Under the pieces are notes generated by a model. That model ran no database searches. It had not been told where the DNA came from and saw nothing but the letters and a program-made list of their open reading frames with translations. Of a stretch of 64,000 nt of DNA, positions 1 through 64,000 are shown one piece after another. Made by a program: the position numbers and the translations under genes. Each line of letters opens with the position of its first letter. The first letter of the stretch is position 1. The DNA is from Fragilaria crotonensis (taxonomy: Eukaryota > Bacillariophyta > Fragilariophyceae > Fragilariales > Fragilariaceae): positions 124,001 through 188,000 of the forward strand of contig JAKSYS010000019.1 in the NCBI GenBank assembly GCA_022925895.1, given 5' to 3'.

Positions 1-113
1 GAGTTGCAGAAATTAGACTCGAGAACGCACAAGCTGTTGCCGCGAGATCGGACGCTGCGTACAGAGCCAGGATCGCCGAGCTTGAGGCTAAGCTTTCTGC
101 AGCTGAATCATAG
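1..113 (+). CDS. 3' end of a coiled-coil protein gene (partial)
   Basis: The window opens inside a reading frame (first full codon at base 3) that runs for 36 codons to a TAG at 111-113. The peptide is Ala/Glu/Arg-rich with heptad-like spacing (it ends RIAELEAKLSAAES), typical of a C-terminal coiled coil. The 5' part lies outside the window, so the family cannot be named. Confidence 0.55.
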   Translation, partial: VAEIRLENAQAVAARSDAAYRARIAELEAKLSAAES

Positions 114-255
114 ACATAAATGAAATCCATTTCTTGGGTTGCTAGTTAAAGTTGTGCCACTAGTATGGCTTACTGCTGATTTCGGATCTAGCTGAGGGCA
201 ACCTAACGCGACTGCTCCACCAGCTATCAAGGCTGTCTTCGCTGTATTATGTGAC

Positions 256-2343
256 TTACCTCACAACAGAGCCGGGCATCGCAGGAAACAGGAGACCATT
301 AGAGCTGCTCTTATCATGAGAGCGAGGTCCGGGAAAAAGCTGCCAAAATCGAAGTGTCTCGTCACCTGCGCCAGTTACAATGGTCGAACCATCGGGGGAC
401 ATGGCAAGGTACAGCACTCGGAACGTATGACCAGTCAGCGTTACCACTTTGCTCATGCTTGGGTACCTCCACACCACGATTTGGTTCAACGAGTATCCGT
501 GCGTACTCACAATTTCGTTGCAATTCTTCGACCATGCCAAGTTGCAAACCTGACTCCCGGTGTCAATATGATGCAAACCCACTCCACTGAGAGTGTTCCA
601 AAAGCGTATGCAACGGTCTGCTGTGCCTCCTCCGCTCGCCAGGAGACCGTGCTGATGAGGGGACCATGCAATGGCTTTGACCGCTGCCGAGTGCTCAGAG
701 AATTTGCTGATCGGTTGGCTGCTGTTCTTGATATCCCAAACGAGCAATTTGTTGTCATTCCCGCCAGAAGCCAAGTATGCGGGCTCATCGGATGACCATT
801 TCAGTCCGCAAATTTCTTGCTTATGGGCAGCAAGTCGATGAGTGTACTGCGGCTGAATGCGAACATCGCGAATGTAGATCAGACGATCACGGCTTCCACT
901 GGCTAGTGATGCACCAGAAAAATTCAAGGTTCCTACTCTTGCAGAGTGGCCACCCATAGTGCGCACTTTCTTGCACTTGATTGTGTCCCAAAGCTGAACT
1001 TCACCTTTGTTCGTTCCAACTGCAAGATGGGTGCCCCTTTGAGCCCATGCGACGGATGTGACCATGTCCTCAGCAGGAGCTAAATCACATAATTTAGTTA
1101 CTTTGGACGTACATGCGCTCCAAAGATAGACGCAGGATCCCAGTCCAACAGCCAAAACGTTCTGAGATGACCAATCAACCAAATTCAGATAAAAGTCGTC
1201 TTGAAGAGCTGGAGCATCAAGCACTTTGAACGCTATTTTCTGAATACGCCGCTGTCGCTTTTGAGGAGTCGACATAAGACGTTGACTGGCGGCGGAGCCA
1301 ACGGGCGTTAGACTAAATGAATCAACGACCGCACTGGTTGGCGAAATATTGTCTTGGAACGCACTGTGATAGGCTTGTCGAGGACTCTGAAACCGAAAAA
1401 CGCTACTTCCTTCACGAAGTGCACCATCCGTGCTTCTTGGCTGGTACTGTACTGCAACATTGCCTGGAGCAAATGGATCAACATTTTCGCCCAGGAGCTC
1501 TGATCTCAGAAGCGCATTCAACATGGACGACTGTGGTGTGCTCACACTTGAACTGTTATTTGCGGGCGCTGCTTCGCCTCCGTTGTCATCGATCCCATTC
1601 CTACCCTCACCACTGTTCGATTCATTCGATTCTCCGTCAGTACTTGGTGACAAAGCTGTTGTTGTTATCGGTCTCACCGTCGCATCATCTGACAATGAAA
1701 AGCCAAAATTGGAAGCAACTCTTGACGGTATGAAGCGATCTGCTTGCCCGACGTCACTTCGATATCGACTGGTAAGGCTTCGGGATACGCTCCCTGATGA
1801 GAGACTGCCATGGATGTATCCTCCTGAGTAAGCAGAAGAGATCGAAGAATACGAGGATGATCGAGGTGAAGGCCCCACGGGGGATTCAAGAATAAACGAT
1901 CCACTTCCTGATGGAGTAGTAGCGCATATTGGTGTGGAAGTCAATATCGGAGAGGGTCGAAAGATTGATTGGTTGTTACTCGAGCGATGAATAGATGGTG
2001 GAATCATCGGATTCGATTGAAGGCTAATGAGTTGCTGGTCAGATATGTGTCGGTGTGCGAGTCTGGCGGCATATTGCGGATCCAACCTAGGCCGATGCGG
2101 GGACGGTAACGGGATCCGCGTGCAGGAAGACGACGTTGAAGCAATGCTGAATGAAGTATCCCCGGTCGGCGACGATTCCTCGGATTGTATGGACGCAGAT
2201 GGAGACTCCACCGTGGTCATCGTTCTATTCAAGGACACAGGTGTTTTTGGGTGTTGTGGGTGCCCGCCGTATGATGCGCTGGATTCTGCCGCTTGCGCCT
2301 GAACGTTCTCCATTGTCAATGATAAACTCGAAACTGCAACCAT
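256..2343 (-). CDS. Cdh1/Fizzy-related WD40 activator of the APC/C
   Basis: The 695-aa protein has a long Ser-rich N-terminus, a C-box (DRFIPSR, residues 202-208), the Cdc20/Cdh1 signature KVLDAPAL (373-380) and a C-terminal WD40 propeller (about 385-690) containing blocks such as ASGGNDNKLLVWD. Proteins of this family recruit substrates to the anaphase-promoting complex ubiquitin ligase, and Cdh1 forms act from late mitosis through G1. The N-terminal extension makes it longer than the 450-550 aa usual in plants and animals. The ORF ends in Val-Arg, close to the Ile-Arg tail that docks APC/C. However, the last codon and stop (AGG TAA) sit inside a perfect donor AG|GTAAGT, so the true C-terminus may come from a further exon. 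Cdh1 rather than Cdc20 is favoured by overall resemblance only. Confidence 0.9.
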   Translation of the reverse strand: MVAVSSLSLTMENVQAQAAESSASYGGHPQHPKTPVSLNRTMTTVESPSASIQSEESSPTGDTSFSIASTSSSCTRIPLPSPHRPRLDPQYAARLAHRHISDQQLISLQSNPMIPPSIHRSSNNQSIFRPSPILTSTPICATTPSGSGSFILESPVGPSPRSSSYSSISSAYSGGYIHGSLSSGSVSRSLTSRYRSDVGQADRFIPSRVASNFGFSLSDDATVRPITTTALSPSTDGESNESNSGEGRNGIDDNGGEAAPANNSSSVSTPQSSMLNALLRSELLGENVDPFAPGNVAVQYQPRSTDGALREGSSVFRFQSPRQAYHSAFQDNISPTSAVVDSFSLTPVGSAASQRLMSTPQKRQRRIQKIAFKVLDAPALQDDFYLNLVDWSSQNVLAVGLGSCVYLWSACTSKVTKLCDLAPAEDMVTSVAWAQRGTHLAVGTNKGEVQLWDTIKCKKVRTMGGHSARVGTLNFSGASLASGSRDRLIYIRDVRIQPQYTHRLAAHKQEICGLKWSSDEPAYLASGGNDNKLLVWDIKNSSQPISKFSEHSAAVKAIAWSPHQHGLLASGGGTADRCIRFWNTLSGVGLHHIDTGSQVCNLAWSKNCNEIVSTHGYSLNQIVVWRYPSMSKVVTLTGHTFRVLYLAMSPDGSTIVTGAGDETLRFWQLFPGPRSHDKSSSNGLLFPAMPGSVVR

Positions 2344-3284
2344 TCGCTATTTCTGTGCGTGGCTTTGACACAAGTTTCTGATCGATGAAAGCGCTGATGT
2401 TGGTTAAAGCGAACGCAACCAGCCTTGACGTATCGTCGTTATGAACAATATGACTCGCCTATCTTTTGCTAGCCTCGACTTCAGAACGCGAATTTGATAC
2501 CCCTGTGAAAGCCGAGTCGTTTCTCCTACTTTGAATGATGGATATCGATCGATCAAGGACTCAATGGGAATGTGGGATAACGTCGGCGGAGAGGGCCTAT
2601 ACGAGTTAGTAGATGGCACGACAAAGGCTCGAGTGAGACTCTCGGTGGGAGACGCCAGGAAAAATTGCCTGCCCGCCAAAATTTGTATTTACCCGTCCTC
2701 GAAATCTTTAGCGGTTTGGGCGACTCACATTTTCTCGTTCCCGTATATATACAATTTGATGTGACGTCAAACCCTCTCCGAAGTTTCACAGCGGCGATAC
2801 ATTTCAATAGAGTGCAAGCGAGCATGCCATGTGAGGTGAGAATTTGCGCCCCTTCCCCCAACCCAACGCCACAAGATGTCGGAGTACTTCTACATTACCG
2901 CAGTGCATGTCCCACCTTCTTGGTTAACGAGTATTCATTTATCATATAACATATCATACGAGGGTCAGTTACTTGTGCGTACCTCGTACCCACCCCGTGA
3001 TCGCGACTGTTTGGATCTTCTATCGCAACTATCGCCCAAACAAGGCATCCAGTAATAGAGCAGAAGTACAAGGTACTTCGTATTATTTATTTGAGTGCAT
3101 GAGAAATAGCATGAGAGAATTACAAATTACTCCGGAGTACATCAAATGCAGTGTATGTATGCATTGCTCTCGAAATGCAAAAATCACCAAGATGGTTGGT
3201 AACTTGTCAATCGTGTGCAACTGAAAGATGGGACACCTTGTAGATTTGCCTTGTCATTACTCGACTCGACACGGGAAAGACTTT
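2344..3284. other. Intergenic, no gene seen
   Basis: This 941-bp stretch lies upstream of the Cdh1 gene and downstream of the hydrolase gene. Short ORFs on both strands have unnatural composition and no recognisable domain. It presumably holds the Cdh1 promoter and the hydrolase 3' UTR. Confidence 0.5.
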
Positions 3285-4310
3285 TCAACTTGGGTTGGGG
3301 CGTTGGACAGAAATCATGTGTTTATCGACGAATTCTGCTATTGTGGCCACCATGATCGGCATGTGTAGTAATCCGTTGTAGTTGTGGTCTGCACCCTCAA
3401 CAATAAAGAGTTCGTGATTTCTTATGTTCTTGGCGAACTCTATCGCATTACTTACTTCGACACGTTCATCCCTCGAACCATGTAGAGTGAGAATGTGAGA
3501 GTGTCGAATACTCCGTACAAAGGAAGAATCTAGATTGCTTCGTTCCTCGACATCATCCATAGTCATCACGAATTCTCTAGCACCCTTATTACTCAACACA
3601 ACCTTTCCTGTTTGCCTCAAATTCCGAGCCTTCTCCACGCCCAAAAGCTTTTCCACATTGTACTCGTGTGGGACCGAGAATCGTCCTGAAATATTGACAA
3701 AGCAGGCAATCTTTCTCGGTGTGGACGCATCTCCACATTTGTCTTGCTCGGCTGCAGTTCGAAGAACTGACGCAGCCCCTTTGGAATGCCCAATCACGCA
3801 AACGACTCGGCAAGCCATGTTCTGTTCAACGAATGAGATTACGGCTTGCAAATCATTAAATTCTCCATCATAGTTGGAATGGCGGAATACTCCTGTCGAA
3901 TGACCATTGCCAGTAAAGTCAAATCGCAAGGTATGGCAGTTGAGGCGCTTGGTCAGACCGGCTGCCAAATGAGCCAGCAGCATTTGGTTTCTCCAACTCA
4001 TGTAGCCATGACAAATGATAATCACCGGCACACCGTGAAATCCAGCTTCATCGACCGCATTTGATTTTCTAGGCATCATGCTTCGGTATAGACTGCAAGC
4101 CAATGCCTCTCCGTGAGGGTGGTGTGTTTTTGGCAAGTAGAAACTGCATTGACTTTCCAGTGGAATGTCTCTCGGAATCATGGGATATGGATATCCCTCA
4201 CATTCGTTCGGCGGCTTTCCACTTGGCAAAGACAAAATTGATTCCCAAATCAACTGCGAGTCTCCCATAGTTCGCTCTGGGTCCCTTCGTCGACTTGACA
4301 ACTTCTTCAT
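3285..4310 (-). CDS. Serine alpha/beta-hydrolase
   Basis: A 341-aa alpha/beta-hydrolase of the serine aminopeptidase S33/acyl-hydrolase type. Visible features are the oxyanion region HGYMSWRN, the nucleophile elbow GHSKG, a late acid in GSRDERVEV and the catalytic His in EGADHNYNG, in the correct Ser-Asp-His order. Plants and algae carry similar uncharacterised cytosolic hydrolases, and the substrate cannot be inferred. I chose the ATG at 4310 (MKKLSSRRR). The open frame continues 44 codons further upstream, but that part is Cys/Phe-rich and looks like leader or intron, since a pyrimidine-rich tract ending CAAG directly precedes this ATG. MGDSQ, 14 codons later, is the alternative start. No targeting peptide is evident from the chosen start. 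Confidence 0.8.
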   Translation of the reverse strand: MKKLSSRRRDPERTMGDSQLIWESILSLPSGKPPNECEGYPYPMIPRDIPLESQCSFYLPKTHHPHGEALACSLYRSMMPRKSNAVDEAGFHGVPVIIICHGYMSWRNQMLLAHLAAGLTKRLNCHTLRFDFTGNGHSTGVFRHSNYDGEFNDLQAVISFVEQNMACRVVCVIGHSKGAASVLRTAAEQDKCGDASTPRKIACFVNISGRFSVPHEYNVEKLLGVEKARNLRQTGKVVLSNKGAREFVMTMDDVEERSNLDSSFVRSIRHSHILTLHGSRDERVEVSNAIEFAKNIRNHELFIVEGADHNYNGLLHMPIMVATIAEFVDKHMISVQRPNPS

Positions 4311-4660
4311 CTTGCAGGGGTCAGTCAGAGGAGAAAAGTGGAAACAGAAACAAGAAAATTCATGCTTGCAACTTAGAACTTGGAATATTACCGTACGGAT
4401 GTACAGTACGTGGTACTGATAGTGGAAAAATGTGGATTTCAAGATGCACGCATGGGATGGTCACATGGTTCGGGGAAATTTCTGACTGCAGAGACCTAGA
4501 TGTAACGAGAAGCATATCGACAGTCGCTTCGCATACTAGGGCGTGTAATGCCAACTGTGCTTCACACATTTCAGATCCAGATTGGGCGCTAGTCTAATGT
4601 ATGAGTTTTCGCATAGCGAGAATACTTGATGCGATGTTGTATGAGTAGTACTCAGAATCC
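4311..4660. other. Intergenic, no gene seen
   Basis: About 350 bp between the hydrolase start and the 3' end of the zinc-knuckle gene; both are on the minus strand. I see no coding signal or RNA gene. Confidence 0.4.
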
Positions 4661-5895
4661 TTATACGCCCATCTCTACAAGCGGGGACGAACACGGCGAG
4701 GATCGCAATACATCAGGGGTGGTAGGCGGTGGTGATGCACTTAGACCAGTTGATGTCTCCCCCGTGAGTATGTTGGTCACAACTCCTGCCGTGAAGGCCA
4801 GTGGATGAGGTTCTCCAACAACCATATTATCCGTCAAGAGAGGCGCTGTTGCATAAGACTCTGGAAATCCTTGTATTTCGAGGTTTAGTCGACGTAGAGT
4901 CATAAACTGAATGATGTCAGCATGGACATGTTAGTGGCAGTAGATTAGAAAAGGCTAGAGACGTGATACGACTGCAAACTCACCTCGTCCATTTCCACTT
5001 GCAACGCTGCATTTCTCATTTCTGGAGGTGGTTCATCTGGACGTCGTTTCAGCTTGGGCTGGTACGGGCACACATGCCCCTTCTTTGGAGCCCCGCAACG
5101 ACCGCATCGATAACTACCGCGACCCTTTTCCTTCTCAAGTTCGGCCCGGTTTCTCTTCTCCTCTCGAGTCATGTACATATCATCACCATCGTCCATATCA
5201 ATACCAACGCTCTTACTCATGGGATCCATTCCGGCCATTCTTGGAGGCGGATATCCTGGCATCATGCCACCCGACATCGAGTCTGGTGACCTTCTCGGTG
5301 GCCGTACAGGCGAAGCCAGATCACGCCCGCCTTGCCACATTTTTGGACCTTGCATATGCTGTGGGATAGTGGGAGGTGGACTCTGACCTGGCTGTTGCAA
5401 AGGTGGACCCCCTTGCTGCCAAGCATGTGGCGGTGGTGGACCTCCTCCCCATTGGTGTTGCGGCCATTGATGTCCCCAATAATGCCCCTCTTGTTTGGCA
5501 CCTTTTGGCCTCGGAGGAGAGTTGTCCCCCTGCACAGGATGCCTCCCCTGCGACGCAGAAGGTTGAGGTGGCGGAGGACCACCACCTCTATATCCATTCC
5601 AATTGCCTCGATCCATGCCACCAGGAGGAGGCCCTCCTTGTCTGTACATTCCCATCGGCGGAGGAGCACCCTGCCCTTGAGGCCATCCAGCCCCAGGTCC
5701 TCCATATGGTGGAGGTGGTTGCTGACCCTGCCATCCCATGTATGCCCCATTTGGTGGCATGTGTCCCCCTGGTGGCGGCGGTCCTCCGTAAGGTGCCTGT
5801 TGAAAGGGATGTTGTCCCCCATATGGCGGTGTTTGGTGGTATCCAGGAGGTGGGCCACTCATATTTCCTGGCTTTCCTGTTGTTGGAGCAGGCAT
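4661..5895 (-). CDS. Pro/Gly-rich protein with CCHC-like zinc knuckle (2 exons)
   Basis: The proposed model is complement(4661..4906, 4984..5895), 385 aa. The 77-bp intron has donor GAG|GTGAGT and acceptor ATTCAG|TTTATG, phase 0. Without splicing, the reading frame ends after 12 irrelevant codons. The first two thirds are low-complexity Pro/Gly/Gln/His sequence rich in PPPP and GGPPPP, of the kind found in RNA-binding or phase-separating proteins. A cysteine cluster C-x2-C-x6-H-x-C (CGRCGAPKKGHVC) follows, then a basic patch and the segment MDEFMTLRRLNLEIQGF, which reads smoothly across the splice junction. The C-terminus is Thr/Ser/Pro-rich. I do not recognise a named family; a nucleic-acid-binding role is inferred from composition. 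Confidence 0.75.
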
Positions 5896-6929
5896 GAGAG
5901 AGATATAAACTTGCGGCTATCTGCTAGTGTGGAGAGGCTAAACGTTCGCAACGAGCCCAGTTCGAATTCGATACAAACGATGAGGTATTGGGGGAAATCG
6001 CCTGCAGGGTGCAATGAAAACAGTGGCGAACATTCTGAGGTTTCGGTAGACTCAAGAGTCAACGGACTGAAGATGCGCCAGAGTGACATTCGACAACGTG
6101 GACTATACGAATTCCTGCATCATCGACAAATTCAACGGATGTGATGTGTGAACCATCCTCGACTGTCACTTACAGATGCCGTTTGAAATGGTTTCGGCTT
6201 TGAAGCAAATCTCGAAGCAATCAATTGCAATGGCACCAAAATGATTAAGATAGCAGTAAGAATGAAGAATCAAACTTGAGTGCAAGTCAGATGCATCCAA
6301 CTCATGCCAGAATGCTCAACGAAGTTGAAAGCCCCGAATAGAATGAAATAGCCTGGGAGTTGACGTGCGATGGAGTTGCTGGAGTCGGGGTTGCGCGATC
6401 GAACGTTGAGTCTCGGGTATATGCACGACCAACGGAAACGTTGGACATTTCAAATATCAGGTGACTAATACATACATTAAAAAATGGCCTTCTACTTGTG
6501 GCCAGAGCCCACACCTGCCGGCCTGCGACAGTGCAGTACAGCACGGAGATTTTGTTTTAGCGGCAATACCAGCTACTGTGCTCAAGTACTGTAGTACCAG
6601 GAAATACCCGTAGTGAAAACGAGGACCTCTAACCTGTACAAGTACTATTATACCAGTAGAGTACAAGTACTGTACTATGCGACGGAGTGACGGCAACGGC
6701 ACTCTTCACACCGGGTTATGCACTTTGTCGTCCAATCCTCCAAACAAGTGTGGGTTCATCGGTAATCGGTACCTGGTACACTCTGACCCTAGAACCGACT
6801 TTAAACCCTCTAACAATGCGTCGGCATTGCCTTGCATAACGATGAGATTAGCACAAGCTTTGCCCCAAATGAAAGCTGGTATGTTGTTGGTTGTTCCACA
6901 GCTGCATCGCTGCAACTTCGGCGTCATCT
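5896..6929. other. Intergenic with GTAC-rich segment
   Basis: This 1-kb stretch contains the presumed promoter of the zinc-knuckle gene and the 3' flank of the peroxidase gene. Bases 6530-6700 are enriched in GTAC words. No coding region is convincing on either strand. Confidence 0.45.
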
Positions 6930-7769
6930 TTATACTTTGATTGCTGCCTCAATAAAGGTCTCCAAGAACATCGGCGATGCTCCATTATAGCTCGATACTC
7001 TTCCTCCTTTTTTGATCAGAAAATAGGTTCCGAAATTCCATTCAATTTCCTCCTTTTCTACCCTTTCCTTCAGAAAACGATACACCTCGTGCTGACCGGG
7101 ACCGTTGACGTCAATCTTGCTCATTATACGAAATTCTACACCCATGCGTTTGCAAAAGGCATGGATATTCGAATCAGAATATGGCTCCTGGTTGCCAAAC
7201 TGGTTGCAGGGAAAGGCAAGAATCTCCAAGCCACGGTCGCGAAACTTGGCGTGCAGGTAGTTCAATTCATCGTAATGCTTCGAAGTGCGATCTGATTTAG
7301 GAACGGATCAAATAGGGTTAGTTACAATACAAAAGTTGTCTTCTCAACCGCTCCTTCCACAACAACGACCATCATCACAAACATGCATCACATCATAGCA
7401 CTCACCACAGAAACTGGCAACATTCGTTACTAGCACAACCTTGTCCCGGAACTGCTCAAAGTTCACTTGATTCCCACGAGCATCCAATGCGCTCAGTTGG
7501 TAAAACGACGTGGCTTTGGGTGACAAGGGAATGCGATTCTGTTCCAAAATCTTGCGGTTGTGATGCTCGGCGCACTCGTGACGGCAGTATTGCTGCATGT
7601 CTTGTGTCAGGCAGTGTTCGGTAGTTGCCAGCGTTCGACATTCCGATCTACTTGGAAGTCGAATTAGATTCTGAGCCGTCGATGACGAGACAAGTAGGAG
7701 CGTGACGAGGTGGAGAGTCCATGGATGAAACATTGTTCGGACGCCTAGTAGTAGAGTGTAGAGTTGCAT
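6930..7769 (-). CDS. Glutathione peroxidase-like (Cys type), secretory pathway, 2 exons
   Basis: The model is complement(6930..7291, 7406..7769), 241 aa. The 114-bp intron (donor TGTG|GTGAGT, acceptor AAATCAG|ATCG) splits the codon after the active-site Cys. The N-terminus (MQLYTLLLGVRTMFHPW then a hydrophobic run) is a signal peptide, followed by a short four-Cys segment resembling a partial ShKT motif. The GPX fold then shows NVASFC with the peroxidatic Cys, AFPCNQFGNQEP with the conserved Gln, and EWNFGTYF with the conserved Trp-Asn, i.e. the full catalytic tetrad. It reduces peroxides, in this Cys class usually with thioredoxin. The usual Cys-Gly pair is Cys-Asp here, which is unusual. 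Plastid or ER location is uncertain because no Phe follows the signal peptide. Confidence 0.88.
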
Positions 7770-7938
7770 TTGTCGACCAAGTCAATCCTTCGTGAACCTG
7801 ATGAAATCCAATTCTCGATTCATGGTCTACTTGATTCGTTCTACCTGTACGAGTACTGGTAGCGTATACAATGTACAATAGTCGGAGTACACAATACACA
7901 AAAGGCCTACGACATACCTGGTACAGGTTGATAGCAGA

Positions 7939-8415
7939 CACTACAGATCATTCGGCCTCTGAAGCAGTGGCCCGATCCAGCCGGGCAACGTTATATGACG
8001 GTTTTGACTATCGTTGTTTATTGAAAAACGTTTTGATAGTTTATTTCAGAGTGATAACGGTCAGTTTTTGGTGAGTCACGAATTTCATTTTGCGATAACT
8101 CGACCAATTCCTCAAACGACAAAAGAAGCGTGCACATTTGTGTTCTTTGTATGGAGGAGTCTCACAATGTGCACGCTTCTATCGTCGTTCCAGGAATTGG
8201 TGGAGATATTGCAATGTGAACTTCCGGACTGAAAAAAAGCTGACCGTTAAATACTCTGAAGTAAAATATGATAAAGAAATACAACGAAACTTAAATAAAT
8301 CGAACCTCTAAGTACATTCAAAAAATGGCAGTGAAAGACAGTTAAAATTTCATGAAAAAATGAGCTCATAACCAGAAATCGGGCCACGGCTTCAGAGGCC
8401 GAATGATCTGTAGTG
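7939..8415. mobile_element. Foldback MITE with 38-bp TIRs and 3-bp AGA target duplication
   Basis: Bases 7939-7976 and 8378-8415 are inverted repeats with a single mismatch, beginning CACTACAGATC. Both ends are flanked directly by AGA (7936-7938 and 8416-8418). A CACTA start and a 3-bp duplication are typical of the CACTA/EnSpm (CMC) superfamily. There is no transposase ORF, so it would be non-autonomous. The interior is also self-complementary: 8104-8112 pairs with 8192-8200, GAAGCGTGCACATT pairs across a short loop, and TTCAGAG..TAACGGTCAG pairs with its partner near 8240-8265. The whole unit could form one long imperfect hairpin. Confidence 0.85.
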
Positions 8416-8943
8416 AGAGAAGAGATGGATGGGAGATGGGAGATGCAACAGTACTGGAGTACAGTACCAGGTGGTAGTGTGGTAGTGTACATCAAATTGA
8501 ATTTCTGCCTTCTTTGTGATTTACCGATTTACCGTACGAGTCACGTACTGTCGTACTCCGAGAAGCCACTCGGGACTCGGGATACGTTGGATGTAGTGTC
8601 ATACATATCGAGGGCAGTATGCATACTCGTACCTGAAACCAGGTAGCACTGTGTATATATGGCATAGTAAAACATGTACATATGTGGGTGTGTTAAGAAA
8701 AAAAATTACAAGTAATCAAATAGTAGCCTTCGTATATGAATATGTTGGATTTTGCATTGAGCGTAACGGAATCTTACCCCAATGGCGGGGGTTGGGGGCA
8801 AAGTGCGCACGACAGCATGGCACTCTTGAAGTTACTGTTCACTTCAGCGATGTTTCAGTCGGGGAGCGATATATACATATACGATCCTTTTAATTGAATA
8901 TGACACCAACTCTCCTCCCGAAACATGTTCCACAAAGCCGAAG
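8416..8943. other. Intergenic, probable promoter region
   Basis: This stretch lies between the MITE and the next gene. It holds GTAC-rich words (8450-8560) and AT-rich sequence, including TATATA-like tracts near 8651 and 8869. No gene is seen. Confidence 0.4.
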
Positions 8944-10683
8944 ATGGTGGTCCACATCGAGAGCAATACTCGTCGAGACCCAGACGTCGTTCGGAAACTG
9001 CCTGGAGCATTTAGCACCCTTGCTGCATTCGATATGGCTAGTCGAACTGCCGCTCTCAGTCGCTACTTGGCGGCATTGGACTCGCCCCCAGCTGCACCTG
9101 GTAATGCCTCGGCCCCGACGGCCCCTGATTTGACATCACGAATTTCTGTCTCATCATCCCAGGATCATAATGAATTCGAAACATCATTTTCAAGCAATAC
9201 TACTGATCTTTACAATGGCCATAAGGTGGTTGCCATGCCTTCTCTTGGTGGGAAATCGGTGCGAGAGGTGGTCTCCTCCAGGGAACCGCCAGCCCCAACG
9301 GTTGTACGAAGGAGTGTAACGCCCGGCCAACAGCGCAGTCGAAGCGCCGGACGCGCACCTCAGGGCAAGTCGTCACGGGATATTGTGCAAGATGTTTACG
9401 ATCGCATGGGGGTGTCCAGGGAAGACTTGGGGGGCGACGCAGACAAGTTTCAAGTACGATACCGAGCGGCAGCAGCACTCTCCGCAAATGTGGAAATGCC
9501 GACACGAGGACGATCCTTCGATGCCTGCACCGATGGACAACGACGAGCTCGCTCACTTAGTCGAGGTCGATCTGTGACTGGCCGATGGCCTCCAACTCGT
9601 GAGCAAGATGAACGAGAACAGAGAGGGACTCGAGAGAGTGCGCCAGAACGAACAACTACCTCTATGTCGATGGATACAAGGGTCGACAATGCTCCAACCA
9701 CCAGGCATCAAGTCGTACAGCAGCAGGCTAAGCAGTCACTTGTCGCTGCTGTTGACGACGCAAATCGAATTAATCGAGCATCGTCTTCCACCGCTGCCTC
9801 GAATCCGCCGTCGAAGAAACCTTCAACGACGAGAAAGGCGCCAGAGCCCTTGTCAACACAGCCCAGTGACGATCAAGGTGAAGATCCCACAGGGCCTGGC
9901 GTGCCTGATGGAATCTCTAGTCTCTCAGTGAAAGATCGTGTCACTGCACTGACAGGAGGCAAGTCGAATCGCAATTTTCCAAAGAGATCAATCCCTGTCC
10001 AGTACGCCAAACGCCCGCCCCCGCCAAAGATCGATATATATGAAGAGATCCGCAAGAACAAGGAAGAAGATACAACTGCCCCGCTTCCGGCCCCCGAGCC
10101 CAGCAACATTCCGCCATCACCCGCGGCTGCTGCAGCAGCGGATGCTGCTGCCGAATTGGTTCGAAAGAATCAGTACGGACGATTACACAATAACGCTCGA
10201 CATGGCAGCAGCAGCAATGGCACCAAAAAGATGGATTCGTTTCAAACACCCAATTCCAACAAGCCGCCCATTGAAATTTCGGGGACCGACGACATGGGAG
10301 GATTGGCTGACTCTGGCTCAGTTGCTCTCTCTTCAGTTTCGGCTGATGAATATATGGACCGTTCTCCTGTAAGTCTCCCCTCCAAGAAAGAGCCCGTTAG
10401 TCGTCGGTGGAATGGCGTTGCTAGCACGCATAGAGCGGTGATTCAGTCCCCTGGATCCGTCAAATCTACGTACTCGTTGAATGCCGATCAAATTGATCGC
10501 TTGGTGGAAGAGCGTATGCAGACTCACATCGCCGACCTTGAATCAAAGATGGGAGCGCAGATGATGCGGCTCGAAAGTTACCTGGAGGAACGAATGCAAA
10601 CTCGAATGGACCAGCTGGAGGTGAAAATTGACAAGATTGGGGCAATGTTAACTAACATTTTGTCACATCGACGGGAACTCTAA
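8944..10683 (+). CDS. Unrecognised Ser/Arg/Pro-rich protein with C-terminal coiled coil
   Basis: A single-exon 579-aa ORF starting MVVHIESNTRRDPDVVRKL. I do not recognise the family. The middle is disordered and rich in Ser, Arg and Pro, with blocks such as SRSAGRAPQGKSSRDIVQDV and ARSLSRGRSVTGRW. The acidic-basic element YDRMGVSREDLGGDADKFQ looks like a conserved short motif. A poly-Ala stretch (PAAAAAADAAAE) precedes the C-terminal 80 residues, which form a strong heptad-repeat coiled coil (VEERMQTHIADLESKMG, then ESYLEERMQTRMDQLEVKI). This suggests an oligomeric scaffold or cytoskeleton-linked protein, possibly phosphorylated at its RS/SP sites; that is inference only. Confidence 0.8.
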   Translation: MVVHIESNTRRDPDVVRKLPGAFSTLAAFDMASRTAALSRYLAALDSPPAAPGNASAPTAPDLTSRISVSSSQDHNEFETSFSSNTTDLYNGHKVVAMPSLGGKSVREVVSSREPPAPTVVRRSVTPGQQRSRSAGRAPQGKSSRDIVQDVYDRMGVSREDLGGDADKFQVRYRAAAALSANVEMPTRGRSFDACTDGQRRARSLSRGRSVTGRWPPTREQDEREQRGTRESAPERTTTSMSMDTRVDNAPTTRHQVVQQQAKQSLVAAVDDANRINRASSSTAASNPPSKKPSTTRKAPEPLSTQPSDDQGEDPTGPGVPDGISSLSVKDRVTALTGGKSNRNFPKRSIPVQYAKRPPPPKIDIYEEIRKNKEEDTTAPLPAPEPSNIPPSPAAAAAADAAAELVRKNQYGRLHNNARHGSSSNGTKKMDSFQTPNSNKPPIEISGTDDMGGLADSGSVALSSVSADEYMDRSPVSLPSKKEPVSRRWNGVASTHRAVIQSPGSVKSTYSLNADQIDRLVEERMQTHIADLESKMGAQMMRLESYLEERMQTRMDQLEVKIDKIGAMLTNILSHRREL

Positions 10684-10810
10684 GTGCATCGGATATCTAC
10701 GTTTCTCATATTTTACAAAGCGATCATGGCGAACTTTTGGATGGGGAAAAACAGAACTGAACCAAGAGGCCGCGGCCATTCCTAGACTTACGACGCACAT
10801 TTCTGAACTA

Positions 10811-12469
10811 TTATGCTTTTCTAGCTCGTTTCTTGGCGGAAGCTTTCTCTTCAGCACTTTCTGGTTTTGCGATTGGCACCTGAACAAGGGGGGCTGCGGC
10901 AGGAATGTCTCCTGGCGTTGTAGGAACAATAGTAGCCACTGCTGCAGCAGAAGATGGCGCTGCAGCAATCGCCGGGGTAACGGCAGTTGCAGGAACAACT
11001 GCTGTTGCAGCAGGTGCCGTCGGCTTCGTCTCTGCTTTGCTCTTACGCTTCTTGGAAGCAGCTGGCTTTTTTAACGTTTTCTCGCCGGAATCCACCTTCT
11101 GGGATGCCTTTGGCGCTGCTGCAACCTTACCGGCAACCACAGGATTTGTTCTGGGCTTTGGCTTTTGTTGCTTATTAGCTCGGGCGACCGGCGGAGGAGC
11201 AGGGGCTGGTGCAGGCGTGATGCCCATGAGGGCCTCTTCGTCCATCGCATGACCACTGCCTCCAAGCGTGGCCAATCGTAAACGTTTGGAATGCAACTGC
11301 CCCTCCTTCTGAAGCAGAACCTTTTGCAATGTCAACAGCGTCAACACATCCTTCCGGACAGAGTCGTACACATCACAGATACGTTTGGTGGGCACTAATA
11401 GTCGCTTGGCAATCTTGAGCTCCTCAAGCACCGTTTCCATACGCTTCAATGTTGTTTTGTTGATGCCGAGAGGACCACCTGTTGCCGGTGGAGCCAGACG
11501 ACCTGATTGCAGATAAGGGGTTTCTGCCATGGGCGTAGGCGCTGTCGATGAGAATGCTTTGTCGAGAAGAGCTACACCCTCTACACTTGTGGGCATCGGC
11601 ATCGGTGAGACCGGCCGACTTTGGTGTTGCGATCCTTGTTGCGGTCCTACCAATATGTGACCACCCGATTTCTTTAACTTTCGAAGTTGTTGTTCAATCA
11701 TCTTGAGTTCCTTTCTTAATGCCACCTCTTCCTCCTCCTCCGCTTTGGTGCGATTCCAAATTTGTTCCAAATATGCTCGTCGTTCTCGTTCCTTCGCCAG
11801 GTCAAATACCATTTTGTTTGAGGTTCCAGTCCCAGTATTTGGTATGAAAGGTTGATGCTGGGGTTCAGCAGTTGCAATCGCCCGTGCAGCAGCTGTCTCC
11901 AACAAATGTGGCTCCGAGGTATCGGCATTGGGGACGGACAACAGTGCCGATACTTCTGCAGCTGCCTCCTTGGTAATGCGCGCTTGTGACAGAGTCGCAG
12001 CGACGGAGTAATAGCGATGTTGCAAGTCCTCGATCTTTCGATGGTTGGCACCTTCCGTGAAGGTGCCGCACCACCGATCGTAAATGACAGCCCATCGCAG
12101 TTCAAAGATTCGCGCCATATCCATAAGTTTGTCAGTATCGCTCTTGGTCCATGTATCATCGTGGAGGTATTTTTGATACTCATCGTCGGTGTATTGTACC
12201 GGGTCCAAGTGAATGTCAAATCGAGCGTACGGATAATCCAGATACTCGACTCCCGCCCGCACCCAATGTCGAAACTCATGTTTATCATTCCGAGCCGATG
12301 TGGTAAAGGGTGCCCATTCCCATTTCCGACACTTTTTGTCGGAGGCAATCATCTTGGCGCCGACTTTGACGACAAACGTTGGCACCATGGGTGGAAGAAT
12401 CGCCGATGTCGCATCATCTGTGCCCGCAACTAACTTCATAACGTCTCGGTTCATTCCTCCCATTTTCAT
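10811..12469 (-). CDS. DMAP1/SWC4-like subunit of NuA4/SWR1 chromatin complexes
   Basis: The 552-aa protein matches DMAP1/Swc4 (Eaf2) in order and spacing. An N-terminal MNRDVMKLVAG is followed by the SANT-like core WEWAPFTTSARND, HWVRAGVEYLDYPYARF, YTDDEYQKYLHDDTWTKSD, RIFELRWAVIYDRW and IEDLQHRYYSV. A coiled coil (AYLEQIWNRTKAEEEEEVAL) and LGINKTTLKRMETVLEEL follow. In yeast and animals this subunit is shared by the NuA4 acetyltransferase and SWR1 H2A.Z-loading complexes. The C-terminal 130 residues are an Ala/Lys/Pro-rich low-complexity tail not typical of the family. The ATG at 12469 is the first in frame. A separate upstream ATG about 70 bases earlier opens a short out-of-frame uORF. The gene is divergent from the YqaJ-like gene. 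Confidence 0.9.
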   Translation of the reverse strand: MKMGGMNRDVMKLVAGTDDATSAILPPMVPTFVVKVGAKMIASDKKCRKWEWAPFTTSARNDKHEFRHWVRAGVEYLDYPYARFDIHLDPVQYTDDEYQKYLHDDTWTKSDTDKLMDMARIFELRWAVIYDRWCGTFTEGANHRKIEDLQHRYYSVAATLSQARITKEAAAEVSALLSVPNADTSEPHLLETAAARAIATAEPQHQPFIPNTGTGTSNKMVFDLAKERERRAYLEQIWNRTKAEEEEEVALRKELKMIEQQLRKLKKSGGHILVGPQQGSQHQSRPVSPMPMPTSVEGVALLDKAFSSTAPTPMAETPYLQSGRLAPPATGGPLGINKTTLKRMETVLEELKIAKRLLVPTKRICDVYDSVRKDVLTLLTLQKVLLQKEGQLHSKRLRLATLGGSGHAMDEEALMGITPAPAPAPPPVARANKQQKPKPRTNPVVAGKVAAAPKASQKVDSGEKTLKKPAASKKRKSKAETKPTAPAATAVVPATAVTPAIAAAPSSAAAVATIVPTTPGDIPAAAPLVQVPIAKPESAEEKASAKKRARKA

Positions 12470-12887
12470 GGCTCGGGACGGATGATGACTTGACGGGAGA
12501 GGAGGCGGAGGAGCTGGAGCGACTCCTTCGGTGTTGCGACCGCCGTCATGGTGGATGAGATTTGAAGTTGGATTGCGTTTCTGGCAATTCCGTCACAGAG
12601 CAAGTACAAGTACAACCACAAGTATCGTTGCGTATGCTATATGCTATATATCATATTTTTGGATTATTCGCGATTCCTCTAGTACAGTACTTGTACCAAA
12701 TACGAGTACTGTAGTACGACTAAACACGTTGCACACTTATCGTTCGGCGGAGTGACTCACATCACATCTCGAAGTGCAGTACACAGTGTCCTTCGACCAA
12801 CACCATGACGCCGATCTCATACTGTCATCTTTATGCAAACTTGGATGAACTCAAGGCACGCAGAAGGCAGTCAATACAATCAACTCA
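12470..12887. promoter_or_regulatory. Divergent intergenic region
   Basis: These 418 bp separate two divergently transcribed genes and so should hold both promoters. They contain GTAC-rich sequence (12600-12720) and an AT-rich core near 12640-12662 (gctatatatcatattt). No ORF of note. Confidence 0.45.
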
Positions 12888-14381
12888 ATGCATAAAGTGA
12901 TCCTCCTCTTTGCCATGGTAGACTTGTCCGCTTATGCTTTTGCTCCTCCAGCACAACCAGGACGACTTGCGAAATCATCACAGTCCTCCAATGATAGCAA
13001 TTGGCTCCTCGTCCCGTCCAATGTGTACGTTGAGCTCAAAGCCACGTCAAGAAAAATGTCGAATGCGCATGAGATAACATTTGATAAGGATGCTGATTTA
13101 CCAATCGAAGCAACACCGGTTCCAGTTCCAACGGCCTCGTCGAGCATGAGCAATCGAAAGAAGCAATCAAACCGTCGACACGAACAACTACCTCGTTTCG
13201 GAAATCTTCCCGATATTTATTGGAGAGCGATATCTATGGATCACTTACGAATGCATCCAAAATTCGATGCTCTACCAGCGCATGTCGGTAAACTTGACTG
13301 CCTCGAAGACGTTCGCAACTTCCGACAAGATTCTTGGCAGTGGGATGCCTTGCATGCCGGACGTTGTACCACCTCCCAGGCATCGGCAGCGCTCGGTTTC
13401 TTGGAACCCGAGGCGGCGGCTGTTTTGCAGATACCCAAATCGTGGCAACGTGGAGGTGTTGGTGCCTACCATCGGATGCGCGAGGGTGCTCTCAGGACCC
13501 TGAACGACATGCAAGAGGCGTTCCTTGTCGACGAGAGTCGCAACTATGCTACCGATCTGGCTAGTGGATCTGGCAAGATCTGGACTGAACCACCCTCCTC
13601 CCACTTTCCATTTGCTGCTCAATGTCTTGTTCGTACAACTCCCGAAGAAAGACGGCAGCGACGAGCGCGATTTGCGACCGCCAGTTGTAGCGTCACATCC
13701 ATCAAAATGATGTGGGGTTCGGCACAAGAAGCTACCTCACTGCTGACGGCACTCAACTACTTTTATCAATCTGATCCAGGCGTGCGACTCGAAGAAGTTG
13801 GCATGTGCGGAGCTGGTTTGGCAGAAAATAACACTTTTCTATTGGGTGCCTCTCCCGATGCCCTTCTCCGCCACTCGAACGGGACAAGGGAAGTCCTCGA
13901 AGTCAAGAATCATTGCCCCTTTTTCTCTACCAACAGGCGCGGGGCCAAGAAGTCGCCAATGACTGACAAGAACTTTGCTATCAAATCCTTTGCTTTTTCT
14001 GAACCCTACCTTCAGCCAATGTACGTACCCCAACTCATGATGGAGATGCTGTGCACCGACTGCCAATCGGCTGTTATGGTGCGCCAGACTGCCACAACCG
14101 GCGCCTTGATTATTCGACTACACCGGAATGACGATTGGATCAAGGAGATGCTGTATTGGCTGCACCAATTTCACACGCAATTTGTGGAACCGGGCCATTC
14201 TCCACCTGCCAATTTCTTTTGGAACGAACCAAACGCGACGACTACTCAGCGCTACCGTGCCTTTGTTAGACACACGTATGAACTGGCCGGTTCAGTACAA
14301 GTACTGGCCCATGTGGAGCACAAGGACATTCAGAGGATATCTGGGACTTCCCCGAACACAATGTCCTTGTTTATGGATTGA
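12888..14381 (+). CDS. YqaJ-like PD-(D/E)XK nuclease with plastid-type presequence
   Basis: The 497-aa protein starts with a signal peptide ending SAYA|FAPPAQP, the diatom ASAFAP-type plastid import motif with Phe at +1. The C-terminal half resembles YqaJ/lambda-exonuclease-type recombinases: RFATASCSVTSIKMMWGS carries the substrate-side signature and a Glu (AQEATS), GASPDALL carries the metal-binding Asp, EVLEVKNHCPF gives the E-x-K pair, and YVPQLMMEMLCTD is the conserved Gln helix. Such enzymes are 5'-3' exonucleases acting in recombination and are often viral. Here the gene encodes an organelle-type leader, so a role in plastid DNA recombination or repair is inferred. The N-terminal 250 residues before the nuclease core are unfamiliar. 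Single exon. Confidence 0.78.
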   Translation: MHKVILLFAMVDLSAYAFAPPAQPGRLAKSSQSSNDSNWLLVPSNVYVELKATSRKMSNAHEITFDKDADLPIEATPVPVPTASSSMSNRKKQSNRRHEQLPRFGNLPDIYWRAISMDHLRMHPKFDALPAHVGKLDCLEDVRNFRQDSWQWDALHAGRCTTSQASAALGFLEPEAAAVLQIPKSWQRGGVGAYHRMREGALRTLNDMQEAFLVDESRNYATDLASGSGKIWTEPPSSHFPFAAQCLVRTTPEERRQRRARFATASCSVTSIKMMWGSAQEATSLLTALNYFYQSDPGVRLEEVGMCGAGLAENNTFLLGASPDALLRHSNGTREVLEVKNHCPFFSTNRRGAKKSPMTDKNFAIKSFAFSEPYLQPMYVPQLMMEMLCTDCQSAVMVRQTATTGALIIRLHRNDDWIKEMLYWLHQFHTQFVEPGHSPPANFFWNEPNATTTQRYRAFVRHTYELAGSVQVLAHVEHKDIQRISGTSPNTMSLFMD

Positions 14382-15245
14382 ATGCCGACATGGGGTTTGT
14401 GGGGAAGTTATAGGAACGATGCCAGGATCACTCCTCCCACCGACTGCTCTAAGTGATGCTCTATCCCGGACGGCGTTCCAGGTTCTCTGGAGTACATAAC
14501 AATCTCTTCCTAGAGTATGCTTGGTGTGCTAGGGTGGACGTCGTTATAACTTTACTCCGTAATGTGCGGTTTGCGGTTCCGGGAGTCATGATGTGCTATG
14601 CCCTATGCCCTAATCGATCTATGCATCTCTAGTACAGTAGTGGATTATACCATACACACCATACACCATACTCGCATTACTGTCGTACACTATACACCAT
14701 AACAACACTTAGAGTCAGATATGAAAGTTTCACTGACTGTCAACGCATGGTACGGTGTACTGGAGTACTTGTACTTGTACAATAGCACACAAGCGCCCTG
14801 CTTATGTCATAGTTGTACTTGCAGCTTTCCTATTCATGTTTCATGTATCGTACTGTACGATACTGGAGTAGAGAGTGAAGTTGTTCCGTGTCTGCCCTTA
14901 TGCGTCGTACAGTATATATCATCATCAATCATTTAATCATCATATCATACATCATCAATCATCAATCATCATAGATCATAGATCATAGATCATAGGTCAT
15001 GGAGTCATGGTCTATTCGGTACAGGTACCGGTACGTTGCAATAAGTATTGTATTCTACCGTAGTGGGAGGATACTGCAGTTGTGCCAGTCGGAATGACTC
15101 CATCACATGTCCATACGGAGAGGTCACCACGTCACCACCGACGAAATGGAGAAGAGAACTCCTTGTCAAATTTCAAAAAAGGGGTGTCGGTTTGTATCCC
15201 CTTGTTTCGCATTATATTGTGTTTCATTGTTACTCATTCCAAATC
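14382..15245. other. Intergenic with short tandem repeats
   Basis: This 864-bp stretch has no convincing gene. It holds ACCATACAC-like short repeats (14646-14705), GTAC-rich words (14750-14900) and an ATCATCA/ATAGATC repeat (14918-15000). Confidence 0.5.
14918..15000. repeat. ATC-based microsatellite (atcatcaatcatc / atagatcatagatc)
   Basis: Imperfect tandem units of ATCATCA pass into about four copies of the 7-mer ATAGATC. This is simple sequence with no coding potential. Confidence 0.8.
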
Positions 15246-16149
15246 ATGGCTAGCAAGAACGAAGAAGTCAAGTCATCCAAGGAAAATGCACGTCGCCCTA
15301 CCAACCGTAATAGCCAGAGATCGAGTTTATTCGGTCGGGCGCGCATGAGTTTTGTCCGGTACGTTGTGTCAGCTCTCCGAATGAGAAGAGGTGGATACGA
15401 CCAACCGTGTTTGACCTAGATTGAAGAAACATTTCTGTGTTCGTGTGGTTTGAATGTCCCATGAGCTCTCACGCGATTGGTATGTTGTCTTCTTTCAATA
15501 ACAGATCTGGAGGAGAACGAGGAGCAACGATTGAAGATCTTCGAGGAACCCAGGGAGCGGACTTTGAAGACAAGGCAAGTGTCAGACGAGTCCAAGCTGG
15601 TTCGAGCGGATGCGGGTGCATGGGAGGAGGTGGATCTGTAAGTGGTTACTTATTCGATGAGATATTCATGTATTCTTCGACACTGACGCTTCAGGGAGCG
15701 TAATTGTACTACGTTACTAACGCACACTCGTACCATCGATTGGGCAGGATTCGAATGTCATCGTCTTGGTGAAGGGACCGTTCTGTTTCGTTTTTGTTAA
15801 TGAAACTGCATCCTCCCCAAAGTATGCCATCAGACTTGCGCATTTGAAGGCTACAATAAAGACCCCCAAAACTGTTGATTTGGAAACCGCATTGGGAGAT
15901 GTTGAATACGAACTGACGTTTGAAACCACTGAGGTTGCGGAATCCTTTGCCAAGACCGCCACCAGCCAGGCAGCTGCAGGCGAAGTGGAAGAGGTTCGCA
16001 AGCGACTGGGTCACGAACACTTGTTGAACAAGCGGTCTTCGGTCAGATATGCCGAATCGGTGGCAGTGAAAAAGGTGCAGGAAGCACCGGATGTTCCAGT
16101 TTCGGCCGAGGACATTTTGAGCAACGTGGCTGCAACTGCTGGTATGTAA
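15246..16149 (+). CDS. Unknown multi-exon protein (exon structure partly unresolved)
   Basis: A terminal exon (about 15751-16149) encodes a protein-like segment (NVIVLVKGPFCFVFVNE, then YAIRLAHLKATIK, then VEYELTFETTEVAESFAKTA) ending SNVAATAGM. Its acceptor GGGCAG|GATTCG is preceded by a perfect TACTAAC branch point at about 15715. A middle exon lies at about 15512-15638 (acceptor AATAACAG, donor TCT|GTAAGT), and a first exon starts at ATG 15246 (MASKNEEVKSSKENARR) with donor CG|GTACGT. With these canonical sites the middle exon is read in a Gly/Ser-rich frame. The alternative frame (LEENEEQRLKIFEEPRERT) looks more protein-like but needs a one-base correction at each junction. No family is recognised. 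An Arg/Ser-rich N-terminus and a charged C-terminal half are all that can be described. Confidence 0.5.
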
Positions 16150-16415
16150 GAGGATTGCTCGCTTGAATGTCACTACTCCTTGAAAATTGGGGTACGTGTG
16201 TGTGTGCCTATCTACCAGACAATTGTGGTGTATGTTGCGCATGTAGCTTTTGTCGAGGATGGAAGATACTTATAGATATAAACACCTTGTCAAGGGTTTG
16301 AATCACTTATATTAGACGGAAACAACACGTGACGTGTAGGGATTCATGGTTTAATGGGTATTCTTGCAACTTTCACTACGCTCTCAGGATAGGATAAAAT
16401 CTCTTCCACCTACCA

Positions 16416-17213
16416 TTAGACTTCTACCAGATCAGATTTTGGTCGGCCAGCCACACTGACCATATTGATGCAATACCGACGGCCGTGCATATCGGGTAGG
16501 TTGTGTCCCAAATGCGTGCCGTCGATGCTCACGACTTCGCCATTGTCCATGAGTTTCACATTGGGCCAAATCACCTCATCATCACGAAAACTCAGCCATC
16601 CATAGTTCCGACTTTCAGTCAAGAAGTCGTCCAGCGATCGACCATGGGGAGCCTGAAACAGTGCTTTACCTGTGTTGGAATCGTAAAAAGTAATTTCCCC
16701 TAGATCTAACTTGACTTCCGCCAGAAATGCCGTGGTGAGGAAATAACCCGCTGTGAGAAGAAAGAAAAAGATGAGACCACAGCACTTATCTACCTCAAGG
16801 ATACGCAACACCACCCCGCAACCTACCATGTTCTGCAAAATGTCTATGGAACCAGAATTGAACCGTGCGTGTTTTTTTTCATGTTCAAGGGGGGAGTGTG
16901 AAGAATCGCTCAGGAAACAAGAAATCAAGTATCCCAGAATTCAATAATGTCATCGCTCGTACCTATTGTTGTTGCAGATTGGTTCGGCAACCTTGGGATC
17001 GCACCCCCAACGTAGATTTTGTTGAACTCGCCTTGTCACTAACGTCTCCAGATCCTTAGATGATGACATTCTCAATTTTTTATCGTCCGTGGCAGGAGAC
17101 TTGAGTTGTCCATTAACCATATTGCTGAAACAGAAAAGGATATGAATTGTGAGGATGATGGGGAGATGCGATGTTGACCATCGCTTAGTGTCGGAACACA
17201 ACAACAACAACAC
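16416..17213 (-). CDS. MsrB/SelR (Mss4-like) domain protein, 3 exons with a 17-nt microexon
   Basis: The model is complement(16416..16750, 16827..16843, 16963..17213), 200 aa, in frame throughout. The middle exon is only 17 nt (acceptor CCATAG|ACATTT, donor ACATG|GTAGGT) and restores the frame as RHFAEHAGYFLTTAFLAEV. The C-terminal domain shows SelR hallmarks: GKALFQAPHGR, YGWLSFRDDEV, DGTHLGHNLPD and RYCIN with the presumed resolving/catalytic Cys. The family reduces methionine-R-sulfoxide, but the usual zinc CxxC pairs are absent, so activity is uncertain. The N-terminal 31 residues are hydrophobic. A strong acceptor-like tract (TTTTCTGTTTCAG) just before MVNGQLKSP suggests the start could be there, with a further upstream exon. 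Confidence 0.72.
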
Positions 17214-17960
17214 CTCGTTTGATAGTCATCTCCGGACGGGAAGGCGTCTTGAGACGATCACACCGTGACCCGTGAGTCGTACTTAATCACATGTGTATGT
17301 TGAAAACGCGTACAGTACATACGAACCTAACAAGTGCCGGTAAATGATCGGTAAAACATGATTCACAACATGGTTTTAAAAGTTTATTTTAATAATATTC
17401 AAGTGTATATATCATAGATGTAGTGCAGTATTTGCGTTTAATCGAGCACGCAATTCAAGTACGGACGTATGTCATATGTCCAATTGCTTGTTCTATAGTG
17501 AAATGAGTTCCAGGGGTTTTAACGTCTTATCTTCCCGACTCGCTCGTATTCGTTGTACCAAGAACTTGTACACTTCTACAAGGAAGCGCATGATAGATTC
17601 GCCGAAGGAAGAGCGGGACAACTGCCAAGTACTGAAGTAACAATTTGAGGAATCAACTGAAGAAACGTGTAAACGACCAAACGATCGGCATCTGTCGGAC
17701 GTCTGCTACTGTCGGTTGTCCATTGTTCCTTGTGAATGTAAAGTAAAAGTAGACGCAACATCCTTCTCCAACCTATGCTTGCTGGAAAGTTTCATCTTCT
17801 GAGTTCCCCAACGTTTTGCAGTAGAGTCTGACGGAAGCACAGATCTAATTCCTCTCCAGAACAAACTACCAAGGAACACTCTTTTTCATTGCTATCAGAA
17901 CGCGGACCGCACGAACACACGCGCAGTTTTGCTGCTATCGCAAATCGTTCTCTAGCAGGC
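17214..17960. promoter_or_regulatory. Divergent intergenic region
   Basis: This 747-bp gap separates the MsrB-like gene (minus) from the ABC1 kinase gene (plus) and should contain both promoters. It includes an AT-rich tract at 17370-17420. The 72 bases before the chosen kinase ATG are open in frame and may be translated only from a non-ATG codon. Confidence 0.4.
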
Positions 17961-20279
17961 ATGAGTATCATGAGGCACGGCAGTGTCACCAGGATGTTTC
18001 TTGGTGTCGGTTTAGTGCTTTGTACAATGGGGAACATTTCGTGTGGTGTATTGGGCATTGCTGTCGGTACAGTTCGCAATTCTATTCCTGCGAATACCAA
18101 GTTCCAACAAGGAGATCCCAAAACATCCAAATCGCCGATTGTTTCTCCATTGCTGGATCCGTGGAGAGACTATGACATTCTCCGCGAATCGAAACTGTCT
18201 CCAGACATTATTGAACCGTTCTTTGCCAAACGCCCCGGCGTCATTGCACAGCGGCTATGGAAGGTATCATCTACCTTGTTTCGTGCCCGTCGCGAGTGGC
18301 ATCGTAGCGCAGCGATTAGTACTGATGAAGAACGCGCTTCCAACCTATGCCAGGCGCTGGCATCATTGGGACCAGTTGCGGTTAAGGTAGGACAAACACT
18401 GTCTCAACGTCCTGATATTGTGGGGCTGGATGCGGCCAAGGCTCTGGCAAGGCTGCAAACGAAAAATGTGGCATTCCAAAATGAATTGGCCTATGCGGTC
18501 CTGCAGGAATCACTTCAGTGTCAGTGGATTGCACCGGGCATTGGGACGGAGATTGTCGGAGAGCGACCACTTTTTGCTACCATGTCACTGGACCCTGTGG
18601 CGTGCGCTTCGTTAGGACAAGTCTACAAGGCCACCACGTGGGAAGGACTGGAGGTGGCGGTCAAGGTGCAACGACCCGATGCTATGCAGATCTTGGCGCT
18701 TGATACTCAGTGCTTTCGGCAGGTGTTTGCGACACGCACTCAGTTCCTTAAACTGAAACAGAACTTGCTTCCTGAAAGGGAAGTGATGGAAGAAGCGAGC
18801 GACAAACAGAATGTGGGCACTGTCATTGATAGAGTCGCTCGCGATATTTTGGATGAATTAGACTATGATATTGAGGCTGCCAACTCAATTGAATTCAAGG
18901 AATCCTTGGCGTTTCTGGGATTTGTTACAACACCTAATACTCTGCCGCAGTACAGCAGCAAGCGCATCTTGGTGACGGAATGGATTCCTGGCCATCATTT
19001 GGAAAATCTCAACGTGACTGCAGGATTGTCCATGACACGCATGGCGGTGGAAGCATGTACTGCGAGTATGGTCTTGACAGGCCTGGTCCATGCTGATCCA
19101 CACGAAGGAAACATTATGCTGCACGAGGACGGTCGTGTTGCGTTCCTGGACTTTGGTCTCATGTCGAGAGTAGATCAAAACATCATGGAGGGCTTTGCTC
19201 GAGGAATCCAAGCTCTGCTGTCAGAGGATTGGGTATCTCTTACAGATGCCTTCGTTGATGTTGGCTTTGTCACTGAACCGATCATGTATCGCGACGGGAG
19301 GGACAAGGGCTGGCGTGCTGATCCCAACTATGGACGCCCTCAGTTGGCGGAGGCGTTGGCGAGTGCCATGGAAAACACGGAGGGTGGTAAAGCTCGCTTC
19401 GGAGCCTTGGCGATTGTTTTGAACAAGAAGATTTCCCCGAATTGGCTTGTGTTTACGCCTCCTTATGTGCTGTTGCTAATTCGCACTTTTCTTACCCTGG
19501 AAGGCATTGCTGCCCGATTAGATCCAGATTTTAACATCTATGAAATGGCCATGCCATGGGCTGTGCGGAGATCGTTGTCGCCATCTACTGCAAAGGGTAT
19601 CGAGGTGTTTCGATCCGCATTCATGACGCCGGACAATCGGATACAATGGGCAAGACTTTTGGAGCTCGCAAGCCCGGGTAAGGAAGAAGCCAATGGCTCA
19701 CTCCCAACCCCTGAAGCATCTATTAAAAAGGAGAAGAAGACAATGCAGGACACAGCCAAGAAAGCGGCCATGAACGACGCAATTGGGTCACTCCTGGGCT
19801 CAACAGAAGGTAGGGTTTTACGTAGAGCGTTGCGAGACTTGGACTCGGGAGATTTGTTGACCAAATTATCGTCGGATGATGGGCGCACTTTACTTCAGAA
19901 GGCCGCAACGGCTGCAGCGAGTAGGGTGTTGACGACGAACAGACGTGGCTTAGCAATTGATTCTTTGGCAGAAAGCCATCGGCCTATCTCGGAAGAATGC
20001 GCACAATTGCGTTATCGACAGGCGCGCTGGAAACGAAAGGTTGGGCGGTTGCTTTTCTGGAGCCACATTAAGCGACAGTTTGGATGGAAGGGTCTCGTAT
20101 CGATAACCAGGCTGTCTTTGATTTGCACGAAGTTATTTGCAATTGCTTTGTGGAATAGAATACGTGGTCATGTTGTGAAGAGTGTCCCGCCCTGCCATGG
20201 AATAGACTTGGACGACTGGAGTATGGATCACACGCTGATCGAGAGCCATGCTTTCGCCCATGATTCGGCACTAAGTTAA
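17961..20279 (+). CDS. ABC1/UbiB (AarF) family atypical kinase
   Basis: The 772-aa protein starts at the first ATG in frame (MSIMRHGSVTRMF), followed by a hydrophobic stretch (FLGVGLVLCTMGNISCGVLG) that could act as a signal peptide or membrane anchor. ABC1 hallmarks are in order: KVGQTLSQRPD (KxGQ motif), VACASLGQVYKA (Ala-rich loop), VAVKVQRP (lysine), DELDYDIEAAN, VHADPHEGN (catalytic loop) and FLDFGLM (DFG). The family supports ubiquinone or plastoquinone/tocopherol metabolism in mitochondria and plastids. Plants and algae have many plastid members with long C-terminal extensions, as here, where about 250 residues follow the kinase core and include basic, possibly membrane-associated helices near the end. 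The compartment is not proven by the sequence. Confidence 0.9.
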   Translation: MSIMRHGSVTRMFLGVGLVLCTMGNISCGVLGIAVGTVRNSIPANTKFQQGDPKTSKSPIVSPLLDPWRDYDILRESKLSPDIIEPFFAKRPGVIAQRLWKVSSTLFRARREWHRSAAISTDEERASNLCQALASLGPVAVKVGQTLSQRPDIVGLDAAKALARLQTKNVAFQNELAYAVLQESLQCQWIAPGIGTEIVGERPLFATMSLDPVACASLGQVYKATTWEGLEVAVKVQRPDAMQILALDTQCFRQVFATRTQFLKLKQNLLPEREVMEEASDKQNVGTVIDRVARDILDELDYDIEAANSIEFKESLAFLGFVTTPNTLPQYSSKRILVTEWIPGHHLENLNVTAGLSMTRMAVEACTASMVLTGLVHADPHEGNIMLHEDGRVAFLDFGLMSRVDQNIMEGFARGIQALLSEDWVSLTDAFVDVGFVTEPIMYRDGRDKGWRADPNYGRPQLAEALASAMENTEGGKARFGALAIVLNKKISPNWLVFTPPYVLLLIRTFLTLEGIAARLDPDFNIYEMAMPWAVRRSLSPSTAKGIEVFRSAFMTPDNRIQWARLLELASPGKEEANGSLPTPEASIKKEKKTMQDTAKKAAMNDAIGSLLGSTEGRVLRRALRDLDSGDLLTKLSSDDGRTLLQKAATAAASRVLTTNRRGLAIDSLAESHRPISEECAQLRYRQARWKRKVGRLLFWSHIKRQFGWKGLVSITRLSLICTKLFAIALWNRIRGHVVKSVPPCHGIDLDDWSMDHTLIESHAFAHDSALS

Positions 20280-20930
20280 TCCGACAAAAAATTGCAAGCG
20301 CCTACGCTGGGAACGCGCCACTCTATTTGCATGAAATGCATCGTTTGCCAGCGTAATATATATGCCATCCCCCGCTTCGCTCGTGCGACGCTGAGCTGAA
20401 ACGTTGTTAACTTTGAAGAAATTGGTTATATCGTAACATCTAAAATCATGTCATACCACTCTTTTGATATTTACTGGAGACTGGAGAACTACTAAAAACG
20501 CTGTGCACTGGTGCGAGATGCTTTTCTACCGGTAGTACCAGGTACTTGTACTACACTGTACCTGGTACTTGAGCCCGTATGACATGCGGCACTGCGAATT
20601 ATGCTTGGTTCGTGCGAGGTTAACTTGCCGTTAACAACAATTGCATTCTCAGTTCCGACGTTCCGACTTCCGACACGGAGACATCGGCTGTTCCTCCTGC
20701 CACGACCGCCTCGTCTAGGGGATCACTTGCACATGCACACATCATATCAGTTATGGCAGCAATCGTGAACGGCTGGAGTGGGGACATCATCCACCAGTAA
20801 AGAATTGGAGCATCGCAAGTCAACACACCAGACGTGCTCAACTAGCGGGAAGATCAAGACGTGTTTGGATTATAGATTTTTCACTGAGGCGTAGGGAATT
20901 TTCGCGGGAACGCCGTGACTGGTTTCCACA
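20280..20930. other. Intergenic, no gene seen
   Basis: This stretch lies between two plus-strand genes and holds the kinase 3' flank and the presumed promoter of the Popeye-domain gene. It contains a GTAC cluster (20530-20575). Short ORFs here are not protein-like. Confidence 0.4.
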
Positions 20931-22187
20931 ATGCGATCAACTCTCCAGTGCCAGGCTGTGAGACTCGCTAATGATGCGAGACAGTCGTTGATGAAGCCGT
21001 CCCCTTCGATATCCTACATGGGACAGAGACATCATGTCAGCCTAGCACGGAGATGGGAGATGCCATCAAAGCGTTTCCAGTCAACTAAATCATCCACGCG
21101 TGACGAACACGGATCAAATATCCTTCGCCAAATCATGCTCCAACCGCGAACAGTCCCAGTTCCTCGATGGATATCTCCCCAATATTATACGACAACCCTT
21201 TCTGAGGTTTGCGGCCATGGCTCATTCATTCTTGTTGCCATATCTTACGCGGTTGATGATTTTCTACACCTGCGAATCATCGCGGTTGCAGGATCGGCCG
21301 TTATGTTGTGTTTCACGTATTTCCATCCACATGGGCGAGTCTTGTGGCTGCCTTTTAAATGGAATGCTCTCTTTATCGCCATTAATTCCTACCGGATTGG
21401 AAAGGTCATGTTAGATCGGTATTATGCCGAAAAAATTTCACCGGACATGATACATGTCCGGGATGAACACTTCTCCATTCTTGACCCACCTGATTTTGCG
21501 CGTTTGGTCCGCATTGGTAATGTTGAAGTAGTTGAGGAAGGCGATTGTCTTGTGAAACAGGGTGAACTGCATCAGTACATTCGCCTTGTTATCGATGGTG
21601 AATTTAACGTCTATCGTGATGGCAAGCTTACCTACAAAATTGAGGAAGGCAACTTCATATCAGAAGTGGGCCTTCATGCTGGTCTACTCCTTCCTGGAAA
21701 AGTGGAGTCATGTTGCAGTATTGTTGCTTCCAAGCCAGGACGAACCTTGCGCTGGGAGCGTGACGAGCTGATGGCACTGTTGCGACGTGAAAAACAACTT
21801 CGTCGCGCCCTCAAGGCGGCTTTGAGTTGGGATATCATTCGCAAACTAAAGAGCCAACGCAAACTGCTGCAGAATGCTGATATTGCTGATGCTGCGCAAT
21901 GGACTCAGTTGCGAACTGAACAAAATCAACATCGTTATGCTGCCATTTTGCAAAATATGTTGGCCCATCCGAAATATTTGAAACAGAGAAAGCAAGAGCT
22001 GGAAAAATACAGGCTCATACATCATATAGATGATGAGCAACATAAGCGGGCGCTCCAGCGCAATGGATGGTCGGTGGATGATTTCGAGAGAGGCTACAAG
22101 GAAGGTGGACAGGTGGATGACGAGGAAGATTTTCAACGTGATTTTCGATGGTTTGTGAAAGACCTGTACTTTCGACTTTTTGGATAG
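20931..22187 (+). CDS. Popeye-domain (cyclic-nucleotide-binding) membrane protein
   Basis: A 418-aa single-exon gene. The first 60 residues are basic, Ser-rich and nearly free of acidic residues, ending near KRFQSTKSS, which resembles a mitochondrial presequence. Two hydrophobic segments (GSFILVAISYAVDDFL and AVAGSAVMLCFTYF) and the Popeye signature LPFKWNALFIAINSYRIGK follow. The cyclic-nucleotide-binding-like fold then includes VVEEGDCLVKQGELHQY, VIDGEFNVYRDGKL and EEGNFISEVGLHAG. Animal POPDC proteins are cAMP-binding membrane proteins, and algal members are mostly uncharacterised. The last 110 residues are charged and helical (LKQRKQELEKYRL). cAMP binding is inferred from fold, not from a verified ligand motif. 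Confidence 0.82.
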   Translation: MRSTLQCQAVRLANDARQSLMKPSPSISYMGQRHHVSLARRWEMPSKRFQSTKSSTRDEHGSNILRQIMLQPRTVPVPRWISPQYYTTTLSEVCGHGSFILVAISYAVDDFLHLRIIAVAGSAVMLCFTYFHPHGRVLWLPFKWNALFIAINSYRIGKVMLDRYYAEKISPDMIHVRDEHFSILDPPDFARLVRIGNVEVVEEGDCLVKQGELHQYIRLVIDGEFNVYRDGKLTYKIEEGNFISEVGLHAGLLLPGKVESCCSIVASKPGRTLRWERDELMALLRREKQLRRALKAALSWDIIRKLKSQRKLLQNADIADAAQWTQLRTEQNQHRYAAILQNMLAHPKYLKQRKQELEKYRLIHHIDDEQHKRALQRNGWSVDDFERGYKEGGQVDDEEDFQRDFRWFVKDLYFRLFG

Positions 22188-22267
22188 GTTAAGTTACATC
22201 AGTAAACAGGATCAATTCTTAGCATCTAATGAAGTTAATGCATTATTAGCTGCTCCCTTGCCGTGCG

Positions 22268-23204
22268 TCACATTCGCTTCGGTACGTAGCCCGTCTTCAG
22301 CGCCCATCGAACGAGCTCCGTTCGGGATCGAGTGTCAGTTTTGAAGTAGAGTTGCTGTAAAATGCCTCCAACGCGCTCGGATGTCACTCCGCGTTTCTTG
22401 GCGATGTCGATATTTGACAAGCCATCACACACCACCTCGAGTACTTCTCTCTCACCCAACGTCAGGTAGACATCCGTCTTTTGAACCAGGTTGGACCCAT
22501 TTATTTTTAGAATTTGTTTGATATTCGCCATTTCTTCTTGAAGATCAGCTAAGCGTCCCTTGCTACCAGTCATCTGTTGGCGTCGGACTATCAGATTGTC
22601 GACAATTGCTAACAACTCATCTGGGTCAAACGGCTTTGTCAGATAGACATCGGCACCAGAGTTATAACCCTCAATTCGATCGACGGTGAATGCCTTGGCT
22701 GTAAGCAGCACGACTGGAACTCGTGAGAGTCGCTTGTTCGACCGAATGTATTTCAATAGCGCTAATCCATCACGTCCGGGCATCCGAATATCACTGATGA
22801 TCACATCTGGCACAACTGGCAGCTTTTTTTTCTTCCGGAGGCATGGATACTACCTCAACAAGAGCGTCGGCGTCTGCACATGCCGTCACTTTGTATCCGC
22901 GGTCATATAGATAGTCTCCAACTGCCATGCGCATGGACTCTTCATCGTCAACTAAGACGAGCCATCGTTTGTTGCGCTCCCGAAACTGTTGATCCTTGAT
23001 TTGTTCGAATTCTGGATCTTGCTCGACTGCGTCACTCGCTGCGAACAGGATTGATCGTGGCAAGTATCCAACGTTTGTTGCGGCCCAAGAATAACGATGA
23101 TGCGGACAGCTCCTCAATGGCGTGAAGGAATATCCCAAGCTGAAGTTCACAAGAAGAAGAAAGCCGGCAGTTAATGATCTTCGCCCTGACCCCCAATCTC
23201 GCAT
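22268..23204 (-). CDS. Plastid-type NarL/FixJ response regulator (REC + LuxR HTH), one-base shift
   Basis: The N-terminus is a signal peptide ending SLGYS|FTPLR, an ASAFAP-like plastid motif. A receiver domain follows with the acidic pair in LVLVDDEESMR, the phospho-acceptor in IISDIRMPG, the Thr in VVLLTAKAF and the Lys in YLTKPFDPDE. The C-terminus is a LuxR helix-turn-helix (LTLGEREVLEVVCDGLSN, IDIAKKRGVTSERV, SRTELVRWALK). The organisation matches NarL-type regulators such as Ycf29/TctD, encoded in some red-lineage plastid genomes. The frame changes inside the receiver at a run of eight A (T8 at 22824-22831); with seven the protein reads continuously for 311 aa with a perfect receiver sequence. 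I treat this as a consensus error. Promoter recognition by a plastid-located DNA-binding protein is inferred. Confidence 0.85.
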
Positions 23205-24372
23205 GGTCCGCGTCGAAATTGTGATCCTCGAACTCCAATTTTATCGTCGGTGAGAGGAGTCCAACGAGTCATTAAAGATTAATGTACCGATTACTAGTTA
23301 CTGTAGTACGACGTTACGGGGAGCCCGTGTATGTCCCCTAGTCGAGCCGGCCATCACCTGCAGTAGTGTACGGGAGTACTGAGTTCTACTTACTGCCGGT
23401 ACAGTATATTGTATTTCTATCCTCGGAGGAGCAGTCTCAGATTCGTAGGTAAAGTTGATGCGTAACTTAATTTGCAATATAATTTATGGAGTCGATTTTT
23501 TTTAGAAAAGCTCGATCGGCTCGATTAGGAGACATACACGGCCTCCCCACTCCCCATATCATACATTTATTATACCGGTCGCAGTTCGCAGTAGGCAGTA
23601 GACACTGGTCTGATAAAAATACATACTCCAGTGAAGTATGGCTTTACTGTGCCAACTGGCTCAGATTCTACCGGTAGGTACATTCCACATCCGACATTCG
23701 ACACCTATTTCATGATTACGGCCACAGCAGACCTCCGTTTTGAAATGTATCGCAGAACAATCTTACGTCGACTGCCTTCCCCTTTCACTACAGTAGGCAG
23801 TGGTCTATGAGAGAGTGCGGACAGGGGACCCAGGCGGGGATCAAATATGGCCGTACTGATGAAGGCTAGTTACAGACCAGAGCGGCACTTAGGGTGTGTT
23901 CAGGCCCTTTGGTACCAGATTGTGCTCAGCAAAGCCTGTGTTTCAACCACATCCTCACGTAGGCTGGGGTAGATTTGAGAATGGTTCAGCTCTAACTAAT
24001 TCGTGTATTGCCGTAGTATCATCGTATTCGAAGTTACATTCTAGAGCAGTGATGCTGAGATGTCCAAATGGTAACTCGTAACAGCCCAACTCAGTGCCTT
24101 CACCTTCAAAGTTGTTCCACTAGTTGATAAAAGGCGTTGAATAAAGATATGCGACCCACATCACTGTTCCGGTGTGGATGGAATCCTGCCTCCTGTTGAC
24201 CGCTCGTTCAGGGTTCCGATATCCAACCTCACGAAGCATATCGGTTAAGTTCGCTCCTGGTCCTTGGCGCTCGTATCGAGACCGGCAATAGCAAGGGCTG
24301 TGCTTTGCAAGTTGCTTCAGTAGGGAAAATCCCTACCCAGCACCAAATTGGGGTCCAAGACGCATACTCACT
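23205..24372. other. Intergenic, no gene seen
   Basis: This 1.17-kb stretch between two minus-strand genes has GTAC words at 23300-23400 and otherwise undistinguished sequence. I find no coding region, tRNA or other RNA gene in it. Confidence 0.45.
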
Positions 24373-25025
24373 CTACAGTCGTTTCTCAGGAGGTCCATTT
24401 GCACGATCGTACACAATGCCTTCGTCCGCAAGTGGATTCGCATGAATTGTAATCTTCTCTATCACTGGCGGATGAATCGGTCTGTGTGCCTGACTTTTCT
24501 TGGGACCCCCAAGGACAGGCAAACGCTCCATACTGTCCAGCACATCCCACCCATCAAGCATCCTACCAAAGACCGTGTACACATTGTTCAGGTGCCTTTG
24601 GGATTCGTAAAGGATAAAGAACTGGCTGCGATTGGTGTTTGGGCCCTTGTTTGCCATGGCCAGGACGCCTCGTTTGTCGTGGACATTAGTGAGATGGAAT
24701 TCGTCTTCGAACGTACCTCCCCAAATAGATTCGCCCCCTTTCCCGGTACCTGGTGGAGGTCGAACGCGGCGAGGAAAGTCAGCATCGTCGTTATAGAAAG
24801 CATGCAAACAAGCAGGAAGCATTCCACCTCGTGGCATGCATCATACTACATACCTTCCGGATCCCCACCTTGAATCATGAACCCACGAATGTTTCGATGA
24901 AAAATAGTTCCATTATAGTAACCATTTGCAGCGAGTGCCAAAAAATTGAAAGACGTTCTTGGAGCTGTATCGCAAAATATTTCGAACTTGAGATCACCCA
25001 ACGATGTATGCAAAGTTACTGTCAT
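24373..25025 (-). CDS. Cyclophilin, PPIL3-like peptidyl-prolyl isomerase (2 exons)
   Basis: The model is complement(24373..24749, 24854..25025), 182 aa. The 104-bp intron has donor GAAG|GTATGT and acceptor CCACCAG|GTACCG. The protein starts MTVTLHTSLGDLKFEIF and shows the cyclophilin catalytic elements FHRNIRGFMIQGGDP (active-site Arg, Phe, Met, Gln), GVLAMANKGPNTNRSQFFI and YTVFGRMLDGWDVLD. The short form with ITIHANP near the C-terminus matches PPIL3, a spliceosome-associated cyclophilin. Unlike the animal protein, a 20-residue extension follows. An internal open frame beginning MPRGGMLPA reads through the intron and is not the true start. Confidence 0.93.
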
Positions 25026-25697
25026 TGGAGTGAGGAACTATGCGTCGATCTACAATGAAGACAGCGCACTTGGGGTGTCTTGGCGCGTATGCTGGTGAAC
25101 GCCGGACAACGGGTTTTGAGTTGTTTTGAATGGAAAGTTAACAATTTTAGTTGAATGCTTCCAGTACTAGTACTGCACTAACCAGTAGCAATGCGCCTTT
25201 ACTCAAATTACTGGAGTAAACAGTATGCACACCGCTAGCATTGTACAGTATCGTAAATGTAAATACACAGTACACAGTCCTACAATCTATCCTGGTATTC
25301 CAGTACTCGGAGTACTACCTGGTACATACGAGTACTCGTAGCGCCTAGTACCAGTACCTGGTACTTGTACACCTGTCAATGCCGAGATGGTCACGCATCC
25401 AACCCATCCTCGTGACCCAGGATCGGATTGGTTTTTTTTTGGTTGGGCAGTAGACTACAAGTACAAAGTACCTCTGGTACTAGTAGTAGTAGCATTAGAC
25501 TGTAGACTGTAGAAGTAGGTCTGTAGAGTACTGGAGTACTCAGTAGGACGGAGCTAAGGGCAGACGAAGATTTCTACGAGTCATGTCTACGCAGTCCTTC
25601 GTACTTTTGTTTCAAAGACCGCAGGTTTGGCACGGCACTGAAAGCCACAACGATAAGATCATACTCGACGTCGACGCAAATCCCAGCGCATTGAACA
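25026..25697. other. Divergent intergenic region, strongly GTAC-rich
   Basis: This region lies between the PPIL3-like gene (minus) and delta-COP (plus). Hand count gives about 17 GTAC tetramers in 25141-25560, roughly ten times the 1.6 expected for equal base use. No gene seen. Confidence 0.6.
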
Positions 25698-27581
25698 ATG
25701 GTACGATTGGGAGTCCCAAATGTTTGTCCTGTCCACAATGTAGTGAAATAGAAAGTGCATAAGAGACGAGGTGGGAGAAATGATGCCGATTCCGATGATC
25801 CGCCCTTCGCGGTGCTCCGTCATTGACCGATCGGTCACTTGCATTGTTAGTTTGGCTGTGACTTGGCATTGCGACCGATAAAATCCCTTGGATCTATTCA
25901 AATCCACCTGCATCCATTCGCGTTTTTCTCTCTAACATGTTTCCCTCTGCATGTGATCGTCCAGGTTGTCCTTTCTGCTTCCGTTTGTACAAGCAGTGGG
26001 AAAGCATTGGTTTCCCGTCAGTTCGTCGAGATGAACCGTCTGCGCGTTGAGGGTCTCTTGGCGGCCTTTCCGAAATTGGTTGGCCATTCCAAACAACATA
26101 CTTTTGTGGAAACAGACTCAGTCAGATACGTCTATCAACCGCTGGAGAATCAAATGTACCTCCTTCTCATCACGACGAAGGCCTCTAATATTGTCGAGGA
26201 TCTGGGAACATTGCGTCTGCTTGCCAAAGTTGTTCCTGATGTAGCTGGTGGCCTTCAAGAATCTTCCATCAATGATCACGCTTTCGACTTGATTTTTGCG
26301 TTTGATGAAGTACTCACTGCTGGAGGTTACAAGGAAGAAGCGACCTTGAGCTCCATCCGCACTAATCTTCTCATGGACAGTCATGAAGAGAAAGTGCACT
26401 TGGCCCTCAAGCAAAGCAAGGAAGATGCCGCAAAAGACGAGATGCGAAGACAAGCCAAAAATATTAAGGAGCGCCAACTGCAACAATTGCGACAGAACTT
26501 TGTTTCGGGGCAAGGTTTGGGTGGCGGCCCCATTGGAGGTATGCAAGGGTTTGGCGGTGGAGGTGATCCAAACCAGGGAAGCATGTTCCAAGGGTTTGGC
26601 AACGACAATTCGAGCAACCAGTATGAGCAACAATTTCAAGCACCAGCGCCTAGTGTACCAGTCCATCAGCCGCCGAAGGTTGTCGCCAAGGGTATGAAGC
26701 TCGGCGGCATGGGTGCTGCCGGAAAGAAAGATTCTCTGATGGCTGCCATGGCTATGGAAGACAACCTGTTGCCGGCCTCCAAGGGAGGCGATGCCTTCGG
26801 ACTAGGCAGCTTCGGACTCGGTGGCGCACCTGCACCAGCCCCTGTCATCCCGTCCACCCCCCTTACATTAGTATTGGAGGAGAAGATCAGTGTTGCCATG
26901 AATCGCGAAGGTTCGATCGAGTCTTGCGAAGTTAAGGGCACCTTGACGCTCACAGCCAACACGGAGGCTGGCACTGCCGCCGTCGTTGTTGTCAACAAGC
27001 CCGTTATTTCCAAAGTTTCCGGATTTACCTTTGCTACCCACCCGAAGGTCGACAAAAAGATGTACGAGAAGGACGGAGTACTTACCCTCAAGGGCGGCAA
27101 AGGATTCCCAACTGGTCGCGGTGTTGGTATTCTGCGTTGGAGCTATGCCTCTGATGATGCTGCACCTATCACCGTCAACTGCTGGCCGGAAAATGAGGGC
27201 AACGGTACCATGAACGTCAACGTTGAATACGAACTGACCAGATCGGACATGACTCTCATCGACGTGAACATTTTGTTGCCCCTCGGTACAAGCGACCCTC
27301 CAGCTATTGAAGCATGTGACGGAGACTACAAACACGACCCTGTGGCGGGCATGATGTGCTGGCATTTCGATAAAATCGATGCAAGCAACTCGTCCGGTGC
27401 ACTCGAGTTCTCAATTGCTGGAAACAATCCCGATGTTTTCTTCCCAGTTCGAATTATGTTCAAGAGCGAGAAATTGCTATGCCCCATTGAGGTTACTGGA
27501 GTAACATCCTCAGCAAACGGTACCAGCATTCCAAATATGTTGTTGAAGAGCTTCTCACCTGAATCATACACTTGTGCATAA
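25698..27581 (+). CDS. Coatomer subunit delta (delta-COP, archain)
   Basis: The proposed model is join(25698..25700, 25965..27581), giving M followed by VVLSASVCTSSGKALVSRQF, the invariant delta-COP N-terminus. No ATG abuts that sequence. The nearest ATG followed directly by a donor is ATG|GTACGA at 25698, with acceptor GTCCAG|GTTGTC, so the start codon would sit alone on exon 1 (intron 264 bp). The protein has the longin domain (GLLAAFPKLVG, VRYVYQPLE, LGTLRLLAKVVPD), a helical linker (EMRRQAKNIKERQLQQL), a Gly-rich linker and a C-terminal mu-homology domain (EEKISVAMNREGSIESCEVKG, ILRWSY). It is a subunit of COPI coats that move cargo from the Golgi to the ER. Total about 539 aa, normal for the family. 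Confidence 0.93.
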
Positions 27582-28615
27582 TAGCATTGGTCGCTTTCAA
27601 AAAGAATGCTTGAACTATAAACAGTCAATATGATGAGTAACGGAGTGTCTTCTTAGTTCGGATTGGTGTTTCCCGGAGGTTCTTTTGGGGGCTGAAGGCA
27701 ATTCATACCGTTTACCAACATTGAACGTAGCATGTTTCCCCAAAACTGAAGCGACTGTGATTGGAATGTATGACATCGTCCTGTATGTTTGTGCATTCTT
27801 ACTCGCATACTCTGAACTCTTTGGGTTATAGGACGCTACTACCGGTAGCTATGAATACCGTCGTAGCGATAGAATGTTGTAGGACTGCATCTTTTATAGT
27901 TTGGTTTGTGGTCTATTATATTAGAACGCGCTTGTACCATGAAGAGTGAGCGACTTATTACAGCGAGTTAAGGGCAAGAAAGGTCAGAGTAAAGAATGTT
28001 TGCTCTCGTCGCTCTTCGCCTCGAAGTGTGCCCAGCACCTTCTCTGCGGTACTAGCTCTTGAACCGGTACCAGGTACTGGAATATAGAATATAGTACATA
28101 TAGTGTATGATAACGAATGCAATAACACATCGACACATCGAGAATCAACGCATTGAGATATTCATGTTCGATAACAAGAGCTCCAGTATCCAGTACAAGT
28201 ACCAGTACAAGTATAAGTATAAGTACCTGGTACAATATAAGTATAAGTATAAGTACAAGTACCAGTACTTGTGTCTACCTGGCGACTGGCGAGGTGAAGC
28301 CTGAAGTACTGTTGACACTACCACGTAGATCCTACACCAAATGAATACGGCAAGCCGCGCGTCCTGCCTGTACCTGGGCTGTAGCAGGTTCGATACTAAG
28401 TACGAGTCTCACGTATCATGCCTTCGCTGCTGTTCTTGACAGGAAGAAAACGACCCTCCCCCATTTCATAGAGTGATTTTCAGGAACAATTTTAAGACAA
28501 AAACATTGAGCCCGAAAGTGTTATGTTCGAGCAATTGCGCGAAAGCAGCTCGTTGATGTACTTAAAGTAGACGGACTTGATTGGTATTTGACGCTTTCAT
28601 TCGAAGGATTGTTTG
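27582..28615. other. Intergenic with AAGTAT/AAGTAC simple repeat
   Basis: A 1-kb stretch between two plus-strand genes. It carries the simple repeat described separately and no convincing gene. Confidence 0.45.
28190..28270. repeat. Simple repeat of aagtac / aagtat units
   Basis: Imperfect hexamer tandem (AAGTAC, AAGTAT, CAGTAC) over about 80 bp. It is a locally ordered version of the GTAC-rich intergenic sequence seen throughout the window. Confidence 0.8.
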
Positions 28616-31600
28616 ATGGATCACTCAGGACATGCCAATCGTTCGCGCGCGGAGAAAATGATGACTATCGACAGGGATATTGCTGGAGACGAGAAAGGTT
28701 CATTGAAACAGCCACCACAAATTAAGGCGAGGGCTGATGGATTTCATCGACGGTCGTTTGATGATACCAGCCCAAGCAAGGACGCTCGAGGTATTCGAAG
28801 ACTTCGGAGAACGCTTGGAAAGAAGGCAACGATGACCGAATTGGACGATCGAGGCGAGCCGGACATCGTGCCAAGGTTTGGCCTTCTGTCAGACGAGGAA
28901 ACTGTTCTGCAATGTAATACATCGTGCACAATTTCCCTGACTGAGGACGCATCATCGCAAAATGATGGTGGTTCGGTAAGGTACAATGAAATCAATTGCG
29001 AAGCAAACGTAAGCGTGCTGAGTTCTGATTTCGCCATCGAAGCATTACCGTTAAATGACTGCGAACCAGTACGACTCAAGGGAAAAGGAGTGCGAAGAAA
29101 GGACGCGTTGCCACCTGTCCACACAGGCAGAGATATATGGCCCATACAAGAGATAATGTCCACAGATTCAGACGACCTTTTGTGGAAAGCGATCCCCAGG
29201 ACGAAGACGACCTTGTCCCAGTTGAGACCAACGAAAGGAGACGGGGCTTCCAGTTACCGAAGTTGCGAATACAGAAGAGGGCAGGGCCTCGTCATGCGAA
29301 TGATTCGCCCGTCGCCAGGTTGACGAAGCAGCCAAACGTTGCTGTTGACGGAAGTGATTCAACTCAAATGGATCGCCTTCGAACACCTACCGTGTTGCGG
29401 CATCGCAAGCCTTTCGGTACGACGACCGCGAAGTCGCCGCTAGTTTCACAGCCTGAATCCACAGATGACAAAGACCATGAAACAAGAAAGGGTCTCAGAA
29501 TATCCAGAGGTCGCAAACCCCCGAGTTCCCCAAATGCTGCTAGTGCGATCGCCCCAATCCCCCAGAAACCGAAAGTTTCCGAATCCATTATGGGCAAACT
29601 TAGAAAGGGACTTGCGCAAGAATGGAAAGATTTGAGTGGTTACGGAGAGAATGATGGCGCATCAAGTTGGGAAGAGTCAGACTCGGACGATTCCGATCGC
29701 GATGGTATCAACGATGACCTTCGAGCCGACTCGACAGTATCTGGAAGTCGATCACTCGACTACGACGATGCTGTCCTACATGCAGCAGACCTATTGAATA
29801 TGGATGTGTGCGGAGCATTCGCAACTCCAGTGAAGGATGGTGTGAAATTGAAATCTCGTCGATCGAAAGATAAGAAGGAGCTGCGCGTGAAGCCTTACCA
29901 TTGTTTTGCACCTCACAAGGTCTTCATGACTGAGGAAGAGATTTACCAGAATATGCTTCGCCCTTCCGAGTTTGTCGCAGATCTCGTTTCCTCAGTTAAG
30001 CCGTGGTACCATATTCCTGAGGTGCAGCTCACTGAGATGGAAAAGAAATATTGGGGAACTACACAAGACGGCCGGATCGGCTCTTTGCGCGTCGAAGTAC
30101 TAGGTTGCGTCGGCATTTCAAAGTACAAGTCGGATGTTTCGGTCTATCTAGTATGTGGCGATGCAGCGTTTGCTACGGATGTCATTCACGGAAGCCGATC
30201 TCCGATGTGGCCACAATCTTCCAGGAGAGCCGCATGTTTTCCCATTTTTCACGCATATGCAAGACTATACGTGGAGTATTTGATGTCACGAAACGGAAAA
30301 AACGGAGAATGATAGCTTCTGCGGTCGTGTTGAAATCGGCATTCCGTCCCTTCGACCAGACACTGAGTATGATGTGACGTTGCCCCTCCGGGTGTCGAGC
30401 TTCATCTATGATCGTCGACCACGAGGTGTTGTAAGACTTCGACTCAGTCTTCATTGGTTTAGCGAGAGGGCCGCCGTTCTCTCCTATCTTCCAGCTCCAA
30501 GAAATATGACCTCGACCTACCACAGCGTCGATTCACCTTCGATACCTTGTGCGGATCCCAAAACCTTTCGAAATGTGGCTTTCACAATTCACGGACAAGA
30601 GCTTCCCGGTAAATACACACGCGAGGCTTTCCAGGCTACGATGAGAGAATTTACTTTATATCACCAGAATTTGATGGTGAGTTTTCAGTCGCTGTCCTTG
30701 ATTACGTCTTATGCCAGTCCTCTCACATTGATGTTTTAGTTTCTGGCCAAGCAATTGCTTCACGACGCCGTGCTGTATGTGAATCCTCTAGTCTCAGTGT
30801 ATGTTTTCGGCAGCTGGATGCACTGTGTTTGGTCCGCATCATTACGACTGGCACCAGTTTACTTCATTGGGTTCCTCGTGTTACTCCTTCTTGATGGATA
30901 CTTCCGTCATTGTGCAAATCGTATCCGTACATCCGGTTACACCCTGTTTCGCTGACAGAGATCCTGCTAGCTATCGCAAACACGGCGCAATCCAAGCAAA
31001 TAAAGCCATTGTTGGCGGAAAGAGGCCGCGCAGAGACGCTGATGAGTCGACCCTTGATGTAGAACCCTACGATCACTTGGAGTTTCCTTTCTCAGACGGA
31101 AATGAATACAAGAAACGAACAATTGAGGAGACTCTTGTTGAAAGGAGTTCCAGTACCCGTCGAGACAAACAAAAAGGTAAGATACGTCTTTGGGAAATCT
31201 CAAGCGTTGCACATGATACTGAGATTTCTGCGAGACAGAATTGCAGCGTCACGAGCGTCTGTCCCTCTATGTGAAGCAAGAGCGTTCAGTGGACGACTCG
31301 ATAGATCTAGATACCTTTCTCCGCGTGGGTGACGACGCTGCTCAAGACAATGAGGGGGAAGGAGGCGAACAAGGGGCGCTAGATTTTGACAGCGACCAAG
31401 AGCTAGACATTCACGGCGATGTGGACAACGTTTTTGACCTTTATGTTTCTGACGAGGAAGAAGAACAATTTCGACCTCGATTTTCAAGTATGTCGTCGAC
31501 TTCGATGGGAGCAAGCATTCGCAGTTCCGTGGTGTTGGGACCTCCCCAAGACGTAGATGTTCGCCCGAAAACCCGAATACCACCCCAAGTTCATCTTGCA

Positions 31601-32636
31601 CGCCTCGAAGACAAATTGCATAAGTTCACTCAATCGCTTTCAATGGATAAAGTCTTTGCATGCACCCTTGCCTATCGACCTCATTCGCCAACTGACGGAA
31701 TGTTTCGTAGTGCCATTGATCATCGGCGTTGCGAAGAGGGAGCCAAAAAAGGGAAGAGAATTCCTTTGGATGACTTCGACAAACGCCTTGGGTATCGCAA
31801 TCGCCATCCAAACCCAGTGACGGAGATAAAGTCGTCGTTCCTTGGGCCCTCATGCGCATCTTTCGTATCTTTTGTTGCATTGTCCGGGTTGTATTCAATG
31901 TGGGAGTTTGAGTGACCCTTATATGACCTTTTGGGTGTTATGCTTTCTCCTCCTGGCCATGATAATACTCATAATGTTTCCATGGCGGCTTTTCTTCTTT
32001 GCGGTCGGAATTGTGTGTTTCGGCCCGCAGGTGCGTGAACTGACATTGACGTAACACTGTGCTTCGTTTCTTGCACCTGACACCTTAATACCAGAATATT
32101 CTTGTTCGAAGGAGATTGGACCTCAAGGAGTCGTTCAAAATGACGCATCGACTTTTGATGTCTCCGTCGTCGAGGTCGCCAATGGAGAATCTCCTCTCGA
32201 TGACAGCAATGGTGACGACAAGAGTAGAAAAGGGAACCGTCGTGGCCTCCAGAATCCACTTGCCGTACTTAAGGAACGACGGCAAAAGAAACTTGCGGAG
32301 AGGCAAGAGTTGCACAAAAGTGCTAACGATGAGAATCTCTCTGAACTTGAACACCATTCGACTGGACCATCCCTTGACGCCCGCCGGCCTTTCGCGGCTT
32401 CTGGCATGAAGGCGAACAAAAAGAATCTGCAGCCTCGTGAGATTGTTGTGCCCTACAGTCGATTTCGGAAGGAGCGCTTTTACGACTGGCCGCCTGATCC
32501 CTCCGTCGCTAGGGCTACGCCGGTACGATTTGAAAATTGTCGCATTGACATGAGCTACAGCTCGCTGACCCCCGAAAAAGATATGGAGGACTATTCAAAC
32601 CTTCGCCACGCAACGCTGACACGAAAAAATGATTAG
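28616..32636 (+). CDS. MCTP-like C2-domain membrane protein with PRT_C-like C-terminus; multiple one-base shifts
   Basis: One long gene is split over several frames. A disordered, charged N-terminal half (about 450 aa) leads to a C2 domain (LRVEVLGCVGISKYKSDV, then FATDVIHGSRSPMWPQ, then DTEYDVTLPLRVSSF). Next comes a membrane segment (WSASLRLAPVYFIGFLVLLLL), an acidic middle part, and a hydrophobic hairpin beginning SDPYMTFWVLCFLLLAMI that matches the C-terminal region of plant MCTP proteins, which tether ER to plasma membrane. Clear introns are 30677-30739, 31177-31238 and 32031-32094; another short one lies near 30920-30966. Six further frame changes, all in the same direction, fall at short homopolymers (C4 29194, G2 30273, A6 30297, G2 31822, G3 31902, A4 32137), and each is resolved by one extra base. 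Either consensus errors or a decaying copy. Start at ATG 28616. Confidence 0.7.
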
Positions 32637-33249
32637 CCGACGGACATTAAGGGTGATTATTAGATCCCTTGTTTATGGTAAACCTTGTCGGATCGCTCGG
32701 CAGTCGGCAGGCATACCAGATTTGCTCAGAATTGCCGGTGTAGGGGTTGTGATGTTCCCAACATAGGCTGTTTCCGAAGGTGCTTTATGCACTATTTGTG
32801 CGCATCGAACGGGTGACGTGCTGGTGTGTGGCCCGCTCTCAGCACTCCGGCCTCGAGATAAGTCGGGCTTCCTCCGAGGAGCAAAAACAGACGAAGTAAA
32901 TGTGGCACTTCACCTGGTGACAGAAACCACATGAAAAATTGGGTTTTGAACTTTGAATGTCCTTGTGATTCTTAGATAATCGTTGTCAGTCGAGTAATGG
33001 TCATGCCAATCAGCCAAATCTGAATCATACTGAAAGGTGCACTTAAGAATGCTCAAGTAGTGATATTATCCATCGTAACATCTTACTTTCGTTTTCTATA
33101 CATAATTGCAGAGATTGCATCAAACTCGGAACAATCTCCATTCGTGCAGAAGGCCATAGCCGGACGGCAAGCAAGCTTCAAGCTGCAATCTTCATTTACC
33201 GCAACCAAGTATCGTCGTCGACAAAAACAACAATCAACCACACTTTTTT
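32637..33249. other. Convergent intergenic region, no gene seen
   Basis: This stretch holds the 3' flanks of the MCTP-like gene (plus) and the trigger-factor-like gene (minus). No coding or RNA signal stands out. The hairpin CAACCCGCTAGTGGGTTG (33251-33268) overlaps the end of the latter gene. Confidence 0.4.
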
Positions 33250-34053
33250 TCAACCCGCTAGTGGGTTGATTGCTGATACACCTCCCGGTGCAACTTTCTG
33301 GCCTTTCACTTTCCTGGAAACGAAGCTGAAACTCTGCCCAGGCTGCCATCCAGCATCAATAGCCTCCTTCATGGTGTCAAACGATTTCCACGACGGTAGC
33401 TCGACGACTGTGTCGTCAACGTCATCTTGGATTTCATTAACTGTGCCCTTCTTTTTCTTGCTACTCGCCTTCTTCTTTGTTCGAGATGCAACTGGCGGGA
33501 TAGAAAACGAGATGAATTCCATTTCCTCTCTAGAACCATCAAAGGGACGAATGTTGTTTTGTTGCATGGCTTCGAGTGTGGTTTCGCGGCAAACCTCGTC
33601 CATAGCAAACGCCTTGTAGGTGCCAAGCAACTGAGGAGGTATAGTGCCAGGCCGGAAACCTTGAAAACGCTGCTTCTTGGCATCAGCTGTGAGCTTTTTG
33701 TATACTACCTCGCTGAACTTTCCTAAATCAGCTTCGACCCTGGGATTTGCCAGAAATAAGACGCAATCAAAGCGTTAGCAAACCCACAGCAGGCAAGGTG
33801 AACAATGGATGCCCACGGAAAAACTTCAAACTCACCCATCCACTTGAATGATCCATTCCGTCAACGAATCCCCCACCTGTTGGATTTTGCATCCCTTGAT
33901 CTGACCAGCGTTGTTGGAAACTACATCACCTATCCAATCCCCGCGATCGGCTAGCTTGACTTTCAGACTTTGATGATAATGTCCTGTGGAAGGTACAAAA
34001 CTATAGACTTCACTGCAAAATACGAGGAAGAAAATCCACGGGCTGAGAACCAT
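33250..34053 (-). CDS. Plastid trigger-factor-like ribosome-binding domain protein (2 exons)
   Basis: The model is complement(33250..33739, 33836..34053), 235 aa. The intron has donor GATGG|GTGAGT and acceptor AATCCCAG|GGTCGAA. The start MVLSPWIFFLVFCSEVYS|FVPSTG is a signal peptide with Phe at +1, the plastid import pattern. The body matches the trigger factor N-terminal domain, with the ribosome-contact signature region QGFRPGTIPPQLLGTYK in place of the bacterial GFRxGKxP loop, followed by AMDEVCRETTLEAMQQNNIRP. There is no PPIase or C-terminal chaperone arm; a Lys-rich tail (KKKASSKKKKG) and WKSFDTMKEAIDAGWQPGQSF follow. It probably assists nascent chains at plastid ribosomes; ribosome binding is inferred from the domain. 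Confidence 0.82.
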
Positions 34054-34511
34054 CGTATTATTAAGTAAGTTTGAAGTCGGCAATGTCAACAGTCAAAGGC
34101 CATGTGGCGGTGTTCTTGTCGGTTGAGCTGCAGAGTGAGAGAAACTGGAGCATGGGGCACGGTTGGACCTTAACCATCAATCGGAGCTCAAGCATCACTC
34201 TTCAGACGTCAGTGAACTGTGACTGCTCCGCTACGGGGGTATGTGTAGTGTTGTATGCATATGCAGACAGTACCCGTAACAGGTACTACAAGTACAGTAC
34301 TTGTACTGTAGTTACTCAAAACTCCAACACGTTCAACATATATATATAGAGGCAACAAATTACTGCCGCGTGAAACAGAGACAATATGCGGAGTAAAGTA
34401 TGACATTAACAACCTAGTACGAGACACCAACGCATTAGTCCTACCATTGCATTTCTTAGACCTGATCGGAAAGGAGAGTCAGAAGTCAGCAGGCAAATAT
34501 CTACGAGCAGA
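34054..34511. promoter_or_regulatory. Divergent intergenic region
   Basis: This 458-bp gap separates divergent genes for the plastid trigger-factor-like protein and the LRR protein. It has GTAC words near 34270-34310 and a TATATATATA tract at 34338-34348. No gene seen. Confidence 0.45.
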
Positions 34512-36290
34512 ATGAGATCCATAAAGACGAGATTAGCGTTTTTGACCCTAGCGCTGTCTTGTCCAATTGTCGTCTCCTCAAATAGTGGTGGCCTTTTGCT
34601 CGATTTATCATGTCAACCGCGGTTGTCGACTGAACTTCTTCTTTCGACCATCAGTGATGCTATTTCATCCAACGATCATTTGAATCATGTTTCTATCGAT
34701 TTGTCCTTCTCGGAACTAGGCGACTCCGGGATTGAGGCGTTGGTGACGTCCCTCTCTGAATTTAGGGAAGGTCTGACGGTTGCATTGACGACTCGGATGA
34801 ATCGGATCACCCCTATGGGAGCTGCTCGTGTGTTAAAACGGTTACTTGGAGATGAACTGAGTGACGTGAACGGAACTAGCAGCGAAACGACGGAACAGGT
34901 GAGAGGCCAGGAGTTTGCCCTTCGATCACTGGACCTGAGTTGGAACAACTTGCATCCTGGAGAACCTGGGGCGAAGACGATGATGCTGGACCTTCGCAAG
35001 CTGATAGAGGATCCTTCGCGTTGTCCTGAGATACTGCAGCTCAATCGTTGCTCGTTGGGACCTGCGGCGTGCAGGTCGATCGGCAAGGGTATTATGAATC
35101 GAGGCACGGTCAAGTCCATATCGAAACCCTTATCCCTCCACCTATGCGGAAATCCAGATGTGGGGGACGCTGGGGCTGCGGCTCTCGCCGCGGCTATTCG
35201 AGGTTCCACATCGGATTCTACCATTTTCTCAACGCTCGATCTTTCAGCGTGTGGCATTGGCGACGCCGGAGCTGAAGCGCTGGCGCTTGCACTGGAGGGT
35301 CATCCCGGGTGCATCGAAAGGTTGATCTTGAGCAACAACGCTATTTCAAACTCGGGTGCATCGTCCATAGCTCGTGGGATTGCTGATTCCAAAACTCAGA
35401 TTGAATGGCTTGAGCTTGATAACAATCCGGGTATTAGCAATGTGGGCGCTGTCGCCTTGGCTGATGCCATTGGCATGGGATACATTCGCAATCTTTCGCT
35501 GAGAAGTTGTGAAGTCAAGGCTGATGGTGCAAAGGCCTTCGGCGATTGCCTCAAGGCCCTAGCAATACAGCAAACTTCGGCGCAATTCAGCATCGATCTC
35601 AGCGGAAACCCGCTTGGGATGCTGAAGAAGAAAAAGAAGGAGAGCCTAAAGAACAAAGCTACCGCGACCACAGCCTCCTACATGAACTACATCGGAAAGC
35701 AAATTAAGTCCGGGCTTAAAGACGTCGGACTGGATACCATGCTGGGAACCAGCTCAGTAGAAAGCGACGACGACGAGGAGGAGCGAATGGGTGAGGGAAA
35801 TGGAAATGACTCATCCGACGAGCCAACACGGTGTGGTGCAAAGGCATTTGCGAGTGCCATTGTACTGAGCGAAGAAGAACAACACCGTGATCAGCTTGAA
35901 ACAACCGCTGTGGCTCACGTGAAGTGCGTTCTCGGTTTGAGACACTGCTTCCTCGACCAGGGAGCAGGCGATGCTCTGGCGGCAACTATTGTGCAAGCTA
36001 AGGAACGGTTCGGAATAGATCTTGAAGTCGACGTTGCTCTTAATCATGTTCTGGAAGACAGTATGGTGAGAGCACTAAACGGAAGTGACCGAGATGGATT
36101 GGAAGATATGGTAGATCGTCATATGGAGACGGTCGAAGCTATTCGCGTCGCTGAAGCACGTGCGTCACGGGCGTCAGAAGCAGCAGCTGCTCGAGGTAGA
36201 TCGTGGGACGACAGCGAGAGAAACGATTACGATGGCTCTTATTATCCAGATGATTATGACAATGAAGACGACGATGATGTTCATTATTAA
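34512..36290 (+). CDS. Secretory leucine-rich-repeat protein (ribonuclease-inhibitor type)
   Basis: The 592-aa protein has an N-terminal signal peptide (MRSIKTRLAFLTLALSCPIVVSS). At least six LRRs of the ribonuclease-inhibitor/NLRC type follow, visible as LRSLDLSWNNL, LQLNRCSLGPAACRSIGKGI, LHLCGNPDVGDAGAAALAAAI, LDLSACGIGDAGAEALALAL, LILSNNAISNSGASSIARGI and LELDNNPGISNVGAVALADAI. After residue 370 comes a Lys-rich break (KKKKKESLKNK), then one more degenerate LRR and a charged tail ending in an acidic run (DYDNEDDDDVHY). RI-type LRRs serve protein-protein binding and no enzyme domain is present. Secreted or plastid-stromal location is uncertain. The short 3' gap to the convergent CIA30 gene (39 bp) implies overlapping UTRs. 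Confidence 0.85.
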   Translation: MRSIKTRLAFLTLALSCPIVVSSNSGGLLLDLSCQPRLSTELLLSTISDAISSNDHLNHVSIDLSFSELGDSGIEALVTSLSEFREGLTVALTTRMNRITPMGAARVLKRLLGDELSDVNGTSSETTEQVRGQEFALRSLDLSWNNLHPGEPGAKTMMLDLRKLIEDPSRCPEILQLNRCSLGPAACRSIGKGIMNRGTVKSISKPLSLHLCGNPDVGDAGAAALAAAIRGSTSDSTIFSTLDLSACGIGDAGAEALALALEGHPGCIERLILSNNAISNSGASSIARGIADSKTQIEWLELDNNPGISNVGAVALADAIGMGYIRNLSLRSCEVKADGAKAFGDCLKALAIQQTSAQFSIDLSGNPLGMLKKKKKESLKNKATATTASYMNYIGKQIKSGLKDVGLDTMLGTSSVESDDDEEERMGEGNGNDSSDEPTRCGAKAFASAIVLSEEEQHRDQLETTAVAHVKCVLGLRHCFLDQGAGDALAATIVQAKERFGIDLEVDVALNHVLEDSMVRALNGSDRDGLEDMVDRHMETVEAIRVAEARASRASEAAAARGRSWDDSERNDYDGSYYPDDYDNEDDDDVHY

Positions 36291-36329
36291 ATTGATGACT
36301 CCTCTATGCGCTTAGAGATATAATTCTTG

Positions 36330-37729
36330 CTATACATCGATTTCACGAACTGGATCGTACGTAGACTTGCGACGCTTCGAGACACCGAGTAACACCACTG
36401 CGACAAGTATGGCAACCATTACTCCACCGAAAAGTGCACGTGCAAACGGCAAACTGACTGCACCTTCTGAACGACTGGTGCTTAGTTGAGGGACGAAATC
36501 CGTCTTCGCGGTGGATCCGCATCCAACTGCGCTAATGGACTTGATGATGAGCGTGACATTACCCGCTACTCCTTCTCCCCATATGGATATTGTCTTCATA
36601 TTGCTCAATGTCTCGACATCAGGACAGTAAGTTGAGTCTTCGGTACATGATACGATCTGATCGCCTGTCGCGTCATCCCAGTGAGAACTGAAGTCCTTGA
36701 ATGGGACAACGACTTCATCAAATGCTCCAAGCGGAGCTTCGAAGTTGGCCTTGAAACCACTTGCATGGTGAGCATTCGGTAAGCGAAGGGTTCCAAAACT
36801 GACTCGGTAACCGTGATATTCCTCCCTCGCCATAAGAACGAGTTTCAGTGCAGTGCAGGACGAAACGTCAGGGAATGCTCCGCCGGACGCTCTCATTGTA
36901 ATGAAACCAGGAGCCTGCAGGAATGGAACAATCGCAACCTTGCCGTCAAAGAAGCCACTCCATCATGAAATGACACCGTACCTGAGGATTCACCACCCAT
37001 GACAGGATCGTTTAAGCAGCTCCACTGATGCTGTATGTTGTTAAAGGATTCTATGTCGATCTCGTCATTTACTACAGAGACGTCCAGCGCGTCAGTGGCA
37101 GTCCCTTGCGTGGGCTCTTCACATCCAACAGCCTTGATGACGAGAATCTCCAAGTGCACTTTTCCGGCCACTCCTTCGCCCCAAATGGACATGGTCTTCA
37201 AGTTTTGGAGGGCACCGACGGTGGGGCAGTATTCCTTGTCATCCTTACAAGATACTATTTGATCACCGGTTGCGTCGTCCCACCGTGCACTGAAATCAGT
37301 AAACGGGATTTCCACCTCACCAAAGTCATTCCCGACTGGTGGATTGAAATTCGTCTTGTATCCAAATGCAAATCGGCCTCCCGGTACATGGACGTTTCCA
37401 AAATTAAACCGATACCCGGAGTAGTCTTGACGTGAGCGCAAGGTAAGTTTCAATCCAACGCATGATGATACATCTGGATAAACTCCACCATTGGTTTCCA
37501 TCGTGATGAACCCAGGAGCTTGCAAGAACGGCACGTTCACAACTTCACCGTCAACGATTCCAACGCCATCCTCGATGGAAACGGATCCGTGAGACTTGCC
37601 TCCCATCACTGGATCATTTTTAGCTCTCCACGAATGAGTTGATTGACGGAAGTCTTCTATCACAATCTCGGCTGCATATCCTGAAACGAACATGAGACTC
37701 ACAAGAGCCAGGGAATTTGAATGAATCAT
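36330..37729 (-). CDS. Single-pass membrane protein with two tandem CIA30-like domains; one-base shift
   Basis: A signal peptide (MIHSNSLALVSLMFVSGYAA) precedes two CIA30-like domains of about 180 aa. Each begins with a W-x-NDPVMGG motif (WRAKNDPVMGGKSHG; WSCLNDPVMGGESSG) and ends WGEGVAGxVxL...AVGC. A transmembrane helix (ALFGGVMVAILVAVVLLGV) and a short basic tail (SKRRKSTYDPVREIDV) follow. The frame changes once inside domain 2 at CC 36955-36956; one more G on the coding strand makes domain 2 match domain 1 exactly in register (466 aa in total). CIA30 itself is a mitochondrial complex I assembly factor, but the fold is carbohydrate-binding-like. With this topology the domains face the lumen or cell exterior, so glycan or surface binding is inferred. 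Confidence 0.83.
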
Positions 37730-38371
37730 TGCTGATACTTCACAAAAAACAACCGCATGAGGTTTGGAATGAAGGCATCGACACGAGAACGAGTCAGTTC
37801 CCGTTCACAATTTGAGTTAGAGGTTTATCCTTGTTACCTTTTTTAGCTCTAAAAATAGTAGAGCGCCGGTAACTATAGATTCTCTCTATGATACATGTAG
37901 AGATTCCGTGTACAGCGGTGCCATAGATATGTACAGTCATACTGTAGTACATACTTTTACATCCTACATACGTACATACGTATGTCTACCTTCTTTCCGA
38001 TTACCTCGTTGACAACTGTTGACAAATAGCAGGCATGCACTATATGACTTATGACTATATGCATAAGGTGACGAAAAGCCAACAGGTTTCATGAACATCA
38101 CACGCCTTCGTCCGAATACACCATCATGCCTGTGATACTGGTATGATGGTGTAGCCATAGTTTGGAAGTAACACCCTTCTCCCAAGGACAAGTAATTCTG
38201 GGGGAGGGCATTGAGGCTTAATAGTGGACGAAGCGCAGGAAGGTGCCGAGGGAATACATGCAAATTCAGCCTCCTATAGTGATGCACGTGAGTTCATTAG
38301 TTTTCAAACATACGTACTGTAGCATATTACGCTATATTGTTGACTAGAATAGACTTCCAACTTCTCCGATA
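37730..38371. other. Intergenic, no gene seen
   Basis: About 640 bp between two minus-strand genes. It contains ACATACGTAC-type palindromic words at 37965-37985 and no convincing coding region. Confidence 0.4.
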
Positions 38372-40341
38372 TTAAGCCATGGTTCCGGTCACTTCAGCAT
38401 CTCTCAGCTTCTCGGGCGGGGTATCTCTCACCTTGATGGGCTCAAAGTGGGGTGCATTTTTCTGTGCGAGCGCAACTGCTTCGCGTTCTCTGATGATTCG
38501 AGCCTCCGCATCCAGAATTTTGTTATCACCGGTAATCTCCGCGAAGTAAATCGACATATCTTCCAAAGAACGTCCCTTGGTTTCAGGAAGGTAGAGATAT
38601 ACGAAGACGAGGATCAAGATGCACACGCAAGCCAGGAGCAAGAAGAAACCAGCCCACGACATGGCGTTTGCGGTGGACAGAAAGGTGGAGGACATTAACG
38701 TTGCTGTCATTCGGTTCATAAATGTCGCTATCGACATGGCCTTTGCGCGAATGCAGTTTGCAAAGATTTCGGATGGAATGAGCCAAGCTCCAGGACCCAA
38801 TCCGAGACTGAAGAATGCCAGGTAAGTGCCCAAACCAAGGATAGTGAGCACGGCAGAATTTGAATTGCCAACGAAGTTCACAGATAGAAAGATCAGTGCT
38901 AGTGCCATCCCGCAGAGTGAGATAAAGAGCAAAGGTCGGCGACCCCTTCTATCGAACAATTTTCCGCCGATGATAATGAACACCAGTTTGATAAAACCAA
39001 GGAACATGAGGATTCCCATCTGCGCTGGACGACTGTCAATACCTGACTCCCGTAAAATGTAGACCAGAAAGTACTGGATAGCATCGATACCAACAGCTTG
39101 TTGAGCGACTGCAATACCGATACCAACCACGAGCATACGCCGAAAGGAAGGAGTGGGAAATAAAATCACATCCCATCCCATAGTTTTTCCGGCTACGGCC
39201 TCGCGCTCGATTGCCTCTTTCATGTCAAGAAGGATCGGAGTCACGTCATAACCTGTCACCAACACGCATAAGCACTAGTGGTTTCGAAAACCGACAAATC
39301 CGTTCCGTAATGACGACTTACCATCCCCGTACACCTTCTGCAAAACTTGAACAGCCTTATCTTCCTTTCCTTGACAAACCATCCACCGGGGCGACTCCAC
39401 CATAACACACTTTGCCAAAAAGATCATTAGCACGGGTTGAATCACTCCCATGCCAAACATTAAACGCCAGGAAATGTCGTCACTGAGGCCACCGAAGATA
39501 AGACCAGAACTGAATCCTAGAAGAATCCCAACGTTGATTGCAATTTCGGACCAGGTGACCAATTCACCGCGACGCGACGCCGGGGTAATTTCCGCAATGT
39601 AAAGCGGATCCAGCTAGATCAAGCGGGATTTCGAGGAAGAGAGTCAGCCCAAGACTATAGGTTGGAAATGTTGTGACAGCAACTCTCATTTTGAAAAACG
39701 TACCGCTAGGCCAAAGCCAACTCCGAGTCCGACGAAGACGCGGCCGACTATAAGAGCATAGAAGCTATGCGACACGGCGATGATCACAGTACCGCAGATG
39801 ACGTGAATTGCAGCAACCTGGGGTCTGATTGGTGAGATGCATGGTAATATTCGTGTGTTGATAATCACCGGTGCCAACTGCGAAAGCATTGCAACCAGGA
39901 ATCAGCACTTACAGCAAAAGCGTGGCGGCGACCGAAACGATCCGAGATGGCGTATGCAAATATGGCACCAACCATCGCAAAGAAATTGATCGACCCGAAG
40001 AACAATTCGAGCTCAACTTCGGATAAACTTAAATCTTGCTGCATGATAGGTCCAGCACTAGTGTTGACACCAATGTCGTAGCCGAGATTGCAAGAATTCA
40101 GTGCTGCGCAAAGAACCCAAACATACACCTGGGATGACATTTGAACTGGAACTTCTCCAAAGTCACCGTGGTGTTCACCAGGGTGCGATTGATACAGCTT
40201 GGGGGTATCAGGTATGGGCGTTTCATTCTCTCTTTCGTAGTCAAAGTCGAGTTCTGGTCCGATGACCGGGACCCTTTCATCCGAAAGCGAATAACCATCG
40301 GCTATAGTAGCTGGGTTGGGACCACTCTTGGGGAACGTCAT
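38372..40341 (-). CDS. MFS sugar porter (4 exons)
   Basis: The model is complement(38372..39252, 39322..39613, 39704..39817, 39913..40341), 571 aa; all three introns have GT-AG ends and keep frame. The start is ATG 40341 (MTFPKSGPNPA), the first ATG in frame. Sugar-porter signatures are in order: YDIGVNTSAGPIM in TM1, DRFGRRHAF, GRVFVGLGVGFGLALDPLYI, ITPASRRGELVTWSE, ESPRWMVCQGKEDKA, QQAVGIDAIQYF, FDRRGRRPLL and a C-terminal PETKGRSLEDM. Twelve membrane helices can be traced. These proteins carry hexoses, polyols or inositol, mostly with protons; the cargo cannot be told from sequence alone. The N-terminal 75 residues are hydrophilic and longer than usual. Confidence 0.93.
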
Positions 40342-41501
40342 CCGTACTCTTGGGATTCTGACAGGCGCGTACGATGCTGGATAGGAAGAAATGGGGCAAT
40401 GTGCTAACAAATCAATCAACAATCAACAATCAACGAAGTTATTACAGAAGGGAAGACGCAGCTCAACCGTTCTAAGCGAAGGTATGTACCAATTGTACTC
40501 GTACTCCGGTGTACTGAAGTACCTGTACCTGGTAGGATGGCAGATTTGCTAGTAGGATATGAGAATACTATGCATACTCCTCGTGGAGTACTCGTACTTC
40601 GCAGCTAATACTATGTCATACTACTCGTCCTGTACCTGGTACCTGGTACAGTACTGACTGTCACGCAGAACAAGACACTTTGTCATTATGCATAGGCGAC
40701 GAAGATACTATCATCAAAATGGACATTAAACTGGCATTTGACGTGTCTGCTGTCATTTTGAATGAGCCAATCGAGGAGTTATGTCTATTGATCGAGTGCT
40801 CGCCGGGGCAACGGTATTTCTTGATACAGTATGTCGTTCTGCAGTACTGGAGTACTAGTACTCCGAGCTCCGAGCTCCGAGTAGTCCAGTATTCGTTGTA
40901 AAGTAGGCGACGATTTCTGCCCCGTACACAACATCGTACTACTTGTACCTGGTACTGGTACCACAGAGTCGTAATGCTTTGGAGTTTTACTTACATACTC
41001 GAAGTACAACATACTGTACAAGTATGCAAGTAGACTACAGTATGACATATGACATCGACATATTGTTGACAAATATCATAGATATGAACCCTCGATCCGC
41101 TCGATTCCAAAATCCTGCAAGATGCAGAAATTCCAGCTTTCATCAGAACATCTGATTTTTACTTGGCGTACCCATTCCTTTTCGTTTTAATTGCAGTACC
41201 ATACTGCAGTACTGTAACTAATACTCGCAGTTCTGCAGGTCTGACGAAGAGTGTGTCGAATGATGACGAAATTAGTGTCTCAGTTGATCGGATCTACACT
41301 ATCTTCCTTTATATCGGTTCTTTCGTCACCGCGATGCACACAATCTATAGCGCTGATGCAGTCTTCTCTTTGGATTTCGGATCTTTGCTCCGCTGAGGAA
41401 TTAGAAAACACAACTCCAGACTCCAGTCCAACCAAGGCTGCCAAGTGAGCGCTATACAGACTCTCATTCCGGCCGTTTTCGACAGACATCTCCCCTTCAA
41501 C
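40342..41501. other. Divergent intergenic region, GTAC-rich
   Basis: This 1.16-kb region between two divergent transporter genes holds dense GTAC clusters at 40490-40660 and 40830-41040 and no convincing gene. Confidence 0.5.
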
Positions 41502-43055
41502 ATGCTCCATTCCGACGTTCCATCGCGATCACTTCTTGTCCTCGTAGCATGTGCTCAAACCGTGTTATGCGCCGGAATCATCTTCGGATGGGCTAGCATC
41601 GCAGGAACTCTCTTGGTTGCCCCTTTCGAAGAGGGTGGTGCGAATCTAACGATCGACGAGACTACCTCAATTTTTTCTGTCGCGGCGTGCACGTCTTCTT
41701 TATCATGTCTTCTTCTGGGGTATGTCCTCGATTCGCGAGGACCCCGGATATGCTCGTTGGTAGCGCATTTTTTCGTGGCAGTTGGATGCTATTCATTCGC
41801 ATCTGCAACATCATATGGAGGATTTCTGATCGGAGCCAGCCTCATGGCTTTCGGAGGGCCCGGGATACAAACGGCGGTTATTCATATTGCGAACCTATTT
41901 CCGGACCAGAAATTCACCGTCATGTCTTGCATATCTGGAAGCGTCTCATTGAGCTTTGCCATTTTACCACTCTTCGACCTCCTATGGGGTCGTTATGGTG
42001 TTGGATTCCGAGTAATGTTTCGCTCCTACGTGTTTGCAATTGCGCTATCAGCACTGACAGCGCAGCTTTTGTGGCCGGACATGCCGTACGAAGAAGACAC
42101 AGATAAAGGGCAGACAACGCACGACTCTCGAAGACCATATCCACCACCAACCCCAGAGCAAGCTTTCGTTGACGCAGCTGCTCATACGCATCTAGTTGAA
42201 GCACCACTCGGTTCATATCTTCGTTCAAACTCAAGGCATCAAATGAGTCGACACCTCTCCTACCGTCAATCAGTGGTTTCGATGCTTGCCGGAAACTACG
42301 CTTCCTTGAGCCTCAAGGATCAACCATTTTGGTGCCAACTGTGCAGCGGTGTATATGCGCGGATGCTGCTAGTCTTTTGTTGCACATTTTTTATGACTAA
42401 CTTTTATGTGGCATCTTTGCCGACAGAGCTGGCTGATTTGAATCATTTTTCACCTGAGGCTCAACATGGAATTGCTCGCACCTTCACTCTGATCTCCTCG
42501 ATTGGTGTCCTAGCGGCATTTCTGATTGGTTGGCTGATGGATAAGGCAGGCCTGGTTACTTGCACCACCTTGACGATTGTCATGGGACAACTTCATATGC
42601 TGATCATCATCTTCTGTAACGACAACCCTACGGCCATGGTTGTTGGATTTTTTGTCTATACCCTGTTTCGGCAGTTTTTGTTCCCTGTCTACATCGCATG
42701 TCTATCCTCACGCTTGGGGTTCAAGTACTTCGGGATTCTTAATGGACTGGGCTTTGCAGTCTCAGGAGTGACACAGCTCTTCATTGCGGCGTTGGTGCGG
42801 ACTGTCAAAGGAACATGCTACATTGCCGCTGCAGAAGGGTGCTATCAAGGCTCTTGGAAAGAGCTGCATATCGCCCAATTGTGCCTGTTGTCGGCACTAC
42901 TGGCTGTTCCCATCACGGATGCTTACCTTGGCAGTCATACAAAACTTCCTGCGTCGCCAGAGGAATTTAGGTTGCTGGTGCAACAAGATGACTACGCTTC
43001 TGTCCACCAACATGCTGCGCCTGCAAGTGAATACGACGAAGGCATTCTGATATAG
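41502..43055 (+). CDS. MFS transporter, SLC43/LAT3-like
   Basis: The 517-aa protein starts at MLHSDVPSRSLLVLVA; the open frame extends 19 codons upstream but only from GTG. Features are twelve predicted helices, a first helix with AGIIFGWASI, DSRGPRICSLVAHF between TM2 and TM3, GGPGIQTAVIHIANLFP, a hydrophilic central loop of about 100 aa (TTHDSRRPYPPPTPEQAF), LIGWLMDKAGLV in the second half and YIACLSSRLGFKYFGILNGLGF. This pattern resembles SLC43 proteins, which carry neutral amino acids or adenine in animals. A C-terminal tail with AYLGSHTKLPASPEEF completes it. Substrate is not inferable. Confidence 0.85.
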   Translation: MLHSDVPSRSLLVLVACAQTVLCAGIIFGWASIAGTLLVAPFEEGGANLTIDETTSIFSVAACTSSLSCLLLGYVLDSRGPRICSLVAHFFVAVGCYSFASATSYGGFLIGASLMAFGGPGIQTAVIHIANLFPDQKFTVMSCISGSVSLSFAILPLFDLLWGRYGVGFRVMFRSYVFAIALSALTAQLLWPDMPYEEDTDKGQTTHDSRRPYPPPTPEQAFVDAAAHTHLVEAPLGSYLRSNSRHQMSRHLSYRQSVVSMLAGNYASLSLKDQPFWCQLCSGVYARMLLVFCCTFFMTNFYVASLPTELADLNHFSPEAQHGIARTFTLISSIGVLAAFLIGWLMDKAGLVTCTTLTIVMGQLHMLIIIFCNDNPTAMVVGFFVYTLFRQFLFPVYIACLSSRLGFKYFGILNGLGFAVSGVTQLFIAALVRTVKGTCYIAAAEGCYQGSWKELHIAQLCLLSALLAVPITDAYLGSHTKLPASPEEFRLLVQQDDYASVHQHAAPASEYDEGILI

Positions 43056-43989
43056 AGCATATTCTACTCGTTTGAACCTGGAGATCGAACGGACACAAGT
43101 ACCTCTTGGGCAGCAGTCAACTTTCGGAATCATGTGTGTGGCACAGTATAGCAAGGTTGTGGGATAGGTGCTCGACGGGCATTATCGGGGTCTCAATGCA
43201 CAAAGTTAGACTTCTATCTTACAGATCTATTCTGTCAACACGAGCACGATATGCTTGGGTTTGTGGACTTCAGCACTTTCATCGGGAGATGACAGATAAA
43301 CAAAGCCGAACGTGGCGTCGACGGCGCTCGAATTACGGGAAGATTGTCTCTAGAGTCTAGCTAGAGACATAGATCCTACACGTAAGATGACCTCGGATGG
43401 CCAATCGGTAGACGCATTAGACGAACGAAACCCAGACAACTCACGACTAGGATTACCAACACGTGTGCTATTAAAAGCCAAGCATGGAGAATGGATTATT
43501 CCAGCCTAAGGCGTACAGATCAATTCGGTTTGTTTGGCTAAGTTGGCAAGAGCGATAGAACCACTGCCATGAAGTCGCACGCATCGGATGCGAGGAGTTG
43601 TTTCTACTCTCTACTAGCGACGTGTGGGTTTTTTCTACCACTCTATTATGAGATTTGTCGATTTGTCCCACTGTATTCGTACAGTACCAGTACCTTGTAT
43701 TCAAAGGTTGGTCACAAACCCATACTTGGCAACTCTACTGGAGTACTACTCAGTACACAGGCACTGGAGTATGGTAGCCACAGCAGCTCCGTTGTAATCG
43801 GAGTATCTTGTATGCATAGTGGGATAGTGGGTCTCGTGGGAGCGTCCGACGGGATATTTTTGTGCTTCATGTTTGCTACAATGCTACAATATTCGTGAAG
43901 CGTCAAGTGAGCCCCGTCACTCGGTTACAGGAGACGCCTCATCGATTTCTCATCTGTCTCCGGTCGTTCCTGAATCGTTGTCAGTTCTA
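43056..43989. other. Intergenic, no gene seen
   Basis: About 930 bp between two plus-strand genes. The last 117 bases before the chosen SR140 start are in an open frame with an earlier possible start, but the upstream peptide is not protein-like. Confidence 0.4.
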
Positions 43990-45645
43990 ATGATCCGTCG
44001 GCGTGGTGCCCCCCAGGAAGACTCTTCCGATGAGGAAGAAGACGACATGTTTTCTAAGCTGGCGAAAGATCAACATGTATCAGGAGCCACTAATTCGACA
44101 TTGACTGGCCAGAATCCTCAAGCACCCCGTTCACAACCAATCGTTCCATCAATAACGTCGTCCATGAAGCGTCACCACACTGCTATGAGTAATACTCGAA
44201 AGAAAGAAATGGATTCTCTCATCCAGGAACTAGAGGTCGAGAAATCAGCTATCCTCGGAGAACCACGCGCTTTTGTGCCGAACAAGCGAGGTTCTTACGT
44301 TGACCCCGGGGAAGAGCACCTCACAACCAATCTTTTTGTTGGTAATCTCGCTCCGACGTTGACTGAGGAGGCTATTACCGCTGTCTTCTCAAAATTCGGC
44401 GAATTGTTATCTCTTAAAGTCATGTGGCCTCGGACGGCTGAGGAACGTGATCGGAATCGCGTGTCGTGCTTTGTATGCTATCGATATCGACGACATGCCG
44501 AAGCTGCCATGGAAGCCTGTAGCGAGTCCGACCCATTCAACGTCGGACGACGACTGATGGTCCGATGGAGCAAGAATTTGCTCAACATGCAGGCAGACCA
44601 CAATGCTATCAACACGGAGTTTTCAGATGGAGCCGATGAGCGCTCATCATCGTTTAACGACAGACCGTCCAAACAATCTCCATCACCATTCTCTTATCGA
44701 GGCGAACGTCGTCGACACAGACGTCCTGCTGACGGAAACTGGGATTTAAACCCAGATGATCTCGCAGAGTTTCACACCTTGACTCGACGACAACTCTGCG
44801 CATCAAGAAAGTCTATATGCGAGGCAATGGCGTTTTGTTTTGAACACAGCAATGCCTCCGATCAGATTAGTAACCTACTAAAGGAACTTCTGCTCGAAGG
44901 GAATTGCAGTGTGGAAACGCATGTCGCTCGTTTGTATCTGCTTTCGGATGTGCTGTTCAATTCGCAACAACCTGGGATCAAGAATGCCTTTCGTTATCGC
45001 GACGCAATCGAGAAGATGGCCCCAGCTGTGTTCACAAGTCTCGGACAGCACAGCGACGCTGCTCGTGGCCGAATGACTCGTCACAAGATTCAGCTGGCAA
45101 TCCGCGCCGTTCTTGCTGCATGGACAAATTGGTCAGTTTTCGATCCCTCCTTTCTCGACGAATTAGAAGCCTGCTTTGAGGGACGAGAAATTATTAAACC
45201 CGCGCCTGTCGAGGAAGAAACGAAAGATGACGGGGAAGAGAAAGAGGAAGAAAAGGAAGAAGTAGAAGTTATTATCCTGTCCGCTCGTGGGGATTGGACA
45301 GAGGTAAACGAAGGCGATGAATCTACCGTGGAACAACCGGAGCAAGTGGTATCGGAACTTCGGCATAACCCAAAGGAAGAGCCAAAAGACGCAGCAATCC
45401 ATTCAACTGGGAATACTGACTGCACTGCGCTCGACGATAGTGATATTGATGGTGATCCTTTGGAGGATGGCGATCTGGACGAGGAAGGCCTTCGGAGACT
45501 ATATGCAATTCATGTAACTGACGATGACGACATTGATTCAAAAAAAGGTGGTGGAAGTCAGGATACAGACAATGTGGTGGATGGGTCTGATATTGATGGC
45601 GAGTCATTAAGCGAAGGGGACGACCTTGAACACACAGCCGTATAG
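43990..45645 (+). CDS. SR140/U2SURP-like splicing factor (RRM + CID, no SURP motif)
   Basis: The 551-aa protein starts MIRRRGAPQEDSSDEEEDD. It has the SR140 opener (KKEMDSLIQELE, then DPGEEHLTTNLFVGNLAP) and an RRM whose core LKVMWPRTAEERDRNR is diagnostic for SR140/U2SURP. About 100 disordered residues follow, then a CID/RPR domain (LTRRQLCASRKSICEAMAFC, VARLYLLSDVLFNS, RAVLAAWTNWSVFDPSFLDEL). In animals this U2 snRNP-associated protein has a SURP motif between RRM and CID; none is visible here and the spacer is too short for it. The C-terminal 150 residues are acidic. The stop lies one base from the stop of the convergent UPF0598 gene. Confidence 0.9.
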   Translation: MIRRRGAPQEDSSDEEEDDMFSKLAKDQHVSGATNSTLTGQNPQAPRSQPIVPSITSSMKRHHTAMSNTRKKEMDSLIQELEVEKSAILGEPRAFVPNKRGSYVDPGEEHLTTNLFVGNLAPTLTEEAITAVFSKFGELLSLKVMWPRTAEERDRNRVSCFVCYRYRRHAEAAMEACSESDPFNVGRRLMVRWSKNLLNMQADHNAINTEFSDGADERSSSFNDRPSKQSPSPFSYRGERRRHRRPADGNWDLNPDDLAEFHTLTRRQLCASRKSICEAMAFCFEHSNASDQISNLLKELLLEGNCSVETHVARLYLLSDVLFNSQQPGIKNAFRYRDAIEKMAPAVFTSLGQHSDAARGRMTRHKIQLAIRAVLAAWTNWSVFDPSFLDELEACFEGREIIKPAPVEEETKDDGEEKEEEKEEVEVIILSARGDWTEVNEGDESTVEQPEQVVSELRHNPKEEPKDAAIHSTGNTDCTALDDSDIDGDPLEDGDLDEEGLRRLYAIHVTDDDDIDSKKGGGSQDTDNVVDGSDIDGESLSEGDDLEHTAV

Positions 45646-45646
45646 C

Positions 45647-46369
45647 CTACTCGTCAAAGACTGGCATTGCCCAACATCCTGGCTCGGCTGAGGCGGGAAG
45701 CCATGGAATGGGATAATGGGTACCACCAACGGCGAATTGTGTTCCAGAGCCAATCTTGTCACTGTGTGCGACAATGTGCTCGGATAGGGCAACAGCGACT
45801 GACGATTTTATCAGGCCATAGCATCCAGTTTTTCGGTGCAGACCCGTTCCATTTCCTAGCAGTTGATGATACAGATGACCCGTTCGCGGGGATATCGCCA
45901 AACAACTCGGATCAAATCTTTGTCTCAAAGATGCAGCGAAGTATAGCTGCCAAGTATCCGGTGTGTCTCCGCCCATGGAATGAAAGACAATCGGCGAATC
46001 GGCTGGTCGCACGAAGTTTAGCTCCACGCCACAACGAGACACATAAGGATAGTCTACACGAACGCACGTAGGAAGAAGTTCAAGATCTTGCTCTGTGGAC
46101 TCCTTGATATTGGAGATGAAAAAATCTAAAAAGGCTGGACTCTTCAGCGATGTGGCAACATTTTTTGGCTGAGTTTCCTCCAAGAAAATGCGCCCTTGAA
46201 GATCAATGTGATAAAAGTACTTCTTGGGTTTTCCGACGCCATGTTGTTCATAAAACGAGTTTGACTTCACGATTGAAGATTGCCATTGTTCTATGTACTC
46301 CTTGCTACCGCTGCATAGGAGTCGCTGACTCGTTCGTGCTTGCCATGGTCGAAACCGACCAATAATCAT
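45647..46369 (-). CDS. UPF0598 (C8orf82-like) protein, probably mitochondrial
   Basis: The 240-aa protein from ATG 46369 begins MIIGRFRPWQARTSQRLLCSG, a plausible mitochondrial presequence. It then shows the UPF0598 pattern: KKYFYHIDLQGRIFLEE, FLDFFISNIK, YPYVSRCGVELNFVRPADSPIVF, HLYH, GLIKSSVAVALSEHI and a C-terminal GTHYPIPWL. The function of UPF0598 is unknown in any organism I can name. The frame stays open upstream of this ATG up to the retrotransposon LTR at 46434. Beyond the element an in-frame ATG (51962) followed by CTG AAA GTC would have continued directly into it before insertion. So the element interrupts either the 5' UTR or the first codons of this gene. Confidence 0.85.
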   Translation of the reverse strand: MIIGRFRPWQARTSQRLLCSGSKEYIEQWQSSIVKSNSFYEQHGVGKPKKYFYHIDLQGRIFLEETQPKNVATSLKSPAFLDFFISNIKESTEQDLELLPTCVRVDYPYVSRCGVELNFVRPADSPIVFHSMGGDTPDTWQLYFAASLRQRFDPSCLAISPRTGHLYHQLLGNGTGLHRKTGCYGLIKSSVAVALSEHIVAHSDKIGSGTQFAVGGTHYPIPWLPASAEPGCWAMPVFDE

Positions 46370-46428
46370 GGTCAAATCGTCGGCTTGAGCCCGATGTGCT
46401 GGACCGATAAAGGTGTGAACAGTGTGAT

Positions 46429-46433
46429 AGTGG
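46429..46433. repeat. Target-site duplication AGTGG (left copy)
   Basis: AGTGG directly precedes the left LTR and recurs at 51947-51951 directly after the right LTR, the 5-bp duplication expected of a Ty1/copia integrase. Confidence 0.95.
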
Positions 46434-46672
46434 TGTTGAAATTGCACCCCGATGGTCTACTTACGATAGCCTTCTTATATCCCTTGAGGATATGTCAGGG
46501 GTCAAATAGGTTGTAGATGTACAGTGTTCGATGTAATCGTTCCTAAGAGTTTTAGTAAAGTATGAGATCTTATCTCTGAATGCATTTCATGTAAATTTTC
46601 GATCTTGGGTAGTCATAGACTCAATGACTCTAATCGTGAAAATTCATCTTGAATCTCCTAAATATTCCAACA
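46434..46672 (-). repeat. 3' LTR of the copia element (239 bp)
   Basis: Terminal TG..CA. It contains the 15-mer GTTTTAGTAAAGTAT (46549-46563, plus strand) that is the exact reverse complement of the internal sequence beside the other LTR. Confidence 0.95.
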
Positions 46673-46694
46673 CACTCCTGCTGGACGATGATGC

Positions 46695-49600
46695 TCATGT
46701 AGCCCGCATTATACTGGCGCGAAAGTGTACAAACTTCGCTCCGACCAATGGCTTCGTCATGTAGTCGGCAATCATGGCATCGGTAGGACAGTATTCGATT
46801 GTGACTTCGTTGCGCTGGATCAGATCAGTGATATAGAAGTACTTGATATGGAAGTGCCTTGTTCGCTTCCCGGAACTTGATTTTCCATTCTCCTCGAGTT
46901 TCATCGCACTGGTATTGTCTCGATATATGATGGTCGTTTTCACGTTGTAGCCTTGCGCTACGATAAACAACTTCGACCAAAGAATCTTGGATATTACATC
47001 ATCCAAACCGACGAGTTCCGCCTCTGTGGAACTCCGAGACATAACCTTCTGCTTAGTGGACACCGAACTGAGTACACCTTTTCCAAGCGTCATAGTCGCT
47101 CCCGTATGGCTTTTATAGTCCCTGTGGACTGCAAACGAAGCGTCCACATACCATTTAATTGTTTGCGAGTCATCCGCCTCCAGAGTAGTGACGTCGTTCT
47201 GAGTTGCTTTCAAAAACAACATCAGCTTGACAAGCTTCGCCCAATCTTGTTCGGTGGGTTCTGACGTGCGAGTCGACAGAAAAGCAATTCCAGGTTGTAC
47301 GTCCTGGCGTGCACGTTTGCACAAAAACATTCCTTTCATAACAAAAGTATGAAAAATACTTGCTCGCTCTTCGTCCAACCTCTTCGACTTGGGGTCCACG
47401 ATAAACAACTTGTTCGTCCACGGGAAAGCTCCAGTACCACTCAGCGTTAACGGAAAATCCTCCACCATCGTTTTTACGTACTTCGTCATATCCAACTTCA
47501 ATACTCCCGGACTAGAGTAGTCGAGTACCATAGCCAGATAGTCATGCCGATGACCACGCACGGCCTTGACCTCTCCGATTTTATCGGAGGCATACTTCTT
47601 CTTGAGCCATTCCAAAAACTCGTCATTCACCTTCGGGTCAACGTGACTGGATTTTAGGTCGTCGACGTGCCAGGTGACAGTATGTTGCTTACCGTTCACA
47701 GTTCGGTTTGCAACACATGGATCATAAGGATTTACAACGAATCCAATAGATTCAATATCCTTGCGGAACTTCTTGTAGTAAAGTAGGGATGATTGGAGCA
47801 TGCCGTACAAGGCTTTCTCCATCGCGACATATAAGACCTTGTTGCTTCCTTCGTACACGACGTATGGAGCGTAAGTTTCATAACTTAGCTCAAGCAACAT
47901 ATCAACCAAGGGTCCTCGAATCTTCATGATGATGCGTTCGCCGATCTCTTTCTTATCAATGTCCGTTTGCACGAATGCATTCGGAATGTCAGCGGTCATA
48001 ATGTCCCGACGTTGCTTCGCATCGATCACTGCCGTGATAACAATGGATTCAGTCATTGCCGTCGGACTGGCTGCCTCATCTCGATCCATGTACTCTCTCT
48101 GAGTACTACCGTTGGCACAGGTTCGCCCTTTAATCGTACCGTCCCGCTTTTCCACGAGAAAAATCAAACTCTCCATCGCTCGTTGCCTCTCTTGTTCTGT
48201 CAATTCGGCAACCTTGATTGGCTTGAACACCACTCGCTCGTGCAACTGCTTCATTTCCTTGTACGCAGCCTCTCTGCCTTTGTTTCCAAACTTCTTGAGT
48301 CCTCTCATGAGACTGTAGGATTGTACGAAGTGGTATGCAGTTTTGCCCTGCGGATTAAAAAGCATTTCCGCCATGTGGCACATTGTTACAGCGATTACCC
48401 GTGCAGTCTCGATACTGTACTGTTCACACACGTTGTGTGCTTGGGCGTGTAGGTGATGTTGTGCTAATGTCAACTTTGTCGGCGGTCTCGATGTTCTTCC
48501 CGACCTCGTCACTCTCACGTTTTCCGTTTCCTCTGTTGGATCAGTGCGCGGATTCGCTTCTTCGGCTTCCGACTCTGGATCGTCTGTGCTTTCGCTATCC
48601 GGGTGTTCTTCTTCTTCGACGACAGTCTCTGCTTCCTCAGCCGCTTGAACTTGGTCACCTTGGATAACTTCTGCCGCCACTCCTGCATTGTTGGCATGTG
48701 GGTCTTGACCGTCATCGTCATCATCGTCATCTGACATTGCATCATCCTCGTAGTCGAGCAGATCGTCGTCGTCACCGTCGTCATAATCGTACTGACCTTC
48801 AGGTAGTTGATCATTTGGGTCGTCGTCTTGATCTTCTTCATGCTCAAAGTTTTCGTCGTCGAGGTCGTCGTCGAACTGTTCTTCGTCATAATCCACTCCT
48901 GGAATCCACGCACTGTCATAAAAGATCTGACCTGTACGGTTTTCGATCTTTAGACCGGCGGGCATATCCTCGGCCTGTGCAAGCGCGTGAACTTGACTGA
49001 CAATGGCTGGAGTAATCGGAACTGACGTGATGTTTCGCCGTGTGATGATGGAATTGGTAGGTAGATGAAGTAGTTCATGTCCACCTTGAAGATTATCTTT
49101 ATACCGGAGATAGATGCAGTCTAAACTGCGCGGCGCATTCGTGCTCGAATGTTTGGGCTCTTCGTGAGCTTGGACGTACGTCCCTAGTGCGTATCGGCAA
49201 TGTCGCGAATAGTCGAGGTTCCTTTGATGTAACATCATCCTCGGACTGTAGAACTTAGAAACTCCGTTCTTGGACGGAAAGAAATTCAGCTTCTTAGCTG
49301 ATTCTGATACCAACATTTTGACCATCGTCTTGGTCAGCTGTCTATACGGCAACCGATGATAGGTAGCCCGTACGCGTTCTTTAATAACGCGATTGTTTCG
49401 CTCTGCTTCCGGCACATGCTCTTGAGCGTTGGCAAAATTCATGACGACCTCAAATTCGTCGGCAAGCGGTTCGATAAGTGGACGGAACTCGTTATCGCAC
49501 CGAATGGTTGTCACCTGAAAACCGCCAGCGTTGTATACGCGAAAAACTTGTCCAAGTACTTCGCGATAGATTTCAGCCGTTTGATGCTTGACATATTGCG

Positions 49601-51623
49601 CCGTCCTGTATTGTATGTTCCTCGAGACGGTCGTTAAAAACGAAAGTCCGTTAACCTTCATAGCGTCCATGCAAAGGGTCACGTTACGTTGCGTAGCAAT
49701 TAACTCCTTCGGAATCTCAATGTAATCACTAACGACAGGTGCAGGCTTGCGACGAGTCGTCTTGCCCTTGATCCGACCAATGTCGGTCCCGAAAATTTGT
49801 TCGGCCATAACGATGTCTTCAGTTGTAACTGGATTGCCTATGATAGTATTCATGCGCAACATCGCCTTGAAATCGGTAATCGATGGCGTGCCCAAAGCGT
49901 GATATAGATCACGAGCTCTCTTCGCTCTTTCGAATTGACGCTGTGTGAAAAAAGTCTTGTTTTCCTCAACTGTGTTTAAAAGCTGTACCTGCTTCTTGAT
50001 CGGAGGCTTAAAGACATATAAGTTGTTACCGAGTCTGGTGAATCGGACGGCCTTGTCATCGCTGAGATGGACAATAAACGCATCTTCCTTTCCGGAGTCA
50101 TATGTAATGCGGTAGCGGTCTGCCATCTCGGCATAGCTGATGATGTTAGTGATTGCTGATTCGTTGAACCACACTTCTCCCCATTGAGGGAGATCGGCCT
50201 TGTGAGTTGTCACCAAGACCCCTCCATTCGTCGACAAATGCATGTCGCCGTCGTTTGACCTCCGAATATTTTGGACCAGCTCTTTATTACAAAAGACGCT
50301 AACGCTTGATTGGTTGTCCAATAATATCCAGTCTCGCATTTCGTGCGCATCGAATTGCTGGAACTGCAACTCAATGTGTGCTCCGGCCCATCCTGTTACA
50401 CTCGAGCTCGAACTTGACGGCGGCGTGTTGTTGATTGATGGCGGAGTCACCGAGCTTGCGTCTGACGATGCTGTCGTCTGTGCATGGCTCTGGGCCTTAT
50501 TAATCGCCCATTCCTCTTTGGGTTTTCCTTTATCGCGACACGATGGCGACTTGTGACCTGCTTTTCCGCAGCAGTAGCACTTCCCTTCGAGTTGTGCGAA
50601 CGACAGATTGACTTCGTCTTCGTCCTTGTCGTCATCCTTCTTGTCCTTACCCTTGTTGCCGTCTGTGGAGTTGTTCTTCTTTCCACTGGATTTGTTCGGC
50701 ATGGTGTCAAACTTGTGGTTGCTTAGCACGTTGTTCGACTCTGTTATACTTTTCGGATACTGGTCGTTTCCGAGCGATTGTTGCGTGTTCAAACCAGTTA
50801 GGATGGAACCGTACTTAGCCTTATCGGCGTTGTCCAGATACAAGAACGCAAGGAACTGATTGAATGCTTGTTCGTGCATTTTCTCTCGCTTGTCATCATC
50901 GGCTTCCACGTAACCTTCCATGGCCTCCACAATTTTTGTCAATATAATTGGACCTCCGATATGTGACTTGAGCACATCTCTCGCCACGCGGAATCTCTTT
51001 GTGAAGTCCTGCAAACTCTCGCCTTCCTTTTGCTTTGTGCTCAGTAGCGTTCTCAACGCATCCAACACAATCGACATTGAATACCTGTTCTCTTGGTAGT
51101 TCAACGCGTGTTCCTTAATCGCCTTCAACAACAGGATCGGATTGTTCTTAATCTTGTCGTAATCGGAGCGAGCCTCAATTTTGTTCTTCATGGCTTTCGC
51201 GCAACGCTCCCAAAGCAGTGCATACGCTTTGGTAAGGTTATTTTCATAAACCTGCATGCGCTTTCGATAAGTATCGTAATCCGACTTGAACTCGATTTCA
51301 TACTGCTTGTTCTCAATCGCGCGAATCTCTTCGTCGGTCTCTCCGCTCACTTGCATAGATGGTTTCCAAACCGTTGTATCAATGGCCTCTAGCTTCTCAA
51401 GCGCGGATCCAATGTCATTTCCGTAGTCGTACAGTTTCTTGATATGATTGATCAGAAATTCTGTCGTCGTTTCGTAGTCAGACGCTTGCTTCGATGATCC
51501 GAGATAATAATTATAATCGGTCACATACTGTTTCTTACTAGCAGCTGGTGCGTTGGAATTACTTCCTTTCGTCTGGGACTTGCTGCCCTTGCCTTTCTTC
51601 GCAAAACGCCCTTTACTACTCAT
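46695..51623 (-). CDS. Copia Gag-Pol polyprotein, intact
   Basis: 1642 aa from ATG 51623 (MSSKGRFAKKGKG). Domain order is that of Ty1/copia. Gag has a CCHC knuckle CYCCGKAGHKSPSC. The protease has LLDNQSSVSVF, with DNQS where DTG/DSG is usual. Integrase has acidic residues in LCMDAMKVNG, TIRCDNEF and PEAERNNRVIKER, but the N-terminal HHCC zinc finger is degenerate (LYHALGTPS, no CxxC). A long acidic linker follows (DDDLLDYEDDAMSDDDDDDD). Reverse transcriptase has TADIPNAFVQ and HVDDLK instead of YVDD. RNase H has WYVDASFAVH, STEAELVGLDD and YRDNTSAM. The modified protease and integrase motifs agree with what I recall of diatom CoDi elements. No frameshift or stop separates Gag from Pol. Confidence 0.96.
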   Translation of the reverse strand: MSSKGRFAKKGKGSKSQTKGSNSNAPAASKKQYVTDYNYYLGSSKQASDYETTTEFLINHIKKLYDYGNDIGSALEKLEAIDTTVWKPSMQVSGETDEEIRAIENKQYEIEFKSDYDTYRKRMQVYENNLTKAYALLWERCAKAMKNKIEARSDYDKIKNNPILLLKAIKEHALNYQENRYSMSIVLDALRTLLSTKQKEGESLQDFTKRFRVARDVLKSHIGGPIILTKIVEAMEGYVEADDDKREKMHEQAFNQFLAFLYLDNADKAKYGSILTGLNTQQSLGNDQYPKSITESNNVLSNHKFDTMPNKSSGKKNNSTDGNKGKDKKDDDKDEDEVNLSFAQLEGKCYCCGKAGHKSPSCRDKGKPKEEWAINKAQSHAQTTASSDASSVTPPSINNTPPSSSSSSVTGWAGAHIELQFQQFDAHEMRDWILLDNQSSVSVFCNKELVQNIRRSNDGDMHLSTNGGVLVTTHKADLPQWGEVWFNESAITNIISYAEMADRYRITYDSGKEDAFIVHLSDDKAVRFTRLGNNLYVFKPPIKKQVQLLNTVEENKTFFTQRQFERAKRARDLYHALGTPSITDFKAMLRMNTIIGNPVTTEDIVMAEQIFGTDIGRIKGKTTRRKPAPVVSDYIEIPKELIATQRNVTLCMDAMKVNGLSFLTTVSRNIQYRTAQYVKHQTAEIYREVLGQVFRVYNAGGFQVTTIRCDNEFRPLIEPLADEFEVVMNFANAQEHVPEAERNNRVIKERVRATYHRLPYRQLTKTMVKMLVSESAKKLNFFPSKNGVSKFYSPRMMLHQRNLDYSRHCRYALGTYVQAHEEPKHSSTNAPRSLDCIYLRYKDNLQGGHELLHLPTNSIITRRNITSVPITPAIVSQVHALAQAEDMPAGLKIENRTGQIFYDSAWIPGVDYDEEQFDDDLDDENFEHEEDQDDDPNDQLPEGQYDYDDGDDDDLLDYEDDAMSDDDDDDDGQDPHANNAGVAAEVIQGDQVQAAEEAETVVEEEEHPDSESTDDPESEAEEANPRTDPTEETENVRVTRSGRTSRPPTKLTLAQHHLHAQAHNVCEQYSIETARVIAVTMCHMAEMLFNPQGKTAYHFVQSYSLMRGLKKFGNKGREAAYKEMKQLHERVVFKPIKVAELTEQERQRAMESLIFLVEKRDGTIKGRTCANGSTQREYMDRDEAASPTAMTESIVITAVIDAKQRRDIMTADIPNAFVQTDIDKKEIGERIIMKIRGPLVDMLLELSYETYAPYVVYEGSNKVLYVAMEKALYGMLQSSLLYYKKFRKDIESIGFVVNPYDPCVANRTVNGKQHTVTWHVDDLKSSHVDPKVNDEFLEWLKKKYASDKIGEVKAVRGHRHDYLAMVLDYSSPGVLKLDMTKYVKTMVEDFPLTLSGTGAFPWTNKLFIVDPKSKRLDEERASIFHTFVMKGMFLCKRARQDVQPGIAFLSTRTSEPTEQDWAKLVKLMLFLKATQNDVTTLEADDSQTIKWYVDASFAVHRDYKSHTGATMTLGKGVLSSVSTKQKVMSRSSTEAELVGLDDVISKILWSKLFIVAQGYNVKTTIIYRDNTSAMKLEENGKSSSGKRTRHFHIKYFYITDLIQRNEVTIEYCPTDAMIADYMTKPLVGAKFVHFRASIMRAT

Positions 51624-51693
51624 GTTATCGCCCTGTGGGTCTTCTTCAGACACTCTGCGGTCCGGTACTCTTCACGGTGCTATCCTTGCCCGG

Positions 51694-51708
51694 ATACTTT
51701 ACTAAAAC
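51694..51708 (-). promoter_or_regulatory. Candidate self-priming primer-binding site
   Basis: On the coding (minus) strand the 15 bases after the 5' LTR read GTTTTAGTAAAGTAT. They do not begin with the TGG expected for pairing to a tRNA CCA end. They are exactly complementary to ATACTTTACTAAAAC inside the LTR (51837 down to 51823). The primer 3' end would sit precisely at the LTR edge. Confidence 0.7.
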
Positions 51709-51946
51709 TGTTGAAATTGCACCCCGAGGTCTACTTACGATAGCCTTCTTATATCCCTTGAGGATATGTCAGGGGTCAAATAGGTTGTAGATGTACAGTG
51801 TTCGATGTAATCGTTCCTAAGAGTTTTAGTAAAGTATGAGATCTTATCTCTGAATGCATTTCATGTAAATTTTCGATCTTGGGTAGTCATAGACTCAATG
51901 ACTCTAATCGTGAAAATTCATCTTGAATCTCCTAAATATTCCAACA
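51709..51946 (-). repeat. 5' LTR of the copia element (238 bp)
   Basis: Same as the 3' LTR except for one missing T near 51726. It is flanked by AGTGG at 51947-51951. The candidate primer complement lies at 51823-51837. Confidence 0.95.
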
Positions 51947-51962
51947 AGTGGACTTTCAGCAT

Positions 51963-52394
51963 ATTCTAGCACGACGAGTACTTGTACCTGGTACCGGTAA
52001 TAGAATCGTGGGCAAGTGACAATCGGAATACAGTCTCTCTATTTCTGCAGTATCTTTGCTGTACCAGCGTACTTGTCTATACACAGTGTAGGGTGTACTG
52101 TGTACTGTACCCAGATTTTCATCTTTGAAAGATGCGCATAGATGCCTCGCCGGAGCACAGAGTACTGGTACCGTACTTGTACTCCAGAGGCCATATGGCT
52201 GGATTCACGAACAGGATTCGCGAGGTAGAGCTCTACGTACTAGTACCACGATTTTTTTAATGCGTGCGCATCGAAAATAGATTTATGCGTCGAATCACTT
52301 GCTTCTCAACCCCATTGACCTTGACAGTCCATACCTTCACCAATTCTTGATATTCCGTGGAGCTTCTTGAAGATATTTCATCTCCTTGTTCATC
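51963..52394. other. Former promoter region of the UPF0598 gene, no gene seen
   Basis: Before the retrotransposon insertion this was the 5' flank of the UPF0598 gene. It is GTAC-rich (51980-52010, 52150-52240). A minus-strand ORF at 52257-52475 is open but overlaps the transposase copy and has no known domain. Confidence 0.45.
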
Positions 52395-55300
52395 ATGAGT
52401 GAAAACACGCTGAAGCTCCACAGAAATCGGATCAGGTATCAGTTCGTTAGAAGTAGTTTCAACGCTGTTTTGCAAGATTCACGACTTCATGAAGTTTGGT
52501 GGCAAGCGGACACATTGCTGGATGAAATCAATACAAGGTGCCAGCTTCAAGATGATTTGAAGGTGAAAAAGTCAGAGCTTCTACGTGTTGTGGGAAAGGA
52601 GTACCATGAGAAGTCCATTGAGGGTAACATCTTTGTCGGTGGTGGCGGCGAACAACTGAAGCTTTTTCGACACGACTTCAAAGCAAGGGAAGACGGAAAG
52701 CAACAGAAGTACAATTTCTTTCAGGTTTCTGTAAAGGATGTCCCCCCAATCCTACCCGACCGCATCCAATTCAGTAGCTTGGAAAGAGCAAAATGCCTCA
52801 CACCCGCTGCCTCCAAGGACTCGTCAACATGTTGACTTCACCACATCATCCTCCTCGCAATTTTTTTCGGCTGTTCCTGGACCTGTGAATACTAAGAAGC
52901 GTAAGCTTGCTTCTGACCAAGCAAACGAAACTCAGATAGAGGAAACAACCCCTACTAGTTCCTTGTTGATCCTCACCGCTCAAGAACCGTCGCTGCAATT
53001 ATCCTCGTATTGGGAATCTGGCGATTCCAGAAAGCTCTTCGCACCAAAGTTGTATTATGGCACTGATTGCGATGTTCGGAAAGCTGTCATGGATCGAATT
53101 GAAAAATTGGAGATGGTTAACAGTATTGCTGCAGATTGGAGGACACTTGTAGATGGTGGCGATCAAGAGGATTTGTGTTCAGAACACGACATCTTTATGA
53201 TCAGGCATCGGAGCATGTACCTTGCATGTGCCTTGCGAAAATTTGTCGACGAGGCGAGCAAAACATCGAGGTGGACATGGCAGCAATGTATCGAGTACTC
53301 AATTGGATTGATGAATGATGTCGGAGTTGAAAGCTACTCCCATTGGCGACCACTGGCAAGGTGGCACAGACGACTGGCCTACAGCCCGAAAGGCACCTTT
53401 ATCAAATCACCTGTACCCAAAAATTGCTTGCCACCGTTCTTTATCGAGAATCCAGACGCAATGGATGCTTTCAGGAAACATGGAGTAAGCATTCTGAAAG
53501 AACTGTCGGTGGAAAGAATGCACACGTACGTGCTTGAAACATTGATTCCAACGATGATGGCAAGAGTTGAGCGAGGCATCGAGGAGACTTCTGACAATTC
53601 GCAAGAAAATGACCTTGTTACACCGCCAGTGCTGGAGCTATCGCAAGAGACGAAGAGCTTCCTTCAAAGTTACCGTTTATCTAAGATATCCATTGCCACA
53701 GTTGTTCGATGGATGCATGCCACGGGTTTCAGATACAAAAACCGCAGCAAGCATTATTTTGTTGATGGACACGAGAAGGCGGAAACACTTGCTTATCGGC
53801 CTGTCTTCACAAAGCGATACATCGCTCATGAAGTTCAAGCTCATCGGTGGGTTCAGCTTAGTCTTGTAGCTTCTAAAATTCTAGAGGCACAAGATTCGGT
53901 TGCAAAAACTGTGGCTATCATTACGTAGATCCTATCAGTAATGTTGAGATGGTGGAATATCACGTTGACGCCATTTCGAGTGAAGCAGTGGCGGATATAG
54001 TAGGGACGGCGTTCTTTGGAGCACACTTAAGCATACGACGGGACACAAGCAAGCCAATAGTCATCTTTGTCGGGCAGGACGAGGCCATCTTTAAGCAGTT
54101 CTCGTTTCTTTCAAAGATGTGGACAGGTCCCAAAGGCGAGCGTCCTCTCCTCCCCAAGGATGAAGGAGCGGGGTGATGATATCATCATTTATCTGCAGGG
54201 AATATGGTTTGATCCAAGAATTAGATCAAAACACACTAGACTCGGTGAACGAGATACGGCAAGGAACGAGATATGCCGATGAAGAAGCAGCAATGGAAGT
54301 CTTAGGCTCTTCCCTTAAGCCCCTTCTATTAGCTGGCAAGTCGCCATTCCTAACATACTTCGACTACGGGGAAAACAAAGAGGGCTACTGGGATTATAAT
54401 CACATGGTGCTACAGTTCGAAGATGTCGTTGATTGTCTAAAGGTTATGCATCCACAGGTCCATTTTGTATTTCTATTCGATCATTCATCAGGACACGCAA
54501 AGCAGCGCCCCGATGGTCTCAATGCAGCTAAAATGAATAGATCATTTGGTGGAAAATGCCCAGTCATGCACCCGACTGTCATTGAAAGGGAATCCGGCTT
54601 CCTCGGTCCATATGCACGTATCCTGGAGCCCGGCCAAACTCAGCGATTGACATTTACCGAAGTTGATGTTGGACCTTTCTGGATGATACCAAACGAACGC
54701 ATTCTCAGTCGCCTTGATCAAGTCGATGGCGATCCGTCAAATGTCTCAAGAAACAAATCCGAATTAATCCTCGAACTACGTCGTCAAGGCATTAACACCA
54801 AAGGAAAGAACAAAAAAAGAACTGATCGCTATTTGTATCGACAAAAATATCCCGATCAATCGCGAAGTTCCTAAAATAAAGGAAGGTTGGGTGGGAAAGG
54901 CAAAGGGTTTGCTTCAGGTGTTGTGGGAGCGAGGATATATTGATATGAACAAGCTGTCAAGCTATACACTTACCGGCAGGAAGGATGAGCTCGGAAACGT
55001 GGACTTGAGCTTGAGTTTGCGCCATCTAATGGCGATGTGTTCTGATTTCTTGAACGAAGAAAGCATGATGGAGCATGTCGGAGCAAAAATTGGCGTGGAA
55101 GTCATGCTAACCCCCCAAGTGTCATGCCGAAATAGCAGGTGAAGGCGTTGAGTACATGTGGGCATGCAGCAAAGGTGCATACCGCAATCTCACCTTAAAA
55201 GAAAAGAAAGGGAAGGAAAATTTCATGGCAGGCGTTAGATATTCTTTGTCGGAGAAAGTCCTTTCAATTGAACGCATTCGAAAATTTGCGAAACGAGCTC

Positions 55301-55470
55301 GTCAATATCTTCTTGCTTACCACGCCATTGATAGCGGGCAAGTCAGTGCTGAAATACAGCAAGACTGTGCAAAGTATGGTCCTGTTGCATTGGAGAAACT
55401 GCTTCGGGAGTTCAAAACACATCGATGTGTAATGGACTTCGATTTCAAGTTTGTGATGAATCCAGATTAG
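52395..55470 (+). pseudogene. DDE-superfamily transposase (IS630/Tc1-mariner-like) with shifted frames
   Basis: Successive plus-strand frames form one protein of about 1000 aa. After an unfamiliar N-terminal part comes a helix-turn-helix region (KISIATVVRWMHATGFRYKN), the block HYFVDGHEKAETLAYRPVF, a first Asp in IFVGQDEAIF, GVMISSF after correction, a second Asp in FLFDHSSGHA, GWVGKAKGLLQVLWERGYID, and a Glu in CHAEIAGEGVEYMW. This matches the DDE endonuclease family common in fungal and protist genomes. Frames change near 52810, at A5 53904-53908, G4 54170-54173, near 54865 and at C6 55111-55116. Most changes sit at homopolymers, as in the host genes, so the copy may be intact in reality. 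Convincing terminal inverted repeats were not found. Confidence 0.75.
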
Positions 55471-56189
55471 AAACCTCGATCCATTTGCGTTTGCGTAGAC
55501 TTAGTATACTTTCTACGTCTGAACAAAAACATTGAATACTACGACCTACGTGGGGCTACCTCGTGTACCCAGAATATGCATCCAGCCATAGTACCGATTA
55601 GAATGCAAGGAAATGACGTCAAGCATGACGTCACAGTACTAACCCTTTCACGTGCTACATACGGTGATACAGTACTCCAGTAAGACAGTAACATATGGAG
55701 AGCACGCTGATTGGTACGGCTTGACGTCATTTCCTTGCATTCTAATCGGATCCAAGTAGTAATCGTAGTACATACTACCGGTAGTCAAAAAATATTGCTG
55801 GTACAAGTAGATTTCACGCTACTGTAGTAAGAGTGGTACTGTACTACTTTGAGGAACTTGTACTGAACTCCGATCATGTGAGAGGTGAGAGCGTGAAGAA
55901 GATCTGATGAGTGGTCCGCGCCGGCGTATGTCATACTGGTACTACTCTACTACACCAAACCCTCACGTTTCGGCACCATGCTTCATGTTCACCGAATCCT
56001 GCAGGTTGATGTTACACAGTGTATTATGTGCGTAGAGTTCTACTAACGCGTGTCCTCGATTCAACTCACCTGCATTTATCGTCGCTGAAATCTCTGTATC
56101 ATATCTGATCGAATTCGACAGAGAACACTCGACACTCCCTCTCAGCAACTGGTCGTCTCTGTCGGTGCCGTGCGAATTCCTAACATCAA
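55471..56189. other. Intergenic upstream of bL9, containing a small MITE
   Basis: This stretch holds the transposase 3' flank, a 156-bp inverted-repeat element (55594-55749), GTAC-rich words and the presumed bL9 promoter. No gene seen. Confidence 0.5.
55594..55749. mobile_element. 156-bp inverted-repeat element (MITE-like) carrying TGACGTCA sites
   Basis: Bases 55594-55624 and 55719-55749 are perfect 31-bp inverted repeats starting CCGATTAGAATGC. No clear target duplication is visible. Each arm carries the palindrome TGACGTCA, and a third copy lies just inside the left arm (about 55625-55633). TGACGT is the core bound by bZIP factors, including aureochromes, and is the CO2/cAMP-responsive element core reported in diatoms. 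Whether it acts on bL9, about 440 bp downstream, is unknown. Confidence 0.75.
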
Positions 56190-56897
56190 ATGAAATCGTC
56201 TTTCATGATGTGGAACCAGGCTATCCTCCTCTTCGTCCTCATTCAATGTTCAAATGTTGTCGCGGCGCCGAGGATAACCCGAGCCTCGTTCGTCCCACCA
56301 GCCTCTCCTCGAATCGCCTCTTCTAGAGCTCCAACTTCCACAGTTGCTGGTGGTTATGGCTTGTGCGCAGATTCTAAGCTCTTTGCGAAGAAAAAGACTG
56401 TGGCTGCTGCTCCCAAGAAAGTTCAAGTTAAATTGTTGAAACACATTGCTGGAACAGGTCAGGCCGGTGACGTGATTATGGTGACACCAGCTTTCTTTAA
56501 CAATAAGTTGCGACCGACGAAAAGTGCTGAGATAATTTCCGACGAGGAAGTCGCGAAGCAGAAAATTGAAGCAGAGAGAAGGCAAGCAGCGCTGGATGCT
56601 GCTGCTAATGCAGTTGTGAAAAACTTGGAGGAGTTTGTCTTGTCGATTCCGCGAAAGAGTGGCCCTGATGGGCAACTTTTTGGAGGAATCGGACCGAAGA
56701 TTATCATGGAGGAGCTCGCGAAGCATATGCCTAATGACTTATGGAGTGAAAAGAATGTGAGAATCATTACCGTGACGGATGAAGAGGGAAACGCGTTGAA
56801 GGGAGACATCAAGCATTTGGGGAAGTTCAGTGCATCTATCAGTCTTACGAAAGACATTGTTGGCAAGGTGGCAATATCCATTGTTGAAGAGTCGTAG
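56190..56897 (+). CDS. Plastid ribosomal protein bL9
   Basis: The 235-aa single-exon product starts with a signal peptide (MMWNQAILLFVLIQCSNVVAA) followed by RAS|FVPPASP, the plastid transit motif, and an Ala/Ser/Thr-rich transit region. The mature part begins near KKVQVKLLKHIAGTGQAGDVIMV, the bL9 N-terminal domain with its conserved Gly pattern, then AFFNNKLRPTKSAEI and the long connecting helix (EEVAKQKIEAERRQAALDAA). The C-terminal domain (GPDGQLFGGIGPKIIMEEL, then KGDIKHLGKFSASI) completes the family pattern. bL9 binds 23S rRNA at the base of the L1 stalk. Some divergence from the bacterial RNA-binding consensus is evident. The first of three possible Met codons is used; the choice does not change the targeting class. 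Confidence 0.93.
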   Translation: MKSSFMMWNQAILLFVLIQCSNVVAAPRITRASFVPPASPRIASSRAPTSTVAGGYGLCADSKLFAKKKTVAAAPKKVQVKLLKHIAGTGQAGDVIMVTPAFFNNKLRPTKSAEIISDEEVAKQKIEAERRQAALDAAANAVVKNLEEFVLSIPRKSGPDGQLFGGIGPKIIMEELAKHMPNDLWSEKNVRIITVTDEEGNALKGDIKHLGKFSASISLTKDIVGKVAISIVEES

Positions 56898-58080
56898 CTA
56901 GAAGGCGTCCGCGCCTTTGTTTATTGAATAGTTTTTTGTGAGAGCAGCACAATTGTTCGCGGTCAAAACGTAGAATGCTAACGACGTCACTTCTTGTTTC
57001 GAAAGCTGAGGGATTTTTTACATGGTGTGCGATTCAGACAATCGATAATAAGTGAACGTTACAACCGCACTTGTTCTTGGAGGGTTCCAGAAGTCTTGGT
57101 GCATCGGGGTGCCGTTGCGGAGACGGATGCCAGGAGGAACCGGTGCCGCAAGTTGAAGCAGTTTTGCGAGATGCTCGATCCGTAGTTCTCGATATTTGTG
57201 CCATTCTCATATGAAGGTCCGGACGGGTGACGGAACATGGGCAAATGCATTGCCAGCACCTGTTCCCATGGCTAGAAGTAGGCTTTATTGGTGATGACTG
57301 CCCAGTGACGACCACATTATGTCCGCTCAACACAGGTGGCGTAGGGAGATCCATACTGCTCGACGAATTGCTTTATAGCCACTTTTATTCACATATCTTC
57401 CTGTCAGGCAGCCATAGTGGATAGGCACACATGATATGAAAAGTAGTATTTATTACTTGGAGTAGAGATGAGCAGTTAGCAGGTCCCTGCTAACTTCGCA
57501 ATACGTCCCCAATTGAACTCAAGGTCTACAGTGCGGAGTGCATGTAGTACTCGAGAACCAATACTTTAGTACTGGAGTATATGATACTCGGCGAGACTCC
57601 AGAATCCATTCTGAGTTCTGAGAGAGAGGAGAGAGGATGAAGGAGTACTAGTACCATGTCCAAGCTAGTGCAATGAAAAGAGTAATAGCGGATACTGCAT
57701 TTGCCTCTCGCAGTAATCGGAGCATGTAGATGACGGTCGGGTGGCCAGTGGCTCTGGAGTCTGGAGTCTGGAGTGGACAGTGGACGGTGGGAATCAAATT
57801 CTGTGTCAATGGCGAATCTGGCTACCGGTAGTCCCACACGAGCGCGTGCATTGGACAGACGGATCCAGGATCCAGTACAATATTGGAATACCAGGTACTG
57901 TAGTACCAGGTACACAAGTACTGTGCCTTATTGCTCTTGACGCGCTTTGCTCAATTGGAGCTCTATTCGATACTCGACGACGTTCAGCGTGTTGAAGAAC
58001 ACACTTCTGGCGTCCCTGCTTATAGCATCGATTGGTTCAATTGTTCTCAACTTGTTCTAGCTCCTCTCCACTTACTGACG
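56898..58080. other. Intergenic, no gene seen
   Basis: This 1.18-kb stretch between bL9 and CSN7 is GTAC-rich from 57530 to 57930. Open frames at 57034-57354 and 57526-57915 (minus) are not protein-like. In-frame codons upstream of the CSN7 start (57931-58080) are open but probably 5' UTR. Confidence 0.4.
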
Positions 58081-58854
58081 ATGGAACAACCGCGAATGCT
58101 AGACACAGATCATGCTCTTCAGCCATTGTTACAAATGGCAAAGGAATCGTCCAAGAACGTTGATACGAATCGCACTCTTGTCTTGAAAGCGCTGTCAGAT
58201 CCAACGATTTTCTGTGGATTTGATCAAATCAAGGCAACATTGGAAATCACGGACGATCACGTGTTAGGCAGGACATTGGACCTATTCTCCTACGGCACCT
58301 ATTCAGAATATAAGAGTGCGGAACCTGGCCATTTCATCAGTTTTTCCGACGCCCATGTGTTCAAGCTTCGTCAACTTACGGTGCTGTCCCTCGTTCAAGA
58401 AGCGTGTTCGCAAGCATCATCTGCCATATCTTATGATGATTTGTCACACGCTTTGGATGTAAATAACCAAATCGATGTGGTGGAAGACGTATTGGTGTCC
58501 TGCATTTACGCAGGCGTGGTTGCGGGTCAGCTGTGCCAGAAGTCGAAAAGCTTCCTGCTCAGCTGCACCATGCCATACCGTTCTCGAGACGTTCCCCGCA
58601 CCCAGACGAAAAACTTGTTGGATCGCTTAAAGCAATTTCGCAACCGACTCGACGAAACGCTCAACCATGTGCATGCAGCCAAACTGGAGGCGCAAATGCT
58701 GAAGGAGAGTCATGATGCCTTTTGGCGCCAGAATGAGGGCAACCAAAAGGCAGGAACAGCAGACCGCTTTGCTCTTCGTACTCGAGACCGCCCAACAGTT
58801 CGTGCTTCCAACAAGCGTAGTCGCGGAGGGTTCGCTGATATCGGGCGATTCTAA
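58081..58854 (+). CDS. COP9 signalosome subunit 7-like (PCI domain)
   Basis: The 257-aa protein starts MEQPRMLDTDHALQPLL. The PCI core is recognisable by DLFSYGTYSEYKSA (animal CSN7: LFAYGTYKDY), VFKLRQLTVLSLVQEA (KLRHLTIVSLA), ISYDDLSHALDVNNQIDVVEDVLVSC in the winged-helix part, AGVVAGQLCQKSKSF, and a C-terminal coiled coil (DRLKQFRNRLDETLNHVHAA). CSN7 is a structural subunit of the signalosome that removes NEDD8 from cullins. An Arg-rich tail (RASNKRSRGGFADIGRF) could be a nuclear signal. The open frame extends upstream but MEQPRM fits the family start. It links functionally, not positionally, with the Cdh1 gene at the other end of the window. Confidence 0.85.
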   Translation: MEQPRMLDTDHALQPLLQMAKESSKNVDTNRTLVLKALSDPTIFCGFDQIKATLEITDDHVLGRTLDLFSYGTYSEYKSAEPGHFISFSDAHVFKLRQLTVLSLVQEACSQASSAISYDDLSHALDVNNQIDVVEDVLVSCIYAGVVAGQLCQKSKSFLLSCTMPYRSRDVPRTQTKNLLDRLKQFRNRLDETLNHVHAAKLEAQMLKESHDAFWRQNEGNQKAGTADRFALRTRDRPTVRASNKRSRGGFADIGRF

Positions 58855-59957
58855 AAAAACTGAGTTCGATGACTAAACCCTCACTATTACTCTCAATTCA
58901 ATGTAGATATGATATTTCAGGCCTCTCCTTTTACATGCTTTATAAGGCCATTCTATTCCTTGCCATTCACTCTTACACCTACCGATAGATCGATTCCGCA
59001 AGGGCGGGTCTCGCCTTCGTTTTGGTCGACGGCTTCTCGATGCCCAGCTGTGGTTTTGACAGCAATGTTCTCCGCGTTCATATGATCATAACATCATGAC
59101 ATCATAACTATCCTGCACGTGGGACATGGGACGCTGGGACTACGCGTACTGTACTCCGAATTCCGAATATGACACATTACTCTCTCTACTCTCTAGAGAG
59201 AGAAGAACTGTAGACTTGGAGAAGTAGCAGAAACAGTGCGTACCCTGTACCCTGTGTCGTACACGTGTTCCGGTAATGCCGAGATGCCGAGTACGAGTAT
59301 CGTACCGAGTACAAGTACCATTTCACTCCACGGGTTCGGACACCAGTGACTCCTGATGACGTCAGTCAAAATCACTTTCGTTGAATGCCATACGAGTACT
59401 AGTACCTGATGATCTAATTCACCCAAGTACATATATCCTACTCCTTTTTAAATTTGGTTTGTGCGTGTGTGTGTGTGTGTGTGTGTCTGTTACGGAGTAT
59501 GACCACTCTGGGGTATTGTTGTACTGTTACGTGGATTACATGTACTACAGGTCTACAGTACATAAATCGACGGTAATTTATGTTGAAACGACAGTGTCTT
59601 ACATTACTGTAGTACTGTACTGTAGGAATTCAAAGTTACTGGATGGAATAGTCATTGAATTCGTGGTGAACAGGTTGCATGACAAATGCTACTGTAAAAC
59701 ATACCGTGCGATGAACTGCAATACTGGGGCATGAGCACAACACTGGGGGTACATACTGTGTACTCCTGTAGTAGCTTACGTTGGTACGTACTGTACCAGG
59801 ATACTGCATACTGTAGAACAACATGTGACACTTCTGCCTCGGGTACGACGTATTGTACTGTACGTCTACTGGAATAGCATACATTCGAAAAAACACAAGA
59901 AGCTTCGCCGGTCATTGTTTTAGCCCTAACAGCCGTGAAAAAGTTATTCCGACTCAC
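58855..59957. other. Intergenic, GTAC-rich, no gene seen
   Basis: About 1.1 kb holding a (GT)n microsatellite and dense GTAC words (59200-59420, 59540-59640, 59750-59870). No coding region is convincing. Confidence 0.45.
59465..59486. repeat. (GT)11 microsatellite
   Basis: Eleven uninterrupted GT dinucleotides. Confidence 0.9.
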
Positions 59958-60055
59958 TGACTTCCCATCGAAAAATAGCATTACCGGAGGTAGGTTGCGC
60001 ATTTTTTTCAATTTTTCAATAGAAGCCCCGCCGGGCTGGTCAATTCGTCTCCCAT
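59958..60055 (-). pseudogene. Possible first exon of a truncated gene
   Basis: From ATG 60055 the minus strand reads MGDELTSPAG and, after adding one base at the C4 run 60026-60029, continues protein-like (SIEKLKKMRNLPPVMLFFDG) to a strong donor TCA|GTGAGT at 59958. No continuation exon is visible in the following kilobase. It may be a gene remnant next to the Helitron, or an isolated first exon whose partner I missed. The family is not recognised. Confidence 0.25.
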
Positions 60056-60115
60056 GAAGGAGAGTTGGTTACCTAATTAATCTGTTACTTCAGTGCTAAG
60101 TACTTAGTGTACTAA

Positions 60116-63100
60116 ATGTTCTCATTCGCTACCATTGATAATAACAGTTTGCAAAGAACTTCTTTCCAGCCAATCAGCATATTTCTGCCATCATCTATGA
60201 CGCCCAGTAAACGACCACCATCAACAAATCCACTTGCAATTGCAGCAAGGAAAAGGCGTGCCAAACTTCGTCTCCTGTCGCAAGAAGGTGGTGACACTGT
60301 GGCTGCTACTCAGATGGCTGCCATTGCCACCCAGGACCGGGAGCAGACACGACGTACACGTGCACAACATCTGCAGCGGTCTCAAGATGGTGACCCCGTG
60401 GCTGCCACTCAGATGGCTGCCATTGCCACCCAGAACCGAGAACAGACACGACGAACACGTGCACAACGTCTGCAGCGGTCTCAAGATGGTGACCCTGTGG
60501 CTGCCGCTCAGATGGCTGCCATCGCCATCCAGAACCGAGAGCAGACACAACGTACACGTGCACTACGTCTGCAGCGGTCTCAAGATGGTGACCCTGTGGC
60601 TGCCACTCAGATGGCTGCCATCACCATCCAGAACCGAGAGCAGACACGACGTACACGTGCACAACGTCTGCAGCGGTCTCAAGATGGTGACCCTGTGGCT
60701 GCCACTCAGATGGCTGCCATCACCATCCAGAACCGAGAGCAGACACGACGAACACGTGCACAACGTCTGCAGCAGTCTCAAGAAGGTGACCCTGTGGCTG
60801 CCACTCAGATGGCTGCCATTGCCACCCAGAACCGGGAGCAGACACAACGTACACGTGCACAACGTCTGCAGCGGTCTCAAGAAGGTGACGCTGTGGCTGC
60901 CACTCAGATGGCTGCCATTGCCACCCAGCACCGGGAGCAAACAAGACATACACGCCAAAGTCACCCACGCACCCATGGCGCAGGTTATTCATCTGCTCCT
61001 ATCCCAGTCCGTCATGTACTTGGCCCATGCACATTTGAGTGTCAGGGATGCTCTGCTCTGCATTTTCAGGAAGAAACATCTGAAAGAGGCTTCTTTTCAT
61101 CTTGCTGTGCCAAGGGCAAGGTATCTCTCCCACCTCTTGATCCCACACCAAATGTGTTGATAGAGCTTTTTCAAGAACCTGAAACATTCATGCCATTCAT
61201 ACGTGCCTACAACTCTGCCTTGAGTTTTGCCTCAATAGGCGTTAATGTGGATGATGGTTTGATTGATCGTACCCATGGAATTTATACTTTTCGCATTCAT
61301 GGCTCAATGTACCACCGGTTGGGATCATTGCTTCCAGCACCTGGACAGCATCCTGCATTTGCACAGTTATATTTTTATGATACTGAACATGAGGCAGACA
61401 ATCGTTTACGTCATATGAATAAGTTGGACAAGCATACTGTTGAATCATTGCAGCAAATGATTCAGAATGAAAACCGTCTGTATGGATTATTCAAGCAGGC
61501 TCTTGATGAGCAAACCTTGGTCAATAGTTCTGATGGCAATGATGTTGAATTGCCTGGCCACAATCTTGCAATGCATATCTTAGAGCAACCTGAATTGGAC
61601 CACAGACGTTACAATCGTCCAAGTTCCAGTGAGGTGGCTGTGATACTTCCTGACCAAGGTTCAGGGAACCGCAATATTCGAGTACTGCATCATGGTGGAG
61701 TGATTCAATCCATCTCAGAACTGCATCCTGACTATTCTCCATTGGCCTATGTCCTTCTGTTTCCAACAGGGAGCCCACAAGGCTGGCATCCTGAAATGAT
61801 GCAGACTGGTCCAAATGCTATGACTCCACCGTCTACAAAATTAACTTGCCTCATGCATGCTGCATTTCGTCTTTTTGTACGCCCTGCTCCTATGTTCTCC
61901 AATCACCTTCACCTTGCAGGAAAGCTGTTCCACCAATACATTGTAGACTGCTATGCCCAAGTGGAACAAGGTCGCCTTAATTTCATCCGTCATAATCAAC
62001 CAAAATTGCGTGCTGAACTATATCAAGGCATTGCAGATGCTGTTGCTGGAGAGGATGTGACTAACACACGACAGCTTGGGCGTCGAATTATTCTGCCTTC
62101 ATCTTTCATTGGAAGTCCAAGGAACATGCACCAACTTTGTCAAGATGCATTGGCAATTGTGCGCCGAATGGGCAAGCCAGATCTTTTTATTACAATGACA
62201 ACCAATCCACAGTGGCCAGAAGTCATGGAAAATCTTCTTCCTGGACAAACTGCAAATGACAGACCAGATTTGGTGGCACGAGTGTTTCATCTCAAGTTCA
62301 CAGAGATGATGAGTGATCTCCAGAAACGACAAGTGCTTGGAAGGGTTGTGGCTGCTATCTACACCATTGAATTTCAAAAGCGAGGATTGCCACATGCGCA
62401 CATTCTGGTTATTCTGGCAGAAAATGACAAACCCCGTACAGAATCTGACATTGATTGTATCATTTCAGCTGAGATCCCTGATGCATTGATAGATCCTGAG
62501 CTGCATGCAACTGTGAAGCGATGTATGTTGCATGGGCCCTGTGGCACCAAAGTTTCCCCAAATCGATGGCAAAGTCTGAAATGTTGTAATAGTCCTACAC
62601 ACCACCCAGGTGAATGCACTGATAAGTATCCCCAGCCATTTCAAGATGAGACAACCCTCAATGATGATGGATTCCCTCAATATCATCGACGTGATGATGG
62701 AAGGACTGTGACTGTTCGAGGAGCCGAGTTGGACAACCGCTGGGTAGTGCCATACAATCGCTATCTTACCAAGAAGTATGACTGCCACATCAACGTTGAG
62801 GTTTGCAACTCAGTGCAGGCTGTCAAATACCTCTACAAATATGTATACAAAGGCCACGACCGTGCTGCAGTCCAGGTTGGTGAAGATACTGATGAGGATG
62901 AGATCAACCTCTATCTTCAGGGACGTTATGTCTCTGCATCTGAGGCATGCTGGCGCCTCTTCAGTTTTCGTCTTCACACTGAAAAGCCAAATGTGATGCG
63001 CCTAATGTACCATCTTCCCAACCAGCAATCAGTTGTGTTTCAGGAAGATGAAACAGTTGATCAAGTACTTGCAAGGGGAGCACCCCATACACAGTTGCTT

Positions 63101-64000
63101 GCATGGTTTGAACTCAATCAAAATGATCAATATGCTTGCCAGTTCCTGTATCATGACATCCCTCAGCACTATAGATGGGATAATGCTGGGAAATGCTGGG
63201 TGCGGCGATCACCTAATCACCAGCAAAAATTCCCCACTGTATCTCGCCTCTACAGTGCTTCTCCTTCTTCTGGTGAGCGGTACTTTCTGCGGCGCATGTT
63301 GACTGTTGTGAAGGGTGCAACAAGTTTTCAAGCTCTACGAACAGTGGATGGAGAACTTTGTCCAACATTTCAAGATGCCTGCCGTACACTAGGTCTTCTG
63401 GATGATGATACTGAGTGGCATAGAGCCATGCAGGAAGCCACACAGATAGTGTCAGCATGCCGGCTCAGAAGACTCTTTGCAATCATCCTTTTCAACTGTG
63501 ATGTCTCTGATCCAAAGTCCCTCTATCAGTCTTACTGGGCTGCAATGTCAGAAGACTTTGCACACCATCACCCTGGCTTCACTGAACAACAGCTGCAGGA
63601 CTTCCTTGTGCGTGAACTTGATGCCCTCCTGGGGATGATGTACAGTCATTCTGTATTTGAATGGGTACCATTCCTTCGCACACTTCTGCTTGAGCATCCA
63701 ACTGCTGTGGATAATTCTATCAATCATTGGTTGCAATTACAGCTTTCGTCATCCAGCAGTGATATTCAACAACAGCTGGATCGCTTCCCTCTTCTGAATG
63801 CCCAACAACATGCTATTTTTGATGCTGTCCTGGCATCTGTCAATAGTGGTACTCAAATTCAGCAAAATGTGTTCTTTGTTGATGGGCCTGCAGGCTCAGG
63901 TAAGACAGAGTTGTTCAGAATGATCCTTGCAAAGGTGCGCAGTGAAGGACATGTTGCTCTTGCAACAGCTATATCAGGTATTGCTGCCACCAACTTTGCT
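60116..64000 (+). CDS. Helitron Rep-helicase (RepHel), partial, runs off the window
   Basis: An uninterrupted frame of 1295 codons from ATG 60116 (directly after an in-frame TAA; a second ATG lies at 60197) to the window end. The N-terminus is an Arg-rich 33-aa repeat array (see repeat). The Helitron-like Rep domain follows, with the HUH motif PHAHILV (His codons 62393-62395 and 62399-62401) and the catalytic Tyr helix KYLYKYVYKG at about 62825-62854. A PIF1-type helicase begins with Walker A GPAGSGKTE (about 63884-63910). Cys/His-rich CTFECQGCSALHF and CCNSPTHHPGEC are typical accessory zinc-binding parts. It encodes rolling-circle transposition machinery. The intact frame suggests a recent or active element. 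Confidence 0.93.
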   Translation, partial: MFSFATIDNNSLQRTSFQPISIFLPSSMTPSKRPPSTNPLAIAARKRRAKLRLLSQEGGDTVAATQMAAIATQDREQTRRTRAQHLQRSQDGDPVAATQMAAIATQNREQTRRTRAQRLQRSQDGDPVAAAQMAAIAIQNREQTQRTRALRLQRSQDGDPVAATQMAAITIQNREQTRRTRAQRLQRSQDGDPVAATQMAAITIQNREQTRRTRAQRLQQSQEGDPVAATQMAAIATQNREQTQRTRAQRLQRSQEGDAVAATQMAAIATQHREQTRHTRQSHPRTHGAGYSSAPIPVRHVLGPCTFECQGCSALHFQEETSERGFFSSCCAKGKVSLPPLDPTPNVLIELFQEPETFMPFIRAYNSALSFASIGVNVDDGLIDRTHGIYTFRIHGSMYHRLGSLLPAPGQHPAFAQLYFYDTEHEADNRLRHMNKLDKHTVESLQQMIQNENRLYGLFKQALDEQTLVNSSDGNDVELPGHNLAMHILEQPELDHRRYNRPSSSEVAVILPDQGSGNRNIRVLHHGGVIQSISELHPDYSPLAYVLLFPTGSPQGWHPEMMQTGPNAMTPPSTKLTCLMHAAFRLFVRPAPMFSNHLHLAGKLFHQYIVDCYAQVEQGRLNFIRHNQPKLRAELYQGIADAVAGEDVTNTRQLGRRIILPSSFIGSPRNMHQLCQDALAIVRRMGKPDLFITMTTNPQWPEVMENLLPGQTANDRPDLVARVFHLKFTEMMSDLQKRQVLGRVVAAIYTIEFQKRGLPHAHILVILAENDKPRTESDIDCIISAEIPDALIDPELHATVKRCMLHGPCGTKVSPNRWQSLKCCNSPTHHPGECTDKYPQPFQDETTLNDDGFPQYHRRDDGRTVTVRGAELDNRWVVPYNRYLTKKYDCHINVEVCNSVQAVKYLYKYVYKGHDRAAVQVGEDTDEDEINLYLQGRYVSASEACWRLFSFRLHTEKPNVMRLMYHLPNQQSVVFQEDETVDQVLARGAPHTQLLAWFELNQNDQYACQFLYHDIPQHYRWDNAGKCWVRRSPNHQQKFPTVSRLYSASPSSGERYFLRRMLTVVKGATSFQALRTVDGELCPTFQDACRTLGLLDDDTEWHRAMQEATQIVSACRLRRLFAIILFNCDVSDPKSLYQSYWAAMSEDFAHHHPGFTEQQLQDFLVRELDALLGMMYSHSVFEWVPFLRTLLLEHPTAVDNSINHWLQLQLSSSSSDIQQQLDRFPLLNAQQHAIFDAVLASVNSGTQIQQNVFFVDGPAGSGKTELFRMILAKVRSEGHVALATAISGIAATNFA
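60116..64000 (+). mobile_element. Autonomous Helitron, 5' part
   Basis: Defined by the RepHel frame. A possible 5' terminus with host A before TC lies at about 60081 (ATTAA|TCTGTTACTT), but this is a weak guess because Helitrons have no inverted repeats or target duplication. The 3' hairpin and CTRR end are beyond the window. Confidence 0.85.
60290..60952 (+). repeat. 99-bp tandem repeat (about 6.7 copies) inside the Helitron ORF
   Basis: Units begin at 60290, 60389, 60488, 60587, 60686, 60785 and 60884, exactly 99 bp apart and highly similar. Each encodes 33 residues containing VAATQMAAIATQNREQTRRT and RAQRLQRSQ. The last unit diverges after about 66 bases. Frame is preserved throughout. 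Confidence 0.97.

Follow-up and report, generated by a model that had tools for sequence, protein, structure and literature searches.

A Ty1/copia retrotransposon of the diatom Fragilaria crotonensis carries, directly after its 5′ long terminal repeat (LTR), a putative primer binding site (PBS) that is the exact complement of a segment inside its own LTR, and in its relatives the two sites differ from element to element while continuing to pair. The joint change of PBS and LTR segment across dozens of elements strongly supports the view that the match is in use. From these comparisons, Tf1-type self-priming in a Ty1/copia lineage is the best explanation, and we consider it very likely to be correct.

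The element and its primer binding site

Within the window (the whole stretch of 64,000 nucleotides that was analyzed), the element occupies the reverse strand (Table 1). Its two LTRs are identical in 238 of 239 aligned columns, with one 1-nt gap as the sole difference, and have the termini TGTTG...CAACA. Considering the copia-type reverse transcriptase (RT), the TG...CA LTRs, and the 5-bp target duplication, the element belongs to Ty1/copia (Pseudoviridae). Its RT is RVT_2 (PF07727; 46.1 bits versus a cutoff of 31.6; 6.2e-12), which is the copia type and not the Ty3/gypsy RT of the Tf1/sushi lineage. RVT_2 was the only domain that Pfam recognized in the Gag-Pol frame, with zero domains in the N-terminal 708 amino acids; by eye, the frame contains a zinc knuckle, an integrase-like region (a DDE-like stretch before the RT, seen by eye only), and then RT and RNase H. 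Among the 120 of 1,848 protein matches listed, those named by organism came from the diatoms Nitzschia inconspicua (69%), Attheya (64%), and Epithemia clementina (62%). A DUF4505 gene (45650 to 46447, reverse strand; 8.2e-30) was also observed, and because its open frame extends 14 bp into the 3′ LTR, insertion of the copia element may have taken place at, or close to, the 5′ end of this gene.

Table 1. Features of the copia element and its putative self-priming sites, in window coordinates
Feature	Position	Strand	Basis or remark
Whole Ty1/copia element	46434..51946	-	LTR pair, RVT_2 match, target duplication
5′ LTR	51709..51946	-	238 bp
3′ LTR	46434..46672	-	239 bp
Target-site duplication AGTGG (5 bp)	46429..46433; second copy 51947..51951	.
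Single long ORF, Gag-Pol	46695..51653	-	ORF list and Pfam
Polypurine-like tract CAGCAGGAGTG, adjoining the 3′ LTR	46673..46683	-	Same or similar tract in relatives
Primer binding site (putative)	51694..51708	-	First 14 nt (51708 to 51695) covary with the LTR across families
Putative self-primer segment, 5′ LTR	51823..51836	-	Predicted transcript positions +2 to +15
Putative self-primer segment, copy in 3′ LTR	46549..46562	-
Putative transcription start, A of conserved CA	51837..51837	-	An A precedes the segment in 33/36 elements

On the sense strand, the 15-mer read from 51708 to 51694 (GTTTTAGTAAAGTAT), whose first base directly follows the 5′ LTR, is the exact reverse complement of positions 51837 to 51823 in that LTR, in agreement with the original prediction, and the second complement noted for the other LTR (46549 to 46563) is present as well. 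In this element the match grows to 16 nt when the last LTR base is included. The 15-mer occurred at 15 exact places in the 62.1-Mb assembly, versus 0 for a reversed-pattern control, and by order and spacing these places represent five elements with three places each (LTR, PBS, and LTR), an RT match lying beside each. Two of these copies of the window family (C218 and C361) are known from the 15-mer places only and stand outside the table of relatives described below.

Pairing of the PBS and the LTR segment in related elements

An RT search returned 89 matches, and the 5′ part was fetched at 37 places, with the LTR edge located in 31 of the 37 pieces. The unbiased set comprised the window element and 19 relatives (RT identity to the window element, 40 to 86%) whose edge was fixed by aligning both LTRs, with AACA at, or no more than 15 nt from, the end of the LTR-pair alignment; for L052 and L056, whose 5′ LTR was partly aligned, the segment was taken from the 3′ LTR. 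All 20 elements carried an exact complement of 13 to 15 nt at offset 0, derived from one homologous LTR site, which supports the predicted Tf1-type geometry of a complement abutting the LTR edge. Another 11 elements were located via the complement itself, and the longest self-complement within reach in each of those pieces (20 to 420 nt upstream) was 15 nt, i.e., the edge match plus the last LTR base. Five further elements bring the table to 36 rows: C560 was recognized by the similarity of its PBS, C14 and C55 by a match to the 15-mer, and L113 and L115 by self-complementarity. For 16 of these rows the complement, PBS similarity, or the 15-mer itself had served to find the element, so that they are not independent tests. 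The six pieces with no recognizable edge (L046, L058, L059, L060, L065, and L069) were uninformative, and probing them with gag sequences of six located elements gave no match; the 3′ LTRs for four of these six elements (L027, L035, L036, and L037) carry the usual segment. Unrelated inverted repeats of 17 nt and 12 nt were seen in L060 and L065, respectively, neither of them following an AACA edge, which shows that self-complementarity of such length also arises at other places.

After five duplicate rows were dropped, 31 distinct rows were compared position by position. PBS positions 1 to 13 paired in all 31 rows (30 of 31 at position 8) and position 14 paired in 29, and for positions 15 to 22 pairing was found in 5 to 8 rows. 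The 15th paired base of the window element is one of 6 matches among the 31 rows and is thus at chance level. The predicted 15-nt primer, an exact complement in this element, was therefore replaced by a conserved primer of 14 nt, starting one base after a conserved CA. On the other side of the junction, the A that ends the LTR and immediately precedes the PBS has a T as its partner in 30 of 31 rows, and for the next base into the LTR a pair is seen in 1 of 31. Of the 504 cells in the 36-row table, 501 are paired: 34 elements match their own segment at 14 of 14 positions, one at 13 (C685, one miss), and one at only 12 (C560, two misses, one of them G-U). The A before the segment mostly belongs to CTCA or ATCA. 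In the three exceptions (C685, L113, and L115) the frame is shifted, the segment being 13 nt in C685 and longer in L113 and L115, and the segment again starts with the A of a CTCA or directly behind it.

The original prediction had proposed to look for covariation of the two 15-mers in related elements, and the outcome was strongly positive. An RT tree was available for the 24 of 36 rows with RT sequence (good support for 14 of its 21 inner branches, with the placement of L115 uncertain). Across the 14 columns, this tree requires 51 changes in the PBS, the same number in the LTR segment, and again 51 when both are counted jointly; 335 of the 336 tree cells were Watson-Crick pairs and none was G-U, the lone exception being the 13-nt element. 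When the PBS of one group was compared with the segment of another, 1 to 10 of 14 positions paired at the same site, and the best of about 86 offsets in a region of about 100 nt reached at most 11 of 14, a value seen in 9 of 824 comparisons. A chance match is ruled out by this difference between own-pair and cross-group pairing.

Paired changes alone do not name a function, and a helix selected for another RNA role (packaging, dimerization, or hiding the cap), with priming as a separate matter, would also fit a stable predicted structure. In the window RNA starting at 51837, the helix is present in both the minimum free energy and centroid structures, with an additional stem inside the loop (z of -2.37; equally good folding in 5 of 200 shuffles), and the mean pairing probability of the helix is 0.85 to 1.0 in all 24 of the 36 elements that were folded. 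However, the pairing begins exactly at the LTR edge and stops sharply at position 14. Moreover, a helix maintained by selection alone should pass via G-U pairs as intermediates, so their near-absence (0 of 336 tree cells and 1 of 504 table cells) speaks against selection alone, and we regard this other-role explanation as quite improbable. Pairing that is strictly Watson-Crick and ends abruptly instead suggests that the PBS is recopied from its primer in every cycle. The PBS is known as a record of its primer in the case of retroviral tRNA primers.

A scan of bacterial genome records yielded five contaminant contigs with copia relatives (L113, L114, L115, L116, and L117), and two scans of viral contigs for relatives found none. 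L115 and L116 (35% RT identity) have a complement of 16 nt at offset 0, or 17 nt with the last base of the LTR end CAGCCA, an edge that is backed by the LTR repeat in L116; the latter is a near-repeat of L115 and was left out of the counts. L113 (55% RT identity) has a 16-nt complement, with a single LTR copy visible, so that its LTR edge is not fixed. No pair of at least 12 nt was found in L114, which stops within the LTR, or in L117. The occurrence of eukaryote-type copia elements on contigs filed under bacterial metagenome-assembled genomes suggests that public bacterial genome records contain contamination.

Candidate primers and the proposed priming route

In most copia elements a tRNA or half-tRNA primes, and under such a scheme the LTR match would be incidental. 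None of the 36 PBSs begins with TGG, extending to the relatives what had been noted for the window element, although a TGG is not required for half-tRNA priming, which the available text of PMC6317226 describes in several plant copia groups. Rfam indicated 63 tRNA places, including organelle contigs, of which 20 pieces were fetched with 22 genes, a partial set in which the initiator Met gene and others were not recognized. Against these 22 genes, the best tRNA complement for 11 PBSs tested was 8 to 10 of 14 positions, which is the level of shuffled PBSs compared with the same tRNAs (means of 8.2 to 8.8 and maxima of 10 to 11). Furthermore, the 15 exact 15-mer places are all explained by the five elements, and 21 different PBS 14-mers occur among the 36 elements, nearly all matching their own LTR. 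A tRNA primer thus found no support in this partial set, and we consider it extremely unlikely.

Elements of other copia clades in the genome served as controls. Eleven 5′ pieces were taken at RVT_2 matches that the list of 89 RT matches does not include, and many of these pieces probably miss the edge. Compared with the 22 tRNAs, they gave one 11-nt match to tRNA-Asn (L101), not following a CA; at the thresholds used, these pieces showed no further match to a tRNA or half-tRNA and no self match. The 3′ side was fetched for three controls, and an LTR pair was recognized in C733 only, where near-edge self-complementarity did not go beyond 5 nt and no LTR complement was found.

Self-priming would proceed as follows. 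A CA of the kind that precedes the segment resembles a polymerase II initiator. Since the segment follows this initiator-like CA, we infer that transcription starts at its A (51837) and that the primer is probably formed by transcript positions +2 to +15. This part of the RNA would fold back onto the PBS beside the LTR, and the RNase H of the element would presumably cleave after +15, leaving a 3′ end that abuts the LTR edge, from which synthesis would extend across the 114 nt of U5 and R. Later, during plus-strand synthesis, the primer would be copied into a new PBS, so that the PBS would track the LTR segment. Alternatively, the primer might act in trans, supplied by a short LTR-derived RNA or by the 5′ end of the other RNA copy in the particle rather than by the template itself, and cis and trans are indistinguishable from sequence. 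However, in each of the 24 folded elements the predicted cis helix shows a mean pairing probability of 0.85 or more, and the T after the segment pairs with the last LTR base in the 30 of 31 rows mentioned above, as a fold-back would favor. We consider priming in trans fairly unlikely and favor primer and template being parts of one molecule.

Relation to known systems and implications

The closest mechanistic parallel is Tf1 of fission yeast (Ty3/gypsy, Tf1/sushi group), whose PBS, according to the text available from PMC7175516, is complementary to the first 11 bases of the RNA, which is cut between bases 11 and 12. Like Tf1, the diatom elements have a PBS that abuts the LTR and is complementary to an LTR-encoded sequence at the inferred 5′ end of the RNA; unlike Tf1, they are Ty1/copia elements with a segment of 14 nt (13 to 16 nt in relatives) and the first base apparently skipped. 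The original prediction regarded self-priming as undescribed for Ty1/copia, but it has already been predicted for the plant TAR lineage (Houba and Osr-1), with LTR complementarity of at least 10 bp located 0 to 5 bp after the edge (PMC6317226). The TAR lineage, which we compared by description rather than by sequence, is thus likewise Ty1/copia with predicted self-priming, but it belongs to plants, and the accessible text of that paper presents no covariation analysis for it.

Among other diatom Ty1/copia elements are the CoDi elements of Phaeodactylum and Thalassiosira (PMC2806351); in the main text of that paper, "tRNA" appears 0 times and "PBS" appears once, meaning buffer. Diatoms and self-priming are both mentioned, separately, in PMC3601003. 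Among the listed results of searches in open-licence literature, no report of self-priming in diatoms was found by title or abstract start. As far as our searches show, self-priming has been worked out in one Ty3/gypsy branch, whereas for copia it has only been predicted, in some plants.

The fungal GalEa copia elements (Conserved Hairpin Site) are also Ty1/copia without a tRNA-type PBS; unlike the window element, they are described in the available portion of PMC5445492 as having a palindrome at the PBS and no LTR complement, and self-priming appears there only as a contrast for fungal elements. A site recalling the GalEa hairpin was observed in another copia clade of F. crotonensis, in which the LTR end AACA is immediately followed, at the PBS, by a perfect 12-nt palindrome in six of eight elements examined (L103/L110 [C733:119553], L118, L119, L121, L122, and L123); the palindrome is absent from the pieces fetched for L120 and L124. 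A genome-wide search with AACACGTTTNNAAACG found 53 places (2 for the reversed control), with AT in the middle in 40 and TA in 13; none of the other 14 possible middles occurs, hence all 53 are palindromes. The LTR adjacency refers to the 6 elements examined among these 53 places. Cleavage behind such a palindrome would place the new 3′ end against the LTR on a sister RNA.

Returning to the self-priming lineage, we lean toward the view that throughout this diatom copia lineage, including relatives with 35% RT identity, each cycle rewrites the PBS from the 5′ end of the RNA, minus its capped first base, and that the PBS is not independently selected. If this is true, the genome would document the start site in the PBS, which would lag one generation behind changes in the LTR, and PBS-LTR pairing would provide a sequence-only prediction of transcript starts. 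The natural variants found here would allow testing of the idea that the PBS is copied from its primer. A deep copia lineage with 51 paired changes makes a much stronger case for independent self-priming in Ty1/copia.
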